Made by a program: the position numbers and the translations under genes. Shown here in pieces: positions 1 through 64,000 of a stretch of 64,000 bases of DNA (position 1 is the stretch's first letter; each line of letters starts with the position of its first letter). The stretch is from Acidihalobacter aeolianus (lineage in GTDB: Bacteria > Pseudomonadota > Gammaproteobacteria > DSM-5130 > Acidihalobacteraceae). Location of the stretch: the NCBI RefSeq assembly GCF_001753165.1, contig NZ_CP017448.1, positions 1,444,462 to 1,508,461 on the forward strand. The letters are read 5' to 3'. Under the pieces are notes generated by a model. The model worked only from the letters and a program-made list of their open reading frames with translations. It did no database searches and had not been told where the DNA came from.

Positions 1-357
1 GAAGCGCCGCGGCAGACCCAGGCGGAGCTGCCGCCCGCCGCCCGCGCCGGCTTCGGCGAGGTCGCCGCGGGGCTGGACGAATCCGAGGCCCGCTTCGAGT
101 CGCAACGCTGTCTGTCCTGCGGCAACTGCTTCGAATGCGACAACTGCTACGCGGCCTGCCCGGAGCAGGCCATCGCGCGTCGCGGGCCGGGGCTCGGCTA
201 CGCCGTGGATCTCGATCTGTGTACGGGCTGCGCCGTGTGCTTCGAGCAGTGCCCGTGCCACGCCATCGAAATGATCGACGAACCCGCGTCCGCGGCCGCC
301 GTACTCGGCAGCCTCGGCGAGCCGCTCGCGCCGGGCGGCTTCAAGGTCAGGCCATAG
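1..357 (+). CDS. C-terminal end of a 4Fe-4S oxidoreductase (GltD-like), 5' truncated
   Basis: Frame 1 is open from the window edge to the TAG at 355-357, giving 118 residues. The fragment holds two cysteine clusters typical of a 2x[4Fe-4S] ferredoxin domain: CLSCGNCFECDNC followed by CYAACP, then CTGCAVCFEQCPC. Such a domain at the C-terminus, just upstream of nifJ, is known from NADPH-dependent glutamate-synthase small-subunit-like flavoproteins. The FAD/NAD part would lie outside the window, so the enzyme class is inferred. The nifJ start follows 14 bp later, so the two genes are probably co-transcribed and may share electrons with the ferredoxin/flavodoxin pool. Confidence 0.7.
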   Translation, partial: EAPRQTQAELPPAARAGFGEVAAGLDESEARFESQRCLSCGNCFECDNCYAACPEQAIARRGPGLGYAVDLDLCTGCAVCFEQCPCHAIEMIDEPASAAAVLGSLGEPLAPGGFKVRP

Positions 358-371
358 GGAGGCAACGCCGC

Positions 372-3300
372 ATGTCCGAGCAGACCACCACGCTTGACGG
401 CAACAGCGCCGTCGCGCACGTTGCCTACCGGATCAACGAACTGTGCGCGATCTACCCGATCACGCCGTCCTCGCCGATGGCCGAACTGGCGGACACGTGG
501 TCGTCGCAGCGGATACCGAACATCTGGGGCGAGGTGCCCAAGGTGCAGGAAATGCAGTCGGAGGCGGGCGCCGCCGGCTGCGTGCACGGCGCATTGCAGA
601 GCGGCGCGCTGACCACCACCTTCACTGCCTCGCAGGGCCTGATGCTGATGCTGCCGAACATGTACAAGATCGCCGGCGAGCTGACCTCGACGGTGTTCTA
701 CGTGGCGGCGCGCGCTCTGGCCGCCGGCGCATCCTCCATTTTCGGCGACCACCAGGACATCATGGCGGCGCGCAGCACCGGCTTTGCGATTCTCGGCGCC
801 GCTTCGATTCAGGAGGCGCACGATCTTGCCGTGGTCGCACAGGCGTCGACGCTGGCCGCGCGCGTGCCCTTCATTCATTACGCCGACGGCTTCCGTACCT
901 CGCACGAGTACAACAGCCTGAAGATGCTTGCGGACGGCGATCTGCGCGCCATGATCGACGACCGCCTGGTGCGCGAGCACCGGCTGCGCGCGCTGTCGCC
1001 GGAGCACCCGGTGGTGCGCGGCACCTGGCAGAATCCGGACACCTATTTCCAGACCCGCGAGGCGGTCAATCCGTATTACGCCGCAGTCCCGGAAATCGTC
1101 GAGGGCGCGATGCGCCGGCTTGGCGAGCTGTGCGGACGGCATTACGACCTGTTCCGCTACGACGGCGATCCCGCGCCCGAACGGGTGATCGTGAGCATGG
1201 GCTCGGGCGCCGAGGTGGTGCGCGAGACCGTGAAATGGCTCAACGCGCATGGCGAGAAGGTCGGCGCCCTGCAGGTGCTGCTGTACCGACCGTTCTCCGC
1301 CCGGCACTTTCTCGCGGCTCTGCCGGAATCGGTGCAGTCGATTGCCGTGCTCGACCGCACCAAGGAGCCCGGCGCGCCGATGGAACCGCTGTGCAGCGAC
1401 GTGCTCAACGTCCTCGCCCAGGCCTACGCCGAAGGCACCCGCGAAAGCCTGCCGCGCGTGGTCGGCGGACGCTATGGCCTGTCCTCCAAGGATTTCAGCC
1501 CGGGCATGGTCAAGGCCGTGTTCGACGAGCTGAAAAAGCCCAGCCCCAAGACCGGTTTCACGGTCGGCATCGACGACGACGTCGCCCACACCAGCCTCGA
1601 CTTCGACCCGTCGCTCGACATCGAGCCGCCCGAGACCAAGCGCTGCGTGTTCTTCGGCCTGGGCGCGGACGGTACCGTGGGCGCGAACAAGAGCAGCGTG
1701 AAGATCCTCAGCCACGTCGAGGACACCTACGCGCAGGCCTACTTCGATTACGATTCGCACAAGTCCGGCGGCGTGACCAGTTCCCACCTGCGCTTCGGCA
1801 AGGCGCCCATCGCCGCGCCCTACCTGATCCGCCACGCCGATTTCGTCGCCTGCCACAAGTTCGATTTCCTCGACCGCCTCGACGTGCTCGACCCGCTGCG
1901 CCCCGGCGGCATCTTCCTGCTGAACAGCCCCTACGGCCCCGACCGGGTGTGGGACAACCTGCCCAGCTCGGTGCAGCGACAGCTGATCGACAAGCAGGCC
2001 GAGTTCTACGTCATCAATGCCTCCGAGGCGGCGCTGCGCCTGGGCCTCGGCCCGCGCATCAACACGTTGCTGCAGACCTGTTTTTTCGAGCTCATCGACG
2101 TCATCCCCATCGACGACGCGATCGCCGCGATCAAGCAGGAGATCGAGAAGGCCTACGGGCGCAAGGGTCGGCGGATCGTCGATCTGAACAACGCCGCGGT
2201 CGATTCGGCGCTCGCCGAACTGCACCGCGTCGAGGTGCCGGGCGAGGTCAGCGCGACGCGCGACAGACCGCCCATCGTGCCGCCCTCGGCGCCGGAGTTC
2301 GTGCAGGCGGTGACGGCGCAGATCATGGCCGGGCGGGGCGACCGGATTCCGGTCAGCCGGATACCGGTGGACGGCACCTTCCCGGGCGGCACCACGCAAT
2401 ACGAGAAGCGCAACATCGCCGTCGAGGTGCCGGTGTGGGAACCGGGGCTGTGCATCCAGTGCGGCCAGTGCAGCATCGTCTGCCCGCACAGCGTCATCCG
2501 CGCGAAGATCTACGACTGCAAGGCCTCCGCCGACGCGCCCGAGCGCTTCAAGTCCGCGCCGGTCAACGCGCGAGGCTATCCCGGCGCACTGTTCTCGCTG
2601 CAGTTCTACGTCGAGGACTGCACCGGCTGCGGCGTGTGCGTGGAGAACTGCCCGGCCACCGACCCGGCCGACGAGCAGCGCCGCGCCATCAACATGCAGG
2701 AGAAGCTCGATCTGGTCGCCGCCGAGCGCGAGAACATCGCATTCTTCGAAACGCTTCCGACGCCGCCGCGCAGCCTCGTGAACTACGCCAACGTGCGCAG
2801 CGTGCAGCTGCTTCAGCCGCTGTTCGAGTTCAGCGGCGCCTGCGCCGGTTGCGGCGAAACCCCGTATCTCAAGCTCGTTTCGCAGCTCTTCGGCGAACGC
2901 ATGCAGGTCGCCAACGCCACCGGCTGCTCCTCGATCTACGCCGGCAACACGCCGGCCCACGCCTGGCGCGCCAACGACGCCGGGCGGGGCGTCGCCTGGA
3001 ACAACTCTTTGTTCGAGGACGGAGGCGAATTCGGCCTGGGCTATCGGCTTGCGATCGACAAGCAGACCGAGCTGGCGCGCCATCTGCTCGGCAAGCTCGC
3101 GCCTCGCGTGGGCGGCGAGCTGGTCGAGGCGCTGCTCGATGCGCCCCAGGTCGAGGAGTCCGACTACGTCGCCCAGCGCGAGCGCATCGCCAGGCTCAAG
3201 GAGATACTGGCGACCGAGGACGACGACGATGCGCGCATGCTGCATACCGTGGCCGACTTCCTGCTCAAGCGCAGCGTATGGATTGTCGGCGGCGACGGCT

Positions 3301-3953
3301 GGGCCTACGACATCGGCTACGGCGGGCTGGATCACGTGATCGCGCAGGACCGCGACGTGAACGTCCTCGTCCTCGACACCGAGGTCTATTCCAACACCGG
3401 CGGGCAGGCCTCCAAGGCGACTCCGCTCGGCGCGGTGGCCAAGTTCGCCACGGCGGGCAAGCAGATTCCGCGCAAGGACATCGCCATGCAGGCCATCGCC
3501 TACGGCACGGTCTATGTCGCGCAGATCGCACTCGGCGCCAACCCGGAGCAGGCTCTGATCGCCCTGCGCGAGGCCGAGGCCTACCCCGGCCCCTCGCTGA
3601 TCCTCGCCTACTCGCAGTGCATCGCCCACGGCATCGACATGCGCACGGGCATGAAGCAGCAGGCGAGGGCGGTCGCCAGCGGCTACTGGCCGCTGTTCCG
3701 CTTCGACCCCGGACTGCGCAAGTCGGGCCTCAACCCCTTCCGTTTGGACTCGACCCGGCCGCGCATCCCGTTCAAGGAATACGCCAACCGCGAGCTGCGC
3801 TACCTGAGCCTCAAGAGCACCAATCCCGACGCTGCTGCCGAGATGCTCGAACAGGCACAGGCGGCGGTGGATGAGCGGTACAGGCTTTACGAAGATCTGG
3901 CGGCGCGCGACGGCAGTCGGTTCCTGCCGCACTGGGAGGACGCGCACGCCTGA
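372..3953 (+). CDS. nifJ: Pyruvate:ferredoxin (flavodoxin) oxidoreductase
   Basis: This 1193-residue protein has the usual length of the single-chain enzyme that oxidises pyruvate with CoA to acetyl-CoA and CO2 and reduces ferredoxin or flavodoxin. The N-terminal pyruvate-binding region shows the YPITPSSPMAE motif. Two 4Fe-4S clusters are bound by cysteines starting near residues 694 (CIQCGQCSIVCP) and 750 (CTGCGVCVENCP). The proximal-cluster and thiamine diphosphate region follows with CAGCGE near 824, GDGWAYDIG near 974 and NTGGQASKATP near 1008. The ATG at 372 was chosen because a GGAGG ribosome site lies just before it; the frame is open further upstream over the previous gene. With the flavodoxin at 9888 it forms a plausible electron route to nitrogenase. 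Confidence 0.95.
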   Translation: MSEQTTTLDGNSAVAHVAYRINELCAIYPITPSSPMAELADTWSSQRIPNIWGEVPKVQEMQSEAGAAGCVHGALQSGALTTTFTASQGLMLMLPNMYKIAGELTSTVFYVAARALAAGASSIFGDHQDIMAARSTGFAILGAASIQEAHDLAVVAQASTLAARVPFIHYADGFRTSHEYNSLKMLADGDLRAMIDDRLVREHRLRALSPEHPVVRGTWQNPDTYFQTREAVNPYYAAVPEIVEGAMRRLGELCGRHYDLFRYDGDPAPERVIVSMGSGAEVVRETVKWLNAHGEKVGALQVLLYRPFSARHFLAALPESVQSIAVLDRTKEPGAPMEPLCSDVLNVLAQAYAEGTRESLPRVVGGRYGLSSKDFSPGMVKAVFDELKKPSPKTGFTVGIDDDVAHTSLDFDPSLDIEPPETKRCVFFGLGADGTVGANKSSVKILSHVEDTYAQAYFDYDSHKSGGVTSSHLRFGKAPIAAPYLIRHADFVACHKFDFLDRLDVLDPLRPGGIFLLNSPYGPDRVWDNLPSSVQRQLIDKQAEFYVINASEAALRLGLGPRINTLLQTCFFELIDVIPIDDAIAAIKQEIEKAYGRKGRRIVDLNNAAVDSALAELHRVEVPGEVSATRDRPPIVPPSAPEFVQAVTAQIMAGRGDRIPVSRIPVDGTFPGGTTQYEKRNIAVEVPVWEPGLCIQCGQCSIVCPHSVIRAKIYDCKASADAPERFKSAPVNARGYPGALFSLQFYVEDCTGCGVCVENCPATDPADEQRRAINMQEKLDLVAAERENIAFFETLPTPPRSLVNYANVRSVQLLQPLFEFSGACAGCGETPYLKLVSQLFGERMQVANATGCSSIYAGNTPAHAWRANDAGRGVAWNNSLFEDGGEFGLGYRLAIDKQTELARHLLGKLAPRVGGELVEALLDAPQVEESDYVAQRERIARLKEILATEDDDDARMLHTVADFLLKRSVWIVGGDGWAYDIGYGGLDHVIAQDRDVNVLVLDTEVYSNTGGQASKATPLGAVAKFATAGKQIPRKDIAMQAIAYGTVYVAQIALGANPEQALIALREAEAYPGPSLILAYSQCIAHGIDMRTGMKQQARAVASGYWPLFRFDPGLRKSGLNPFRLDSTRPRIPFKEYANRELRYLSLKSTNPDAAAEMLEQAQAAVDERYRLYEDLAARDGSRFLPHWEDAHA

Positions 3954-3993
3954 CACAGCTGGCGAAGGCCATCGCCGCATTGGGAGCAGGATC

Positions 3994-4935
3994 ATGGATC
4001 TGACCACAACGTTTCTCGGCTACCGGCTTGCGCATCCCCTCGTCGCCCTGATCGAATCCGATCTCGACGTCGGCAATCTGCTGGCCTGCGAGGAGGACGG
4101 CGCCGCCGCCATCCTCGTGCCCTTCATGCACGACGCGAATACGCCGCTGGAGGACGTGGCGCGCGCCCAGGTGTTCGACCTCGGCGTCGACGCGCACCCC
4201 GAGGCCGCCGACTATTTCCCCTTCGCCTCGCTCACCGAGGAGCTGTTCGTCAATTCGCTGGATGCGATTCACGCCGCCAGCACGCGCGCCGGCATCCCCA
4301 TCTTCGTCAGTCTGCGCGGGGCGGAAGAGGGCATCATGCTGCAGACCGCGATGGATCTCGAAGAGGCCGGTGCAAGCGCCATCGAACTCGACCTGCAGCA
4401 TCCGCTGACTCAGCCCGAGGAATCGGGCCCGACCATGGAACGCCGCATGCTCGAACTGGTGCAGCGAATCGTCGGCCGCGTGCGCATTCCGGTCGCCGTG
4501 CGCATGCACGCGCACTTCACCTCGCCGTCCTACCTCGCCCTGCAGCTCGCCCAGGCCGGCGCCTCGGGCGTCGTGCTCGGCGAGCGCTACAGCGGCGTGG
4601 ACATCGACCTGGCCTCGCTGGTGCCCGTGTCCATCTGCCAGACCGCCGAGGCCCGCGACCCCGGCTTCAACCTCGCCTGGCTGGCCTCCCTGCACGCGCG
4701 CTCGGGCACCAGCCTCGCCGTCGTCGAGCGCAACTTCAATTCGGCCATGTTGATCAAATACCTGCTCGCCGGCGCCAATGCCGTGGCCGTACCCTGGGCC
4801 AGCGAGCAGCGCCGCGGCGGTTATTTGAAGAAAACCCTGGGCGAACTCGAAAACTGGATGGGCGGACAGAACGTACAGACGCTCGCGAGAATTCGCGGCG
4901 CGCTTTCGCACGTGCTGGCTAACGAGGCCAGCTGA
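3994..4935 (+). CDS. Dihydroorotate dehydrogenase-like TIM-barrel flavoprotein
   Basis: The 313-residue protein resembles the dihydroorotate dehydrogenase fold (FMN-binding beta/alpha barrel), with repeated short hydrophobic strands and a late glycine-rich stretch (AGANAVAVPWASEQ) where the phosphate of FMN would bind. It lacks an obvious full set of PyrD active-site motifs, so it is called a DHOD-like protein and not pyrD. It starts 40 bp after nifJ with a GGGAGCAGG ribosome site. Genes of this kind are often found directly behind nifJ in sulfur- and iron-oxidising bacteria. The specific reaction is unknown. Confidence 0.8.
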   Translation: MDLTTTFLGYRLAHPLVALIESDLDVGNLLACEEDGAAAILVPFMHDANTPLEDVARAQVFDLGVDAHPEAADYFPFASLTEELFVNSLDAIHAASTRAGIPIFVSLRGAEEGIMLQTAMDLEEAGASAIELDLQHPLTQPEESGPTMERRMLELVQRIVGRVRIPVAVRMHAHFTSPSYLALQLAQAGASGVVLGERYSGVDIDLASLVPVSICQTAEARDPGFNLAWLASLHARSGTSLAVVERNFNSAMLIKYLLAGANAVAVPWASEQRRGGYLKKTLGELENWMGGQNVQTLARIRGALSHVLANEAS

Positions 4936-4962
4936 GAGGTGGGGGCTTATCGGGCCGCGTAT

Positions 4963-5009
4963 TCTGCCGTCCGCCCCGGCGCAATCCTGGGCCGGGGCAG
5001 ACGACAGAA
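4963..5009. terminator. Hairpin between convergent genes
   Basis: CCCCGGC (4974-4980) pairs with GCCGGGG (4991-4997), and the flanking TCTGCCGTC/GACGACAGA extends the stem. It lies between the nifJ operon and the convergent gene at 5021-5443. There is no long T-run, so its efficiency is uncertain; it may serve both directions. Confidence 0.5.
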
Positions 5010-5020
5010 GGCCTGGCCGA

Positions 5021-5443
5021 TTAATGCGTGACGGCCTGCTCGGTTTCGGCGGCCGTCAGGACATCGATCACGCGTCGCCAGTTGTCGATATCGAAATCGA
5101 TATCCATCTCGTCGAAATATTCCTTGGCGTTGTCGACCATATCCTGCATCACCAGGGCCACATAGCGCGGTGCGGCGTCCGACTGCGTGATCTTCTCCGG
5201 CACGGCAGCCTCGAAATACAGCGTATCGCCCTGCTTGTCGTAGCCGCCCATGCGCATCCCCGTAAACGGCGGCGCTTCCTGCTTGCTCGACAGCATAAAG
5301 GTGATGTCCAGCGTCGGCCCCGCCGGGAACCGCCCCTGGCGATTCTCCATGGCCGCATGCGCCGCCACGAATGTGATGGCCTCGTCGATCGGACTCTTCG
5401 CCATGTCCTGGCTCGGACTGTTGATGCTGATGAATAGCTTCAT
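5021..5443 (-). CDS. Unknown 140-residue protein under a sigma-54 promoter
   Basis: I do not recognise this protein. It is 140 residues, acidic, without a signal peptide, membrane segment or cysteine motif. It begins MKLFISINSP and ends with an acidic helix-rich part (DMVDNAKEYFDEMDIDFDID). The ATG at 5443 is preceded on the minus strand by AGGGCG as a weak ribosome site. The frame is open further upstream, but that stretch would overlap the promoter described below. A sigma-54-type promoter sits about 40 bp upstream of the start. Its GC content and codon use match the core genome. Its placement beside nifJ and the other sigma-54 genes suggests an accessory role in nitrogen fixation or anaerobic metabolism; this is inference. 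Confidence 0.75.
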   Translation of the reverse strand: MKLFISINSPSQDMAKSPIDEAITFVAAHAAMENRQGRFPAGPTLDITFMLSSKQEAPPFTGMRMGGYDKQGDTLYFEAAVPEKITQSDAAPRYVALVMQDMVDNAKEYFDEMDIDFDIDNWRRVIDVLTAAETEQAVTH

Positions 5444-5481
5444 GGTAATTCGCCCTGCTACTGGGTGTGTACGCATCAGGA

Positions 5482-5497
5482 AGCAATAACCGAACCA
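5482..5497 (-). promoter_or_regulatory. Sigma-54 promoter of the 5021-5443 gene
   Basis: On the minus strand the sequence reads TGGTTCGGTTATTGCT, with GG and GC separated by exactly 10 bases as sigma-54 RNA polymerase requires. The predicted start of transcription is near 5471, giving a leader of about 28 bases. No TGT-N10-ACA NifA-type site was found in the 250 bp upstream, so the activator is unknown. Confidence 0.65.
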
Positions 5498-5773
5498 GTG
5501 GGGGAAAGGGTTTATTGGACGTGAACGATCTGGGATTTTTTTCTTTCGATTCAAGTATCAACGCAAGAATACAAGGTGGCCAGACACCAGGGTCACGCGC
5601 CTTGCGGCTCTGGGATGACGTCAGGTTACGGGAGTTTGTGTGCGCTTTGTCACTAATGCGGCAAAATAACGCTGTGATCGTAGAGGTGTCATGGGCAAAG
5701 CGAAAAGGCTCTGAGAGATTGGTATGAGTTTGATGGTATTGAGAAGTTACGTAATATGTGAAGGAAATACTGG

Positions 5774-5794
5774 AACTCAATTTAAAATTGAGTT
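5774..5794. repeat. 21-bp perfect palindrome
   Basis: AACTCAATTT and AAATTGAGTT flank a single central A. It lies 228 bp upstream of the oxygenase gene. It could be a binding site for a dimeric regulator or a short hairpin; no T-run follows, so a terminator is less likely. Confidence 0.55.
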
Positions 5795-5870
5795 GTTGCT
5801 GGCGTGCAGACTAGGTTGAGGTTGTGATTGCCCGGAGTGATGTTTTTTAGGAAGCTTAATTGGTAGATAT

Positions 5871-5902
5871 TTGAGAAAAGTGGCCTTTACCACTTTTCTC
5901 AA
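5871..5902. repeat. 13-bp perfect inverted repeat, TTGAGAAAAGTGG
   Basis: TTGAGAAAAGTGG (5871-5883) is repeated inverted at 5890-5902 with a 6-base spacer. It lies 119 bp upstream of the oxygenase start. Related half-sites (TGAGAAAA at 8641-8648 and ACTTTTCTCA at 8715-8724) occur on the other side of the oxygenase/IS66 segment. Operator, hairpin or segment-boundary roles are all possible. Confidence 0.55.
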
Positions 5903-6021
5903 TGGTACTATCAGATGCAGCGCTTAATGCTGACCGGCTTAACTCAAAGTCAATAAGTACCTGTGAAATCCACCTGGAAGCTACCAATGTCAATCATTAC
6001 ACAAAAACATAAGGAATAGTT

Positions 6022-6834
6022 ATGGAGCTCAGAGACGTAATCAATCCGAGATGGCTTGATGCAGAACACCTTAATAATAACTACATAAGCGCATCACCAT
6101 TCCCTCATGTGGTTATGGAGGATTTTATTAACGAGACTTTGCTCGAAAAGGTCGCTGATGAGTTTCCCGATCTTGCCAAAGCAAAAGATGAAGTTCATAA
6201 ATTCGATAATCCGAGGGAAATCAAGCTCGCTAGCAAAGGAATGCAAGCCTTAACACCCAGCGCCGCCTATTTAACATCCTATCTTCAATCAGATCTATTT
6301 TTGAAATGGCTAAATACTCTTACCGGTATCAAGGAACCGTTAATAAGTGATCCATATCTGGCTGGCGGTGGGTATCATGAGATTAAAAGAAATGGGTTGT
6401 TAAAGGTTCACGCAGATTTCAATAAACACCATTTACTTGATCTTGATAGAAGGCTTAATTTGCTTTTGTATTTAAATAAAGATTGGGACGATGAATGGGA
6501 TGGAACACTTCAGCTATTTGACTCGTCGATGAGTGTGCCAATTCAAAAGATTTACCCGAGATTCAATACGGCTGTTATCTTTACTACCACATCATTTACT
6601 TATCATGGTCATCCTGATCCTTTGAAATGTCCAAGTAATCGGTCTAGAAGATCACTGGCATATTACTACTTCTCGACAGGACGTCCAAATAATGAAGTTT
6701 CTTCAGATAATCATTCAACCTTATTTAAAGAGCGAGAGGGGGAAACATTCAAAACGAGGAGGATTGGTGTGAAAGATGTGATACGAGAAATCACCCCCCC
6801 AATTTTGATTCGAGTTGTTAGACGCATTTTGTAG
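6022..6834 (+). CDS. 2-oxoglutarate/Fe(II)-dependent oxygenase (prolyl hydroxylase-like)
   Basis: The 270-residue protein has the iron-binding triad of this family: H130 and D132 in the HADFN motif and the distal histidine in YHGHPDP (H195 or H197). It is followed by an arginine (R209/R210, RRSLAYYYF) that would bind the 2-oxoglutarate carboxylate. Members hydroxylate amino acids or sugars using O2 and 2-oxoglutarate; relatives occur in capsule and O-antigen gene sets. The substrate here is unknown. Start ATG 6022 follows AAGGAATAG as ribosome site. The gene is clearly AT-richer than its neighbours and stands alone before an IS66 element, so it was probably acquired by transfer. Confidence 0.85.
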   Translation: MELRDVINPRWLDAEHLNNNYISASPFPHVVMEDFINETLLEKVADEFPDLAKAKDEVHKFDNPREIKLASKGMQALTPSAAYLTSYLQSDLFLKWLNTLTGIKEPLISDPYLAGGGYHEIKRNGLLKVHADFNKHHLLDLDRRLNLLLYLNKDWDDEWDGTLQLFDSSMSVPIQKIYPRFNTAVIFTTTSFTYHGHPDPLKCPSNRSRRSLAYYYFSTGRPNNEVSSDNHSTLFKEREGETFKTRRIGVKDVIREITPPILIRVVRRIL

Positions 6835-6862
6835 CGCGGATATGCGATCACTTTGTCATTTT

Positions 6863-8566
6863 GTAACTACTCAGCTAATTCTCAGAGATCGCCAGAGCAA
6901 AAGCCGGTAGCTTGCGATCGAATACTAGGCGCAACGCCTCCGAAGCCGTGACCCCCTGCTTTCGGCAGGTCGATAGATATCCCCGTATGCGGCAAAACAT
7001 CGCGGCACCCTCCAGGCTGCGGAAGCAGCCGGAGATCTTCTGCTGCACTTTGGTCATACGGATATCGTTCTCCGCCTGATTGTTCGTGAACGGCACATTG
7101 ACGTCCACCATGAAACGCAGCACATCGTCTTCATAGGCCATCAGACGCTCCAGCAGATTGCGGGCCTTGCTCCGCTTGATCCGCCCCCGAGGCTTGTTGT
7201 CGGGTGGTTTTTCCGGCTCAGGGCATTCCAGTTGCCCCGCCTCGAGCACATCTCGGTAGCGCTGCCGGTAAGCATTGGCCTCGGTCAGCGGCAGGATGCC
7301 GCCAGCGTTCTCGACGGCCTGATGAATCTCTCTGAGCAGCTTGCCCATCGCTTCCGCCCATTGTTGTCCGTCCTGCTCGAATGCTCGTTCCAGTTCGCGC
7401 AGGTGGTGGGCATTGCACAGGGCATGGGTGCAGTCCCGATAACGGTAATAGGGTTTCCAATGGTCATGACACAGCACACCGCGGAACCGTGGCAGGATCC
7501 CGATCGCGTCCATCGCCTCCTGGCCTCGCTTACTGTGGACCTGATAATGCGTCCAATCAGCATTGGACAGACCATGCAGCCAATGGCGTTTGCCATCAAT
7601 GTTGACCCCGGTCTCGTCGGCATGAGCGGACACGGCTTTGGCCAATGCCGTTTTGCTGATCGCCTCAAAGGCCGCCAGGCGGGTAAATGCCTCGCGATTG
7701 AAGTTCACCAGTGAACCATCGCTCAAAGGGATGCCCAACTGATCGGCAAAGTAATCCTGGATCCGCTTGTAGGGCAAGAGCTGATATTGGGACAGATAGA
7801 CGGCATGGGCCTTGAGGCCGGAACCATACTGCACCTTCTTATCCACCCCTTCCGGGAATGAAGCCACAAAACGTTGGCCTGATTCATTCTCCAGGATCTG
7901 CGCCCGATACTCGGTCACGATCCGGCTGATGTCGATATCAAAAACCTGGCGAGTCTCGAAACCCGCCTCGGTATAGCAGCCTTTCGGCAAGCGACGACGA
8001 TCGATCTTGAGGACCTCGATCTCATCGGGATGCTCGACCGGGCGCAAGGTCTTGCCCACGTGCCCCGGCTGGCCACCGGAAGGTCGGCTTGAGCGCACAC
8101 GCTGGCTGCGTGGCCGATTGGGATCCGATGCCGGCGGCTGACTGCTGTTGCGGCTATTGAGCCCGAGACGGTTGAGTAACACGACGAACAACATGAGCAT
8201 CATCTCGATACTGGCGCGGAGTGCCGGAGATAGGTCTTTCTCCTGCTCCAGTTGCGCCCTGACCTGTGCCAGGGTGATCTCGATATCGACGCCGTCGATC
8301 CGCACGCAAGACTGCTCCAAAGAAGTAATGAAGCTATTATCTCACGGGTTTTGAAGTGCCAATTTTCTCGTTTGTAAGGCGATCTGGCGGCGTAAAATAA
8401 TTGACTGACGGTGGGGCAGTGCCTCGCGTGATGTCGCAAGGAAGACTACGCCTCTGTCGCTTTCGGAGACCAATAATCGCACTCGTTACAGCGCCGCCAT
8501 ATTTTCAAAAAAACTACCAAAAACCCTGTCAAGTACTTTTTGTAATTATTTTCACTGAGTAGTTAC
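6863..8566. mobile_element. IS66-family insertion sequence (single-ORF, ISBst12-like)
   Basis: The element is 1704 bp. Its ends are the 12-bp inverted repeats GTAACTACTCAG (6863-6874) and CTGAGTAGTTAC (8555-8566), starting with the GTAA typical of IS66. The flanking 8 bp are GTCATTTT (6855-6862) and GTAATTTT (8567-8574). They match at 7 of 8 positions, as expected for the 8-bp target duplication of this family after one mutation. Only tnpC is present; tnpA and tnpB are absent, as in the ISBst12 group. About 240 bp upstream of the transposase are noncoding. Confidence 0.9.
6875..8320 (-). CDS. tnpC: IS66-family transposase TnpC
   Basis: The 481-residue protein shows the family layout: an N-terminal leucine-rich helix, the NSRNSSQPPASDP motif, a zinc-binding region, and a DDE catalytic domain (HADETGVNIDGKRHW; HDHWKPYYRY; the late E in PFTNNQAENDIRMTKVQQK). 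The stop codon abuts the terminal repeat. The start appears to be TTG at 8320, because an in-frame stop lies 24 bp upstream and the next Met is about 40 residues inside the conserved region. No strong ribosome site is visible. The frame is intact, so the element may still be active. Confidence 0.9.
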   Translation of the reverse strand: MEQSCVRIDGVDIEITLAQVRAQLEQEKDLSPALRASIEMMLMLFVVLLNRLGLNSRNSSQPPASDPNRPRSQRVRSSRPSGGQPGHVGKTLRPVEHPDEIEVLKIDRRRLPKGCYTEAGFETRQVFDIDISRIVTEYRAQILENESGQRFVASFPEGVDKKVQYGSGLKAHAVYLSQYQLLPYKRIQDYFADQLGIPLSDGSLVNFNREAFTRLAAFEAISKTALAKAVSAHADETGVNIDGKRHWLHGLSNADWTHYQVHSKRGQEAMDAIGILPRFRGVLCHDHWKPYYRYRDCTHALCNAHHLRELERAFEQDGQQWAEAMGKLLREIHQAVENAGGILPLTEANAYRQRYRDVLEAGQLECPEPEKPPDNKPRGRIKRSKARNLLERLMAYEDDVLRFMVDVNVPFTNNQAENDIRMTKVQQKISGCFRSLEGAAMFCRIRGYLSTCRKQGVTASEALRLVFDRKLPAFALAISEN

Positions 8567-8638
8567 GTAATTTTTTCGTCGATGCTCTGCTATCTCGATT
8601 CACAGGACGTTGCGTGTGAAATGCAGATTGCCCGATTA

Positions 8639-8724
8639 TTTGAGAAAATGAGCGGTCAGTGTCTCGAAATGACGGATTAATATGTGATATATGCCAACGG
8701 ACTGGTCGGTTAGCACTTTTCTCA
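8639..8724. repeat. Separated half-sites related to the 5871-5902 palindrome
   Basis: TTTGAGAAAATGAG starts at 8639 and GCACTTTTCTCAT ends at 8725. They match the two arms of the inverted repeat at 5871-5902 but are about 66 bp apart. They lie between the IS66 element and the MetF-like gene, in 218 bp that hold no gene. Significance is uncertain. Confidence 0.35.
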
Positions 8725-8784
8725 TATCACGGGAATATCCATAATTCTCAAGTTAACTCTATATCTGCGTTCCTGGAGCCAGAG

Positions 8785-9555
8785 TTAATCTGTGACTAGG
8801 CCGGCTAGATACGCAGCCAGGTCTACCCGAATCGGCATGAAGTAGACATTGCCTTCAAAATCCCGGGCGGCGCGAACGGCCTTGGCGGCAAAGTTTCGGT
8901 TCCATTCCAGGGTGGGTGCGAAGTTCGAGGGAAAGACCACCCGATTCGTCGTTTCCCAGTATGCCCGCGAACGATCCCCCAACACGGGGGCGATTCCCCA
9001 GAATATGTTGTGGCCCTGCAGCATTTCCGCCCAGATGGCCATCAGCCGCAGATCGAAGATCGGTTGCGTGAAGAAGCCGTCGGCCCCGGCATCGAGCTTG
9101 CGGTGTATGGCCGTGAGTTCGTCGCGGAAGCCGAGCCGGTAGGGGTCGAGGGCGGCATACACCCGAACGTTCGGGCAACACTGCTTGAACCGCCGAATGA
9201 CGTCCTCGCTGCTGTTCGGATAGGTTCGGTGGCTCAGGTCGTGGGGCGGATCGCCGCGGATGACGAGGATCTCTTGAAGCCCTGTCGCCAGGATGTCCTC
9301 GGCCATCGGCGGATCGCCGACCGGCGGAATGTCGATGGCCCGGATGTGCGGAATCGAGGCGGGGAGGATGTTCTTGGTGAGCTTGCAGGCCTCCCAGCTA
9401 CGCATCGGGAAGCGGATGAGATCCGGAATGTTGAAGGCGGTTGCCTGCGGCATGACGGAGCGAACCGTCCTCGCATCGTTGAGCAGGTCCTCGGCATTTC
9501 GCGGGATCAGTTCGACTGAAATTCTCATTGAGCCATTGTCCAACGACGCCTTCAC
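8785..9555 (-). CDS. Methylenetetrahydrofolate reductase-like protein
   Basis: The 256-residue protein follows the MetF TIM barrel: an early ISVELIPR strand (the family's conserved Glu), the RGDPP motif that contacts FAD, and FFTQPIFD matching the substrate-binding Gln strand. It is shorter than typical MetF (about 290 residues) and lacks a usual N-terminal EFFPP motif, so it may be a paralogue using another folate or C1 substrate. The longest frame starts at a GTG (9555); an ATG at 9528 directly before ISVELIPR is an equally good start, and neither has a strong ribosome site. It is divergent from the flavodoxin gene; no sigma-54 promoter was seen on its own strand. Confidence 0.75.
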   Translation of the reverse strand: MKASLDNGSMRISVELIPRNAEDLLNDARTVRSVMPQATAFNIPDLIRFPMRSWEACKLTKNILPASIPHIRAIDIPPVGDPPMAEDILATGLQEILVIRGDPPHDLSHRTYPNSSEDVIRRFKQCCPNVRVYAALDPYRLGFRDELTAIHRKLDAGADGFFTQPIFDLRLMAIWAEMLQGHNIFWGIAPVLGDRSRAYWETTNRVVFPSNFAPTLEWNRNFAAKAVRAARDFEGNVYFMPIRVDLAAYLAGLVTD

Positions 9556-9675
9556 GGCGGAGGGGACTACTTTGGTTCGTTTGCCGGTATTGTCAATAGA
9601 TCGGCCGACCGGCTTTACGGGCGTTTCGATTAAGTGGCGATATCCGGAAATCCAGGCCGATCGCTCGGTTCGGTC

Positions 9676-9691
9676 TGTACCAAACCCGACA
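9676..9691 (+). promoter_or_regulatory. NifA-type upstream activator site (TGT-N10-ACA)
   Basis: TGTACCAAACCCGACA fits the NifA consensus exactly. It lies 72 bp upstream of the flavodoxin sigma-54 promoter, a usual distance for a looping enhancer-binding protein. Confidence 0.6.
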
Positions 9692-9762
9692 AATACCCGC
9701 CTTCAAGCCGACGCGCCCCAAAGGCCATCGCAAAAACCTACTTATAAACAATGGTTAACCTC

Positions 9763-9778
9763 TGGTATGGGGTTTGCT
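9763..9778 (+). promoter_or_regulatory. Sigma-54 promoter of the flavodoxin gene
   Basis: TGGTATGGGGTTTGCT has GG (9764-9765) and GC (9776-9777) exactly 10 bases apart. The predicted transcript starts near 9789, leaving a leader of about 100 bases. The AAA+ promoter at 10650 is identical except for one base. Confidence 0.8.
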
Positions 9779-9887
9779 TCGCCCTTCATGTACTCAGACG
9801 ACGTTCGTTTCGGTCAATCGTCCAGCGACGGACGCTGCACAGCCCGGATCGGGAAACGTCCCGTTAGCCCTTGGGAGGCGAAGCACC

Positions 9888-10439
9888 ATGAACAAGATCG
9901 GCATCATTTTCGGTACGGATACCGGGACCACGCGTCTGATCGCCAAGAAGATCGCGAAGAAGCTGGGCGATCTGGCCGACAAGCCGGTGAATATCAACCG
10001 CATCGGCCTCGATGAGCTGATGCAATACGACTTCCTGATTCTCGGCACGCCCACCTACGGCTACGGGCAGCTGCCGGGCAAGGATACGAATATCGCCGAC
10101 GGCAGTTGGGCGGAGATTCTGCCGGAGCTGCAGAAGGCGGATCTCAGCGGCAAGCTGGTGGCGCTCTACGGTCTCGGCAATCGGGACAAGTACGGCGACC
10201 GCTTCGCCGATTCGCTGTTCTACCTCTATGATGCCGTCAAGAACGCCGGCGCGACCGTCATCGGCAGCTGGGGCACGGAGGGGTACGACTACCAGTTCTC
10301 CAAATCCGAGGTGGACGGGCGTTTCGTCGGGCTCGTGATCGATCACAACAGCCAGGGTCTGCTGACGGATCAGCGCATCGACGAGTGGCTGGATCGGATC
10401 ATGCCGCAGTTCGAGCAGCAACTGGCGGCCAGCGCCTGA
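9888..10439 (+). CDS. fldA/nifF: Flavodoxin, probably NifF-type
   Basis: The 183-residue protein is a long-chain flavodoxin. The FMN phosphate loop is GTDTGTTR (residues 9-16), PTYGYGQLPG follows as the first isoalloxazine loop, and GLGNRDKYGDRF as the second. Flavodoxin carries single electrons at low potential. NifJ is its classical reductase and nitrogenase its acceptor in several diazotrophs. The start ATG 9888 has a GGGAGGCG ribosome site. The sigma-54 promoter and NifA-type site upstream support a NifF role. A weak hairpin (about 10459-10489) follows the gene. Confidence 0.92.
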   Translation: MNKIGIIFGTDTGTTRLIAKKIAKKLGDLADKPVNINRIGLDELMQYDFLILGTPTYGYGQLPGKDTNIADGSWAEILPELQKADLSGKLVALYGLGNRDKYGDRFADSLFYLYDAVKNAGATVIGSWGTEGYDYQFSKSEVDGRFVGLVIDHNSQGLLTDQRIDEWLDRIMPQFEQQLAASA

Positions 10440-10501
10440 GACCCCGATCGACGCTGAATGCGCGTGAGGGGCGTCACGGCCTCTCGCGTCGTGGGGATGT
10501 G

Positions 10502-10517
10502 TGTCGACCCACGCACA
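10502..10517 (+). promoter_or_regulatory. NifA-type upstream activator site, distal
   Basis: TGTCGACCCACGCACA matches TGT-N10-ACA. It lies about 133 bp upstream of the sigma-54 promoter of the AAA+ gene. Confidence 0.55.
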
Positions 10518-10562
10518 ACCTTGATCGGCAACGGCGAAGCAGATCCGTGACATGGTTGGGCG

Positions 10563-10578
10563 TGTGTCAAAGCCCACA
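10563..10578 (+). promoter_or_regulatory. NifA-type upstream activator site, proximal
   Basis: TGTGTCAAAGCCCACA matches TGT-N10-ACA. It lies about 72 bp upstream of the sigma-54 promoter, the same spacing as at the flavodoxin gene. Two sites in tandem are common at nif promoters. Confidence 0.6.
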
Positions 10579-10649
10579 ATCTCAGGCGCTCCGACCGACA
10601 TGCCTCAGGTGGCGCCTGAAAAAACCATTCAAAAACAAGCGACAATCAC

Positions 10650-10665
10650 TGGTATGGGCTTTGCT
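10650..10665 (+). promoter_or_regulatory. Sigma-54 promoter of the AAA+ ATPase gene
   Basis: TGGTATGGGCTTTGCT has the required GG-N10-GC spacing (GG 10651-10652, GC 10663-10664). The predicted transcript starts near 10676, about 53 bp before the ATG. Confidence 0.8.
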
Positions 10666-10728
10666 TCGTCCTTTTCCCGTATCCACTGACGAGGGTGCGG
10701 CCGTACCGGCCTGCGACACAATCCAGCG

Positions 10729-12438
10729 ATGAAGCTCCAGCTCGAACGATCCTATGTAGAGGCCATGGTCAGCGCGTTTCCCGACCTGAGTCCGCTGTCC
10801 GAACAGTTGCGCTTCGGCAATCGCGCCGAGGTCGGCATTCATCAGCTTTCGGCGCCCGCGTTGACCTACCTGCACGACCTGTATCGGCAGGCCGGGCCGG
10901 TGGCTTACGGCCGTGCCGCACAGATCGCCACGCTGCGCGAGGCATTCAACGACGATGGGGCCGAGCGCTTCGGCAGCGACGATCTGGAGCAGGTGCTTCC
11001 GGCGCTGGCGCAGTATCTGGTCGACGGCGGCGTGCGCGGCTGGCTGTTCCGCGCGACCAGCTCGGCCAAGCCGCTGGCCTACGTGATCACGCGCCTGGAC
11101 TACACGCCGCCGGGCGACGAGGAAGCCGGGCGCATCCTGCTTGAGCTGAAGGCCAACGCCTACGGCAAGATCGTCACCGAGACGTTGATCATTCGCAACC
11201 GCGACATTGTCGGGCGCACCGTCGCCGAGATCCTGGCCCATCGCGGCTACCTCAAGGAAAGCGCGGAACTGCTGCGCGCCTACGACGAATCCACCGAGCG
11301 CTATTTCGCCTGGCGGGCCGATTACGGCAGGCAGTTCTCGGCGAGCGGCACCGGGTTTTATGCCGAGGACCCGACGGCCAGCCATCGCACCACCGACTGG
11401 ACGCGCAAGGAGACTGTGGTGCTGTCGACCACCGGCAATGCCGCGCGGATGGTCAACGACGAGGAGATCCTCGGCCAGCGCGTCACGGGGTTCGAGGGCT
11501 CGGGCGACATACTGCGCGCCTATCTGCGCAAGGCCGCCAAGAGCATGCGCTACGACGAGAAGGTGGAGAGCCGCATGGAGGCCTCCAACGAGGCCATCCC
11601 CAAGGGCATGTTCACCGAACTGCCCGTGCACGGCTACATCCTCATGTTCCACCTCGAGCTGCACCACCATCTGTGGGTCCACGTCGAGGACATGGAGCCC
11701 TACACCTACCAGCCAGAGCTCAAGGAAAAGCTGATCCTGCCGCGCGAGCAGACCGACCTGATCGACATCCTCACCGCCGAGATGGACGTGTTGATGGACG
11801 ACATCGTCGCGGGCAAGTCCGGCGGCACCACGGTGCTCTGCGCCGGGCCGGCGGGCATGGGCAAGACCCTGACCGCCGAGGTGTACTCGGAAATCATCAA
11901 GCGCCCGCTGTACCGCGTGCACTCGGGCCAGCTCGGGCTGAACGTCGGCGAGATGGAAAAGGCGCTCAAGGAGACGCTGACGCGCGCGCAGCGCTGGGGT
12001 GCGGTGATGCTGATCGACGAGGCCGACGTCTACATCAAGCGGCGCGACGACAATATCGCCGCCAATGCCGTGGTCGGCGTGTTCCTGCGCGTGCTCGAAT
12101 ATTTCAACGGCCTGCTGTTCCTGACCACCAACCGGGTCGACGACATCGACGAGGCGATCATCTCACGCTGCATCGCGATGATCCGCTACCACCCGCCCGA
12201 GGAGAGCGACCGGCGGCGCATCTGGCAGGTGATGACGCGCCAGTTCGAGCTGGACGTCGATGAGGCTCTGCTGGAAACGCTGGTGACCGGTTTTCCCGAG
12301 GCCACCGGGCGGGACATCAAGGGGCTGGCCAAGCTGGTGGCCAAGTTCTGCCAGCACAAACAACTGCCGCCGAACCTGGAGGCTTTCGAACGCTGCGCCA
12401 TGTTCCGCGGCATGGAACTCAGAATCGCCGCCGCTTGA
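10729..12438 (+). CDS. AAA+ ATPase with a large novel N-terminal region, NifA/sigma-54 controlled
   Basis: The 569-residue protein has a C-terminal AAA+ module. It shows Walker A GPAGMGKT (373-380), Walker B VMLIDEAD (D430, E431), sensor 1 at N468 (LTTNRV), a candidate arginine finger at R480 (ISR) and a sensor-2-like GRDIKGL (R528). The first 340 residues carry no motif I recognise. They include a histidine-rich patch (HLELHHHLWVHVED, 308-321), and no membrane segment is visible. Such proteins remodel or unfold partners. The regulatory sites place it with nitrogen fixation; a role in maturing, repairing or protecting nitrogenase is inference only. The 58-residue gene 30 bp downstream is probably its operon partner. 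Confidence 0.85.
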   Translation: MKLQLERSYVEAMVSAFPDLSPLSEQLRFGNRAEVGIHQLSAPALTYLHDLYRQAGPVAYGRAAQIATLREAFNDDGAERFGSDDLEQVLPALAQYLVDGGVRGWLFRATSSAKPLAYVITRLDYTPPGDEEAGRILLELKANAYGKIVTETLIIRNRDIVGRTVAEILAHRGYLKESAELLRAYDESTERYFAWRADYGRQFSASGTGFYAEDPTASHRTTDWTRKETVVLSTTGNAARMVNDEEILGQRVTGFEGSGDILRAYLRKAAKSMRYDEKVESRMEASNEAIPKGMFTELPVHGYILMFHLELHHHLWVHVEDMEPYTYQPELKEKLILPREQTDLIDILTAEMDVLMDDIVAGKSGGTTVLCAGPAGMGKTLTAEVYSEIIKRPLYRVHSGQLGLNVGEMEKALKETLTRAQRWGAVMLIDEADVYIKRRDDNIAANAVVGVFLRVLEYFNGLLFLTTNRVDDIDEAIISRCIAMIRYHPPEESDRRRIWQVMTRQFELDVDEALLETLVTGFPEATGRDIKGLAKLVAKFCQHKQLPPNLEAFERCAMFRGMELRIAAA

Positions 12439-12468
12439 ACGCCGGCGGCCAGACACGGGAGTACCGCA

Positions 12469-12645
12469 ATGGCGGATGTCACCTTCAACGGCATGACCAT
12501 GGAATTCAGCATCGTCGAATTCCAGATGGAAGCCGCTCTCAAGGCCCAGGTCGAGGCTGCAAACCCGGGTTCGAGCGAGCAGGACCTGCTCGACGCCTAT
12601 CTGACGGCGCACAAGGAACACTTCGGCAAGGATTTCCTGCAATAG
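12469..12645 (+). CDS. Small 58-residue protein downstream of the AAA+ ATPase
   Basis: This frame runs from ATG 12469 to TAG 12643-12645 with a CGGGAG ribosome site, 30 bp after the ATPase stop. The product starts MADVTFNGMTMEF and is mostly one or two acidic amphipathic helices (FQMEAALKAQVEAA; DLLDAYLTAHKEHF). It has no cysteines and no signal peptide. Codon use and GC content match its neighbour. It may be a substrate adaptor or subunit of the ATPase; nothing proves that. Confidence 0.7.
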   Translation: MADVTFNGMTMEFSIVEFQMEAALKAQVEAANPGSSEQDLLDAYLTAHKEHFGKDFLQ

Positions 12646-12789
12646 CACGGGCAAGGAGCGGGCGCTTTCCCGCCTGTCTAAGCACGTTTAATGATTGCGT
12701 TGGGCCGGCGTATGGGTATCACAGTGGCCGGGCCACTGGGATTTGATCCCAGCGTCAATCCGTCTGCTCTTAAGGTTAATATGTGTGAT

Positions 12790-12820
12790 CCGCTGGCCTG
12801 CCTGAAGCGCAGGCCAGCGG
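12790..12820. terminator. 12-bp stem hairpin
   Basis: CCGCTGGCCTGC (12790-12801) pairs perfectly with GCAGGCCAGCGG (12809-12820) around a 7-base loop. It lies just downstream of the minus-strand gene at 12837 and between it and the convergent AAA+ operon. No strong T-run follows in either direction. Confidence 0.55.
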
Positions 12821-12836
12821 CGTCATGGGTGCTCAG

Positions 12837-13301
12837 TTACGCCGCGTAGTAGAGCTTGCGCAGTTCGATCACCGTCGGTGCGGTGATCGTCGCGCCGTCC
12901 TTCTGGCGGACGACAATATACATCCCGTCGGCGAAGGTGACCGATTCGCCGGCACCGCCCCAGGCCTTGACGTCGTTCTCCTTGTCCAGCGCCTTGCGGT
13001 AGGCGCCGCCGCTGTAGCTGTTGAAGTCGGCGACCAGACCCGCATGAGGCGGGTTGTTAACCAATCCCCACCATGGCTTGTCCCAGGGATCGAACGACCA
13101 TGTGTCGCCGATCGACTCGGGCGGCAGGGAGCGTTCGGCCAGTCGGCCTTCGATGACAGTATACTGGGTGCGCGCTATGGTCTCGGGTGCGCTGCTTGAG
13201 TTGTGCGACTCGCGGATCTCGAGCACTTCCTCCTGGGTGAATGACTCCATGGCCGGGATGAGCCGGCACCACTCGCCATCGAGCTTGGCATGCTGAAACA
13301 T
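12837..13301 (-). CDS. Unknown 154-residue protein under a sigma-54 promoter
   Basis: I do not recognise this protein. It has 154 residues, is rich in Trp and aromatic residues (DTWSFDPWDKPWWGLV), and has one Cys near the start. It lacks a signal peptide and membrane segments, so it is probably cytoplasmic. ATG 13301 is fixed by a perfect ribosome site (AGGAGG, 6 bases spacing); the open frame further upstream crosses the promoter. A sigma-54-type promoter lies about 50 bp upstream and a 15-bp palindrome covers the likely start of transcription. It is convergent with the AAA+ operon and probably belongs to the same physiological programme. Confidence 0.75.
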   Translation of the reverse strand: MFQHAKLDGEWCRLIPAMESFTQEEVLEIRESHNSSSAPETIARTQYTVIEGRLAERSLPPESIGDTWSFDPWDKPWWGLVNNPPHAGLVADFNSYSGGAYRKALDKENDVKAWGGAGESVTFADGMYIVVRQKDGATITAPTVIELRKLYYAA

Positions 13302-13335
13302 TGTGCCTCCTGTGTTCTCGCAGTGTGTGGGTAAC

Positions 13336-13350
13336 GTGGGTAATACCCAC
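13336..13350. repeat. 15-bp palindrome at the start of the 12837-13301 transcript
   Basis: GTGGGTA and TACCCAC flank one central base. The predicted start of transcription (near 13342) falls inside it. It could be a repressor operator or a hairpin at the very 5' end of the mRNA. A second GTGGGTAA copy precedes it. Confidence 0.5.
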
Positions 13351-13352
13351 CT

Positions 13353-13368
13353 AGCAAGATGTCTACCA
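13353..13368 (-). promoter_or_regulatory. Sigma-54 promoter of the 12837-13301 gene
   Basis: On the minus strand the sequence is TGGTAGACATCTTGCT with GG-N10-GC spacing. No TGT-N10-ACA site was found in the 170 bp upstream, so the enhancer-binding activator is unknown. Confidence 0.65.
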
Positions 13369-13541
13369 ATCACTCGGTCACCGGTGTAAAGGCAGGTTAT
13401 GACCAGGTGAGTTATATCTATGTAACTGTTGTTAAAGGGAAATCCAGGCGACGTCCGTCGCGGCCGGCTCAATGCAATGACTCTCCGGCGCATGGTCGGG
13501 AAACGCACAATCCCTCGACAGGAAAAGCGGGTGGGACACAT

Positions 13542-13565
13542 TGACTTGACCGGTCGGTTAAGTCA
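13542..13565. promoter_or_regulatory. Probable TetR operator upstream of the TetR gene
   Basis: A 24-bp imperfect palindrome has outer arms TGACTT and AAGTCA and a core ACCGGTCGGT. It ends 10 bp before the TetR start codon, a position suited to autorepression. Confidence 0.6.
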
Positions 13566-13575
13566 TGATGCCGCC

Positions 13576-14199
13576 ATGGAATCCTCTGCAAATACCCGCG
13601 AACGGATACTGGTGACGGCGCGCGACCTGATACACGCCCGTAGCTATAACGACGTGGGTGTGGCCGAGATCTGCCAGCAGGCGAATGTGCTCAAGGGCAG
13701 CTTCTACCACTTCTTCCCGAGCAAGCGAGACCTGACGCTGGCGGTGCTCGAGCGCATTCAGGCGGATGCCAAGACGATGCTGCTCGACCGTGCGTTCGAC
13801 CCTGCGGTATCCCCTCTGGAAAGACTGGACCGGCTGGTTGCGGCGACCATCGAGCTGCAACGGGAAAGTGCCGAGACGGTGGGCCATGTGCTGGGTTGTC
13901 CGGTCGGCAATCTGGCCACGGAACTGGCCACCCAGGACGAGCCCATCCGCGTTGCGACCGCCAAGGCCTTCGACGGATTGCAGGCGCGCATCCGCGGCAC
14001 GCTGGAAGAAGCGGGCGATACGCTTTTCGGTGTCGATCTGGATGCCACCGCCCTGGCCATGGTTGCCTATTTCGAGGGTGTACTGATGATGGCCAAGACG
14101 CAGAATAGCCTGGATGTGTTGCGGCGCCTGCTGCCTGCGCTGCGTGACATCCGGGTCACCCTGCCTGCGCAAGTCGCAGGCGCGAAGACCGAACACTGA
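13576..14199 (+). CDS. TetR/AcrR-family transcriptional regulator
   Basis: The 207-residue protein has the family's N-terminal helix-turn-helix (residues 27-53: VGVAEICQQANVLKGSFYHFFPSK) and an all-helical ligand-binding domain with the single Cys in GHVLGCPVGNLATE. That motif is typical of the AcuR/YcdC-like branch sensing electrophiles or oxidants. The ATG at 13576 lies directly after a palindromic operator and is followed downstream by a terminator. It probably represses itself and the AhpD-like gene that follows, in front of which a second operator-like site is found. Confidence 0.88.
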   Translation: MESSANTRERILVTARDLIHARSYNDVGVAEICQQANVLKGSFYHFFPSKRDLTLAVLERIQADAKTMLLDRAFDPAVSPLERLDRLVAATIELQRESAETVGHVLGCPVGNLATELATQDEPIRVATAKAFDGLQARIRGTLEEAGDTLFGVDLDATALAMVAYFEGVLMMAKTQNSLDVLRRLLPALRDIRVTLPAQVAGAKTEH

Positions 14200-14203
14200 G
14201 ATC

Positions 14204-14235
14204 GGGCCCGCACGGTGAGCGCGGGCCTTTTGTTT
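14204..14235 (+). terminator. Rho-independent terminator after the TetR gene
   Basis: GGCCCGC (14205-14211) pairs with GCGGGCC (14221-14227), followed by TTTTGTTT. Confidence 0.75.
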
Positions 14236-14245
14236 GGCCATAAGT

Positions 14246-14261
14246 TTGACTGACTAGTCAA
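14246..14261. promoter_or_regulatory. Probable TetR operator before the AhpD-like gene
   Basis: TTGACT and AGTCAA flank four bases, and TGACTAGTCA inside is a perfect 10-bp palindrome. The TGACT half-site is shared with the operator at 13542-13565. It lies 46 bp before the start codon. Confidence 0.55.
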
Positions 14262-14306
14262 CTTGTCGCCGCCATATGGCTCACCATAACCGGAAAGGAG
14301 ATCGTC

Positions 14307-14855
14307 ATGTCTGAACCCCTGCTCGTGCCCCAGGTCGGACCTCAGGACAAGCCGAAGGTGGACGCCATCTTCGCTGCCGTGGAGGAGCGCATGGGTTTCG
14401 TGCCCGATGCCCTGAAACTCTACAGCCTCAGTCCGGCATTGCTGGAAAGCTTCCTCGGCGTGATCGGTTATTTCAGCACCGAGTCGCCGCTCGGCCCGCG
14501 CCTGGCGGCGATGATCCGCTACCTCGGCTCCTACCGTGCGAACTGCACCTTCTGCATCGACCTCAATGAGGGCTATCTGACCTCGATGGGCCTCGACCTC
14601 GATGACATCCGTCGTGCCCGCGAGGATATCGATGCGGCGCCGCTTGAGCCGAACGAGATGCCATTGCTGCGGCTCGCCATGAAATCGACGAGCATGCCCG
14701 AGACGGTTTCGGCCGCGGATATCGAAGCCTGCCGCACTGCCGGCTGGGACGACCGCGCCATCTTCGAGGCGGTCGTGCATGCGACGAACAATCGCGCGTT
14801 CAATCAGCTGCTCAGCACCTTCAAGGTGGAGCACCAGGGCGCGTACGCCGCCTGA
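14307..14855 (+). CDS. Carboxymuconolactone decarboxylase/AhpD-family protein
   Basis: The 182-residue all-helical protein has the AhpD-type redox pair C80-x-x-C83 (ANCTFCIDLN), and related AhpD proteins act as thiol peroxidase or alkylhydroperoxide reducing partners. A strong ribosome site (AAAGGAG) precedes ATG 14307. The operator-like palindrome and the TetR gene upstream suggest induction by an oxidant or electrophile. The exact substrate is not known. Confidence 0.85.
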   Translation: MSEPLLVPQVGPQDKPKVDAIFAAVEERMGFVPDALKLYSLSPALLESFLGVIGYFSTESPLGPRLAAMIRYLGSYRANCTFCIDLNEGYLTSMGLDLDDIRRAREDIDAAPLEPNEMPLLRLAMKSTSMPETVSAADIEACRTAGWDDRAIFEAVVHATNNRAFNQLLSTFKVEHQGAYAA

Positions 14856-14879
14856 GCATCAGGGCTATGGCCGTCAAAC

Positions 14880-14905
14880 GCCGCCCCGTGGGAGCGCGGG
14901 GCGGC
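14880..14905. terminator. Bidirectional hairpin between AhpD-like and higA genes
   Basis: GCCGCCCCG (14880-14888) pairs with CGGGGCGGC (14897-14905) around an 8-base loop. It lies between two convergent genes; no long T-run is present. Confidence 0.55.
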
Positions 14906-14918
14906 ACATCAAGATCAA

Positions 14919-15206
14919 TCAAGCCGCGCCTTCTTCAAGGGGACGGACGGGCGATTGCTTGTGCTGCATCGCACGCCACAAGTCATAGTTGGCTTGCATC
15001 GATAGCCAGGCACGTGCCGTGCTGACACCCGTTTGTTCCAGGCGTGCCGCCAGGTCGGGGCTGATGCCGGCCTTGCCATTGACCACGCGCGACCAGGCAA
15101 CCCGAGACATGGCCAGCCGCTCGGCCGCTTCGGTTACTGACAGATTCAGTGGAACCAGCACCTCGTCTTTGAGCAATTCTCCGGGGTGTGGCGGATTGTG
15201 CATCAT
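14919..15206 (-). CDS. higA: HigA-family antitoxin (orphan)
   Basis: The 95-residue protein matches HigA: HPGELLKDEVL near the start, an XRE helix-turn-helix (VTEAAERLAMSRVAWSRVVNGKAGIS, 24-49) and the closing ARAWLSMQANYDLW. HigA neutralises the HigB mRNA-cleaving toxin and represses the operon. ATG 15206 has a GAGGTG ribosome site; the next ATG follows at once. The toxin gene normally lies directly upstream, but only its last codons remain here (see the next entry). The protein may now act as a free repressor or protect against toxins of other loci. Confidence 0.85.
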   Translation of the reverse strand: MMHNPPHPGELLKDEVLVPLNLSVTEAAERLAMSRVAWSRVVNGKAGISPDLAARLEQTGVSTARAWLSMQANYDLWRAMQHKQSPVRPLEEGAA

Positions 15207-15217
15207 CGCTTTACACC

Positions 15218-15259
15218 TCAATGATAATCCGGGTAATCAACCAGCTCGACATTCACTGC
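15218..15259 (-). pseudogene. higB: Remnant of the HigB toxin C-terminus
   Basis: Directly before higA the minus strand reads AVNVELVDYPDYH and a stop codon, resembling the usual HigB ending (…VEIVDYH). Upstream of it the sequence is the 3' end of the RND gene, so the rest of higB is gone. The remnant keeps the normal 11-bp gap between the toxin stop and the antitoxin ATG. This identification rests on 13 residues. Confidence 0.5.
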
Positions 15260-18200
15260 CTACTCAGCGTTCGCAGTCGGCTGCGCAGGTAGAGCGCCGG
15301 GAGGAAGTTGGTGGAGAGCAGGGCGCTATAGAGCACGCCGCCCATGATCACCACGGCGAGACCCTGTTCGGGCGCTGCGCCGGCACCCCAGCCGAGGGCG
15401 ATGGGCAGCATGCCGAGGACTGTGGTCAGGCTGGTGAGCACGATGGGACGCAGGCGCGTGCGCACCGCCGTACGCACGGCTTCGACAGGGGCAAGTCCTT
15501 CGTCCCGTTCGTAATGCCGCGCGTAGGAGAGCAGCACGATGCCGTGATTCAGGCTAACGCCGATGAGTGTGAGGAAGCCGATCACGCCGGTGGCATTCAG
15601 GCCCACGCCGCTGACGATTAGCGCCAGCAGGCCACCGGTGAGCGCCAGCGGGGCCTGCAGCAGCAGTATCAGCGGAATCCGCAGGCTGCCGAACTGCACG
15701 ACCATGATGCCGAGGGCGAGCACGACCGCGGCGAGCATGGCGAGGCCCAGCACCCAGGCGGCGTGTTCGATCTGGCGGTACAGCCCACCGATCTGCAGCC
15801 GGTAGCCCGCGGGTAGATGGATGGCGGAAACGGCATGCCGGATCTGCGGGATGACGGTATCCAGCGGGGCCTGGGGCGTGGCCAGGATTTCCACCGCGCG
15901 GGCACCGTCGAGGTGGCGTATCTGGTTCGGCAGCACGGCGTAGCGGATATGCGCCAGACGCTCAAGCGGCACCCAGCCGCCTTGCGTGCGCACTGGCAGC
16001 CAGCCCAGGTTCGTCGGATCGAGATAACCGGCGTCCGCCAGGCGCACGTACAGCGCGAGGCGGCTGTCGCCGTCCGGTACACGGGTGACGATTTCACCGC
16101 GCAGCAACGGGATAACCTGATCGAACAGGGCTCGGGGTGTGAGTCCGAGCTGGTAGAGCAGCTGCGGCCGCGGTTCGATGCGCAGCTGCGTGACCGGGTA
16201 GGCATCGTTGTTGAAGACGTCGGCGATGTCGGGCAGACGCTTGAGACGGGTGGTGATCTGCTCGGAAAGGCTGCGCAGGGTCGGGATACGGTCGCCGATG
16301 ACGGCGATCTCGAACGGCTGCGGCAGCCCGGAGAGACTTTCTCCCACACGTTCGATGGTTGGCGTGTCGATGCTCTGCTGCACGTCGCTGAGCTGTGTGT
16401 GGCGCAGCAGCGAGTCGGCAAGCGCGTTGAGGTCGTGCCCGGCGGCGCCGCGGCGTAGCACGATCTGGATTTCGCCCGCGTAGCTGTGTTCCGTGTAGGA
16501 GGTGCCCTGAGCCGAGCCGATGCGGGCATATACGGTTTTGACCGCAGGATTCTCGCGCAGCCGTGCACTGATCCGGTCGACCGCGTCCACGGTGTCGTCC
16601 ATCGCCGTGCCCGGCGGCAGGGTAAAGCTGTCGAGCAGCACGCCGGCATTCGGCAGGGGCAGGAAATTCATTGGCACCAGGGCAGCGCCGGCCATTGCGA
16701 GCAACAGCAGGATGGTCACGGCGGCCAGACCAAGGCGCGGATGACGCAGCGAGACGTTCAGCAGGCGGGCGTTGCCTGCGGCCAGGCGGCCGAGAAAGCG
16801 CTCACCCGATCGATAGGGTCTGGGAACCGCATGGGTGCGGGCCAGGATGGCCGGAATCAGCGTGAGCGAGACCAGCAGCGAGGCCAGCAGCGCCAGGCTC
16901 ATGGCAAGGGCGAAGGGGCGCGTGAACAGGCCCGCCAGTCCCCCGACGACAATCAACGGCAGGTAGGCGCTGATTGTGGTCAGTGTGCCGGTGACGTCTC
17001 CGGCCAAGATGTCACGCAATCCGGCGCGTACGCCGGCCAGGCCCTCGATGCCGCGTTCCCAGCGCAGGTGAACGGCCTCGACCACGATGATGGCGTCGTC
17101 CAGCAACATGCCGACGGCCACAGCCAGCGCCCCCAGTGTGAGCAGGTTGAGGGTCTGCCCCAGCGCATACAGACCACCGACGGCAATTAGCAGCACGGTG
17201 GGGATGGACACGGCCAGCACGCCGATGGAACGCTGCCTGCCCAGCAGCCAGCCCAGCGCGGCGAGCGCGAGCAGGCCGCCGACGAGCAGGCTGCGGCCTA
17301 GGTCGCTGCCGATCAGGCTCACCAGGTAGCTCTGACGGTAGATCGGCACCCAGCGTGCGTGGGCCGGTAATTGGCTGTGCAGGGTGGCCAGGGTGTTCGC
17401 GATTTCCCGGTCGACCGGCCGGGTCGATGCACCGGGCTGCTTGAACACGATCAGACCGAGGGCGGGCCGCCCGTCGAGGCGCACGGCTGAGTGTACGGGG
17501 ATGCCGGAGAGCGTCACGTGGGCGATGCTGCCGAGCGGCACGCGCCCGTGGGCGCCGTCGACCGGCAGGGCGGCGACGGCAGCGGGTGTCAGCGGCAGGT
17601 TGCGGGCTTCCACCAGCACGCCCTGATGACCAAGCTGGACTTGTCCCGCCGGGGCCAGCAGCATCTGCGCGTGCAGGGCATGCACAAGCTGGGGCAGGGT
17701 GATGCCCGCGGCCTGCATGCGCGCGGGATCGGGACTGACCCAGAGCGCCGCCGCACCGGCGCCGAACAGGTCGACGCGCTGCACGCCAGGCAGGGCACGC
17801 AGCGCCGGCAGGATACGCACCTCGACGTCGCGCCGCGCGCGCCACAGCGGGGTGGCGGCGGGTACCTGCAGGGCGTAGTCGGCCACTTCGTTGATGGCGT
17901 TGCCGGACAGCTCGGCATGTGGGTTTACGCCGGCAGGCAGTTCAGACCGGGCGCGGTCGATGGCACCATACACGGACTGCAGGGCGAGCTGAGGATCGGT
18001 GCCGGCGGCGAAACGCGCGGTGAGCTCCGCCGTGCCTGAACCCATGGTGCTGCGCAGATTGGACAGTTTGCGCAGGCCCAGCAGTTGGGCCTCCAGGGGA
18101 CGAACCACCAGGGTTTCCATCTCCTCGGCGGAAGCGCCGGGGTCGTGCACCACGATGCCGACCTGCGCGAGGTGAAATGCCGGCAGCACCTCGACCGGAA

Positions 18201-18291
18201 TGTTCAGCCAGGCGTATACGCCATAGGCGATCAGCGAGACATAGATCAGCGCCCACAGGGATCTGCGGCGCAGCAAGTCGGTGAACTGCAT
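15253..18291 (-). CDS. RND-family efflux transporter (inner-membrane pump)
   Basis: The 1012-residue protein has the RND layout: one N-terminal transmembrane helix, a large periplasmic loop, a helix bundle, a second loop and a second bundle. The proton-relay aspartates are seen in TM4 (GALAVAVGMLLDDAIIVV, D398/D399). It is closest in style to AcrB/MdtB-like multidrug or lipid-type pumps; the substrate is unknown. The start overlaps the stop of the adaptor gene by ATGA, so the two are translationally coupled. No outer-membrane channel gene is present nearby. Its 3' end overlaps the higB remnant. Confidence 0.88.
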   Translation of the reverse strand: MQFTDLLRRRSLWALIYVSLIAYGVYAWLNIPVEVLPAFHLAQVGIVVHDPGASAEEMETLVVRPLEAQLLGLRKLSNLRSTMGSGTAELTARFAAGTDPQLALQSVYGAIDRARSELPAGVNPHAELSGNAINEVADYALQVPAATPLWRARRDVEVRILPALRALPGVQRVDLFGAGAAALWVSPDPARMQAAGITLPQLVHALHAQMLLAPAGQVQLGHQGVLVEARNLPLTPAAVAALPVDGAHGRVPLGSIAHVTLSGIPVHSAVRLDGRPALGLIVFKQPGASTRPVDREIANTLATLHSQLPAHARWVPIYRQSYLVSLIGSDLGRSLLVGGLLALAALGWLLGRQRSIGVLAVSIPTVLLIAVGGLYALGQTLNLLTLGALAVAVGMLLDDAIIVVEAVHLRWERGIEGLAGVRAGLRDILAGDVTGTLTTISAYLPLIVVGGLAGLFTRPFALAMSLALLASLLVSLTLIPAILARTHAVPRPYRSGERFLGRLAAGNARLLNVSLRHPRLGLAAVTILLLLAMAGAALVPMNFLPLPNAGVLLDSFTLPPGTAMDDTVDAVDRISARLRENPAVKTVYARIGSAQGTSYTEHSYAGEIQIVLRRGAAGHDLNALADSLLRHTQLSDVQQSIDTPTIERVGESLSGLPQPFEIAVIGDRIPTLRSLSEQITTRLKRLPDIADVFNNDAYPVTQLRIEPRPQLLYQLGLTPRALFDQVIPLLRGEIVTRVPDGDSRLALYVRLADAGYLDPTNLGWLPVRTQGGWVPLERLAHIRYAVLPNQIRHLDGARAVEILATPQAPLDTVIPQIRHAVSAIHLPAGYRLQIGGLYRQIEHAAWVLGLAMLAAVVLALGIMVVQFGSLRIPLILLLQAPLALTGGLLALIVSGVGLNATGVIGFLTLIGVSLNHGIVLLSYARHYERDEGLAPVEAVRTAVRTRLRPIVLTSLTTVLGMLPIALGWGAGAAPEQGLAVVIMGGVLYSALLSTNFLPALYLRSRLRTLSRQ

Positions 18292-19436
18292 CAGTCGGGC
18301 GGAGTGTAGTGGCTGGCGAAATCGCGATGGAACAGGCGATAGGCGTCGCGCACGACCACGTCGTCACCCGGCTTGAGCCCGGACAGGATCACGCCGCTCG
18401 ATCCGCCCCCGGGAGCCGGCACCACGGCCTGCGTGTGCAGTCTGCCATCCGTGCGGATCAGCACCCACCAGCGTCCGCGATCCAGCACCAGCGCTTCCGG
18501 CGGCACCTGCACCGCGGGTCGCACATGCGCTTCGAGCCGCACGTTGCCAGCGGCCCCGTCGGCCCACGCTGCCGGACGATTGGTCTGCACCGGGACCAGC
18601 CAGGCAATGTGCCCGCCGCTGGCCGTCAGGTCCGGCTCCAGGGCCACGACGCGAACCGACTGCACCGCACCGCCTGCGGCCGGTCGGAACGTGCCGCGTT
18701 CGCCCACGAACAGGCTCGTCGGATTGTCGGGGAAGAAGCGCGCACGCAGGGCGAGGCCTGTCGCCGGTTCGAGTCTGAGGGTGCGCGATCCGGCGCGAAG
18801 CTGCTCTCCCGGCGCGAGCGCAAGGCGTGCGACGCGGCCTGCGATCGGGCTCTCGACATGCGTCCAGGCGCGCAGGCGCTGCACGGCGGCCTCGGCCTGG
18901 GCGTGCTGCAGCCGGGCTGCGGCGAGCGCCTGCAGGTAACGGTCCAGTGTCTGCCGGTTCGCGAACTGGGGATAGCGGCGCCTGGCCGAAGCGGCATCCT
19001 TGCGGGCAAGATTCAGCCGCTGCGCGGCGGCGCGCAAGGATTCCCGTGCCACGTGCAGCCGTTCCTTGACGCCGGCTCCGCCGAGCACGTAGAGCAGGGT
19101 GCCCGGCTGTACCGCCTGACCGGGTCCCACGACCAAGCGTTCGACCGTCGCATCCAGACGGCTGCGCAGCCACAGCGGGGCGCTCGGACGGATGCGGCCG
19201 TAACCCGTTACGCTGGGGCGGTATGCCAATGCCCTGGCTGAAACGCTGTCGTCCGGCGCAGCGAAGAGCGTATGCGGAGTCATCAAGGTCAATGCTGCTG
19301 GCAGCAGCAGACGCACGACGACCCGTACACCGAAGCGGTGCATGGGTGACGCGAGGTGCGTGCGATCAGGCTCGTGCCCGGCTGTCGGTTGGCTGACGTG
19401 CGGCTTCTTCTGCATGCGGCGCGGTCGTTCGATCAT
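18291..19436 (-). CDS. RND periplasmic adaptor (membrane fusion protein)
   Basis: This frame encodes up to 381 residues with the HlyD/AcrA pattern: a first beta-barrel/lipoyl half (VERLVVGPGQAVQPGTLLYVL), a helical hairpin rich in Ala/Arg (about 120-200), the second lipoyl half (ESPIAGRVARLALAPGEQL) and a final beta domain. The start is uncertain. The Met at 19343 begins a convincing signal peptide (MHRFGVRVVVRLLLPAALT, cleavage near LFA-AP), whereas the Met codons at 19415 and 19436 add a charged tail; none has a clear ribosome site. It would bridge the RND pump to an outer-membrane channel. Confidence 0.82.
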   Translation of the reverse strand: MIERPRRMQKKPHVSQPTAGHEPDRTHLASPMHRFGVRVVVRLLLPAALTLMTPHTLFAAPDDSVSARALAYRPSVTGYGRIRPSAPLWLRSRLDATVERLVVGPGQAVQPGTLLYVLGGAGVKERLHVARESLRAAAQRLNLARKDAASARRRYPQFANRQTLDRYLQALAAARLQHAQAEAAVQRLRAWTHVESPIAGRVARLALAPGEQLRAGSRTLRLEPATGLALRARFFPDNPTSLFVGERGTFRPAAGGAVQSVRVVALEPDLTASGGHIAWLVPVQTNRPAAWADGAAGNVRLEAHVRPAVQVPPEALVLDRGRWWVLIRTDGRLHTQAVVPAPGGGSSGVILSGLKPGDDVVVRDAYRLFHRDFASHYTPPD

Positions 19437-19545
19437 TATGGCCCAAGCATCAGTATGCCCGATAGGCGCGTGCCCATGGGTTACGGAGTGTTAACAACCT
19501 GCGACGATTGTGCGTGGGATCAACCCGGATGATTCCGCCTGTGGC

Positions 19546-19863
19546 CTAGACGGGTTCGTGTGTTGGCGCGTCGTCGTGTTCGTCGAGGCTGATCACCTCG
19601 AGGTTGTTGGTTTCGATGAACCAGATCAGGTAGTCCCGTACGCCCGGCTGGTCACGGTCCAGCGCGTCGAAATCGACCACCAGGCCATTGCCGTACTGTG
19701 GGTGGTTGATCGGGTCCAGATAGGGCGAATATTCGAAGATCTTGGTGTCGGCGTGGAAGATGCCGGCGCTTTCGGCCACGCGTTCGGCCCAGTTGGAGGG
19801 GCGGAATTTCCTGCCGTTGATGTAGCCGGAGACGATGGCCTTGCCGTGGTATTTGGGATTCAT
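19546..19863 (-). CDS. DUF3579-family protein
   Basis: The 105-residue protein shows the family signature GRKFRPSNWAERVAE and YSPYLDP, ending in an acidic tail (SLDEHDDAP). No function is established for this family, which is common in beta- and gammaproteobacteria. ATG 19863 has a GGAGGAAAC ribosome site. It is a single gene between the RND adaptor and the nuclease block. Confidence 0.75.
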   Translation of the reverse strand: MNPKYHGKAIVSGYINGRKFRPSNWAERVAESAGIFHADTKIFEYSPYLDPINHPQYGNGLVVDFDALDRDQPGVRDYLIWFIETNNLEVISLDEHDDAPTHEPV

Positions 19864-19989
19864 CCTGTTTCCTCCCGGGCATGTCTGCACGTGAGTTCGG
19901 TGGTCATGCTGTCACGGCCATTGCGAACGCACCCGTCAGCTGCGTTGCAGGGGCGCGGCCAGCGGGCGATCCTGTGCTCCAGGACGATT

Positions 19990-21369
19990 CTACAGGCTTA
20001 TGGCGTCGCCCTTGAACGGCATGTGGATTTCGGTGTTGTGCAACTGTTCGCCGAAGCTTCTCATGGCCTTCTCTTCACCATGGACCAGAATTGTGTGCGC
20101 AGGTTTCAGCGAGCGGTGCCAGGCGAGCAGTTCGGCACGGTCGGCATGGGCGGAAAAACCATTGATGGTGTGGAGACGGGCATGCACTGGGATTTCCTCG
20201 CCGAACAGTTTCACTTGCGGTGTTCCATCGATGATGATGCGCGCCAGAGTGCCGGGGGCGGCATAGCCGACGAACACCACGCTGGAGTCCTTGCGCCAGA
20301 GGTTGTGGCGCAGATGATGCCGCACGCGTCCGCCGGTGCACATGCCGGAACCGGCCATGATGACCGCGCCGCCCACGAGGCGGTTGAGCGCGATGGAGTC
20401 GGCGGTCTGCCGGGTGAAGTGCAGGCTGGGCAGGGCGAAGGGGTCCTTGCCGCCCTCGAACAGGGCGTAGGTCTCCTCGTCGTAGCACTCCGGATGGCGG
20501 CGGAAGATCTCCGTCGCCGAAATAGCCATGGGCGAATCGAGGAACACCGGCAGCGTGTTCGGCAGCAGGCCCTTCTCGATGCCCTCGCGCAGGTAGAACA
20601 GGATTTCCTGGGCTCGCTCCAGCGCGAAGGTGGGGATCACGACGTTGCCGCCGCGCGCCATGGTGTCGTTGATCGCCTCGTAGAGTTCGTCCACCGAGGG
20701 GGCGATCTGCTTGTGCAGACGGTCGCCGTAGGTGGTTTCCATGACCACGGCGTCCGCAGCCGGCGGAATCTGCGGGTCACGCAGGATGGGGCGGCCGCTG
20801 TTGCCGAGGTCGCCGGAGAAGATCACCGAGCGGGTCTTGTCCCCGCTCTCCTCGATCCGGATGCTGGCCGAGCCGAGAATATGGCCGGCATCGTAGAAGG
20901 TGGCCGTGAGCTTGGGCGCGAGTTCGATCGTCTGGCCGTATTCGGCGATGCGCCCGAAGCGGTCGAGGGCATTGAGCGCGTCCAGGGTGTCATACAGCGC
21001 CTCGATCGGACGTCTACCGTGGCGCCTGGCCTGTCGGGCATGGCGTTCCGCCTCTTCCTCCTGCAGGTGGGCGGCGTCGAGCATGACCACGCGGGCCAGC
21101 TCGCGCGTGGCCGCGGTGGTGATGATCTCGCCAGCGAAGCCGCGGTTCACCAGCAGCGGTATGCGGCCGCAGTGGTCGAGGTGGGCGTGGGTGAGCAGCA
21201 GGATGTCGATGGAGGCGGGGTCGAAGCCGAAGTCCTCGGCGTTTTCTTCCTCGAGTTCGCGGCCGCCCTGGTACATGCCGCAGTCGATCAGAATGCGCTT
21301 GCCGCCGGCTTCCACGAGGTGACAGGACCCGGTGACGCCGCGGTCCGCGCCGTGAAAGGATAGTTTCAT
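19990..21369 (-). CDS. MBL-fold beta-CASP exonuclease/RNA-processing protein
   Basis: The 459-residue protein has the zinc-binding motif THAHLDH (H61, H63, D65, H66), the later conserved histidines in DAGHILGSASI, the FSGDLGN aspartate, and a C-terminal FSAHAD motif with HGE. These mark the CPSF/RNase J-like beta-CASP class with an RNA-specificity domain. It probably degrades or processes RNA in the cytoplasm. It is the last gene of the run starting with the PEP synthase; a 27-bp gap separates it from the LOG gene. The adjacency to phosphotransfer enzymes is often seen in proteobacteria but its meaning is unclear. Confidence 0.85.
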   Translation of the reverse strand: MKLSFHGADRGVTGSCHLVEAGGKRILIDCGMYQGGRELEEENAEDFGFDPASIDILLLTHAHLDHCGRIPLLVNRGFAGEIITTAATRELARVVMLDAAHLQEEEAERHARQARRHGRRPIEALYDTLDALNALDRFGRIAEYGQTIELAPKLTATFYDAGHILGSASIRIEESGDKTRSVIFSGDLGNSGRPILRDPQIPPAADAVVMETTYGDRLHKQIAPSVDELYEAINDTMARGGNVVIPTFALERAQEILFYLREGIEKGLLPNTLPVFLDSPMAISATEIFRRHPECYDEETYALFEGGKDPFALPSLHFTRQTADSIALNRLVGGAVIMAGSGMCTGGRVRHHLRHNLWRKDSSVVFVGYAAPGTLARIIIDGTPQVKLFGEEIPVHARLHTINGFSAHADRAELLAWHRSLKPAHTILVHGEEKAMRSFGEQLHNTEIHMPFKGDAISL

Positions 21370-21396
21370 CGTGTCGTTTCCTTCTGCATGTTGTCG

Positions 21397-22338
21397 TTAT
21401 TCGGCGGCCTCGAAGAGCGGGCTGCCGTTGAGTTTGTGCCAGGCGACGATGCCGTCCCAGGCCTCCTGCGCACTTTCCGCGAACCAGAAGAGTTCGCGAT
21501 CCTCCTCGTCGATGCTACCCGCCTCGGCCAGGAAATCGACATCAAAAACACCCCGCCAGTAGGCCTCGCCGATCAGTACCACGGGAATGGGTGCGGTCTT
21601 GCGGGTCTGGATCAGGGTCAGCGCGCCGAACAGTTCGTCCAGGGTACCAAAACCGCCCGGCAGGGCGACGATGGCGGCGGCGCGTTTCATGAAGTGCAGT
21701 TTGCGCAGGGCAAAGTAGTGGAACTGCAGGCATAGCCCCGGCGTGAGGTAGGGGTTCGGATACTGCTCGCGTGGCAGGGTGATGTTGAGGCCGACCGTCT
21801 TCGCGCCGGCGTCGTAGGCACCGCGGTTGGCCGCTTCCATGCCGCCGGGCCCGCCGCCGGTCATCACCGCAAGCCGTGGATCGCCGACTGCGCCGACCAG
21901 GCGCCCCAGTTCCCGTCCGATCTCGTAGTAGCGCGACAGATCCATGCGCCGCTCCGCAAGGCGCAAGGCACGCTGGCGGGCCTCGTCGCCAGGATGGGCG
22001 GTAGCCTCGTGGTGGGCGGCGGACAGCTCGTTGCGCGCAGTGTCCGGTTCGCGCAGGCGGGTGCTGCCGAAGATCACGATGGTGCGTTCGATGCCGTGGG
22101 CCGAGAGGATTTCTTCGGCCTTGAGATAGTCGAGCTGTAGACGTACGGAGCGTATGCCGTCGGTGTGCAGGAAGTCGATGTCGCGGTCCGCCTCGGCGTA
22201 CGAGGGGTTCTGCATGATTGCCTGCAAACGGGCCTCGGCCTCGGCTTCTTCGGTGGCCGACTTCGGTTTTTCCCAGGGCAGCGGCTGGCGCCGCTCGGTG
22301 GGATGTGCGGGTTCCGGAATGACGGGCCTTCGGGTCAT
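21397..22338 (-). CDS. LOG-family protein (cytokinin riboside monophosphate phosphoribohydrolase-like)
   Basis: The 313-residue protein has the family motifs GGGPGGMEAAN (161-171) and PGGFGTLDEL (227-236), which bind nucleotide and hold the catalytic Glu. A long N-terminal extension of about 85 residues (WEKPKSATEEAEAEARLQ) is present, longer than in the short LOG enzymes. LOG enzymes split nucleoside monophosphates into base and ribose 5-phosphate. ATG 22338 follows AAGGA and overlaps the PEP synthase stop (ATGA). Confidence 0.82.
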   Translation of the reverse strand: MTRRPVIPEPAHPTERRQPLPWEKPKSATEEAEAEARLQAIMQNPSYAEADRDIDFLHTDGIRSVRLQLDYLKAEEILSAHGIERTIVIFGSTRLREPDTARNELSAAHHEATAHPGDEARQRALRLAERRMDLSRYYEIGRELGRLVGAVGDPRLAVMTGGGPGGMEAANRGAYDAGAKTVGLNITLPREQYPNPYLTPGLCLQFHYFALRKLHFMKRAAAIVALPGGFGTLDELFGALTLIQTRKTAPIPVVLIGEAYWRGVFDVDFLAEAGSIDEEDRELFWFAESAQEAWDGIVAWHKLNGSPLFEAAE

Positions 22339-24746
22339 GCGGGCTTCCTTGTCCTGTCGCGTCCGAGCTTGGCTTCCAGTTCGAGCACGCGACGCGTGGT
22401 GGCGATCACCGTGTCGGGATTCAGGCTCATCGAGTCGATGCCGAGTTCGACCAGGTATTCTGCCATTTCCGGGTAGTCGGACGGCGCCTGGCCGCACAGC
22501 CCGGAGTGGATGCCGTTGCGCCGGCAGCCTTCCACGGCCAGACTGATCATTTCCTTCACGCCATCGTCGCGCTCGTCGTAGTCGAAGGCGACGATTTCGC
22601 TGTCGCGGTCGACGCCCAGGGTGAGCTGGGTGAGGTCGTTGGAGCCGATGGAAAAACCGTCAAAGCGCTGGGCGAACTGGTCGATCAGGATGACGTTGTT
22701 CGGGATCTCGCACATGGCGTAGACCTGCAGTCCGTTGTCGCCGCGCTTGAGGCCGTGTTCGGCCATTTTCGCCAGTACGTCGTCCGCCTCGCTCACGCGG
22801 CGCACGAAGGGCAGCATGAGAATGACGTTGGTCAGTCCCATGTCCTCGCGCACGCGCCGCATCGCCTGGCATTCGAGGCGGAAGCCCTCGGCGTAGGCCG
22901 GGTGCGCATAGCGCGAGGCGCCGCGGAAGCCGATCATCGGATTGGCCTCGTCCGGCTCGAAGGCGGCGCCGCCGATCAGGCTGGCGTATTCGTTCGACTT
23001 GAAGTCCGACATGCGCACCACCACCGGCTTGGGCCAGAAGGCGGCGGCGATGGTGCCGATGCCCTCGGACAGGCGCTGCACGAAGAACGCGCCGCCGTCC
23101 GGATAGCTGCGGATGAGGTGTTCGACGGTCTTGCGCGCCTGCGGGTCGCTGATCTTGTCCGGATGCAGCAGGGCGAGCGGGTGCGCCTTGATGTATTCGT
23201 TTATCACGAACTCCATGCGCGCGAGGCCGACGCCGTCGTTGGGCAGGAAGGCGGTCTTGAACGCCAGTTCCGGGTTGCCGAGGTTGAGCATCACCTCGGT
23301 GGCGGGGCGAGGGATGTCGCCCACCTCGGTGCGGTCGACGTGGTAAGGCACCTCGCCGCGGTAGATGCGGCCGGTGTCGCCCTCGGCGCAGGAGACGGTG
23401 ACCGTCTCGCCGTTGGGCACGGTGGTGGTCGCCTCGCCGGCGCCGACCACGGCGGGAATGCCCAGTTCGCGGGCGATGATGGCGGCGTGGCAGGTGCGCC
23501 CGCCGCGGTTGGTGACGATGGCCGCCGCGGTCTTCATCACCGGCTCCCAGTCGGGCGTGGTGGTGTCGGCGATCAGCACCTCGCCGGGCTTGAAGTCGGG
23601 CAGGTGGGCCACGTCGGCGATGACGTGGGCGCGGCCGCTGGCGATGCGTTCGCCGACCGAACGCCCGGTGATCAGAATATCCCCGTGGCCGTCGAGCACG
23701 TGGGTTTCGAGTTCGGTGACGCGGCGCTGCGAGGCCACCGTCTCGGGCCGCGCCTGGACGATGTAGAGCTTGCCGTCGAGCCCGTCCTTGGCCCATTCCA
23801 TGTCCATCGGCCGACCGTAGTGCTGTTCGATCCTGAGTGCGTAGCCGGCCAGTTCCAGCACGTCGGCGTCGCCGATGCAGTAGTGCTCGCGGTCGACCTT
23901 GGGCGTGGGGATGTTGCGCGTGGTGTGGCGCGTCTCGCCCTCGACGTAGACCATCTTAACCGCCTTGTCGCCGAGGTTGCGGCGCAGCACGGTGCGGTGC
24001 CCGGCGGTGAAGGTCGGCTTGTGCACATAGAACTCGTCCGGATCGACCGCGCCCTGCACCACGTTCTCGCCCAGACCGTAGGCGCCGGTGATGAACACCG
24101 CGTCGCGGAAACCGGATTCGGTGTCCAGCGAGAACATCACCCCGGAGGCGGCCAGATCCGAGCGCACCATCTTCATCACGCCGATGGACAGCGCCACCTT
24201 GAAGTGGTCGAAGCCCTGGTCGATGCGGTAGTGGATCGCTCGGTCGGTGAACAGGCTGGCGAAGTCGCGCCGGCAGGCGTCGAGCAGGCTTTCGTCGCCC
24301 TGAATGTTGAGATAGGTGTCCTGTTGGCCGGCGAAACTGGCGTTGGGCAAATCCTCGGCGGTCGCCGAGCTGCGCACGGCCAGGCTCAGATCATCGCCGT
24401 ATTCTTCCTGCAGCTTGCGGTAGGCGGCCACGATCTCGGCGGCAAGGTCGTCCGGCAGGCCGGCGCCGTAGACAATCTCCCGCGCGCGCTTGCCGCGGCG
24501 CGCAAGATCGGCGACGTCGTCCGGGTCGAGTTCGTCGAGGGCGGCGTGCAGGGCGTCCCAGGCCCCGGCGGCGTCGAGCATGTAGGTGTAGGCCTCGGCG
24601 GTGACCGCGAAGCCGTTGGGAATGCGTACACCCTCGCTGGACAGCTTGCGGTACATCTCGCCCAGCGAGGCGTTCTTGCCGCCGACCAGGGGTACGTCGG
24701 CGATGTCCAGTTCGTCGAAGAAACGGATGTATTTAAAGGCGTCCAT
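22335..24746 (-). CDS. ppsA: Phosphoenolpyruvate synthase
   Basis: The 803-residue protein carries the N-terminal PEP/pyruvate-binding ATP domain (VPLVGGKNASLGEMY), the swivelling phosphohistidine domain with the catalytic H420 in GGRTCHAAIIARELGIP, and the C-terminal TIM barrel with GSNDLTQLTLGVDRDS and GLCGQAPSDYP. It converts pyruvate, ATP and water to PEP, AMP and phosphate for gluconeogenesis. ATG 24746 has a CGGAGA ribosome site. A downstream pyruvate kinase in the same block catalyses the opposite direction, so the pair must be separately controlled. Confidence 0.95.
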   Translation of the reverse strand: MDAFKYIRFFDELDIADVPLVGGKNASLGEMYRKLSSEGVRIPNGFAVTAEAYTYMLDAAGAWDALHAALDELDPDDVADLARRGKRAREIVYGAGLPDDLAAEIVAAYRKLQEEYGDDLSLAVRSSATAEDLPNASFAGQQDTYLNIQGDESLLDACRRDFASLFTDRAIHYRIDQGFDHFKVALSIGVMKMVRSDLAASGVMFSLDTESGFRDAVFITGAYGLGENVVQGAVDPDEFYVHKPTFTAGHRTVLRRNLGDKAVKMVYVEGETRHTTRNIPTPKVDREHYCIGDADVLELAGYALRIEQHYGRPMDMEWAKDGLDGKLYIVQARPETVASQRRVTELETHVLDGHGDILITGRSVGERIASGRAHVIADVAHLPDFKPGEVLIADTTTPDWEPVMKTAAAIVTNRGGRTCHAAIIARELGIPAVVGAGEATTTVPNGETVTVSCAEGDTGRIYRGEVPYHVDRTEVGDIPRPATEVMLNLGNPELAFKTAFLPNDGVGLARMEFVINEYIKAHPLALLHPDKISDPQARKTVEHLIRSYPDGGAFFVQRLSEGIGTIAAAFWPKPVVVRMSDFKSNEYASLIGGAAFEPDEANPMIGFRGASRYAHPAYAEGFRLECQAMRRVREDMGLTNVILMLPFVRRVSEADDVLAKMAEHGLKRGDNGLQVYAMCEIPNNVILIDQFAQRFDGFSIGSNDLTQLTLGVDRDSEIVAFDYDERDDGVKEMISLAVEGCRRNGIHSGLCGQAPSDYPEMAEYLVELGIDSMSLNPDTVIATTRRVLELEAKLGRDRTRKPA

Positions 24747-24844
24747 GGTCGTCTCCGATAACCTGTTTGGTGACTATTTCCTCAAGATGAGTCAGGTGAT
24801 GTAAGTCGGCGCTACTCGGTGTGAATGAGGAAATAATCAATTCA

Positions 24845-27352
24845 TTATTTGGCTGAATGTGGATGTAGGCGCGTATTGCTGGTGCCCAGATAACCTTGTT
24901 TGAATTTTGCCTTGTGATCCATTAAGTGATGGCTGCCGAGTTTGGCGATGTCCAGTACCACCATCCAGATCAGGTTATAAACCCAAACCCACGCGATATC
25001 GCCCCATGGTAGAGCGGGCACCAGCCAACCAAACCCGGTCATCAGGACAGCTAACACTTGGGTGGCGATGATTGCGCCGAAAAGAGGCCATGCAGGGTAA
25101 GGCGCGCGCCAAAAACTATTTCTGTTGCGCGTCACGAACAACATGAGATGCCCACCCACCACGAGCTGTAAAAACACGGCTGTTTGCAAATGAGGGGTGT
25201 CCATATGCATCAGGCGGTCGCCGATATACATCAGGCCGAAGGTTTGTGCGACCGACAAAAAGCCCAAGATGCTGGAAAGGCTGAGCACACGATGCATATC
25301 CCAGCGAACCGGTTTAGGACTTAACCAGGTATTGTCATAAGCAATTGTCATGATGGGGATGTCATCGAGCAAGGCGAGCACGATAATCATGACTGCGGTT
25401 AATGGGTAGATTCCAAAAATGATCATTGCAAGGACGACGAATACCATGATGTCGATCGTCATCGCGATGCGATAAATCGTGTAACTGTTCATCCGTTCGA
25501 AAATGCGTCTTGCCTCCTCGACGGCGCGAATGATGACCGATAACCCCGGTGCGGTAAGAATCAAGTCCGCAGCCGCGCGAGCGGCATCGGTCGCGCCAGA
25601 AACTGCAATCCCCACGTCGGCCTGCTTGAGTGCGGGGGCGTCATTGACTCCGTCGCCGGTCATGGCGACCAGATGGCCGCGTTCCTGCAGCGCCTTGACG
25701 ATAGCGTACTTGTGTTCCGGGAAAACCTGGGCGAAGCCGTCGGTCTGCTCGATGCGTTCGGCGGCGTCGCTGGAAAGGTGTCCTTGCGAGGCGGCTTGGG
25801 TGAGCAGTTCGTTGGCGGGTTGGATTTTCGTGCCCAAGTCAAGCTGCCCTGCAATTTCGCGGGCGATGGCGGTATTGTCGCCGGTCACCATCTTGACCGC
25901 GATGCCGTGCTCGCCGGCCTGCCGGATGGTTTCCTTGGAGTCCTCGCGCGGCGGGTCGAACAGCGGCAGGATGCCGAGGAAATTCCAACTATTGCCGTCG
26001 TCGTCGGAGCGCGCCACGCCGAGGGTGCGATAGCCCTTGGCGGCGAATTCGTTGACCAGCTCGTCGGCGCGCGCGGCGTCGTCGCCGGCGAGCTTGGCCA
26101 GCTGCATGACCACCTGCGGCGCCCCCTTGGTGGTTCTGAAGGTCTTGCCGTCCGGCCCCTTGAGCTGTCCCTCGGTACGCTTGTTCACCGGATCGAAAGG
26201 GGTGAAGCCAGTCTGCGTGTAGCCGTCCAGCACCTTGGGATCGCTCAGGCCGCCGATCACCGCGAGGTCGATGGCATCCTTGTCCTCGGCCTTGGAGGCC
26301 AGCGCCCCGGCCAGGATCAGCGCCTGTGCGTCGGCGGCGGCGAATACCGCGGGCTCGCCCAGGGTGAGCTTGTTCTGGGTGAGTGTGCCGGTCTTGTCGG
26401 AGCAGAGGATGTCGATGCCGGCCATTTCCTCGATCGACTGCAGTCGCGAAACGATGGCTTTAAGTTTAGAAAGCGCGAGAGCACCTAACGCCATTGTGAT
26501 GGATAAAACGGCTGGCATGGCGACGGGTATGGAGGCAATGACCAGTATCAAGACAAATTGCACCAGCTTGAGAAAAGGTTCTCCCCGGAACAGTTCGACA
26601 CCGATCAAGATTATGGATAACCCAACGGCAACGAAAATGAGGAAGTCGCCGATACGCATCACCGCTTTTTGGAAGTGCGAGACAGCCCCAGCATCCTGGA
26701 CCAGCTTGGCGGTGTGCCCAAAGAAGGTGTCGCCTCCAGTGGCGGTGACAACGGCAAGCATCTCGCCCTGCTTGGCGACCGAGCCGGAATAGGCGATCTC
26801 GCCGATCTTCTTGCTCACCGGCAGGGATTCACCGGTCAGCGCGGACTGGTCGATGGACAGGTATTCGCCTTCGATCAGCTTGGCATCGGCGGGAATGATG
26901 TCGCCTAGGCGCAGGCGCAGCACATCGCCGGGCACCAGGGCGGCGGCGTCGATCTCGCCCCACTGACCGTCACGCAGTGCGCGCGCCTTGAGCGCAAGCT
27001 GGCTTTTCAGTGCTTCTAAAGCATTGGCAGCTTTATGTTCCTCCCAAAAACCAATTAATGCGTTAAAGATCAATAACACCATGATGATTGTGAGGTCGGT
27101 CCAATGACCGATAATTGCCGATAGGATCGCTGCTACCTCGATCATCCACGGGATCGGTCCCCAGAAATAACTGAAGAATCGCATCAGTGGACTGACTTTC
27201 TTTTCCACCAGGGCATTGGGGCCGAACTGTGTAAGCCTGGCCTGGGCCTCCTGCGAGGCGAGCCCCTTGGCGGAGGTTTCCAGGCGGGCATAAAGGTCGT
27301 CGGCGCTGAGCTGTTCGGCGGCCTTGCTGTCGATACTGTCGACCACAGGCAT
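24845..27352 (-). CDS. Plasma-membrane type (P3A) proton-exporting P-type ATPase
   Basis: The 835-residue protein shows the P-type signatures: SALTGESLPVSK in the actuator domain, CSDKTGTLTQ with the phosphorylated D319, KGAPQVV in the nucleotide domain and TGDGVNDAPALKQADVGIAV. Length, the WGPIPWMIEVAAILS first helices and the lack of metal-binding N-terminal domains fit the fungal/archaeal-type H+-ATPase class. Such pumps help keep the cytoplasm neutral. ATG 27352 follows GAGGAGA. Base composition switches along the gene: the helix-coding stretches (24845-25600, 26455-26760, 27000-27200) are AT-richer than the cytoplasmic domains. Confidence 0.9.
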   Translation of the reverse strand: MPVVDSIDSKAAEQLSADDLYARLETSAKGLASQEAQARLTQFGPNALVEKKVSPLMRFFSYFWGPIPWMIEVAAILSAIIGHWTDLTIIMVLLIFNALIGFWEEHKAANALEALKSQLALKARALRDGQWGEIDAAALVPGDVLRLRLGDIIPADAKLIEGEYLSIDQSALTGESLPVSKKIGEIAYSGSVAKQGEMLAVVTATGGDTFFGHTAKLVQDAGAVSHFQKAVMRIGDFLIFVAVGLSIILIGVELFRGEPFLKLVQFVLILVIASIPVAMPAVLSITMALGALALSKLKAIVSRLQSIEEMAGIDILCSDKTGTLTQNKLTLGEPAVFAAADAQALILAGALASKAEDKDAIDLAVIGGLSDPKVLDGYTQTGFTPFDPVNKRTEGQLKGPDGKTFRTTKGAPQVVMQLAKLAGDDAARADELVNEFAAKGYRTLGVARSDDDGNSWNFLGILPLFDPPREDSKETIRQAGEHGIAVKMVTGDNTAIAREIAGQLDLGTKIQPANELLTQAASQGHLSSDAAERIEQTDGFAQVFPEHKYAIVKALQERGHLVAMTGDGVNDAPALKQADVGIAVSGATDAARAAADLILTAPGLSVIIRAVEEARRIFERMNSYTIYRIAMTIDIMVFVVLAMIIFGIYPLTAVMIIVLALLDDIPIMTIAYDNTWLSPKPVRWDMHRVLSLSSILGFLSVAQTFGLMYIGDRLMHMDTPHLQTAVFLQLVVGGHLMLFVTRNRNSFWRAPYPAWPLFGAIIATQVLAVLMTGFGWLVPALPWGDIAWVWVYNLIWMVVLDIAKLGSHHLMDHKAKFKQGYLGTSNTRLHPHSAK

Positions 27353-27357
27353 TCTCC

Positions 27358-28155
27358 TCAGGGTGCAATCATGCCGTTGTCGAGGTAGGCCTCGGCATAG
27401 GCGAAGACGATGTCGGGATCGGGACGGATCAGGTCGTGGGCCTTGTCCGCATAGTCGAGTCGGGTCAGCAGATCCTTGATGACGTTGAGCCGGGCCAGCT
27501 TCTTGTCGTCGGCGCGCACCACGGTCCACGGTGCGAGCGCGCTGTGCGTGCGCGCGAACATGTCGTTGCGCGCCTGGCTGTAGTCGTCCCAGTGCTTCTG
27601 CGCCGCAGCGTCGATGGGGCTCATCTTCCACTGCTTGAGCGGATCGGTGCGCCGTGCGGCAAGTCGTTGCTTCTGTTCGTGCTTGCTGATGTCGAGGTAG
27701 TACTTGAACAGATGCACGCCGGAGCGGATCAGCATCTGCTCGAAGGCCGGCACCGTTTCCATGAATTCCTCGTACTCGTCCGTGGTGCAGAAATCCATCA
27801 CGTGCTCGACGCCGGCCCGGTTGTACCAGCTGCGGTTGAACAGGACCATTTCCTCGGCGGCCGGCAGGTGCGGTGCGTAGCGTTGGAAGTACCAGCTGGT
27901 GCGGTCGCGCTCGGAGGGTTTGCCGAGGGCGACGACACGCGTTTCGCGTGGCGACAGATGCTGCACAATGCGCTTGATGGTGCCGTCCTTGCCCCCGCTG
28001 TCGCGGCCCTCGAAGATCACCAGGATGCGGTCGCCATGGGAGATGAAGTGCTTCTGCAGCTTGACCAGCTCGATTTGCAGTGCGTGCAGTTCGCGCTTGT
28101 AGTCCTTTTTTGCAGGCGAAGGCGGATACGGGGGGGCGTTGCGGTGTTTGGACAT
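27358..28155 (-). CDS. ppk2: Polyphosphate kinase 2 family protein
   Basis: The 265-residue protein has the PPK2 Walker A loop FEGRDSGGKDGTIKRI (48-63), the Walker B/lid parts MVLFNRSWYNRAGVEHVMDF and the DISKHEQKQRLAARRTDPLKQWKMS motif. PPK2 enzymes transfer phosphate between polyphosphate and nucleotides, refilling ATP or GTP pools. ATG 28155 is preferred; a TTG further upstream (28197) is possible, and no good ribosome site marks either. Only 5 bp separate it from the H+-ATPase, which suggests co-expression. Confidence 0.9.
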   Translation of the reverse strand: MSKHRNAPPYPPSPAKKDYKRELHALQIELVKLQKHFISHGDRILVIFEGRDSGGKDGTIKRIVQHLSPRETRVVALGKPSERDRTSWYFQRYAPHLPAAEEMVLFNRSWYNRAGVEHVMDFCTTDEYEEFMETVPAFEQMLIRSGVHLFKYYLDISKHEQKQRLAARRTDPLKQWKMSPIDAAAQKHWDDYSQARNDMFARTHSALAPWTVVRADDKKLARLNVIKDLLTRLDYADKAHDLIRPDPDIVFAYAEAYLDNGMIAP

Positions 28156-28273
28156 GTTGACTGGGTCGCAGGGTTGGGATGATCGAATAAAACCCAAGTT
28201 TATTGGACTCTACGCCAGTTCGATGACTGGGCAGCCCGCGGGTTCTGGATCATCGACGTTTAATTGATTTAGG

Positions 28274-29014
28274 TTAATGAATCGTCTTTCCCGCCCCGCT
28301 GCGGGGCGGTTCCGGCTCGTGGGGCTCGAGATGGGACTCGGCCTTGTGCAGCAGGCGTTCGAGATCGACGACTTGGATGTGTCCGGCAGCGGTCTGGATG
28401 ATGCCCTCGTGCTTGAAGCGGTTGAGCAGGCGATTCACCACCACGCGCACGCTGCCGATCAGCCGGGCGATGTCGTCGTGTACCAGGCCGTGCAGCAGGC
28501 CGTGCGGACCGTCGTCGGTTTCGATGTGCCGCAGGAGCAGGTGCGCGAGACGGGCGGAGGTCTCGTGCAGCGCCAGATCCTCGGCCAGTTCGGCGAGTTC
28601 CCGGAGGCGCGCCGCGGCGGCGAGCATCATCGACTGGCGCAGCATGGGGTAGCGGTGCATCCAGGCGTGCCAACGGTTCAGCGGTGCGGATACGACTTCG
28701 GTCTCATCCAGTGTTTCCGCGATTACCTGATGCGGCTTGCCGTCGAGCAGCGTGATGATGTTGTGGCCATCGCCCGGACGCAGCAGGTACAGCGTGATGA
28801 TGCGTGCCGTGACCGGGTGCTCCGCCTCCACGCGGACCCGGCCACGCAGCAGCAGATAGAAACGCTCCGCCGTGTCGGCGGCGGGCATGACCTGCAAGCG
28901 CTTGGGCCACTGCACAGGGTGCAGACCGTTGGCGATTTCGCGCAGTTCGTGTTCCTGCAGCGCGGCGAACATGGGCAGTATGCGCAGCCGCGAGCTGTCC
29001 GGCGGCGGGCTCAT
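28274..29014 (-). CDS. Crp/Fnr-family transcriptional regulator
   Basis: The 246-residue protein has an N-terminal cyclic-nucleotide-type beta barrel (residues 15-110) and a C-terminal winged helix (179-205: HDDIARLIGSVRVVVNRLLNRFKHEG). It lacks the cysteines needed for an FNR-type Fe-S cluster, and the phosphate-binding cassette of Crp is not conserved, so the signal is unknown. ATG 29014 has a GGAGAG ribosome site; an earlier in-frame ATG would overlap enolase. Position inside the energy gene block suggests it controls those genes. Confidence 0.85.
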   Translation of the reverse strand: MSPPPDSSRLRILPMFAALQEHELREIANGLHPVQWPKRLQVMPAADTAERFYLLLRGRVRVEAEHPVTARIITLYLLRPGDGHNIITLLDGKPHQVIAETLDETEVVSAPLNRWHAWMHRYPMLRQSMMLAAAARLRELAELAEDLALHETSARLAHLLLRHIETDDGPHGLLHGLVHDDIARLIGSVRVVVNRLLNRFKHEGIIQTAAGHIQVVDLERLLHKAESHLEPHEPEPPRSGAGKTIH

Positions 29015-29039
29015 GCGCGTCTCTCCGCTGCCGGGCACA

Positions 29040-31803
<2,764 letters not shown>

Positions 31804-31804
31804 G

Positions 31805-32704
31805 TCAATGCCCGCGGTAGATCTGCAGCGCCTGTTCCAGCGTCGCGTCCTCGACGCTGAGTGCGCTGATCGCGTTGCACAGACGGATGGCTTCGTCGAG
31901 AGAGCGCTGGTGGATATTACGCCCGGTGGCGCTGCCAGCGATACCGGCAGCGTGAATCTGAGTATGCAGACGTTCGAGAAAACCTTCGGCCGTAGTCTCT
32001 CCGCCGCCCGCGCAGACGACGCCAGTCCGTCCGGCTGCGCGTACCGCCTCGCGCAGCACTCCGGCTTCGCCCCGGGGAGCGTTCACCTTGGCGAAATCAG
32101 CACCCAGGCAGGCGACCAGCCCGGCGACACCGGCGATCAGATGCGGATCGTGCTCGTCCGTGATCTGCTGGCCGCGCGGGTATGCCCAGATGACTGCGAG
32201 CATGCCGTGCTGATGCGCTTCGAAGATGATGCGGGCCGCTTCGGCCAGCATGACGGATTCGTGCTGGCTGCCTGGATAGATGGTGTAGCCGACGCCGAGA
32301 ATGTTGAGCCCGGAGCTGTCGCGCAGACGGACGATCTGCGACACCTCGTGCCACTGGCGACTCAGGGGGTCGCCCGCGGCGGTAGGTATCAGATTGGTCT
32401 TGGCGTTGAGCTTGACCAGATAGGGAATGGTGGCGTAGTCCGGTCCGTAACGGGCGATCAGGCCAAGCTGGGTGGCGAACAGGCCGATGCGTGCCTGCGA
32501 GGCGATGCGGAACAGATGCTCCGGATCGCCGTCGTCCTCGGCCACGTCATCGCCGATGAAATCGTTGTTGAGGTGTTCGACCTTCTGATCTCCGGCCATC
32601 AGCATCAGCCGTCCGCTGCCCTGCGTGGCGCGGTCTATGTTGGTGAGATAGGTCAGCCGCTCGCCGTCGGGGACATCGGCGGGCACGTGGAATCTGGCGG
32701 TCAT
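31805..32704 (-). CDS. fbaB: Class I (DhnA/FbaB-type) fructose-bisphosphate aldolase
   Basis: The 299-residue barrel protein belongs to the DhnA/FbaB aldolase group: MAGDQKVEHLN at the start of the barrel, the YLVKLNAKTNL lysine strand, DFAKVNAPRG carrying the candidate Schiff-base lysine, and a closing GSATGRNIHQR phosphate-binding loop. It splits fructose 1,6-bisphosphate or a related sugar phosphate. ATG 32704 has an AAGGAG site. It is followed directly by pyruvate kinase and enolase. Confidence 0.82.
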   Translation of the reverse strand: MTARFHVPADVPDGERLTYLTNIDRATQGSGRLMLMAGDQKVEHLNNDFIGDDVAEDDGDPEHLFRIASQARIGLFATQLGLIARYGPDYATIPYLVKLNAKTNLIPTAAGDPLSRQWHEVSQIVRLRDSSGLNILGVGYTIYPGSQHESVMLAEAARIIFEAHQHGMLAVIWAYPRGQQITDEHDPHLIAGVAGLVACLGADFAKVNAPRGEAGVLREAVRAAGRTGVVCAGGGETTAEGFLERLHTQIHAAGIAGSATGRNIHQRSLDEAIRLCNAISALSVEDATLEQALQIYRGH

Positions 32705-32742
32705 GGCGGTCTCCTTGTCGGGTGTGCGCACGGCCCGCCCGT

Positions 32743-34116
32743 TCAGGGTTTTTCCAGGCGTCGGCGCAGGGCCTCGCCGGTGGCGGCGACGATGGGGTGC
32801 ACGGGCGCGGTCAGCCGTGGATGGCTGCCGAACTGGAAGCTGGCAAGGTCGGTGGCGGTCGCGCGCAGCTGGATGGCAACGGCGAGGATGTTGAGTATTT
32901 CGGCCGTCGTCGGGCCGCCGATCACCTGCCCGCCGATCAGCCGCTCGCTATTGGCGTCGAACACCAGCCGACAGTGCAGTTCGTGGGTTCCGGGCATGGT
33001 GGCCGGATGATGATCGGGCATGCGGATGTCGCCAGTGAAGACCTCGAAGCCGATGTTCTCGGCGCTCGCCTCGGTGAGCCCGGCCACGCCGAAGGCCAGT
33101 TCGTCGATCTGGCTGGCGTACACGGAGATGGAGCCGGCGTTGCTGCGCGGTAGCTTGAGGCCGTAGAGATTCATCCCCGCAATGCGTCCCTCGGCGGCGG
33201 CCTGCGAGGCGAGCAGGGCGTGGTTGGCATGGCGGGTGAAGAAATCCTGTTTGTGCGCGCAGTCGCCGACTGCGAAGACGTGAGGATCTTCGCGGCTTTG
33301 CTGGAAGCCGTCGACCCAGACCCCGCCTGAGCGCGACAGGGTCAGCCCCATGTCACCGGCGAGCGTGGTGTTGGGGCGAGTGCCGATGGCGATCAGTACG
33401 GCTTCGGCAGCCAGCGTGCCGCCGTCGTTCAGGCGGATGCCGCCGACCCGCTTGGGGTCGGTGCCTGCGGTGATCGCTTCTACCGTGGCGCCGGTATGGA
33501 TGCGCACGCCGAGCGCGGTCAGGCGCTGTTCCACCGCGACGCAGGCGTCGAGGTCGAATGACGCGCCGAGGAGGTGCGGGCGCTGTTCGATGAGGTGTAC
33601 CTCGATCCCGCGTTTGCGCAGTTCGTCGGCGAATTCGACGCCGATGAATCCGCCGCCGAGGATGGCCAGGCGCTTGACGCCCGGCAGGGTTTCGCTGAGC
33701 AGCGTATCGAGATAGTCGTAATCCTTGTGTATCTCGAACACGCCCTGAAGGTCACGCCCCTCGATGGGGGGAACGAAGGGAGTGGAGCCGGTGGCGATGA
33801 CCAGGCGGTTCCAGGCGATTCGGCGGCCGTCCTCGAGCAGGGCGGTGCGTGCGTTGCGATCTGCCGATGCGATGCGCCCGGTGAGAATCTGCCCGCCGGC
33901 AGCCAGGAACGGGGCACGGCCGGCGAGGTCCTCGTCGGTGCCGCCGAGGGTGCCGAAGATATAGGGAATACCGCAGGGTACCACGGCCTCTTCCTCGGGA
34001 CGGATCAGGGTGACGTGGCGCGAGGGCCAGAATTGCGCGGCGGTGATGCCGCACATCATGCCGGCGGGGCCGCCGCCGACGATCAGGACGTCGGTTTCGA
34101 TGTCGTGGTCTTGCAT
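32743..34116 (-). CDS. FAD-dependent pyridine nucleotide-disulfide oxidoreductase (CoA-disulfide reductase/NADH oxidase-like)
   Basis: The 457-residue protein has an FAD-binding GGGPAGMMCG fold at the N-terminus, a single active-site cysteine (C48, VVPCGIPY) at the position used by CoA-disulfide reductases and NADH oxidases, a second nucleotide site (AILGGGFIGVEFAD) and the late FAD motif HVFAVGDCAH. It may regenerate NAD+ with oxygen or reduce CoA or polysulfide disulfides. ATG 34116 has a TGGAGA site. It precedes the aldolase in the same direction. Confidence 0.8.
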   Translation of the reverse strand: MQDHDIETDVLIVGGGPAGMMCGITAAQFWPSRHVTLIRPEEEAVVPCGIPYIFGTLGGTDEDLAGRAPFLAAGGQILTGRIASADRNARTALLEDGRRIAWNRLVIATGSTPFVPPIEGRDLQGVFEIHKDYDYLDTLLSETLPGVKRLAILGGGFIGVEFADELRKRGIEVHLIEQRPHLLGASFDLDACVAVEQRLTALGVRIHTGATVEAITAGTDPKRVGGIRLNDGGTLAAEAVLIAIGTRPNTTLAGDMGLTLSRSGGVWVDGFQQSREDPHVFAVGDCAHKQDFFTRHANHALLASQAAAEGRIAGMNLYGLKLPRSNAGSISVYASQIDELAFGVAGLTEASAENIGFEVFTGDIRMPDHHPATMPGTHELHCRLVFDANSERLIGGQVIGGPTTAEILNILAVAIQLRATATDLASFQFGSHPRLTAPVHPIVAATGEALRRRLEKP

Positions 34117-34245
34117 GCGCGTGTCTCCAGGGGGTTGCGCGTGCGCAGTGCCGGGCAGGCCGGCGTGCGAATGCGCATCAGTAGGCAGCGCACGGCGCGC
34201 AGGCGCCAGCGCTGAACGCCCCAGATTTGAGCGGGGTCAATATTT

Positions 34246-34280
34246 GTCCCGTGTCCCGTGTCCCGTGTCCCGTGTCCCAT
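34246..34280. repeat. 7-bp tandem repeat, five units of GTCCCGT
   Basis: Four exact GTCCCGT units and one GTCCCAT unit occupy 34246-34280, in the 168-bp gap between the Pta-like gene and the FAD oxidoreductase. The unit length is not a multiple of three, so copy number changes would alter spacing or reading frame. The sequence before it (GAGCGGGGTCAATATTTG) resembles short repeat-element debris. Confidence 0.8.
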
Positions 34281-34284
34281 TGCG

Positions 34285-35193
34285 TCACGCCTGCAGATCC
34301 CTGCGATGGTGGGCGACCCGGGCCAGCGAAAGCGAGGCGAGGCGCACAGCTTCGGGGTCCGAGCGTGAGGTCAGCACGATCGGTATCGTCGCGCCGAGGA
34401 CGATACCCGCGAAGCGGGCACCGGCCAGGTATTCCAGATCCTTGTACAGGATATTGCCGGAAACGAGGTCGGGTGCGAGCAGGATGTCGACGTCGCCGGC
34501 GACCGGGCTCTCTATGCCCTTGATGCTGGCCGATTCGCTGGAGATGGCATTGTCGAAGGCCAGTGGTCCGTCCACGATGGCGTTCCTGATCTGGCCGCGT
34601 TCGGACATCTTGGCGAGGCAGGCCGCGTCGATGGTCGAGGTGACGGCGGGATTGACCACCTCGATGGCCGACAAGGCCGCGGCCTTGGGACGGTCGGTGC
34701 CGAACAGGCGTACCAGATCGACGGCGTTCTGCAGGATTTGCGCCTTGGTGGCGAGGTCGGGGGTGATGTTGATCGCCGCGTCGGTGATGTAAAGCAGTTT
34801 GGGGTAGCGGTCCAGTTCGGCGGCGAAGACGTGCGAGATGCGTTCGGAGGTGCGTAGTTCTTTGATGATCGGATGCAGGAATTCTGCGGTGTGCAGATGT
34901 CCCTTCATCAGCAGCTTGACGCGGCCGGCCTTGGCCTCTTCCACTCCGGCTTCGGCGGCTTCCTCCGGGCTGTGCGCGTCGAGAATGGGGTGGTCGCAGC
35001 CGAGTTCCTCGCACATCGGCTCGATGATGCTGCGCTGCCCGATCAGCAACGGTTCGATCAGCCCCTCGCGGGCGGCCGAGATGGCCGCCTCGAGCACGTG
35101 ACGCTCGCTGGCATCCACCACGGCCGTCGGCGCCGGATCGATCTGTTTGGCCTCGCGGATGAAGTCGTCGAGTTGTCGGATGTCATTCGGCAT
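34285..35193 (-). CDS. Phosphate acetyl/butyryltransferase-family protein
   Basis: The 302-residue protein matches the short Pta/Ptb fold, with VDASERHVLEAAISAAREGL at the N-terminus, LLMKGHLHTAEFLHPI and a closing LAPDLVSGNILYKDLEYLAGA region. It would exchange acyl-CoA and acyl phosphate. The start overlaps the acetate kinase stop by 11 bp, which strongly suggests acetyl-CoA to acetyl phosphate to acetate plus ATP. Whether acetyl or butyryl is preferred cannot be read from the sequence. Confidence 0.82.
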   Translation of the reverse strand: MPNDIRQLDDFIREAKQIDPAPTAVVDASERHVLEAAISAAREGLIEPLLIGQRSIIEPMCEELGCDHPILDAHSPEEAAEAGVEEAKAGRVKLLMKGHLHTAEFLHPIIKELRTSERISHVFAAELDRYPKLLYITDAAINITPDLATKAQILQNAVDLVRLFGTDRPKAAALSAIEVVNPAVTSTIDAACLAKMSERGQIRNAIVDGPLAFDNAISSESASIKGIESPVAGDVDILLAPDLVSGNILYKDLEYLAGARFAGIVLGATIPIVLTSRSDPEAVRLASLSLARVAHHRRDLQA

Positions 35194-36340
35194 GGTGGGT
35201 AACCAGGGTTTCGTGGACGTGTCGGGCGATCATCGCATCCTCGTCGGTGGCGACGACCTCGACCGCACAGCGGGCGGTCGGTGTGGAGATTCGTTCGGCA
35301 TGGGTATCGTTGGCCAGGGTATCCAGCTCGATACCGAGATATTCGAGGCCGCGGCAGACCCTCCAGCGCACGGCGGCGGCGTGTTCGCCGATTCCGCCGG
35401 TGAACACCAGTCGGTCCAGGCCGCCGAGCACGGCGGCATAGGCGCCGATCGTCTTGCGTACGTGATAGGCGAACAAGGAAACGGCCAGCCTCGAGTCGGG
35501 CGTATCGTCTGCCAGCAGCGTGGCCATGTTGGCGCTGTGCCCGGAGACGCCTAGCAGGCCGGATTCGCGGTCAATCACATGCTCCAGCGCAGTGGGGTCC
35601 AACCCCTCGGTGCGTGCAAGGTAGAGCATGACGCCAGGATCCAGATCGCCGCTGCGGGTGCCCATCATAATGCCCCCGCTGGGGGTGAAGCCCATGCTGG
35701 TATCCACGCAGCGACCGTGCAGCACGGCGCTCAGACTGGCCCCATTACCGAGATGGGCGATCACCAGGCGACCGAGCGCGCGCGACCCCAGCTTGCGCAA
35801 TACGTATTCATAGGAAAGCCCGTGAAACCCGTAGCGGCGCAGGCCGGCTTCGCGGTAGCGCTGCGGCAGGGGCAGGGTGTGAGCTACCTCGGGCAATGTG
35901 GCGTGGAACGCGGTGTCGAAGCACGCGACCTGGGGGCTGTGCGGAAAATGGCGCAGGGCTGAGCGGATCGCGGCCAGCGCAGGCGGGTTGTGCAGCGGCG
36001 CGAGCGGCGTCACTGCATCGAGGCGATCGAGCAGTTCTGCGGTGACGAGGGCTGGGCGGTCTAGTCCTCCACCGTGTACCACGCGGTGACCGAGTGCATC
36101 GACCCGAGACGGGTTCAGCGCCTGAACCAATACAGGAAAAGCTTCGTGATGATCTGCCAACGGGCGATTTTCGGTATGGCCTTTGACCTCCAATGCGGCT
36201 TCCGGGCGTCCGATTTCGCTCGCGGAGGCCTCACCCAGGCGGATTTCGGTGCCGTCGTCGGCGATGCGGTAGAGCGCGAGTTTGAGCGAGGACGACCCCG
36301 CGTTGACGCACAGGCAGTGCAGCTCTTCCGCCGGGCTCAC
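35183..36340 (-). CDS. ackA: Acetate kinase
   Basis: The 385-residue protein has both family signatures: VNAGSSSLKLALY at the N-terminus and YGFHGLSYEY further on, plus HLGNGASL and GGIGEH near the end. It makes ATP from acetyl phosphate. The GTG start at 36340 overlaps the stop of the MFS gene and the 3' end overlaps the Pta-like gene, a tight three-gene operon. The chain is slightly shorter than E. coli AckA (400). Confidence 0.93.
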   Translation of the reverse strand: MSPAEELHCLCVNAGSSSLKLALYRIADDGTEIRLGEASASEIGRPEAALEVKGHTENRPLADHHEAFPVLVQALNPSRVDALGHRVVHGGGLDRPALVTAELLDRLDAVTPLAPLHNPPALAAIRSALRHFPHSPQVACFDTAFHATLPEVAHTLPLPQRYREAGLRRYGFHGLSYEYVLRKLGSRALGRLVIAHLGNGASLSAVLHGRCVDTSMGFTPSGGIMMGTRSGDLDPGVMLYLARTEGLDPTALEHVIDRESGLLGVSGHSANMATLLADDTPDSRLAVSLFAYHVRKTIGAYAAVLGGLDRLVFTGGIGEHAAAVRWRVCRGLEYLGIELDTLANDTHAERISTPTARCAVEVVATDEDAMIARHVHETLVTHHAE

Positions 36341-37797
36341 GGCAGATCCTCGCTATGGTGTTCTTCGAGCGTCCGGCCATGGCCCTCGATCCGGAACAGC
36401 CAGGTGCTGGCGAGGCCGAGCAGACTCACCACGGCCATCAGCGCAAGCACGCTGGCTACGCCCAGCGCCGACTTGATCAGCGGCAGCAGGAAAACGCCGG
36501 CAGTGGCGCCGACCTTGGCGCAGGCGGCGGCGAAACCCGCTGCGGTTGCGCGTACCTGGGTCGGGAACAATTCGGCGGGGAGAATGTAGGTCGTGCTGTT
36601 GGGGCCCATGTTCATGCTCAGGTTGAACGTCACGAAGCCGGCGAACACCAGTGCGACGTGATGCGCTGCGCCGCCGTCGAGCAGGGTGCTGGATAGGAGT
36701 ACGAGCATGCCGGCCGCCATGCCGGCGAAACCTGCGAGTTGCATGCGGATGCGCCCGAATCGGCTAACGGCCCACAGGCCGATCAGAAAGCCTGCGAGCA
36801 ACGAGATGTCGATGAGCCCGCTGCCGCCCGCCAGCGCTTCGGCACGCGCGAGCGGGTCTGCGGCACTGGCGCCGAAGTGCAGTGAGCCGAGCAGCACGGC
36901 GGTGAACAAGCCTACACCATAGGTGGCGACGTCCATCAGTAGCCAGGGCAGGGTGCTGAGCAGCGTCCGTCGCCGGTAGGCAGGGTGAAACAATATGCCA
37001 AAACCGGGCGGTTGCGACTGCCGGGACAGTTTGGAAACGTGATGGATCTCGTCGCCGAGACGGGTCGCCAGGGTTTCGAGTTTCTGCCGGTCTTCAGGCA
37101 CGAGATTTTCCAGTGCATGTACTGCCTCGCGGTTGCGGCCCTGCCCCATTAGCCAGCGCGGGCTTTCCGGAAGATGCAGTCTCGCCACCAGGAACAGGGC
37201 GGCGAGCACGGCCTCGCTGGCGAAGAAGAGCCGCCAGGCTTGCGGCGATCCGCTCAGGTGGAGCAAGCCGAGGGCGACCACGGCGGCGAGCAACATGCCG
37301 GCCGACTGGCAGGCAATGGTCGCCACCATCATGTGGCTGCGTTCGCGGTGCGGCATGCACTCGGCCACATAGCTGCTGCTGACCGGGAAATCCATGCCGA
37401 TGGCGATGCCTGCGGCAAGCTGTGTCACGACCAGCAGCCAGGGGTCCCAGGCCAACGCGCCGATGACGGCGGCCAGGGTCAGCAGCCCCATGTCGAGCAG
37501 GAACACGGCCTTGCGCCCGAGGCGGTCGGCCAAACGCCCTCCAAGCGAGGCGCCGATCACGGCACCGGCGACCAGGGCGGCACCGAGCAGGCCGGTCTGT
37601 GCCGGCGTCAGTGACATGTCGTGGATCAGCAGGGGGATGGCGATGCCGAGCATGAACACGGATAGCCCATCCAGCAGGGTGCCGCCGGCCGAGAGTCCCC
37701 AGGCCAGGTAATGCGACAGACTTAGCGGAGATCCGTCGAGCAGAGCGATCAGCGTTGCGTGATCCGGATGTACTAAGCTGGGTGCTTGTGGGCACAT
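36337..37797 (-). CDS. MFS transporter (sugar/organic acid porter type)
   Basis: The protein of about 486 residues has twelve predicted membrane segments. The MFS motif GRLADRLGRKAVFLLD lies between helices 2 and 3, and a PESPRWLMGQGR motif typical of sugar and aromatic-acid porters lies in the central loop. The start is uncertain: ATG 37797 is used here, and earlier ATGs at 37836 and 37923 are in frame; none has a strong ribosome site. Its overlap with acetate kinase suggests import or export of an acid or sugar linked to acetate metabolism. Confidence 0.8.
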   Translation of the reverse strand: MCPQAPSLVHPDHATLIALLDGSPLSLSHYLAWGLSAGGTLLDGLSVFMLGIAIPLLIHDMSLTPAQTGLLGAALVAGAVIGASLGGRLADRLGRKAVFLLDMGLLTLAAVIGALAWDPWLLVVTQLAAGIAIGMDFPVSSSYVAECMPHRERSHMMVATIACQSAGMLLAAVVALGLLHLSGSPQAWRLFFASEAVLAALFLVARLHLPESPRWLMGQGRNREAVHALENLVPEDRQKLETLATRLGDEIHHVSKLSRQSQPPGFGILFHPAYRRRTLLSTLPWLLMDVATYGVGLFTAVLLGSLHFGASAADPLARAEALAGGSGLIDISLLAGFLIGLWAVSRFGRIRMQLAGFAGMAAGMLVLLSSTLLDGGAAHHVALVFAGFVTFNLSMNMGPNSTTYILPAELFPTQVRATAAGFAAACAKVGATAGVFLLPLIKSALGVASVLALMAVVSLLGLASTWLFRIEGHGRTLEEHHSEDLP

Positions 37798-38705
37798 ATT
37801 ATGCTGAGTTTCGACACGGGCTGTGGTCGCGATCATAAGATTTGGTCTGAGAGAGACGATGACGAGTCGTGCAAGTGCTTTCCTTATTGATTGAGTATTG
37901 GGTTCTGTGAAGGCTTCGTCCAATCAAGTACTACTGAAGCGTACGCTGTCATGGCCTTGATGAGGGCATTCGACTTCAGATGCGATGTATTGTTGCCGGA
38001 ATGAGTTCGCTCGAGGTATGTGCAACCGCAGCAATAATGATGCCTGATTCTGATTCAGAATATGTGCTTATAGATAAAGATTCGAAAGAGCAGGGAATCT
38101 TTCGTAGATTAAAGTAGTCAACATATCTGTCGCTGTAATCGGAATCACACGTACCAACCCTAGCCGGGGGCAGTGGATCATCACTTTGAGGAGCCTGTTG
38201 GCCAATGATCTGGCGTTTGAGGTTCGGAAACGCCACGCTTGCAGAGTAGTGTCGACCTCTTCTAGGCCAATTATTGAGCGATTTCTCAGGGCAGGATTAC
38301 CGCTTTTTCGGATGAGCACATAGGGAGTTCAAATGATCAAAGTAGTTAGGCGTTGAGCCTCTTTTCAGGGTTAAGCGATAACGAACCGTATGGTGATATT
38401 GATAATAATCCAGTGCCTACATAGGTGTAGTGTCCGCTCGTTGGCTGATCTGTAATCCAACTGCGCTAATATGGCATGCCAACCCTGTAACACGAGGCTT
38501 GTGTGGGAAACCTATGCATTTTCAGGGGCTGTGCCACCAGATTCTCGCGTTCAGGAGGCTGATTGCGCGATAGATTAGACTCTGTCAACATTCACATGAG
38601 TTGTATTGGGCATTTGTGCTTTTCAAGACAGGCCTCCTGATCCTCAGTAGGCTGCCAATTGCTGTGTGATTGGCTTTTAGGTCATTGATAAATAAGGAAC
38701 ACCAA
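37798..38705. other. Gene-free region before the exopolysaccharide operon
   Basis: This 908-bp stretch has no convincing gene. Short minus-strand frames at 37976-38319 lack ribosome sites and recognisable motifs. It must hold the promoter of the exopolysaccharide operon and that of the divergent MFS-ackA operon. A sequence resembling a sigma-54 promoter at 38650-38662 has nine bases between GG and GC where ten are needed. The GC content falls across the region. Confidence 0.6.
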
Positions 38706-39320
38706 GTGAAAGACAAGTCAGCGATTTCTATCATGCTGATAGCCCTATCAGCCTTGCTTTTATTGTCTGGCTGTTCCGGTCCGCCACCAATTCGTACCGC
38801 TCCCGTCGTAACTAGCGTGCCGATCTACCGGATAGGCCCTGGGGACGAGTTGCAGATTTATGTGGTAGATCACCCGAATTTATCAACGACTGTGCCGGTA
38901 AGACCAGATGGTCGAATATCGATCCCGCTTGTGCAAAACATGCAGGCAGAGGGAGAAACGCCATCAGAGCTTTCGGCAAATCTAGAAAAGGCGCTGGCTC
39001 AGTACGTCCGCAACCCGGATGTTACCGTCATCGTGCGTTCCTTCCAGAGCACATACACTTCTGAAGTCCGAATTGTTGGACAGGCGGTCAAGCCACAGGC
39101 TATTCCGTATCGTGCAGGAATGACCCTTTTGGATGCGATGACTCAGGTCGGTGGTTTGACGCCCTACGCGGCTGGTAACAGTGCTGAACTCATACGTAAA
39201 TATGACGGTAAGGATAAGGTCTATCGTGTGAGGCTTGGCGATCTTCTGAATGGCGATATTCATGATAATGCGCTTCTGCAGCCAGGAGATGTGATCATTA
39301 TTCCTCAAAAGTTGTTCTGA
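38706..39320 (+). CDS. Exopolysaccharide export lipoprotein (Wza/SLBB family, XrtA system)
   Basis: The 204-residue protein starts with a lipoprotein signal peptide (lipobox LLSGC, Cys 23). A polysaccharide export domain (YRIGPGDELQIYVVDHPNLS) follows, then an SLBB-type fold (VRIVGQAVKPQAIPYRAGMTLLDAM). It is a short outer-membrane export protein of the type found at the start of exosortase A polysaccharide loci. The start is GTG 38706 with an AAGGAAC site; the open frame 36 bases further upstream lacks a signal peptide start. It is the first gene of the long operon. Confidence 0.88.
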   Translation: MKDKSAISIMLIALSALLLLSGCSGPPPIRTAPVVTSVPIYRIGPGDELQIYVVDHPNLSTTVPVRPDGRISIPLVQNMQAEGETPSELSANLEKALAQYVRNPDVTVIVRSFQSTYTSEVRIVGQAVKPQAIPYRAGMTLLDAMTQVGGLTPYAAGNSAELIRKYDGKDKVYRVRLGDLLNGDIHDNALLQPGDVIIIPQKLF

Positions 39321-39441
39321 GCATTTTGGGGGAAGTGCTTGGTTCGAAGTATCGGCGTGTGAAGGGCTCTTCGAATAATAAGGCTGCCATTTGTGGACTG
39401 CCGTTGATCGAGTAATCAGAACTGCGTGGAGTTGAAGATAC

Positions 39442-41007
39442 ATGCATGAGGTGTTTGAAAGACTCAAAAGCGAATTGCTAAACGCGTGGCGATTTAGATG
39501 GCAAGGTTTCGCTGCAGTTTGGTTTGTGGCGCTAGTGGGGTGGGCATTTACTTTCACAGTGCCCAATCAATATGCTTCATGGGCGAAGGTGCACGTAGAT
39601 ACTCAGTATGTACTGCGGCCATTGTTGAGTGGGATGGTTGTGGAACCAAATCTTAATCAAGCTGTTCAGCTGCTGACTAGGACAATTTTAAGCCGTCAAA
39701 ATCTTGAACAAATTGCTAATAATTCAAACCTTAATCTGGGCGGGCTTACGCCCATTCAGAAAGATAAAATGCTGTCAGCTTTAAGAGATCAAATCCACAT
39801 TTCAAATGTCGGCAATGATCTTTACGACATTGAGTATGCAAACCATGACCCCGCGATTGCAAAAGCTGTTGTTCAGCAGGTGCTGAACATCCTAATGGCC
39901 GACGCACTAGGGGCTACTCAAGAAGATTCGTCGTCAGCGCAGAAATTTCTTAAGGAACAATTGGAGAAATATGGCAATGACTTGAACAATGCCGAGAATG
40001 TTTTGGCTGAGTTTAAACGTCAAAATCTTGGTTATATGCCATCAGATAATGGGGGGTATGTCACGCAATTACAGATGGCTCAACAGACTAAGGCTCAGTT
40101 ATTGAATCAACTCGAAGTTAGCCAGTCTGAAATGAAAACGTTAGCCAGTCAAATTAGGGGGATGAGGCAGGGGAAGACCCCGGTCAATCCTGCACAAGAT
40201 CCGAATGTGTTGGCCTTGAATGCGCAAATCCAGAAAGATAAGCAAACCCTTAGTAATCTCTTGACCCAGTATACAGCGGACTATCCGGGTGTCATCTCAC
40301 TAGAATCACGCATTAAGCTTGAGCGGAAACAACGGGATGCATTGATCGCAAATTTAAAGAAAAGGGAAACAGATACATTTGACCCGAATAATCCGGTTTA
40401 TCAAGACATCTCATTACGCGCAAACAAGGTGTCTGTGGAAATTGAGGGAATTAAAACGAAGTTGGGCCAGGTGAACCGTCAAATTGAAAATTTGAAGCAC
40501 CGAGCCGATAAAATGACAAAAGTCGAAGCGCGGTTGGATGCGCTCACGCGTAATTATCAGGTAACGCAAGATCAGTACAATTCGCTATTGAGACGTCTGT
40601 ACTCGGCTAAGCTTTCCCAGAGTGCCCAGGCGAGCGGTAATCCGTTAAAATTTCAAATCATTGATCCCCCGATCTTGCCACTTATACCCACTTCTCCCAA
40701 ACGCCACGTTATGGCCTTTATGGCCATGGTGGTTGCAATTGGTGCAGGTGTGGCTTTGGCATATCTGCTTGCACAACTAAAACCAGTTTTCTTGACGAAG
40801 ACTGAATTGATGGAGATGTTTTCTCTGCCGGTAGCTGGCGCTATTTCTCTCGCACAAACGACAACCTATCTGAAAGCCCACCGAATTAGAGTGCTGATGT
40901 TTGGGGCCGGGTGTGTTGCATTTATCCTGGTCGGGGTGCTGGTGATTGTGTTCTCCAACCAAGGTGCTGAATTAGTGAGAGTTCATTTGCTGGGAGGGAC
41001 GCTATGA
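39442..41007 (+). CDS. Polysaccharide chain-length determinant (Wzz/GNVR, XrtA system)
   Basis: The 521-residue protein has a membrane helix near each end (FAAVWFVALVGWAFTFTV, about 24-41; and segments near 425-445 and 490-505). A long periplasmic coiled-coil part (about 170-370) lies between them, and the Wzz-like start reads NQYASWAKVHVDTQYVLRPLL. Such proteins set the length of exported polysaccharide and partner with the tyrosine kinase whose gene overlaps its stop by ATGA. ATG 39442 is used. Confidence 0.88.
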   Translation: MHEVFERLKSELLNAWRFRWQGFAAVWFVALVGWAFTFTVPNQYASWAKVHVDTQYVLRPLLSGMVVEPNLNQAVQLLTRTILSRQNLEQIANNSNLNLGGLTPIQKDKMLSALRDQIHISNVGNDLYDIEYANHDPAIAKAVVQQVLNILMADALGATQEDSSSAQKFLKEQLEKYGNDLNNAENVLAEFKRQNLGYMPSDNGGYVTQLQMAQQTKAQLLNQLEVSQSEMKTLASQIRGMRQGKTPVNPAQDPNVLALNAQIQKDKQTLSNLLTQYTADYPGVISLESRIKLERKQRDALIANLKKRETDTFDPNNPVYQDISLRANKVSVEIEGIKTKLGQVNRQIENLKHRADKMTKVEARLDALTRNYQVTQDQYNSLLRRLYSAKLSQSAQASGNPLKFQIIDPPILPLIPTSPKRHVMAFMAMVVAIGAGVALAYLLAQLKPVFLTKTELMEMFSLPVAGAISLAQTTTYLKAHRIRVLMFGAGCVAFILVGVLVIVFSNQGAELVRVHLLGGTL

Positions 41008-41942
41008 ATCTAATCGAGCGAGCTGCAGAAAAGATTCAAAACCAGCAAGTCGAGTCTGATGCAAAATCGATCGATAGTCAGGATACGCCGCTGCCTGATA
41101 ATGAACATGGAGGAAGACAAGGGTCGATACTCGACCAAATAGGTGAACAAATACTAAATGGCGCTGATGGAGTTCAATCCACTTCCACGGGCACAGCGGA
41201 TATTGGGGCAACTGTTGAAGTCGACCTAGGAAAAGCCTCTGAAGTGGGGCTATACCCGCCAGCTTCGATTCGAGGCCTTGTTGAAAGTGAGCACCGCAGG
41301 GTGAAAAGACCGCTGTTGGCGAGGTTGACGGGGCGTGGAGCAAACCTGGCCGAGTTTGGTGAGCGCATTATGGTAACGAGTGCATTGGAGAACGAGGGTA
41401 AGACTTTTACTGCATTTAATCTCGCACTTAGCTTGGCACAGGAACGTGATTGGGAGGTCATATTGATTGACTGCGATGCTGTGCGGCAATCACTGACGGG
41501 CTTCATGGGTATGGGTGAGCGGACTGGTTTGCTTGATGTGCTGTCTACTGCATCGATTCCAATAAAAGATGCATTATATCAAACCAATATCCCACATCTG
41601 CTGTTTATCCCATCAGGTAAACGTGTACCGGATGCTCCAGAGTTATTGTCCGGTAATAGAATGGGGCAGATTCTGGATCTGCTTACGCAGAAAAGAAATA
41701 GAATTTTATTGTTTGATTCGCCTCCGTTGCTGAGTGCGCCAGAGCCATCAGCTTTGGCAGAGTTTGTCGGGCAGATACTGTTCGTAGTCAAGGCTGGAAG
41801 CACGCAGCGTCAGGCAGTGGTAGATGCACTTCAGCTGCTTGATAAAACAAAAGCAATCAATTTTGTCCTAAATCAGGTTCGAACAGGTGTTGGCGCAGGG
41901 TATGGCCGTTATGAATATTCTAATTATTCTGATAATACATGA
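41004..41942 (+). CDS. XrtA-associated tyrosine autokinase (BY-kinase)
   Basis: The 312-residue cytoplasmic protein has the BY-kinase P-loop (SALENEGKTF, K133), the Walker A' aspartates (ILIDCDAVR, 153-161) and Walker B (ILLFDSPPLL). A C-terminal tyrosine cluster (Y300, Y303, Y305, Y308) is the autophosphorylation site. It regulates polymerisation together with the chain-length protein. The aspartate motif carries Cys (DCD) where DAD is usual. Confidence 0.9.
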   Translation: MNLIERAAEKIQNQQVESDAKSIDSQDTPLPDNEHGGRQGSILDQIGEQILNGADGVQSTSTGTADIGATVEVDLGKASEVGLYPPASIRGLVESEHRRVKRPLLARLTGRGANLAEFGERIMVTSALENEGKTFTAFNLALSLAQERDWEVILIDCDAVRQSLTGFMGMGERTGLLDVLSTASIPIKDALYQTNIPHLLFIPSGKRVPDAPELLSGNRMGQILDLLTQKRNRILLFDSPPLLSAPEPSALAEFVGQILFVVKAGSTQRQAVVDALQLLDKTKAINFVLNQVRTGVGAGYGRYEYSNYSDNT

Positions 41943-41983
41943 AGTATGAGGCGTTCTACTTTACTTATAGATAGTGACTGATA

Positions 41984-43585
41984 ATGATGCTTAAACAATT
42001 ATTGCTTCATCGATTTACGAAAGCGATTGTATTCTGTTTTTCCAGTTGCGTGGTGTTTGCAGTTAATTCAGAAACGGTTTTTGGGGCTATAAATGCCACT
42101 CAAGAATATGGTGGTGCGACGAATGCAAGTTCCTATGACAGTATGGGGTCATACAATCCCTTAGCCTCAAGAGCATCTGGTGCGGGCTCCTGTGTGCCAC
42201 CGTCTCGCTCATCTTTCCTTCCGGGCGGGAATGTTAATACGCCCCCCCTAGGAGCATATCTTGTACCGGAGCTTGGATTGGCTGAGTTTTATACAAACAA
42301 TATATATCTGGCGCCTGCTGGGCAGGAACGTTCCGATTCGGCGACCATGATAAGCCCTGCTATCTCTGGATGCACGGTGGGCAGTATTCTCCAGGCGAAT
42401 TTTAAATACACTGGTGAAGCCGTTAAATATGCCCATACCCCCCCCTCTAATAGTTTTTTTAATCAAGTCAACGGTGATTTCCACGCCCAAATAGTACCTA
42501 GCCATTTGTTTCTGGATGGGCAGACTACATATGGCCAAACAGCTATAAATCCATTTCAACCGTATTCATCAAATAACGCTTATTCAGTGCTTGGTAATAG
42601 AACAAATATTTGGACGTCAAACCTGAGCCCGTATTGGCTGCAAAGTTTCGGCGCCTTGGGGTTGGGGACGCTAAGGTATACCTATGGTCGAGTTGAGTAC
42701 AGCAACAGCTCACTTTATAACTCGACCAGCAGAGGGGAAAGTTTCGTTCTTACAAATCCCAGCTACAATACCCATTGGACTTGGACTCTAAACTGGTCTA
42801 CCAATACGGTACGCTATGGCAAGCTAGGAGAAAATATCTACTTCGACAATGCCTATCTAAGCTTGGGGTACCAGTTGACACATCATCTGCGCCTGTTAGG
42901 GACTGAGGGGGTCGAAGATAATTACTTGCCAAATGGTGACATCCAGCGCTACGGAAGCAACTATTGGGATGCAGGGTTTTCCTGGCAAGATATGCGCTTC
43001 GCATTTAAAGCACTCTGGGGGCACCGGTTTTTTGGAACTTCATTTAGCTTAAACGCACAATACCATGTGCCTTATATGGCAGTGGGGGTTCAATATACAG
43101 AGACCCCTGTAGTCTTGGCTACTCAATATTCTGCTCTTTATAATAATCCTCTGCCCTCGACAATTTCTACCAGTCCGGTACCGCTAAACCAGTCTATCTA
43201 TGCTGGCGCATATCTGGACAAACGGCTGCAAGCTAATTTTACATATAAGTTCTCGATGAGCACGGTAGATCTTTCCGTGTATGATGAACATAACGACTAT
43301 TTTGTAAGTCAATTAGGTCGTTATCGCTTGCGCGGTGGTACGGCAACGTGGAGCTGGACACTTTCCGAACGATCGCAGTTAGCTGCGAGCTTTCAACGTG
43401 AGAGTGTAATTCAAGACAACCTTGCACCATATTTCTGGAACTATGGGCGGCTCAGCTGGACTTATCTGATATCACCTGTCACTCATTTGTCCTTTACTGT
43501 GATGCGCCAAAGTGCCCAATCAATTTATGCTGTTGAACGTTATGCCGCTGATTCGGCAATTCTTCAACTCAATACGAGTTTCTAA
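41984..43585 (+). CDS. XrtA-associated outer-membrane beta-barrel protein (TIGR03016-like)
   Basis: The 533-residue protein has a signal peptide (FCFSSCVVFAVNSETVFGA) and then many alternating aromatic-rich strands ending in Phe (LQLNTSF), the usual outer-membrane barrel end. This matches the large barrel protein found in exosortase A loci. It is probably the outer-membrane passage or anchoring point for the polysaccharide. Two ATG codons (41984 and 41987) are possible starts. No catalytic motif is seen. Confidence 0.8.
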   Translation: MMLKQLLLHRFTKAIVFCFSSCVVFAVNSETVFGAINATQEYGGATNASSYDSMGSYNPLASRASGAGSCVPPSRSSFLPGGNVNTPPLGAYLVPELGLAEFYTNNIYLAPAGQERSDSATMISPAISGCTVGSILQANFKYTGEAVKYAHTPPSNSFFNQVNGDFHAQIVPSHLFLDGQTTYGQTAINPFQPYSSNNAYSVLGNRTNIWTSNLSPYWLQSFGALGLGTLRYTYGRVEYSNSSLYNSTSRGESFVLTNPSYNTHWTWTLNWSTNTVRYGKLGENIYFDNAYLSLGYQLTHHLRLLGTEGVEDNYLPNGDIQRYGSNYWDAGFSWQDMRFAFKALWGHRFFGTSFSLNAQYHVPYMAVGVQYTETPVVLATQYSALYNNPLPSTISTSPVPLNQSIYAGAYLDKRLQANFTYKFSMSTVDLSVYDEHNDYFVSQLGRYRLRGGTATWSWTLSERSQLAASFQRESVIQDNLAPYFWNYGRLSWTYLISPVTHLSFTVMRQSAQSIYAVERYAADSAILQLNTSF

Positions 43586-43600
43586 GCGATAACTGCCGTC

Positions 43601-44722
43601 ATGTATGAATCATTTTATGGTTTGAGCACGCGCCCATTCGCACTGATACCAGATAGCGGGTTTCTGTTTCCAAGCGTTACTCATCGGCGTGCCTTGTCGT
43701 ATCTGATTTACGGATTAGGACAGCGTGAAGGCTTCATTGTTATTACTGGTGATATTGGAACCGGGAAGACTCTCACGATACAGGCCATATTGGATTATTT
43801 GTCCACCCATCACATACAAGGGGCCCGTATAGCGGCCGCTAATGTTAGGCCTGATGAGGTATTGAGTTTGGTAGCGGCGGCCTTGGGAATGTCCGTACAA
43901 GTGACTGGAAAGGCTAATCTACTTGGCGAACTTGAACGTGCATTACTTAAAAAGCATGCGCATGGTGTTTTGTTGATTGTAGATGAAGCGCAAACATTTT
44001 CAGTAGAAGCTCTCGAAGAGCTGCGCATATTAAGCAATATGAGCCATAAGGGCAAAGCGCTTGTTCAAATTGCGTTAGTCGGTCAATCGAACCTTCGCGA
44101 AGTACTTAATGCGCCTCAAATGGAGCAGTTGCATCAGCGAATTATCGCGTGGCATCAGTTAGAACCATTTAAGCACGAAGAAACAGCCGACTATATACAA
44201 CATAGATTGAAAACAGCAGGGTGGGCAGGCTCCCCAACCATCGATCCTGAGATTTACACCGAAGTCCAAGAGTGGACGCGCGGTATACCACGTAAGATCA
44301 ATATCTTGATGGATCGCTTCCTATTGTATGGATATCTCGAAGAGAAGGTGGATCTGACGGTTGAGGATATTCGAACTGTCATCAATGAAATGCAAAATGA
44401 TGTTGGTTCTCGAGCATGGAATGCACCTGCGTATGTCAACAATGGGTCAACATCTCCGACCTCTATTGACACCTCATTGATCGATTCGGCAATTACAGAT
44501 GATGTAGGGAATCGTTTGATAGAGTTGGAGCGATCAATGAGTGAATGGCTCGGTGTTTCTGAGATGCAGGACATGTTAATAGATCAGGAGCATTTTGATA
44601 TCCGCCGTCCAAGCAAGGAAATCGGGTTATCACAAAGAGTAGAGCGGCTTGAGCGGCTCTTCTCAAAGATAAGAAACCAGGCCAGCGCAAGTAAAAGTAT
44701 CACGAAGAAGTCGCATAACTGA
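43601..44722 (+). CDS. XrtA-associated ATPase (ExeA/TIGR03015-like)
   Basis: The 373-residue protein starts MYESFYGLSTRPFALIPD, the hallmark of the secretion-type ATPases of exosortase loci. Walker A is GDIGTGKT (50-57), Walker B is LLIVDEAQ (D128, E129), and a further AAA-type helical lid is visible (EWTRGIPRKINILMDR). A hydrophilic C-terminal tail of about 100 residues is less conserved. It may power assembly of the export machine. It lies 15 bp after the barrel gene. Confidence 0.88.
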   Translation: MYESFYGLSTRPFALIPDSGFLFPSVTHRRALSYLIYGLGQREGFIVITGDIGTGKTLTIQAILDYLSTHHIQGARIAAANVRPDEVLSLVAAALGMSVQVTGKANLLGELERALLKKHAHGVLLIVDEAQTFSVEALEELRILSNMSHKGKALVQIALVGQSNLREVLNAPQMEQLHQRIIAWHQLEPFKHEETADYIQHRLKTAGWAGSPTIDPEIYTEVQEWTRGIPRKINILMDRFLLYGYLEEKVDLTVEDIRTVINEMQNDVGSRAWNAPAYVNNGSTSPTSIDTSLIDSAITDDVGNRLIELERSMSEWLGVSEMQDMLIDQEHFDIRRPSKEIGLSQRVERLERLFSKIRNQASASKSITKKSHN

Positions 44723-44763
44723 TGATTGAAGTCAATTTTTGAAAATCACTAGCACGTGATCAC

Positions 44764-45678
44764 ATGACTAAAACACCCAATAAGTATAACAAGTCTATTG
44801 ATGCCACCCTTGTAAACGCCATGAGTGTGGATGTGGAAGACTACTTCCAGGTATCAGCCTTCGAGGGAATCGTAAATAGGGATGACTGGGGCGACATTAG
44901 CCTGCGTGTAGAAACCAATATCGATCGGATACTTGATATATTTGAAACCCGAGATGTGCGAGCGACTTTTTTTACTTTGGGATGGATTGCCGAACGTGCT
45001 CCCCAGATGGTTCGTCGAATTGTCGATGCCGGCCATGAAATTGCCAGCCATGGAATGGAGCACCATCGAGTTACCACTTTTGACGCAACTGCTTTTCAGG
45101 CTGATGTCAGTCGTTCCAAGGCAATACTTGAAGATATAGCAGGCAAGGCGGTATTAGGCTATCGTGCTCCAAGTTATTCCATAGGTAGGGATAATCTTTG
45201 GGCATTGGATGTTTTGGCAGATGTGGGTTTTATTTACAGTTCTAGTATTTACCCGATAGCTCATGATCACTATGGTATGCCTGAGGCGCCTCGATTCGCT
45301 TTTAACCCCCGACAGCATGGGGTTTTAGAAATACCTGTGTCCACGTTTCGCTGGTCTGGTCGTAGTTTTCCTTGTGGTGGAGGTGGCTACTTCAGATTTT
45401 TCCCATATGCATTGAGTCGCTGGGCGATACAGCGAGTGAACCGCCAAGATCGTCAATCTACTGTTTTCTACTTCCATCCTTGGGAAATCGATCCAGATCA
45501 ACCTCGAATATCAGGCATCAGTGCAAAGACTCGTTTTCGTCATTACATAAATCTGAATAGGACTGAAAGTCGCCTGCATAGGCTCTTGAGCGATTTTCAT
45601 TGGGACCGCATGGATCGCGTTTTCGCTTCAGAGATCAAGAATCCTCACATGGAGGTGCCCGCAGATGCAGGTGCATGA
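44764..45678 (+). CDS. XrtA-associated polysaccharide deacetylase
   Basis: The 304-residue protein has a NodB-type domain: SVDVEDYFQ (D23, D26), SHGMEHH with the zinc histidines H96 and H100, and RAPSYSI, with an additional C-terminal DUF3473-like part. It removes acetyl groups from N-acetyl sugars of the polymer. The stop overlaps the start of the FemAB gene. Confidence 0.9.
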   Translation: MTKTPNKYNKSIDATLVNAMSVDVEDYFQVSAFEGIVNRDDWGDISLRVETNIDRILDIFETRDVRATFFTLGWIAERAPQMVRRIVDAGHEIASHGMEHHRVTTFDATAFQADVSRSKAILEDIAGKAVLGYRAPSYSIGRDNLWALDVLADVGFIYSSSIYPIAHDHYGMPEAPRFAFNPRQHGVLEIPVSTFRWSGRSFPCGGGGYFRFFPYALSRWAIQRVNRQDRQSTVFYFHPWEIDPDQPRISGISAKTRFRHYINLNRTESRLHRLLSDFHWDRMDRVFASEIKNPHMEVPADAGA

Positions 45679-46687
45679 ATTAGAGGAAAGCGATATCACC
45701 CGCTGGGATGCTTTTGTGGATCATCATTCTGATGCCACATTCTTTCATAAGGCTGGATGGCGAGAAGTCATCGAAAAAGCATTTGGTCACCGTTGTTACT
45801 ACCTGATGGCGGAAGACGGGAATGAGGTCGTCGGTATATTGCCTTTGGCTCGTGTGCACAGCAGATTGTTTCATGATGCATTGATATCCACGCCTTTTTG
45901 TGTGTATGGCGGCCCGGTTGCGCGAGATGACTCCGTGTTGGACGCATTGCTTGATGCAAGTGGTAATCTTGCCCGCAAATTAGGTGTCCAGTATGTGGAA
46001 TTGCGCCAACTCAGGTCATCGCGTCCCGAATGGCCGAATAAATCCTTATATGTGACATTTCGTCGTGAACTGTCTGAGGATCATGATGCCAACATGAAGG
46101 CCATACCACGCAAACAACGCGCGGTTATCCGCAAGGGGATTGAAGCAGGGCTGGATGTCCGTGTCGACACAGATGGAATCGACTTCTATCGAGCATATTC
46201 AGAAAGTGTACGCAATCTGGGAACCCCCGTTTTTTCTCGAAGATATGTTCGTACACTGTTGCAGGTATTCAGGACCGAAACTGAAATCCTAACTGTACGT
46301 CATGGCGATATACCTGTGAGTTCGGTCCTGAGTTTTTATTTTCGTGACCAGGTTTTGCCATATTATGGTGGCGGGACAATGGCGGCGCGCGATCTGAAGG
46401 CTTATGACCTGATGTATTGGGAACTGATGCGTCGTGCTGCCGATCGAGGAGTCCGGCTATTCGATTTCGGCCGCAGCAAGCGGGATACTGGTTCGTATAG
46501 TTATAAGGTTCACTGGGGATTTGAACCTGAACCGCTTCATTATGAATATGATCTGGTCAAGGCTGATGACATACCTGATGTTAGCCCTGTCAATCCCAAA
46601 TATGAACGGTTCATTCGTCTATGGCGGCGGCTGCCATTGCCTGTCAGCCAACTATTGGGCCCACCGCTTGCGCGGAGCCTCGGGTAG
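45665..46687 (+). CDS. FemAB-family XrtA-associated protein (aminoacyl transfer-like)
   Basis: The 340-residue protein has the GNAT-like FemAB fold seen in exosortase A loci, with DATFFHKAGWREVIEKAFGH and DLMYWELMRRAADRGVRLFDFGRSK. Characterised FemA/FemB enzymes add amino acids from tRNA to peptidoglycan peptides. Here the target may be the exopolysaccharide or a PEP-CTERM-anchored molecule. It starts 14 bp inside the deacetylase gene and its stop overlaps the next start (TAGTG). Confidence 0.85.
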   Translation: MQVHELEESDITRWDAFVDHHSDATFFHKAGWREVIEKAFGHRCYYLMAEDGNEVVGILPLARVHSRLFHDALISTPFCVYGGPVARDDSVLDALLDASGNLARKLGVQYVELRQLRSSRPEWPNKSLYVTFRRELSEDHDANMKAIPRKQRAVIRKGIEAGLDVRVDTDGIDFYRAYSESVRNLGTPVFSRRYVRTLLQVFRTETEILTVRHGDIPVSSVLSFYFRDQVLPYYGGGTMAARDLKAYDLMYWELMRRAADRGVRLFDFGRSKRDTGSYSYKVHWGFEPEPLHYEYDLVKADDIPDVSPVNPKYERFIRLWRRLPLPVSQLLGPPLARSLG

Positions 46688-47937
46688 TGCGCGAGATTCT
46701 TTTTTTAGCTCACCGCATTCCATATCCGCCCGACAAGGGTGACAAGATACGCTCTTACAACATCCTGAAGGGACTGGCACAGCAGTACCGAGTGCATCTA
46801 GGGGCATTCATTGATGACCCGGACGACATGAAGCATGGCGACCATCTCCGGAGTTTATGCGCGAGTGTCTATCTACCCAGACTACTTCCTCTTGTCGGAC
46901 AAATACGAGGTCTACCCTCCACCGTAGCAGGGGCGCCTTTATCCGTTGCCCGCTATCGACATACCCGTTTTTCAAACTGGGTGACTACAACGATGAATAC
47001 TCACCCGATCAACGCGGTATACGCTTTCTCGGCTGCTATAGGCACATATGCGCTTTTGCCTGCTCCATATCCTATGCGTCGCATAATGGATTTTGTAGAT
47101 GTCGATTCAGAAAAATGGCGCCAATATGCAACATCGAGCCGTTTTCCGATGAACATGATTTATCGCAGGGAGTACAAAACCCTCGCGCACGTAGAACGAC
47201 AGTTAGCCGAGGCTTTCGATACCTCGATATTCGTTACGGAAGAGGAGGCTGCACTGTTTCGTAACGCAAACCCGAATCTCTCGCAACGTGTATGCGCCAT
47301 AGGCAACGGTATTGACCTGAATTACTTTGATGCATCTGTTCCCCAGCCGAATCCATATCCGGACGAGGATCCTCGAATCGTGTTCACAGGTGCCATGGAC
47401 TATCAGGCAAACATCGATGGAGTTGTCTGGTTTTGTCAAAATGTATGGCCGCTCATCAGAGCAGTGGTTTCACGCGCACAATTTTATATTGTGGGTCAGC
47501 GCCCATCTCCTGCGGTCAAGAGACTTGAGCTTATACCTGGAGTCGTCGTGACTGGACGAGTGCCTGATGTTAGGCCATACCTGGCACACGCAAATGTCGT
47601 ATGTGCACCCTTGCGAGTCGGCCGGGGTATTCAGAACAAGGTACTTGAGGCTTTGGCCATGGGGCGCCCCGTAGTGGGTACGGGATCCGCCTGGGAAGGT
47701 CTGGGACGCTGCGAAGCCTACTTGGGGGAACGTGTGGATGAACCTGAAGCGTTTGCCAAAGCTGTACTGCAACGTTTGTCTGGACCGCATGAAGATGTTT
47801 CCCTTCGCCGAAACTGGCTCATCACACGTTTTAGTTGGGACCATTCTGTTAATGAACTGATCAAATTATTGACCGTTCCACAAGACATTCAGGATGCGAA
47901 TGCAACACCCAAATTCAGTAGGGGATTGTCTGGATGA
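46687..47937 (+). CDS. XrtA-associated glycosyltransferase (TIGR03087-like)
   Basis: The 416-residue GT4-like protein begins VREILFLAHRIPYPPDKGDKI, a signature of this exosortase-linked glycosyltransferase. It ends in a GT4 nucleotide-sugar part (GRVPDVRPYLAHANVVCAPLR and GIQNKVLEALAMGRPVV). GTG 46687 is taken as start because the open frame before it lies inside the FemAB gene. Its stop overlaps the exosortase start by ATGA. Confidence 0.88.
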   Translation: MREILFLAHRIPYPPDKGDKIRSYNILKGLAQQYRVHLGAFIDDPDDMKHGDHLRSLCASVYLPRLLPLVGQIRGLPSTVAGAPLSVARYRHTRFSNWVTTTMNTHPINAVYAFSAAIGTYALLPAPYPMRRIMDFVDVDSEKWRQYATSSRFPMNMIYRREYKTLAHVERQLAEAFDTSIFVTEEEAALFRNANPNLSQRVCAIGNGIDLNYFDASVPQPNPYPDEDPRIVFTGAMDYQANIDGVVWFCQNVWPLIRAVVSRAQFYIVGQRPSPAVKRLELIPGVVVTGRVPDVRPYLAHANVVCAPLRVGRGIQNKVLEALAMGRPVVGTGSAWEGLGRCEAYLGERVDEPEAFAKAVLQRLSGPHEDVSLRRNWLITRFSWDHSVNELIKLLTVPQDIQDANATPKFSRGLSG

Positions 47938-49478
47938 GCGCGATGACTGGCTTCAAGAGGCACCGTCAGATAACCCATGGATTCTTTCTGGCATTTCTGC
48001 TGCTTTACATCCTTCTTTTTAGCACCTCTCTTTATCGTCTGGCCTGGGTATGGGCCCATGATGGTACTTTTCAATATGGATATTTGATACTGCCGATAAG
48101 CGCATTTCTAGTCTGGTCGCGTCGGAAGAATCTGGAGATGGTCGCCTTTAGTCCTAGCCTGCTGGGACTGTTCGCTTTGGTGTCTAGCAGTCTCCTGTGG
48201 GGCATAGGCGAATTGGTTGGTGTGCAGTTATTGGAGCAGTTTGCGATTATCGCAATGCTTCCTTCTGGGGTCCTTGCAATTTACGGAACTGCTGCATCAA
48301 GGGCGTTACTGTTCCCCTTGGCTTATCTTTTTTTCGCGTTTCCCTGGCCTGCTGGACGAGTGACGGTGTTCCTACAGCATGTCACCGCGGAAATCAGCGT
48401 TCATGTGTTGCAGGCAACGGGATTTGTGACCTATTTGCATGGTGTTTTGATTGAGACACCGATCGCGACGTGGCATGTGGCGGACGCCTGTAGCGGCGTC
48501 AAGTTCTTTATTGCTTCCCTGGCATTGTCCGCCTTGTACACGAATCTTTTTTATAGATCATGGAAGCGTCGCGCTATTTTCATGGTCATGGCCTTTATCG
48601 TACCTATTATCGCCAATGGGTTGCGTGTGTATTTCACGGTGGTCATTGGCGAGGTTTTTGGTGTCAAATACGCAACTGGGACAGATCACCTCATATTTGG
48701 ATGGCAATTCTTCGGTACGGTGCTGTTCCTGTTTTTTTTGGCGGGTTGGCCATTCAGGCAGGATCAGCCAGACATCCATGTACCCAATATATCTCTCATG
48801 TCGAGGCAGCTACAGCCACAGCGTCTGCTGATAGGGTTGTTCGCGGGTATTTTATGTCTCGTATCTGGCCCTGTCTTTGTGCGGGCCGTGGAGGTGCATA
48901 CACCCGTACTTTCTTTTCATGGTGATATGCCTAAGCAGCATTATGGAGAATGGCAATTGCTGATGGATGGAGCAAACCCATTGGGTGCGCATTACTATAA
49001 GCCAGATATAAATATAATGGCCACTTATATCGATGGTATGGCGCATGTCAATCTCGTGGATGTGGCCTATCGCGGTCGTCCTCAGCATGGACGCAAGCTC
49101 TTTATGCTGGGTAATCAGTGGTATTCACCGGATCAGTGGCAAACGATAAAGGCTGGGGAACAGGTGCTGACCATGCCTGATTTCAGCAAGGTTCGTATGC
49201 AGGTTCTCTCCGGTGACGGAATGCGCATGCTGGTTTGGTATTGGTATGAAGTGAATCATCGGACCGCAACTAACGTACTCGGTGTCAAATGGCATCAACT
49301 GCTTGCCCAATCGATGATGATGCCGTTGAATACCCGCATTGTCGTTGTTTCCACACCATTGTCTGGCTCCCAGGACAGGCAACAGGCTGAGGCAGTGCTC
49401 GCGCGGTTTGTCCGCGCATTCAGGATGCACGAGGCTGCAAAGCTTCAGCTTGGTACCCTTGCAGAAGGCGTGGGCTGA
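47934..49478 (+). CDS. xrtA: Exosortase A with fused EpsI domain
   Basis: The 514-residue protein has about eight membrane helices and the exosortase catalytic triad: C186 (VADACSGVKF), R231 (NGLRVYF) and H252 (TDHLIFGW). The C-terminal periplasmic region (about 320-510) is the EpsI domain fused to XrtA. Exosortase A cuts and re-anchors secreted proteins with a C-terminal PEP motif. No PEP-CTERM protein is encoded in this window, so its targets are elsewhere. The start overlaps the previous stop; the next gene overlaps its stop (TGATG). Confidence 0.93.
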   Translation: MSAMTGFKRHRQITHGFFLAFLLLYILLFSTSLYRLAWVWAHDGTFQYGYLILPISAFLVWSRRKNLEMVAFSPSLLGLFALVSSSLLWGIGELVGVQLLEQFAIIAMLPSGVLAIYGTAASRALLFPLAYLFFAFPWPAGRVTVFLQHVTAEISVHVLQATGFVTYLHGVLIETPIATWHVADACSGVKFFIASLALSALYTNLFYRSWKRRAIFMVMAFIVPIIANGLRVYFTVVIGEVFGVKYATGTDHLIFGWQFFGTVLFLFFLAGWPFRQDQPDIHVPNISLMSRQLQPQRLLIGLFAGILCLVSGPVFVRAVEVHTPVLSFHGDMPKQHYGEWQLLMDGANPLGAHYYKPDINIMATYIDGMAHVNLVDVAYRGRPQHGRKLFMLGNQWYSPDQWQTIKAGEQVLTMPDFSKVRMQVLSGDGMRMLVWYWYEVNHRTATNVLGVKWHQLLAQSMMMPLNTRIVVVSTPLSGSQDRQQAEAVLARFVRAFRMHEAAKLQLGTLAEGVG

Positions 49479-50662
49479 TGCATCTGTCCACGACCTCGGC
49501 GTCACTTGGGCGCCCCTTGGTTGCACACATTATCCGTCGACTCGATTACGGTGGCATGGAATCCGTGCTGGTCGATTTGATCAATGGTCTTGAGGTCTCG
49601 AGCACCTATCGCCATGTCGTGATTTGTCTGGCGGGTTACACGGATTTTCGTTATCGGATTCAATCTCCGGAGGTTGAGGTCTTTGATCTGGGCAAGCGCG
49701 AGGGCAAGGACCTGGCCAGCTATTGGCGCTTGTGGCAGCTGCTGCGCAAATTACGTCCCAGTATCGTCAATACCTATAACATCGCGGCACTGGATACCGC
49801 GCCGATCGCACGCCTGGCAGGTTGCCGAGTGGTTCATGCCGAGCATGGATGGACTTCCGGCCGCAGCGCAGTTCCCCATAAATACATACTCCTGCGACGC
49901 TGGATGCGGCCGTTTGTAGACCGATTCATTGTGGTGTCGGATGATCTCGCGGACTGGTTGCGCGATGACGTTGGAATGCCGGCCAATAAGGTGTTGTGTA
50001 TCCATAATGGTGTGAATCCAGGCACATTCGACAGGGCATTCGCGGACAGGGAGCGATCCCGACATCAGTTAGACATGCCACGCCGCGCTTTCGTAGTAGG
50101 TACGGTCGCTAGACTGGACCCGGTCAAGGCGCAAACACAATTGGTGCATGCCATCGCAAAGATGAGCGTTTCGGGTGCTCCTGTTGACGCACACCTTTAT
50201 ATCGTCGGCGAAGGCAGCGAGCGGCAGCGGCTGGAAAATACCGCTTCGGAATTGGGCGTCGCCGATCGGGTGCATCTTGCCGGTGCGCGTGACGATGTTC
50301 CGGAATGGCTGGCCGCTTTTGACGTCTTTGCCCTGCCATCGACCAACGAAGGGATATCCATCGCCGTGCTGGAGGCCATGGCCGCGGGGCTGCCCGTGGT
50401 CGCTACGCGGGTTGGAGGTAACCCGGAGGTGGTGATCGATGAGCAGACCGGTTATCTCGTTCCGGTTGGAGACGTCGATGCTCTGACCAAGGCGCTGGAT
50501 CGGTATCGCGCAGATCCGGCGCTCGCCAAGGCGCATGGATCGGCAGGGCAGGCGCGCATGCGTCAGGAATTTTCCCTGGATGCCATGATCGCCCGTTATC
50601 GAGCGTTATATGATGCCCTGATTGGAATCCATCCGGGACTGAAAGCGAGGGGGGCGGCTTGA
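49478..50662 (+). CDS. XrtA-associated glycosyltransferase (TIGR03088-like)
   Basis: The 394-residue GT4 protein begins with IIRRLDYGGMESVLVDLIN and has the acceptor motif HAEHGWTSGRSAV and the donor motif EGISIAVLEAMAAGLPVVAT. Both match the second exosortase-linked glycosyltransferase type. GC content rises sharply from this gene onward. ATG 49478 overlaps the exosortase stop by one base. Confidence 0.88.
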   Translation: MHLSTTSASLGRPLVAHIIRRLDYGGMESVLVDLINGLEVSSTYRHVVICLAGYTDFRYRIQSPEVEVFDLGKREGKDLASYWRLWQLLRKLRPSIVNTYNIAALDTAPIARLAGCRVVHAEHGWTSGRSAVPHKYILLRRWMRPFVDRFIVVSDDLADWLRDDVGMPANKVLCIHNGVNPGTFDRAFADRERSRHQLDMPRRAFVVGTVARLDPVKAQTQLVHAIAKMSVSGAPVDAHLYIVGEGSERQRLENTASELGVADRVHLAGARDDVPEWLAAFDVFALPSTNEGISIAVLEAMAAGLPVVATRVGGNPEVVIDEQTGYLVPVGDVDALTKALDRYRADPALAKAHGSAGQARMRQEFSLDAMIARYRALYDALIGIHPGLKARGAA

Positions 50663-50663
50663 T

Positions 50664-52607
50664 ATGTGTGGTATCGCCGGACTGATCTGTGGGGAGCAGG
50701 ACAAGACGCCCGAGCGCCGGTTTCTGGAGGCCATGGGTAATGCCATCGCCCATCGCGGACCCGATCAATCGGGTGAATACGTTGCGCCCGGAATCGGCAT
50801 TGCCCATCGCAGGCTGTCGATCATCGACCTGACGCATGGTCGCCAGCCGATGATCGGCGGAGATGGACGATGGGTCCTGACCTACAACGGCGAGATCTAC
50901 AACTTCCAGGAACTGATGACCGAATTGCAGGATATCGGTTACGCCTTTGATGGGCATTCCGATACCGAGGTCCTACTGCAGGCTTGGCGTGCCTGGGGCA
51001 GGGCGTGTCTGTCCCGTTTCATCGGCATGTTTGCCTTCGGCCTGTGGGACGGCGAAGCCAGAGAGCTGCATCTCGTTCGGGACCGACTGGGGGTCAAGCC
51101 GCTGTACTACGGCCTCACTCGCGAGGGTGATTTCGTGTTCGGCTCGGAGCTCAAGGCCCTGCTCGTCCATGCCGGGCTGGAGCGCACACTCGATCCGATG
51201 GCCGTCGAGGAATATCTCGCGCTGGGTTATGTGCCGGATCCCCGCTCCATCCTTACGCAAGTGCGGTCGTTACCGCCCGGGCACACCTTGACTTATCGTG
51301 CCGGCGAAGGCCTTCCGGAGCCACAGCCATACTGGGACGTCGACCTGTCCATCAGCCTACAGGGCTCGGAGGATGAGCATGCGCAGGCTTTGCGCGAGCG
51401 GATTGCCGATGCAGTCCGCCTGCGGCTGGTTGCCGACGTGCCGCTGGGTGCATTCCTCTCCGGCGGTGTCGACTCAAGCACCGTCGTTGCCCTGATGTCC
51501 GGGGAGATGTCCGATCCGGTACAGACCTGCGCCATCGGTTTCGACGATCCTGCGTTCGACGAGACCCCGTATTCTCGCCAGGTGGCCAACCATTTCGGCA
51601 CCGACCACGACGAGCGGATCGTGCAGGCCGAAGGGCATGAAATGTTTGCGCGTCTGGCCCAGGTCTACGACGCGCCGTTTGCCGACAGCTCCGCCTTGCC
51701 GACGCTGGCCGTCTGCGAGCTTGCGCGCCAAAGCGTCAAGGTGGCCCTGTCGGGCGATGGCGGCGACGAGGTCTTTAGCGGTTATCGGCGTTATCGCTGG
51801 CATCTGCGTGAGAGTCGCGCGCGCGAACTGGTGCCCGAGGGCCTGCGCAAGCCCGTCTTCGGAATGCTCGGCCGCTGGTACCCCAAGGCCGACTGGGCAC
51901 CCCAGGTCCTGCGTGCAAAAACCACCTTCCAGGCCCTTGCCAGAGATACCGTCGAGGCCTATTTCCATACCATGTCCTCGGTGCCGGCGAGCATCCGCCA
52001 GCGCCTCTACAGCAAGGCATTCGCCAGCGACCTTCAGGGGTATTCCGCGCTGGAGGTATTCCGCACGCACGCACGCCGCGCACAAACCGACGACCCGCTG
52101 CGCATTGCCCAGTATCTCGATCTCAAGACCTGGCTGCCGGGCGACATCCTCACCAAGGTAGACCGCGCGAGCATGGCCCATGCGCTGGAGGTCCGGGTGC
52201 CCCTGTTGGATCACCGCGTCGTGGAGTGGGGGCTCTCGTTGCCGACCGAGGAGAAGATCCAGCGGGATGAAGGCAAATACCTGCTCAAGCGTGCCATGGA
52301 GCGGGATCTGCCTCACGACATCATCTACCGACGCAAACAGGGTTTCTCCATCCCTCTCAAACAGTGGTTCCGTGGCCCGTTGGCCGCCCCCTTCGAACGT
52401 CTGCTGGAGCGCTCGGCGCTGGCCGATTCCGGGCTTTTTTCCATGGAAGCACTCGCGGGTCTGTGGCGCGAGCACAAGAGCGGGTTGAGCGACCACGGCG
52501 TCGTCCTGTGGAGTCTGCTGATGCTCAATGGTTCGCTGGAACATCTGATGAATGTACCGACGGCAGGTCTCCCATCGGCATCGAATCCAGTGCGCAGCAC
52601 GGCATGA
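50664..52607 (+). CDS. XrtA-associated amidotransferase (asparagine synthase-like)
   Basis: The 647-residue protein has the N-terminal nucleophile Cys2 (MCGIAGLI) of a class II glutamine amidotransferase and the ATP pyrophosphatase loop FLSGGVDSS (266-272 for SGGVDSS). It thus joins an amide nitrogen to a carboxylate with ATP. Exosortase A loci usually carry such a gene; its substrate is not known but may be a uronic acid in the polymer. It starts 1 bp after the previous stop. Confidence 0.9.
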   Translation: MCGIAGLICGEQDKTPERRFLEAMGNAIAHRGPDQSGEYVAPGIGIAHRRLSIIDLTHGRQPMIGGDGRWVLTYNGEIYNFQELMTELQDIGYAFDGHSDTEVLLQAWRAWGRACLSRFIGMFAFGLWDGEARELHLVRDRLGVKPLYYGLTREGDFVFGSELKALLVHAGLERTLDPMAVEEYLALGYVPDPRSILTQVRSLPPGHTLTYRAGEGLPEPQPYWDVDLSISLQGSEDEHAQALRERIADAVRLRLVADVPLGAFLSGGVDSSTVVALMSGEMSDPVQTCAIGFDDPAFDETPYSRQVANHFGTDHDERIVQAEGHEMFARLAQVYDAPFADSSALPTLAVCELARQSVKVALSGDGGDEVFSGYRRYRWHLRESRARELVPEGLRKPVFGMLGRWYPKADWAPQVLRAKTTFQALARDTVEAYFHTMSSVPASIRQRLYSKAFASDLQGYSALEVFRTHARRAQTDDPLRIAQYLDLKTWLPGDILTKVDRASMAHALEVRVPLLDHRVVEWGLSLPTEEKIQRDEGKYLLKRAMERDLPHDIIYRRKQGFSIPLKQWFRGPLAAPFERLLERSALADSGLFSMEALAGLWREHKSGLSDHGVVLWSLLMLNGSLEHLMNVPTAGLPSASNPVRSTA

Positions 52608-52655
52608 ATATCGTCGCTTGGCAGGGTGTCCGGGGCGGGCGGGGCTGAAACGGTG

Positions 52656-53873
52656 ATGGATGCCACCCGCAAGCTCAGTATCCTGAGCTTTTCGAGCCTG
52701 TATCCGAACGCCGAGCAACCACGGCACGGCGTATTCGTCGAAGAGCGCCTGCGCCATCTGCTGGCGACAGGCGAAATCGGTATCACCGTGGTGGCACCCG
52801 TGCCTTGGTTTCCATCGCGCAATCCGCGATTCGGACATTACGCCCGATTGGCCGCCGTTCCGGGCGAGGAAGTACGGCATGGGTTGCGTGTCCTCCACCC
52901 TCGATATCCCGTCGTGCCCAAGGTGGGCATGACCATCGCCCCCGGATTGATGGCTGCCGCTATGCTGCCCGTATTGCGGAGGATGCTCGCAAGCGGGGAG
53001 CACTTCGATCTCATCGATGCGCATTACTTTTATCCCGATGGCGTTGCCGCTGTCTGGCTGGGCGAACGCCTCGGGAAGCCGGTCGTCGTCACCTCGCGCG
53101 GCACTGACGTCAACTGGATCCCGCGTTACCGCGGGCCGCGCGCGCAGCTGCGTTGGGCCGCAGCCCGAGCCAGTGGCCTGATCTCCGTTTCCCAGGCATT
53201 GGGTGAGCACCTGGTTCAACTCGGCGTGTCTCGCGAGCGGATCACCGTGTTGCGCAATGGGGTGGATCTACAGGCATTCCAGCCCGTCCCCGCAGCCGCC
53301 GAGACGACCCGCCAGGAGCTGCATCTGCCGGCCAATGTCCCGCTACTGCTTTCCGTCGGCAGCCTGATCGAGCGCAAGGGCCACCACACCACACTCGAAG
53401 CCCTGACGCGCCTGCCCGATGCGGTGCTTGTCGTGGCCGGGGAAGGGCCGTTGAAACCGGTTCTGCATCGACAGATGGAGGATTTGGGACTTGCCCCGCG
53501 TGTCCGCTTCCTCGGCCCGATCCCGCACAAGGACCTGCCGCGCTACTACAGCGCCGCGGATGTTTCCGTGCTGGCATCGAGCCGCGAGGGCATGCCGAAT
53601 GTCGTCCTGGAAGCCCTGGCCTGCGGCACTCCCGTCGTGGCTTGCGATGCCGAAGGCGTCAGCGAAGTGCTTGCGGATCCGGTTTCCGGGCGTGTGGTGC
53701 CGGCCCGGGAGCCCGAGGCGTTGGCCCGGTGTGTCGAATCGGTGTTGTCCCACCCTCCGGGCCGCGAGCGCGTCAGGGAATATGCGCAACGCTTCAGCTG
53801 GGACGAAACCAGTGCCGGACAGCTGAAGCTGTTCCGCGAAATCAGCCGTGAAAGGGAGTGCACGGAAGCATGA
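52656..53873 (+). CDS. Glycosyltransferase family 4 protein
   Basis: The 405-residue protein has the GT-B fold: the N-terminal SFSSLYPNAEQPRHGVFVEERL, the central TSRGTDVNWIP region and the donor-binding EGMPNVVLEALACGTPVVA. ATG 52656 is taken as start (a GTG 30 bases upstream is possible; neither has a strong ribosome site). It adds a hexose-type sugar to the repeat unit, and its stop overlaps the next gene. Confidence 0.85.
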   Translation: MDATRKLSILSFSSLYPNAEQPRHGVFVEERLRHLLATGEIGITVVAPVPWFPSRNPRFGHYARLAAVPGEEVRHGLRVLHPRYPVVPKVGMTIAPGLMAAAMLPVLRRMLASGEHFDLIDAHYFYPDGVAAVWLGERLGKPVVVTSRGTDVNWIPRYRGPRAQLRWAAARASGLISVSQALGEHLVQLGVSRERITVLRNGVDLQAFQPVPAAAETTRQELHLPANVPLLLSVGSLIERKGHHTTLEALTRLPDAVLVVAGEGPLKPVLHRQMEDLGLAPRVRFLGPIPHKDLPRYYSAADVSVLASSREGMPNVVLEALACGTPVVACDAEGVSEVLADPVSGRVVPAREPEALARCVESVLSHPPGRERVREYAQRFSWDETSAGQLKLFREISRERECTEA

Positions 53874-55051
53874 AAGTGCTATACCACCACCGCATCGGTT
53901 CCAAGGACGGCCAGTATGTCCACATCGCCGAAATGATTCATGCCCTGGAGCAGGAGGGCGCGGAGGTGGTGATGGTCGGCCCCAGGGCCGTCGACCAGCA
54001 GTCGTTCGGCGGCGAGTCGGGGTGGGTTTCCATGCTGAAACGCCGCCTGCCGCAGGCGCTTTACGAGCTGCTGGAACTCGGTTACAGCGTCCTCGACTAT
54101 CTCAAGCTTCGTCGGGCGATTCGCGAGCATGCCCCGGATGTGATTTACGAGCGCTACAACCTGTATTTCGTTTCCGGCGTGTGGGCGCATCGGCGGTTCG
54201 GGCTCCCCCTGTTGCTGGAAGTGAACGCGCCGCTGCTCGATGAACGAAGTCGTTACAGTGGGATTGCCTTGCCGAGCCTGGCTCGCTGGAGCGAACGTCG
54301 TGCCTGGCGTGGCGCAGACCGCGTCTATGCCGTTACCCGCGTGCTTGCGCGGCGCATTGCCCAGGAGGGCGTCGAGGAAACGAAGCTCAGCATCACGCCT
54401 AACGGCATCGACCCGGATCAGTTCGCCTCGTTGCCATCGCGTGAAGCGGCGAAGCAGCATCTGGGCCTGTCGGGGAGAGTGGTGCTGGGGTTTACCGGTT
54501 TTGTGCGCGAATGGCATGGCATGGATACCATGCTCGATCTCATGGCAGCCCATCCCGAGCTCAATCTGCATCTGCTGCTGGTGGGCGATGGACCAGCGCG
54601 TGCAGCGCTGGAGGCGCAGGCGGAACAGCTCGGACTGGCAGATCGCGTGACCTTCACCGGCGTGGTCGAGCGCGATCAGGTGCCCCTGCACGTCATGGCC
54701 TTCGACGTCGCGCTGCAGCCTGCGGTCGTGCCCTATGCGTCACCCCTTAAATTATTCGAATATCTGGCGGCCGGCTGCGCGGTGGTGGCTCCCGCGAGCG
54801 AAAATATCCGCGAAATACTCAGTGACGGAATCAATGCCCTGCTATTTGATCCGGAACAGCCTGAACAGCGCACGGCCGCGATCCTGCAACTCGCGCGCGA
54901 CGAGGCCCTGCGCACCCGCCTGGGCGAGGCGGCCGCGAGGACCATTGCCGAACGTGGCCTGACCTGGCAGGCCAATGCCAGGACCGTGCTTGAAGACGCC
55001 CAGCGGTTGCTGGCCAATCCATCTCGGGCGCAAGTCGGTCGGTCCACGTGA
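53870..55051 (+). CDS. Glycosyltransferase family 4 protein
   Basis: The 393-residue protein shows YHHRIGSKDGQYVHIAEMIHAL at its start, ITPNGIDPDQF in the hinge and PLKLFEYLAAGCAVVAPASENI in the donor site. ATG 53870 overlaps the previous stop (ATGA); a GTG four codons earlier is possible. It is a second GT4 enzyme of the repeat-unit assembly. Confidence 0.85.
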   Translation: MKVLYHHRIGSKDGQYVHIAEMIHALEQEGAEVVMVGPRAVDQQSFGGESGWVSMLKRRLPQALYELLELGYSVLDYLKLRRAIREHAPDVIYERYNLYFVSGVWAHRRFGLPLLLEVNAPLLDERSRYSGIALPSLARWSERRAWRGADRVYAVTRVLARRIAQEGVEETKLSITPNGIDPDQFASLPSREAAKQHLGLSGRVVLGFTGFVREWHGMDTMLDLMAAHPELNLHLLLVGDGPARAALEAQAEQLGLADRVTFTGVVERDQVPLHVMAFDVALQPAVVPYASPLKLFEYLAAGCAVVAPASENIREILSDGINALLFDPEQPEQRTAAILQLARDEALRTRLGEAAARTIAERGLTWQANARTVLEDAQRLLANPSRAQVGRST

Positions 55052-56283
55052 CAGGACGGCCGGCATCTCCAGTGGTCCACGAAGTCCCCGCGCTGGTCGT
55101 GGGCGCTGGCCTCAACGGTCTGGGAGTCGCGCGCAGTCTGCATGCGGCGGGGGTGCCTGTGTGGATTGCCGATATCGACGCCACACAGCCTGGGATGCAC
55201 AGCCGATGTGCCAAACCCCTTGTGCTCACTGGCAGGCAGCCACTTCACCTGGAGCTTGAAGCACTGGTGCGGGGCCAGGCTGCTGACCACAGGCCTGTTT
55301 TGCTGCTCACCCAGGAACACGCCGTGAAGGCGCTGGCCGATCATCAGGACCAGCTTGATCGCAGCTATCGATTCATATTGCCTACGCCTCAAATCCTGCA
55401 TGCCTTGATGCACAAGCCCACTTTCGATCAGTGGGCACGGGAAAGCGGATTGCGTGTGCCGGCAAGTTATCGGGTCTGTTCCGCCGTAGATGTCGATGAA
55501 GTACTCGCAGCGCAGCCCATGCCGATAGTCATCAAGCCCAGTGCTCATGTATCGGAGTTCGAGTCACAATTCCGCAAAGCCTATCGAGTGGAAACGCGAG
55601 AAGAAGCCCGCAAGCTGTTGCTCGAAATGCTCGCAGTATGGCCCGATTTGATCGTCCAGGAATGGGTCCCGGGGAGTGATTCAGATATCTATTTCTGCCT
55701 GCAACAACTATCGGAAACAGGGCAGGTTGAGGCAAGTTTCGTCGGACGCAAGATCCGCGCATGGCCACCGGGGACCGGAGGAACGGCCTCTTGTGCCCCT
55801 GCCCCAGTAGACGATGCGAGCATTCTCGCCGAACGCACCACAGCATTTTTCAGTCAAAGGGCCGTTCGCGGATTGGCTGGCATGGAGTACAAGCGCCATA
55901 AAGCTTCCGGCGAATATATCGCCATTGAACCTACCATAGGCCGTACCGACTACCAGGAAGAAATCGCCACCTTGAACGGCGTCAATTTGCCATACGCCTG
56001 TTACCTGTCAGCCATGGGCCTTCATTTTTCGCAGTCGCAGGAAGCTACGCCCCACAAGGCTTTCGTGTGGCGCGATCGTGAAGCGGATCTGCTGTCATTG
56101 AGCAGGGCGGACCAGACAGCGCGCTCCTGGCCGGCTCAAGGGCTTGCCGTCAAGGATGCCCTATGGCGTTGGGCGGACCCGGGACCGTGGCTTGCGCGTC
56201 GGCGGCAACGTGCATGGCGGAAACTGAAGGGTATGGCAACACACCAGCCAGGATTAAGGGACAGGAAATCGCATGATGCATGA
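55048..56283 (+). CDS. ATP-grasp family protein
   Basis: The 411-residue protein has an ATP-grasp fold: a nucleotide-binding start (ALVVGAGLNGLGVARSL), the B-domain MPIVIKPSAHVSEFES, the EWVPGSDSDIYF strand and the metal-binding end IAIEPTIGRTD. ATP-grasp enzymes join a carboxylate to an amine or thiol through an acyl phosphate. Close relatives occur in polysaccharide loci beside VpsJ-like genes. Its substrate may be an amino acid or a sugar acid. GTG 55048 overlaps the previous stop (GTGA). Confidence 0.8.
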   Translation: MTGRPASPVVHEVPALVVGAGLNGLGVARSLHAAGVPVWIADIDATQPGMHSRCAKPLVLTGRQPLHLELEALVRGQAADHRPVLLLTQEHAVKALADHQDQLDRSYRFILPTPQILHALMHKPTFDQWARESGLRVPASYRVCSAVDVDEVLAAQPMPIVIKPSAHVSEFESQFRKAYRVETREEARKLLLEMLAVWPDLIVQEWVPGSDSDIYFCLQQLSETGQVEASFVGRKIRAWPPGTGGTASCAPAPVDDASILAERTTAFFSQRAVRGLAGMEYKRHKASGEYIAIEPTIGRTDYQEEIATLNGVNLPYACYLSAMGLHFSQSQEATPHKAFVWRDREADLLSLSRADQTARSWPAQGLAVKDALWRWADPGPWLARRRQRAWRKLKGMATHQPGLRDRKSHDA

Positions 56284-57397
56284 TGCCTGGTCAGTCGCCC
56301 TGCGGGACCGCTTGCCATGGCCGCGTCGCCTGTCCGATCGAGGCGAGGTACTCGATGCCCTCATGCAGTGGCTTGCTCGGGCACAGGATGTAACTGGGTG
56401 TGGGGGTGTCTCTGCTTATTACGATCTGCGCCACGGGCGCTGGGCCGAGGCTTATCCGGAAACAACCGGATACATCATCCCGACCTTTTTCGACTATGCG
56501 GCGTACTCGGGCAGGGAAGAATACCGCGAACGAGCGCTCAAAATGGCGGATTGGGAAACCCAGATCCAATTGCCGGAGGGCGCCATCCAGGCCGGTACGC
56601 TGGGTGCACCCCTGGTCGTGCCGACGATTTTCAATACCGGGCAGGTTCTCTTTGGCTGGGCGCGTGCCTACCGTGAAACACAACACCCGTCCTACGCCGA
56701 TTCGATGCGACGCGCAGCGGATTGGCTGGTATCGGTACAGGACGAGGACGGTGCCTGGCGTAAGCATCCATCGCCCTTCGCACGTCCCGGCATCAACGCC
56801 TACAACACCCGAGCCGCATTCGCTCTGATCGCCGCAGCACAAGCCCTGGGTGTTGAGCGTTATGCCGAAGCGGCCAGTCGCAACGTGGCCTGGGCAATGT
56901 CAACCGCTCTGCCCAATGGATGGCTGCCCGATAACTGCCTGGAAGAACCGGATAAACCCCTGACCCACACGATCGCCTATTCGATTCGTGGCATCCTGGA
57001 AGTGTCTGCGGCCATGAAGAATACGGAAGGCCTTGCAGCAGCGGTGCGCATGGCGCGTGGCGTGGCCGCGGCCCAGCGCTCGGATGGATCGATCCCTGGG
57101 CGTCTCGACCGTCAATGGCAGCCCCAAGTGCGTTGGAGCTGCATGACTGGAAATGCACAAATGGCGCTTGTCTGGATGCGTCTTGCGGAAGTAACCGCCG
57201 AGAAAATCTTTCGTGAAAATGCCACCAAGGCCATCGGATTTTGTGTCCGCCAGATCGATCTCGACTCGCCCAATGACGGGGTTCGAGGTGGGATGAAAGG
57301 GTCATACCCATTCGATGGCCCCTACATGCGTCATCGCTATCCGAACTGGGCCACTAAATTTCTTGCTGATGCACTGTTGTTAGTGCAGACATTTTAG
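56273..57397 (+). CDS. VpsJ-like polysaccharide protein (alpha/alpha barrel)
   Basis: The 374-residue protein is built of repeated helical hairpins with tryptophan motifs (AADWLVSVQDEDGAWRKH, ARGVAAAQRSDGSIPGRL). This is like the six-hairpin glycosidases and the prenyltransferase/oxidase repeat fold, and like VpsJ of Vibrio polysaccharide loci. Conserved Asp/Glu/Trp residues are compatible with sugar binding or cleavage. It starts inside the end of the ATP-grasp gene, with ATG codons at 56273 and 56276. Catalytic activity is not proven for this group. Confidence 0.72.
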   Translation: MMHDAWSVALRDRLPWPRRLSDRGEVLDALMQWLARAQDVTGCGGVSAYYDLRHGRWAEAYPETTGYIIPTFFDYAAYSGREEYRERALKMADWETQIQLPEGAIQAGTLGAPLVVPTIFNTGQVLFGWARAYRETQHPSYADSMRRAADWLVSVQDEDGAWRKHPSPFARPGINAYNTRAAFALIAAAQALGVERYAEAASRNVAWAMSTALPNGWLPDNCLEEPDKPLTHTIAYSIRGILEVSAAMKNTEGLAAAVRMARGVAAAQRSDGSIPGRLDRQWQPQVRWSCMTGNAQMALVWMRLAEVTAEKIFRENATKAIGFCVRQIDLDSPNDGVRGGMKGSYPFDGPYMRHRYPNWATKFLADALLLVQTF

Positions 57398-57408
57398 GAA
57401 GTCATTGC

Positions 57409-58728
57409 ATGCGAGCGATGTTATTCATATTGCTGATGGTTGGAGCCATGCCGATGGCATTGGTCGAACCCTTTCTCGGACTGTTGCTCTGGGTTTTGCT
57501 GAGTGATATGAACCCATACCGCGAGGTATACGGATTTGCGTCCACATTTCACTGGGTGTACATCGTGGCGATATTAACCTTGGTCGGCATGGTGCTCCGG
57601 CGTGAAAGCGTGGTGAGAATTTATTGGAGTGGCCTGGCAATCACGCTACTCCTGTTCACAATTTCAGCATCGGTAAGCACGATTTTCGCATTGGTACCTG
57701 GTTTTGCTCACGTGCAATATACGTTGTTCATCAAGGTGATGGTGGTGGTTGCCTGCATGATCAAGTTAGTGAACAACGCAACTCGTGCACACTGGATGGT
57801 TTGGGTGCTGATGGTCTCGATCGGCTTCTGGGCGGCGAAGGGGGGGGTATTCACGCTGGCGCATGGAGGTAATTACCGCGTTATCGGTCCTGAGGGGTCA
57901 TTTATAGGAGACAATAATACCGTTGCGCTAGCCATGTGTATGGCTCTTCCGCTCATGAGGTATTTGCAGTTCAATGCAGAAAACCACTGGTTGAGACGAG
58001 GCTTGTTAGGGCTGATGGGCTTGACCGTCATGGCTATACTGGGCACTTATTCCAGAGGAGGGCTCATTACCTTGGCCGCCGTACTGTTGTTCCTCATTCT
58101 CAAAAGTCGAAAGCGTGTTGGACTTCTTATAACTGGCGGAATCATTGTCTTTTTTGCAATGAATTTCTTGCCGACACACTGGAAACACAGAATGGAAGGT
58201 CTCCAGTCCGGTGCTGCGGTTAAAAGTGCATCATTCGAAGACCGGATTCAATCGTGGGAGTTTGCAACTAATGTCGGATTGCGGCGACCATTGACAGGCG
58301 GTGGATTCGGTGTTTGGGCAAGTCGAGAGACATGGAACGAATATGGACCGTCAGGTTATTCGAAGGCCCTCGCAATTCATAGCATCTGGTTCAAGGTTTT
58401 GGCAGAGCAGGGTGTGAGTGGACTAATACTCTATATCCTGATGCTGGTGCTTTCCTGGCATGCGCTATATCGGATTAGGAAGAAAACAAAACCACATCCA
58501 GAAAGTCTCTGGCTATATGACCTTGCGGGCTTTCTCCAGGTCTCATTGGTTGGTTTTATGGTCGCGGGCAGTGCCTTGCCTTTGGCATATTTTAACTATA
58601 CGCTACAAATGTTCGGGCTTATTGTGGCGCTGGATAGGTTGTCTGAAGAAAATAGGGGCCGCATTGTTCTGAATAAATCGTTTAGGTCTATTGCTTCAAT
58701 AAGACATAAGGATCAGTATAATCTGTAA
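57409..58728 (+). CDS. XrtA-associated O-glycosylation/O-antigen ligase-like protein (TIGR03097-like)
   Basis: The 439-residue protein has about eleven membrane helices and a long loop before the last helices. The motif GSFIGDNNTVALAMCMALPLM and the DRIQSWEFATN...GGGFGVW loop match the Wzy/WaaL-type ligase of exosortase A systems. It would polymerise or attach the glycan on the periplasmic face. It follows the VpsJ-like gene by 11 bp and is the last gene before the operon terminator. Confidence 0.88.
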   Translation: MRAMLFILLMVGAMPMALVEPFLGLLLWVLLSDMNPYREVYGFASTFHWVYIVAILTLVGMVLRRESVVRIYWSGLAITLLLFTISASVSTIFALVPGFAHVQYTLFIKVMVVVACMIKLVNNATRAHWMVWVLMVSIGFWAAKGGVFTLAHGGNYRVIGPEGSFIGDNNTVALAMCMALPLMRYLQFNAENHWLRRGLLGLMGLTVMAILGTYSRGGLITLAAVLLFLILKSRKRVGLLITGGIIVFFAMNFLPTHWKHRMEGLQSGAAVKSASFEDRIQSWEFATNVGLRRPLTGGGFGVWASRETWNEYGPSGYSKALAIHSIWFKVLAEQGVSGLILYILMLVLSWHALYRIRKKTKPHPESLWLYDLAGFLQVSLVGFMVAGSALPLAYFNYTLQMFGLIVALDRLSEENRGRIVLNKSFRSIASIRHKDQYNL

Positions 58729-59083
58729 CCATGTGATAGGGCCAAGGTGTAATTGAAATTAATGAGAGAGTATGTGTCATAATTCAACAACGGTGAGTTG
58801 CATGTGGTGATAGCCACACCTCGTGTAGAATCAGTCTTGTATCCAATTCTAAGACTGATGATTTTTAAGATAAAATTAGAGTATCTACTGTAAATTCTCT
58901 CTCAATACAATTTTGTAATCCATTCTGATTTGCGTATATTTGCTTGTTGTATTATGCGATAAATAATATACAGCGTGGGCAGTGGTATAAAGAGTGCGCC
59001 ATAAATTTCACGCTTAGCTTATTATCGGTTATTAGAATACTAATATTAAAAACTTCCTATCTGAAATACAGAGATCGAGTAAT
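58729..59083. other. AT-rich intergenic region with a terminator
   Basis: This 355-bp stretch has no gene. It contains the operon terminator at 58830-58866 and marks the drop in GC to the very AT-rich tail of the locus. The GT9 gene downstream probably has its own promoter here. Confidence 0.6.
58830..58866 (+). terminator. Rho-independent terminator of the exopolysaccharide operon
   Basis: ATCAGTCTT (58830-58838) pairs with AAGACTGAT (58851-58859) around a 12-base loop, followed by GATTTTT. It lies about 100 bp after the ligase stop. Confidence 0.7.
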
Positions 59084-59095
59084 ATGAGGAAAGAT

Positions 59096-60157
59096 ATGCA
59101 ACCCAAGGTTGTTCTTGCAACCCGCATATTAAGCTTTGAAACAATGAAAAGTATGTATTGGAAATATTCTATAAATAAAAAAAATATATATCGTATTGCT
59201 GCTGTATTTGCTGTCTTTACACCAAAATCATTGTTCAAGTTGCTATTGTTGCGGGTGATATCAAAAAAACCATTATTAGCAGTATCACTAATAGAGCATA
59301 TTGGCGACATAGTCGCATCTCAACCAATTGCCACATATTTAAAACGTACGTACCCAAATCACACTGTTATCTGGGTGACGCGATCGGCCTATATTGATCT
59401 TGTATCTGAAATTATGGGTGTAGACCATGTGCTTGAGATTCAGTGCTTAACACATTGGATTATGATCTGGAAATCAAATATTTTTGATACGGTTTACGAT
59501 TTGCATACGAACACCCAAGAATGCTCCCTCTGCGGCATTCGGATTAATAAAAAACCAAATGTAATTAATTATACAAATTACTATTCTAATTCAAATTTAT
59601 TGGAAGCACGATGCATTCTTTCTGGCTTACCGGTTCTAACGGAAGGCCCTGTATTTAAGGAATCAATATCAGGTCAATCTGTTTTTGAAAGAATTGATAT
59701 CCCAAAAACTTATATGGTGATTCATTGCAAGTCTAATGACGAAAGGAGGGATTGGAGTCGGGATAAATGGCGTGAGTTGGTCAATATGGTTCTAGGAAAC
59801 CACGATATAACTATCGTAGAGCTAGGGTTGCGTGCGGTTGTTGTTAGCGATAGTGAGAGGTATGTAGATCTATGTGGAAAATTATCAATCATAGAGACAG
59901 CAGAAATAATCAGACGAGCTAGTCTGTTTGTGGGCATCGAGAGTGGATTAGCACATATTGCTAATGCAGTTCATACTCCCGGTCTGATACTTATTGGAAA
60001 GTATGAGGGGTTTGATAAATATATGCCTTATAGTGGATATTATAAAGATAGTGCAACTGATTCAATCATATATGCAAAAGGGCCCGCTGCTAATCTCGAT
60101 GTTGGTGAAGTGTATATAAAAATTAATCGGAAACTTGAGATGCTTATTTGCGAATGA
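59096..60157 (+). CDS. Glycosyltransferase family 9 (heptosyltransferase-like) protein
   Basis: The protein of about 353 residues has the GT9 pattern: SLIEHIGDIVASQPIATYLKR at the sugar-acceptor side and LFVGIESGLAHIANAVHTP at the ADP-sugar side. Heptosyltransferases add heptose to lipopolysaccharide core; relatives act on capsule. ATG 59096 is chosen because TGAGGAAAG lies 5 bases before it; an ATG 12 bases earlier (59084) has only a weak site. The gene is extremely AT-rich compared with the operon before it. Confidence 0.82.
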   Translation: MQPKVVLATRILSFETMKSMYWKYSINKKNIYRIAAVFAVFTPKSLFKLLLLRVISKKPLLAVSLIEHIGDIVASQPIATYLKRTYPNHTVIWVTRSAYIDLVSEIMGVDHVLEIQCLTHWIMIWKSNIFDTVYDLHTNTQECSLCGIRINKKPNVINYTNYYSNSNLLEARCILSGLPVLTEGPVFKESISGQSVFERIDIPKTYMVIHCKSNDERRDWSRDKWRELVNMVLGNHDITIVELGLRAVVVSDSERYVDLCGKLSIIETAEIIRRASLFVGIESGLAHIANAVHTPGLILIGKYEGFDKYMPYSGYYKDSATDSIIYAKGPAANLDVGEVYIKINRKLEMLICE

Positions 60158-61339
60158 TACAGGTGAAGTTTTGTTATTGACGTTATGACGAAATTGAGAA
60201 TGGAGTTTTATGAAATAAAAATATCATTATTTGACATGTTCTGTATTTGGAAATATTATTCTTAGTCTATATCAGGCGCTGTTTTTGATGATAATGAATT
60301 GTATTATTAACAATCATTTGAGTATATATAGGGGCTTCGCATGAAAAAATTGATAGACTTTATCCTGCAGAGATTCAACCTCGCACTTACAAAGCGATCT
60401 GTTTTTGATAAGCTGACTCTGGAAAGATCTGTCTACGAAAATGTTATCAAAAGAGCGAACCAATTTCTTGAATTCCTAAAGGTGATAAAACCAGAATGTG
60501 TTAGTAACTGTATAGATCATTATGTCGACTCAACCTCTCAAATAAATCAAGACACTGCTGTCCCGTTAACTTTCACAGCAAAATATTCTGATTGATATTG
60601 GGTTGCTTGTCGCCAGGTGGGTCGCCTCTCAGCAGCGCCATCAGATCTCTTTTTTCGAACAGATTCATCTGCAACAACCGTAAGATTTGTTGCGTGCTTT
60701 TCTGCAACTTCGACTGGAACTTGAGAAAGGCTAGAAGCAAATACATACAGAGTGCGATCCATATCTGGGTCATCACCGCATTCTTACTGGTACCCACAAA
60801 AGATTTAATCTTCAGGTTTTGTTTGATCCATTTAAAGAACAGCTCGACCTGCCATCTCGCCTTGTAAATATCCGCAATGGTTTTGGCAGCAAGCTTGAAA
60901 TTGTTGGTCAAAAACACATAGCGCTTTCCGGTTTCTGAATCTCGGTAAGCGATGCGACGTAACTGAACAGGACACTTCTTTGCTGTCTGCGGCCCGCCGA
61001 ACTCGATGGTTTGATCGCAGATCAATCCCCTGCCTTTCAGCACTGGACGACGGCTCACAATGCGATATTTTGCATTGGTTTTGAGGCGTGTAACAAAAAA
61101 TATTCCCCTTTCAGTCAGTTGCTTATACCAGGTGTAGTCGTTGTAACCTTTGTCTATCACCACGATACTTTCCTTGGGAAATGCCAGCGTACGACCCACA
61201 ATCACATCATGGTTCTTGCCTTCGGTCACCGTCACAAACTCAGGCAAGTAGCCCGCATGGTTCAGTCCGACATGAAGTTTTATCGCCCCCTTGGTGGTTC
61301 GAAAATCTGCCCAAGGGAAAACGGACAGACATAAATCAA

Positions 61340-62315
61340 CATGCCTATAAACAATTCTCAGCCGGCAGACGGACGGGCGTATGATTCATGCACGCATTGA
61401 GCAGACGCAGTGGGAGCTCTGGCTCCCAAAAGCGCCGGTTGAAGCGGTAGACGAACTCATCCAGATACTCTTGCAGATAGTTCCCCGTGACTCCGTGAAA
61501 AGTGCCCAGCAAATAGGCTTTGAGATTGCCAATGGCTATGTGTACCCAGGGCAGCCATTCATCCACCCACTCGGCGGGCGTCACACGGCCTTCATGTTGC
61601 TGCGTCTCCCCCAGAACCCGCAGGGCTACGAGGCCATCCGAGCGTGTCGGTTGCTGTGGGAGCAGATGGCGTTTCACGAACTGGCGGAATTTTCACCGGA
61701 CACCGAAGAGGTCGTCTCCATGGCGACAAAACCCGCCTTCTTGCCACGACTTTCGACGGCCACCAGGACCGGAGTCTTTCCCTCCGCGCCCCGACCACAC
61801 TTGCCTCCAGACCTTCTTCCACCGACGAAAGCGTCGTCCACCTCTACCAAGTCACCCAGGCGATAGAGACTATCCCGGTCGGCCATGGCGTGGCGCATCT
61901 TGCGCAGCATGCGATGTGCGGTGATCCAGGAAACTCCGATCTGCTTCGACAAGCGCAGAGCCGATATTCCGCCCTTATCGCAGACCATCAGATAGATGGC
62001 CAGAAACCACTGCACCAGAGGCCAATGGGTCGAGTGAAAGAGCGTGCCGGCGGTCACCGAGGTCTGATGTCGACAACGTCCACATTGGTAGACCTTGCGG
62101 GTAGCTACCCACTGGCCATGATCATGGCCACATTTCGGGCATTGAAAGCCATTGGGCCATCGCTGTTGCTTCAAGGCTTCCGCGCAGGCCTCTTCCGTAC
62201 CAAACCGCTCCTGCCATTGCAGCAAATTCATCGCTTCGGCTTTCATCTTGTCACCTCTAACTCTATGACGGACAAGGAATTAGGCATTGCGTTCTGAGAA
62301 TAGTTCATAGGCATG
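61340..62315. mobile_element. IS1595-family insertion sequence nested in the IS4 element
   Basis: The element is 976 bp. Its ends share CATGCCTAT, AAC and ATTCTCAG, giving a 22-bp inverted repeat with two mismatches. It is flanked by the perfect 8-bp target duplication TAAATCAA (61332-61339 and 62316-62323), the length typical of IS1595. It landed in the transposase gene of the IS4 element. Confidence 0.88.
61345..62246 (-). pseudogene. IS1595-family transposase with a -1 frameshift
   Basis: The first part (62246-61674) starts MKAEAMNLLQWQERF with a GAGGTG ribosome site. It has the zinc ribbon CPKCGHDHGQW...YQCGRCRHQTS and the DDE-type start VEVDDAFVGGRRSGGKCG. The frame stops at SVSGENSASS. 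A -1 shift at the A-run (61690-61693) would continue as FRQFVKRHLLPQQPTRSDG, then the H-N-E part to PAENCL at 61345. A single missing A in the run is the simplest explanation; a programmed -1 shift on AAAA cannot be excluded. Confidence 0.8.
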
Positions 62316-63485
62316 TAAATCAATCGTTGAAGCATCCAGTGAAGCGGGTTGCGGAAACGAAAGTTATGACCAGGCACCACACCCTGGCAGCGACTCAACA
62401 GCTTCCCAAACAAAGCTTCGTACAGCGCATAGGGTTTAGCGTCATTGATTCGGGATAAATTTGAGCGCGACAACTTTGTACTGCCAAGATGATAAAGGCG
62501 GTGCACTTGTGCTGAGATATTCTCAACAATATCACGCAAGCTGTTTCGGCCCGCCAACTGCGCCATTGCCATGCTCACAAACTGTGACCATCTCGAGGCG
62601 GTTCGAAAAGAGCGGCCTGTATGGTGTTGTTTTGCAAGGGTCTCGAATTCATGTCTCGGTATCATTTTCAGAAGTTGTGAAAACACAGTATTATGGTGAC
62701 TCAAGGCCTGATTTCCTTTCTATTTTACAATGACTTGTGGTGATTTCATTGTATCAAAATAAACAGGTTTTCAGGCCTTCTTATTCACTCCTTAACGGGA
62801 CAGCAGTGAAATCAAGACTTATTTGTGTTGTGTGAACTTGATTTTATGCGTGGCGGATATTTTGTCGAATTCGGCGCTACAAATGGTATAGAGCTTTCCA
62901 ATCCATTTCTTTTGGAAAAAAAATATAATTGGCGTGGCATTCTGGTTGAGCCTGCTCGCGTTTGGCATAATGGCCTGAGTATAAATAGGGGCTGCTTGGT
63001 TGATACTAGATGTGTGTGGGCAGAGTCAGGTCTTCATCTGCAGTTTAATGAGGTGCATGGCTTGTCAACCCTAGATACTTTTTCAAACTCAGACATGCAT
63101 TCCGCTTTTCGGCAAGCGGGGACTAGATATCAAGTTGAGACAATATCGTTACTTGATTAATTAGAAGAACATGGTGCACCAAGTGTAATAGATTATCTGT
63201 CTATAGATACTGAAGGTAGTGAATATGAGATACTAAAAAACTTTGATTTCAGAAAATATAAATATAAAGTGATTACATGCGAACACAATTTTACAGAAAA
63301 CAGAGAAAGAATATATGATCTGCTAACAAAAAACGGTTATATCAGAAAATATATGAGTGTCTCTAAAGTAGATGACTGGTATGTATGCGATGTATGATTG
63401 AACTTTGGATAACTACTTCGGCTTCTGCATTGTTGAGAGACAGCGACAGCGAATTCATTTTCCGAGATCTGGAATGGTTAAACTA

Positions 63486-64000
63486 TCAATTTCGGACCAT
63501 AATTTTTTTAACTTGATTTAATAAATCTACTTCGGGTGAGTTATATTTATTAGGAGAAAAGAACCATAGTATGGAAATAACTCCAATATAGATGGCAGAA
63601 CCTATTGCTATTGTAATACCTAATTTATAAGCTGCACTGAGATTGCTAGCAATATGTGATGATTCATGTGTCCAGCCTAAGTTCATCATGTATAGGATGA
63701 TCGACATGATTAGGCATCCAATTACGCTTCTCCATACCATGGAGAGCGTTTTGCTAATGCTTATATGCAAGCTATACGATACAATGCTGTAGAAACAAAA
63801 CTGAATAATTGTTTCTGCGGATGCCACAGATAGTGCTATACCATATAGCCCATAATTGGGTATTAGAAATACTAATAGTATAATTTGGATGATTCCTCCG
63901 ATTGCATTGATGGATACAATGGTTTTCATCCATCCATGCACTGAAAAATACGTAGTGCTAATCACGCCTAGTATTGTAAGTGACCTTGTGATTGCTAAAA
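63486..64000 (-). CDS. Flippase (Wzx-like) protein, C-terminal part, truncated by the window end
   Basis: The frame is open from the right edge to the stop at 63486 and gives 170 residues with about five hydrophobic helices (INAIGGIIQIILLVFLIP, YGIALSVASAETIIQFCF, IGCLIMSIILYMMNLGW, LGITIAIGSAIYIGVISILWF). The TTYFSVHGWMKTIVSINA motif resembles the C-terminal half of polysaccharide flippases of the MATE/MVF type. The N-terminal part lies beyond the window. It is very AT-rich and convergent with the methyltransferase remnant. Confidence 0.7.
   Translation of the reverse strand, partial: LAITRSLTILGVISTTYFSVHGWMKTIVSINAIGGIIQIILLVFLIPNYGLYGIALSVASAETIIQFCFYSIVSYSLHISISKTLSMVWRSVIGCLIMSIILYMMNLGWTHESSHIASNLSAAYKLGITIAIGSAIYIGVISILWFFSPNKYNSPEVDLLNQVKKIMVRN

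Follow-up and report, generated by a model that had tools for sequence, protein, structure and literature searches.

A group of candidate NifA/sigma-54-controlled nif-accessory genes outside the nif cluster of Acidihalobacter aeolianus

We analysed a 64,000-nt stretch of Acidihalobacter aeolianus DNA (hereafter the window), which encodes a flavodoxin, an AAA+ ATPase with a 58-aa partner and two small proteins, designated U1 and U2. We interpret these as nif-accessory genes under NifA and sigma-54 control, with a probability of roughly 0.82. This reading is built from the architecture of the promoters and their upstream activating sequences (UAS), its conservation, genomic linkage and co-occurrence with nifH, all of them read at the sequence level. 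The genes under the four promoters are probably helpers of nitrogenase that have so far gone unrecognised, and their locus would be an outlier of the NifA/sigma-54 regulon in a gammaproteobacterial diazotroph.

Promoter-like sites, NifA sites and the nif genes of the genome

A preliminary description of the window had pointed to four TGG-N8-TTGCT elements and held that their clustering was unlikely to be due to chance. We found all four in place, each on the strand of its downstream gene: before U1 (5497-5482, minus strand, TGGTTCGGTTATTGCT), the flavodoxin gene (9763-9778, plus strand, TGGTATGGGGTTTGCT), the AAA+ gene (10650-10665, plus strand, TGGTATGGGCTTTGCT) and U2 (13368-13353, minus strand, TGGTAGACATCTTGCT). 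The gaps from site to ATG are 38, 109, 63 and 51 bp, respectively, and all four sites fit the GG-N10-GC form of -24/-12 promoters with TGG and TTGC(T/A) cores. We regard the flavodoxin and AAA+ sites, where the match is combined with a UAS, as predicted sigma-54 promoters, and those of U1 and U2 as promoter-like. The exact pattern occurs 7 times in the window against 1.9 expected from shuffles (0 of 100 shuffles reach 7), and 171 times across the genome against 86 for a reversed control pattern. Four sites in 8.35 kb correspond to a Poisson p of 8e-4 when the rate of the genome itself is used and of 6e-5 with the control rate; both values are post hoc, as the interval had been drawn around the sites. 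With that reservation, the clustering does appear unlikely by chance.

TGT-N10-ACA is the motif to which NifA binds upstream of sigma-54 promoters, and such a UAS is expected at a distance of about 60-200 bp. One perfect UAS was found upstream of the flavodoxin promoter (9676..9691, plus strand, TGTACCAAACCCGACA) and two upstream of the AAA+ promoter (10502..10517, plus strand, TGTCGACCCACGCACA, and 10563..10578, plus strand, TGTGTCAAAGCCCACA). At both genes, one UAS stands exactly 87 bp before the promoter. Shuffling predicts 0.04 pairings of TGG-N8-TTGCT with a UAS per window, against the two observed. At U1 and U2, the window has one-mismatch versions of the UAS and no perfect one. The same sigma-54/UAS architecture is present at the organism's own nifH and nifE promoters (L036). 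Elsewhere in the window, a weaker sigma-54-like site (AGGCATCATTATTGCT, at 38045, minus strand) precedes an MFS transporter gene (36337-37923, minus strand) and has a perfect NifA UAS 104 bp upstream.

The nifHDK genes lie outside the window: nifH (C1:919471, 473.6 bits) is about 525 kb before it, and physical linkage of the window genes to nifHDKENB is absent in this genome and present in relatives. The genome also encodes NifA (658 bits), along with about a dozen other homologues of sigma-54 activators. We favour nitrogen fixation as the setting of these genes because two of the promoters have a UAS, the genome encodes both nifH and NifA, and the AAA+ gene and U1 are confined to nifH+ genomes in our sample, often inside nif clusters. 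The earlier suggestion of a nitrogen-fixation or anaerobic electron-supply region therefore stands in its first part, and general anaerobic electron supply is not borne out.

That suggestion had also drawn in nifJ, which we consider a neighbour of the promoter group and not a demonstrated member. No recognisable sigma-54 or NifA site was found upstream of the operon of gltD-like, nifJ and DHOD-like genes. A match at -1339 of this operon was rejected as a promoter, as it sits within the first codons of the coding sequence, and a nifH+ sister genome (G001) is without nifJ. NifJ may nevertheless feed electrons to the flavodoxin.

Conservation and nif linkage in relatives

Conservation of the promoters was assessed against a background expectation of 0.02 TGG-N8-TTGCT sites per 200 bp. 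A sigma-54-type site with a UAS precedes the AAA+ gene in seven relatives (L042, L043, L044, L058, L059, L062 and L097), the site in L059 being a weaker form that starts with CGG. No close site with a UAS was found before the AAA+ gene in L045-L054, L063, L089 or L096, most of which have the gene inside a run of nif genes. For U1, five of seven relatives have the exact pattern before the homologue (L048, L060, L089, L092 and L094), and a UAS is present in all of these except L094. For U2 the count is one of two, with TGG-N8-TTGCT at -62 in L044 and no such pattern found in L059; in both of these loci U2 is near the AAA+ gene.

In relatives, these genes are often found together and beside nif genes. 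In one locus (L089/G187), the genes for the small partner, AAA+, U1 and the flavodoxin span 6 kb and adjoin nifX-nifN-nifE, after which comes nifHDK, and another (L092/G049) has flavodoxin, U1 and AAA+ adjacent inside a nif region with nifV. In the Rhizobiales contigs L049 and L050 the AAA+ gene is next to the nifB group, and the order in L060 is nifL-nifA-U1-AAA+. At some loci, such as L052 and L059, no nif genes were found within 10 kb of the AAA+ gene. Because the module is contiguous and nif-embedded elsewhere, we view the arrangement in the window as a dispersed version of it.

We also examined co-occurrence with nifH in a sample of 369 Gammaproteobacteria, 31 of which have a nifH that passes the curated cut-off. 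The 8 high-scoring AAA+ orthologues (hypergeometric 1e-9) and the 7 U1 homologues (1.5e-8) are all found in these nifH+ genomes; the values are optimistic, as related genomes from a single class are not independent of one another. The two matches to PF22147, the family of the small partner, are likewise in nifH+ genomes, both beside the AAA+ gene. Within the sample, U2 was found in this genome only; it is also present in L044 and L059.

Several further genes were observed around the AAA+ gene. A small unnamed protein (~120 aa, with a CTT(A/T)VVLKILDGKCKMLPGEK-like motif) is encoded after the AAA+ gene or the small partner in L041 (11908-12267), L043 (2072-2437) and L044 (5288-5656), followed in L041 and L044 by a glutathione S-transferase gene. 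A protein of ~190-240 aa without a Pfam family is encoded beside the nif AAA+ gene in many loci (for instance L089:10899-11459, L050:9242-9952 and L045:1005-1808), and is a relative of the product of gene 8544-9131 of Methylococcus sp. EFPC2. On the nif plasmid of EFPC2, clpP, clpX and lon stand next to nif genes, which would fit a nif package that includes protein quality control in hosts of this kind, an observation that is only suggestive.

The encoded proteins

The flavodoxin gene (9888..10439, plus strand) encodes a long-chain, NifF-type protein that scores 189.8 bits against TIGR01752 (curated cut-off 146.75) and is 54-61% identical to flavodoxins inside nif clusters. What sets it apart from NifF systems is its position 525 kb from nifHDK in a transcription unit of its own. 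Between U1 and the flavodoxin gene are a 2OG-Fe(II) oxygenase gene (6022-6834, plus strand) and a transposase-like gene (6875-8320, minus strand, IS66 type by eye). An insertion may have split U1 from the flavodoxin gene, because the two are adjacent in relatives. The gene at 8785-9555 (minus strand) encodes a short, divergent protein resembling methylenetetrahydrofolate reductase, which falls far under the equivalog cut-offs, and reads away from the flavodoxin gene.

The AAA+ ATPase (569 aa; 10729..12438, plus strand; PF00004, 4.5e-17) consists of an N-terminal part of ~330 aa and one AAA domain (residues 369-482) with Walker A and B motifs and the second region of homology. The N-terminal part matched no known family, and comparison of the predicted model, which is confident at residues about 1-195 and 490-560 only, gave no convincing structural match for it. 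The best PDB sequence matches are AAA ATPases of the CDC48/Rix7/proteasomal kind, which share the Walker motifs and the second region of homology; the window protein differs from these in its single AAA domain and unrelated N-terminal part, and reaches 35 bits against the CDC48 and PAN families, whose curated cut-offs are 803 and 500. No protease domain was matched in it. Close relatives (61-78%) are encoded on 22 named contigs from Alpha-, Beta-, Gamma- and Zetaproteobacteria, and a relative is also found on the EFPC2 nif plasmid.

The wider AAA+ family extends to plasmids and to the giant phages PBS1/AR9. Members there, phrog_29662 ('ATP-dependent protease') and plasmid ATP-binding proteins, are nearly full-length homologues with 33-41% identity, and are not nif-linked where their neighbourhoods were read. 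In a phylogenetic tree, the nif AAA+ proteins formed one clade with 100/100 support, apart from the plasmid and phage homologues. The AAA+ gene was not found in same-genus genomes, nor did it match anything in the viral scan. The same-genus comparison around the MBL gene showed no shared neighbours.

The small partner (58 aa; 12469..12645, plus strand) belongs to the AcrIC5 family, with 47.7 bits against PF22147 (cut-off 27) and 5e-6 against PDB 7yhr, and follows the AAA+ gene in L041, L044 and L089 as well. An AcrIC5 anti-CRISPR gene would be expected on a phage or mobile element, typically with an aca gene. The small partner was instead found in a nif AAA+ context, both in the window and in those three loci. 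A viral scan gave only distant matches, about 33-36% alike, and no relatives were found on plasmids. The likeness to AcrIC5 (PF22147, PDB 7yhr; PMC7913775) is a family-level match over nearly the whole length; the protein differs in being 33% identical and chromosomal, in a nif AAA+ operon behind a NifA-type promoter. The type I-C signature gene csd1/Cas8c was not found in this genome, which therefore offers no local target for type I-C inhibition. Because of this, and because AcrIC5 relatives are distributed over several phyla (PMC7913775), an anti-CRISPR role is unsupported here. A 57-aa protein encoded behind the AAA+ homologue of a Citrobacter plasmid was considered as a counterpart of the small partner and rejected as unlike it by eye. 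Microviruses from gut samples (phage records MG945373 and KT264799) encode AcrIC5-like sequences, in places without an annotated gene.

U1 (140 aa; 5021..5443, minus strand), a nif-associated small protein, and U2 (154 aa; 12837..13301, minus strand) were assigned to no family by Pfam, NCBIfam or PADLOC, and their PHROGs matches are at chance level at best. The predicted structure of U1 (pLDDT 82) has no match in the PDB below E 0.001.

Competing explanations and the proposed role of the genes

The sites could be sigma-54 promoters that answer to another activator or to nitrogen starvation control of the NtrC type, with genes that serve general anaerobic or nitrogen-stress metabolism together with nifJ. 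This idea would accommodate the U1 and U2 sites, which are without a perfect UAS in the window, and the genome offers about a dozen candidate activators besides NifA. We nonetheless consider it unlikely, given the perfect UAS at the flavodoxin and AAA+ genes, the UAS at U1 promoters in L048, L060, L089 and L092, the limitation of the AAA+ gene and U1 to nifH+ genomes of the sample, and the lack of such sites at nifJ. It is more improbable still that the AAA+/AcrIC5-like pair is mobile-element or anti-CRISPR cargo that landed in nif clusters. The nif AAA+ proteins form a single clade that tracks nif, the predicted promoters of the pair are of NifA type, the genome yielded no csd1/Cas8c, and the small protein is only about 33-36% like its viral relatives and has none on plasmids; these points outweigh the AcrIC5-family membership of the 58-aa protein, the plasmid and PBS1/AR9 members of the wider AAA+ family, and the same-genus genomes without the AAA+ gene. 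Least credible of all is that the TGG-N8-TTGCT sites are random and their clustering a selection effect. The pattern is indeed common in the genome (171 sites), and the interval was picked so as to include all four, but a chance origin is largely refuted, less firmly for U2, by the independent UAS and by the AAA+ and U1 promoters that several relatives share, and the genes are linked to nif.

We therefore prefer to see these as nif-accessory genes of the NifA/sigma-54 regulon. Under low fixed nitrogen and low oxygen, NifA would become active, bind its TGT-N10-ACA sites and open the sigma-54 promoters of the flavodoxin gene and of the AAA+ gene with its small partner and, less certainly, those of U1 and U2. 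The flavodoxin would act as electron donor to the Fe protein of nitrogenase. The AAA+ ring, a member of a nif-dedicated clade, would most likely remodel or unfold a nitrogenase-related protein for maturation, repair or turnover, a role to which we give about even odds and which rests on the AAA domain and the genomic context, because the N-terminal part has no convincing structural match. Where present, the 58-aa protein may be an adaptor or regulator of the AAA+ protein. U1 could act in the electron-transfer or the AAA+ step, because it travels with both the flavodoxin and AAA+ genes.

NifA regulons that include outlying accessory genes are already known. In Azoarcus BH72, distant outliers with both types of site include the flavodoxin gene nifF1 and azo3791, a conserved hypothetical ATPase, outside the nif cluster (PMC3916325). 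The two regulons are alike in their -24/-12 promoters with NifA UAS and in their outlying flavodoxin and ATPase, azo3791 being compared by description only, and differ in that the outliers here lie in a cluster, with U1, U2 and an AcrIC5-like gene among them. We found no description of the nif-associated AAA+ clade, U1 or the AcrIC5-like partner in the open-licence literature that we searched; two nif papers name AAA proteins, which they describe as being of a different kind.

More broadly, and only tentatively, proteobacterial diazotrophs might possess an AAA+ machine dedicated to remodelling nitrogenase, which in some lineages includes a subunit of the AcrIC5 fold. The AcrIC5 family might then have a cellular branch whose members cooperate with an ATPase and do not act against CRISPR. 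The AcrIC5-like partner cautions against calling every PF22147 match an anti-CRISPR protein. For the transfer of nitrogen fixation to new hosts, it matters in practice which accessory proteins nitrogenase requires. The AAA+ clade and U1 are without a curated function; because they occur in nitrogenase genomes only, within the sample tested, and have NifA-type promoters, a role for them in nitrogenase maturation, repair or electron supply would be directly testable.

Follow-up and report, generated by a model that had tools for sequence, protein, structure and literature searches.

A probable nif-regulon AAA+ ATPase in Acidihalobacter aeolianus and the AcrIC5-family protein encoded behind it

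In the 64,000 nucleotides of Acidihalobacter aeolianus DNA analyzed here (the window), a gene for an AAA+ ATPase lies behind what looks like a NifA-dependent promoter and is followed at once by a very small gene. This raises the question of what such a motor might contribute to the nitrogen-fixing state, and whether the small protein works with it. The initial annotation had proposed a remodelling ATPase with a dedicated partner that could act on nitrogenase or its cofactor proteins. The features on which the argument draws are as follows:

9882..10439, plus strand: nifF-like long-chain flavodoxin, preceded by a NifA site of its own (9676-9691) and a sigma-54 promoter (9763-9777)
10502..10517, plus strand: NifA site 1, TGT-N10-ACA
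10563..10578, plus strand: NifA site 2, TGT-N10-ACA
10650..10664, plus strand: sigma-54 promoter, TGGTATGGGCTTTGC
10729..12438, plus strand: AAA+ ATPase of 569 aa, nif-regulon subfamily
10729..11748, plus strand: N-terminal region of the ATPase (residues 1-340), which plasmid and phage relatives conserve and which has no Pfam name
11650..11682, plus strand: histidine cluster HLELHHHLWVH, residues 308-318
11845..11868, plus strand: Walker A, GPAGMGKT, residue 373
12004..12021, plus strand: Walker B, VMLIDE, residue 426
12469..12645, plus strand: AcrIC5-family protein of 58 aa

Both open reading frames proved to be real, with the small one directly after the ATPase, as had been proposed: they lie 30 bases apart on the plus strand, with a third-position GC of 0.89 (ATPase) and 0.79 (small gene). 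Four homologues of the 58-aa protein are encoded at the same place in other loci (53–67% identity to the window protein, 50–67% pairwise), and among the five small genes changes are commonest at third positions in ten of ten pairs, dN being lower than dS in five pairs and dS being saturated in the other five. Since homologues occupy the same place and changes concentrate in third positions, the small open reading frame is a gene. The small nif locus that holds the pair is approximately 530 kb from nifH. Elsewhere in the window, a transposase gene that by eye is of the IS66 type (6875-8320, minus strand) stands between a 2OG-oxygenase gene and an MTHFR-like gene, and positions 5024-5443 (minus strand) encode a 140-aa protein of an unnamed family, without a Pfam match, which is also found near the ATPase in six related loci; its relative at L027:10919-11338 gave no match in Pfam and NCBIfam searches.

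When both strands of the 64 kb were searched for a NifA site followed at 30–250 bases by a sigma-54 motif, two promoters were found, those of the ATPase and the flavodoxin. The two (9676-9777 for the flavodoxin and 10502-10664 for the ATPase) are almost identical near the sigma-54 site, reading TGGTATGGGGTTTGCTTCG and TGGTATGGGCTTTGCTTCG, respectively, as if one had been copied. Of 78 related loci in which 149 bases or more precede the ATPase, 14 have the motif pair within 300 bases, the background being 196 of 20,000 random 300-mers from the same loci; the pair is absent within that distance from the other 64, and many of these copies lie inside operons. The pair also recurs far from nif: in three Azotobacter loci, NifA sites at −143 and −110 are followed by a sigma-54 site at −53, and the Azotobacter vinelandii copy is located at about 1.80 Mb, with NifH-family genes at 0.14, 0.25, and 4.96 Mb.

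A study of Azoarcus BH72 describes azo3791 as a conserved hypothetical ATPase of the NifA regulon, one of eight genes that have both a predicted sigma-54 site and a predicted NifA site and that, by the paper's counts, are upregulated under N2 fixation and NifA-regulated (PMC3916325). In genome G591, an ATPase gene with both promoter motifs lies at 4.238 Mb, and NifH at 0.579 Mb; open reading frames with NiFe-hydrogenase motifs flank the ATPase on both sides, together with genes that by eye are hyp-like. This layout fits azo3791 (ATPase), azo0538 (nifH), and azo3807 (hoxB), and from map position, both motifs, and the hydrogenase neighbors, azo3791 is probably the orthologue of the window ATPase, which it resembles in its reported NifA regulation. 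The Azoarcus-like G591 differs from the window in that no AcrIC5-like open reading frame was found in its stretches, and none was found in the Rhodocyclaceae-type loci L198–L216, with about 1.5 kb of flank each. The two TGT-N10-ACA sites and the sigma-54 promoter before the ATPase, together with the regulation reported for its probable orthologue, support the NifA control that had been proposed; the ATPase is very probably a member of the nif regulon.

To obtain relatives of the ATPase, one genome per species was scanned with three nif-linked ATPases; 249 were found, and the best 80 were kept (66–78% identity, nearly all over the whole length). NifH scored above its cut-off in 74 of the 81 genomes with a close copy (the A. 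aeolianus genome and the best 80 of 249), was in pieces in three (G491, G523, and G556), and was not found in four MAGs (G487, G489, G494, and G539). Because these loci are the best of 249 for nif-borne queries, this rate is valid for that subfamily only. In a set of 398 Pseudomonadota, taken to be the same genomes in the NifH and ATPase scans since the listed handles agree, NifH was above cut-off in 38 and partial in two more. A nif-type ATPase (at least 787 bits, with at most three candidates scored per genome) was present in four of the 38 (G000, G166, G099, and G103), compared with one of the other 360 (G158), an association with a Fisher p of 3e-4, or 0.003 without the A. aeolianus genome, in statistics that ignore shared ancestry. 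The G158 copy (C7:2835-4528) is split over two frames in a genome that is 99% complete and has no NifH; the split may reflect decay after nif loss, or a sequencing error. Similarly, the family of G554 (150 genomes) contains five distant-type copies and 14 of the nif type, of which two are partial; NifH was found in 13 of the 14 and in none of the five, and in 8 of 20 genomes tested out of the 131 without a copy (in one of the eight, in two pieces). These counts tie the subfamily strongly to diazotrophs, as the initial annotation would lead one to expect.

Conversely, 34 of the 38 NifH-positive Pseudomonadota lack the gene, as does G002, a genome of the same genus in which NifH is present, and the 95 genomes around that of A. 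aeolianus, mostly of its class, contain one other close copy (G049). The ATPase must therefore be dispensable, and since the subfamily tracks NifH and yet is missing from most genomes that have NifH, we regard it as an accessory gene. No connection with the ATPase family could be established for Achr_2540, a guessed AAA-ATPase whose gene has vnf genes on both sides (PMC4465626).

In 33 of the 81 loci, roughly two fifths, one or more of six nif marker families are represented within 12 kb of the ATPase, and in the other 48 none is, though many contigs are short; a NifH-like match at L050 (39 bits), which reads as another ParA-type ATPase, was excluded from this count. Neighboring Pfam families include Nitro_FeMo-Co, Oxidored_nitro, DUF269, Rop-like, 2Fe-2S thioredoxin-like ferredoxin, ankyrin, rhodanese, GST, DUF364/DUF4213, TOBE, SIR2_2, DUF6156, and nitroreductase, and molybdate transport genes were recognized by eye. 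In Methylococcus sp. EFPC2, a plasmid-borne copy of the ATPase with 67% identity is downstream of hscA, fdx, nifV, nifW, grxD, and a bolA-type gene. Another reading of such neighborhoods is that the ATPase works outside nitrogenase assembly itself, for a different metalloenzyme of nitrogen-fixing cells or for one of their stress responses, such as uptake hydrogenase, globin, or oxygen/nitrosative protection. The hydrogenase genes beside the G591 copy (the one genome covered by the hydrogenase search), the bacterial globin adjoining the A. vinelandii copy, the GST-type gene near the ATPase in 19 of 81 loci, and the 48 loci with no nif marker nearby would all suit this explanation, but the 33 loci among nif/FeMo-co genes argue against it, and we think it rather unlikely.

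Several neighbors are of interest in their own right. Of the 81 loci, 31 encode an unnamed protein of about 186 aa (L078:9324-9893) in the vicinity of the ATPase, in most cases immediately before it and in methanotrophs; this protein has no match in Pfam or NCBIfam. At L058:7838-8677, a SIR2_2-domain protein of 279 aa is encoded between nifH and the ATPase; its size is reminiscent of PnfA of Pseudomonas stutzeri (PMC2820453). Finally, an unnamed protein of 117–135 aa with the motif LKI(L/M)D(G/D)KCKM is encoded close to the ATPase in 15 of the 81 loci (L030:11908-12267, L034:2072-2437, and others), in many of them directly behind the ATPase or behind the AcrIC5-like gene; the L034 copy has no Pfam or NCBIfam match.

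The ATPase core is complete, all four motifs named in the initial annotation having been found: the Walker motifs at residues 373 and 426, TTN at residue 466, and ISRC at residue 478, the latter two being presumably sensor 1 and the arginine-finger region. AAA is the only Pfam family above cut-off (residues 369–482, E 4.5e-17), and a score of 63.2 bits against a curated cut-off of 21.2, together with Walker A and B, places the protein among the classic AAA ATPases (PF00004). Thirteen NCBIfam families match as well, every one within residues 332–548 and far under its own cut-off. In the AF2 model (66 sequences; pLDDT 85.6, pTM 0.82), residues 323–561 superimpose on p97/CDC48 D1 (Z 18.7, rmsd 3.0, 232 residues aligned), matches that concern the AAA part of the model. 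Such a motor would be expected to work as a hexameric remodeller. Pore loop 1, which we place by eye at residues 401–407 against p97, has an aromatic residue in none of the 66 aligned rows, so that unfolding by threading is not to be assumed as a matter of course. PHROG 29662, to which the protein is related, and the records of phages PBS1 and AR9 bear the label of an ATP-dependent protease; this label is annotation, however, the HExxH motif of FtsH-type proteases is absent from the ATPase and from 64 of 65 aligned relatives, the ATPase contains no IGF string, and we consider it most improbable that this protein is a protease.

The front 340 residues had been thought to match nothing, which holds in so far as they have no Pfam name; however, PHROG 29662 covers residues 86–563 (E 1.1e-107), and plasmid, phage, and viral relatives extend through the front part. 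They did not turn out to belong to a known family with an unrelated role, an outcome that would have counted against the original proposal. Among plasmids, 317 records match the ATPase, 148 of them covering 80% or more of the query, and homologues bearing the front part are 34–41% identical (four aligned), while Bacillus phages PBS1, AR9, and Goe21 encode proteins with 37% identity over 95% of the length. A scan of viral contigs with the ATPase sequence alone gave no relative; a seven-row alignment gave 116, of which 80 were kept, some matching over nearly the whole length and others in the AAA part alone; the 37 that were aligned, as homologues bearing the front part, have 24–40% identity. 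We know of no tested role for these PHROG 29662-type ATPases of phages and plasmids.

The ATPases of PBS1/AR9 and of large plasmids are thus homologous to the window protein through the front part; the plasmid relatives differ from it in having no nif link in the four neighborhoods read, and a further difference concerns the histidine cluster, which is present as first described. Residues H308, H312, H313, and H318 of the cluster do not vary among the 29 nif-type rows of alignment A4, whereas over the full set of 66 rows, 26 have D in column 308. A metal site at this cluster is possible, judging from sequence conservation. AAA+ machines that act on metalloenzymes or their assembly factors include ClpX2 of the A. 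vinelandii nif cluster and the CbbQ/CbbX and NorQ activases; these belong to other AAA+ clades, whereas the window ATPase combines a classic-AAA module with a front part of its own, 340 residues long.

Taking promoter, distribution, and architecture together, we tentatively favor, at somewhat under an even chance, a classic-clade AAA+ ATPase induced by NifA and sigma-54 that acts as an accessory remodeller for nitrogen fixation with a metallocluster client. The N-terminal half would hold this client, which may be a metallocluster protein that functions during nitrogen fixation, the likeliest candidates being those of the cofactor-assembly machinery (NifX/NafY/NifEN type); remodelling in nitrogenase assembly is a guess from gene company and fold. 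In one gammaproteobacterial clade, an AcrIC5-fold protein would have been added behind the ATPase, where it probably acts on either the ATPase or its client, in the manner of an adaptor or regulator and not as an anti-CRISPR.

The 58-aa protein had been described as small, acidic, and helical. It is acidic (10 D/E, 3 K/R) but not merely helical, its model having two strands and three helices (pLDDT 82.9, five sequences). It matches Pfam AcrIC5 (PF22147) with 47.7 bits against a gathering cut-off of 27 (E 1.7e-12). The crystal sequence of AcrIC5 (PDB 7yhr) is matched by the protein itself with E 5e-6 and by a profile of the five nif-linked proteins with E 1.4e-11, and the model aligns with 7yhr at TM 0.75/0.74 over 57 columns (probability 1.00, E 2.8e-3; next match E 2.0); among viral models, a protein named AcrIC5-like ranks third (E 0.05, TM 0.75). 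By sequence and predicted fold, therefore, the protein belongs to the anti-CRISPR family AcrIC5. It is like AcrIC5 in profile, fold, small size, and acidity, and differs in having 32% identity to it, in its position behind an ATPase under a NifA-type promoter, and in the absence of a type I-C marker from its carriers. Orthologues of AcrIC5 are reported from Proteobacteria, Firmicutes, and Actinobacteria (PMC7913775), and another publication lists AcrIC5 with those acidic Acrs whose binding target is the DNA-binding site of the CRISPR complex (PMC10478522).

PF22147 was found in one of the 398 Pseudomonadota, A. aeolianus itself. Of four genomes from the order to which G488 belongs, the small-protein alignment A3 matched one, which was G488, and it matched no viral contig. 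The 58-aa query matched no plasmid or phage, and AcrIC5 as a query matched no plasmid and four phage records; an AcrIC5 profile run on the viral, plasmid, and other loci gathered found nothing beyond the five proteins and duplicates of two. Two AcrIC5-like stretches (MG945373.1:3778-3945 and KT264799.1:3729-3866; 54% and 48% identity to AcrIC5) lie in 5-kb Microviridae/gokushovirus records, where no feature is annotated.

Membership in this family suggests that the pair could be a defence/counter-defence module, in which the small protein blocks type I-C CRISPR and the ATPase is anti-phage. The matches of the AAA core to IetA and TRIP13, the wide spread of the ATPase family in phages and plasmids, and the IS66-type transposase (by eye) 2.4 kb upstream of the ATPase would be consistent with such a module. 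However, the best IetA match covers residues 327–535 of 569 and model positions 83–295 of 374, short of the whole length, and the two best are confined to residues 327–540; a NifA promoter precedes the ATPase; and Csd1, the type I-C marker, was not found in any of the five carrier genomes (four MAGs and the A. aeolianus genome, 99.99% complete), which speaks against an anti-CRISPR job. As to a setting on a phage or mobile element beside an aca regulator, a reading of the five loci by eye showed no HTH gene directly adjacent to the small gene, and in the window an IS66-type transposase is near. We consider a defence module very unlikely.

The small gene occurs in five of the 81 loci, directly 3' of the ATPase in all five. 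Its carriers fall in one gammaproteobacterial clade, a ten-row group with support 99 in a quick ATPase tree with long outgroup branches; of the other five rows, three lack the gene (L033, L034, and L037), and two are cut by contig ends (L031 and L039). By hand count, the chance of five carriers in one 10-row group out of 88 rows is 252/39175752, and a label-change test on the tree did not show clustering (5 changes, shuffled mean 4.9, starred branches forcing 3). A general dedicated partner, as initially envisaged, is not compatible with this restriction to a single clade, three members of which are without it. The pair does not occur mostly in non-diazotrophs, which would have weighed against the proposed role: NifH is above cut-off in four carriers (G000, G486, G488, and G492) and in pieces in the fifth (G491).

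In four of the five carriers, the window being the exception, the gene for the 117–135-aa protein starts 4–14 bases after the small gene, with a GST-type gene coming next in three of these four; in L033, L034, and L037, the 117–135-aa gene is directly behind the ATPase, without an AcrIC5-like gene. These unrelated genes indicate that the operon carries several small genes and, like the presence of the AcrIC5-like gene in only 5 of 81 loci, favor the view that the small protein is an independent passenger of the operon with no contact with the ATPase. Its constant position directly behind the ATPase, maintained at 50–67% pairwise identity, argues to the contrary, and we regard a passenger as a real possibility, though a doubtful one. 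As we see it, the 58-aa protein is an optional partner of the ATPase, for which, on adjacency alone, a role as an adaptor is plausible.

The surprise here is an AcrIC5-family protein behind a probable nif-regulon ATPase; azo3791 had already been published as a conserved hypothetical ATPase regulated by NifA (PMC3916325). One history, which we judge unlikely though worth stating, is domestication: a mobile-element ATPase would have become a NifA-controlled remodeller of nitrogenase biogenesis in many Pseudomonadota, with an AcrIC5-fold adaptor recruited in one clade. If this were true, a family known as anti-CRISPR would have a cellular function, and an AcrIC5-family member in a nif operon would signal that the fold also works outside phage counter-defence. 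The nif regulon has been examined in detail and is of interest to engineers. For this AAA+ motor with its NifA promoter, which A. vinelandii itself possesses, the open-licence papers found describe no function. The ATPase and its small partner point to an unstudied accessory part of nitrogen fixation; if the ATPase aids the assembly or protection of nitrogenase, it may be a missing part for nitrogen-fixation transfers.
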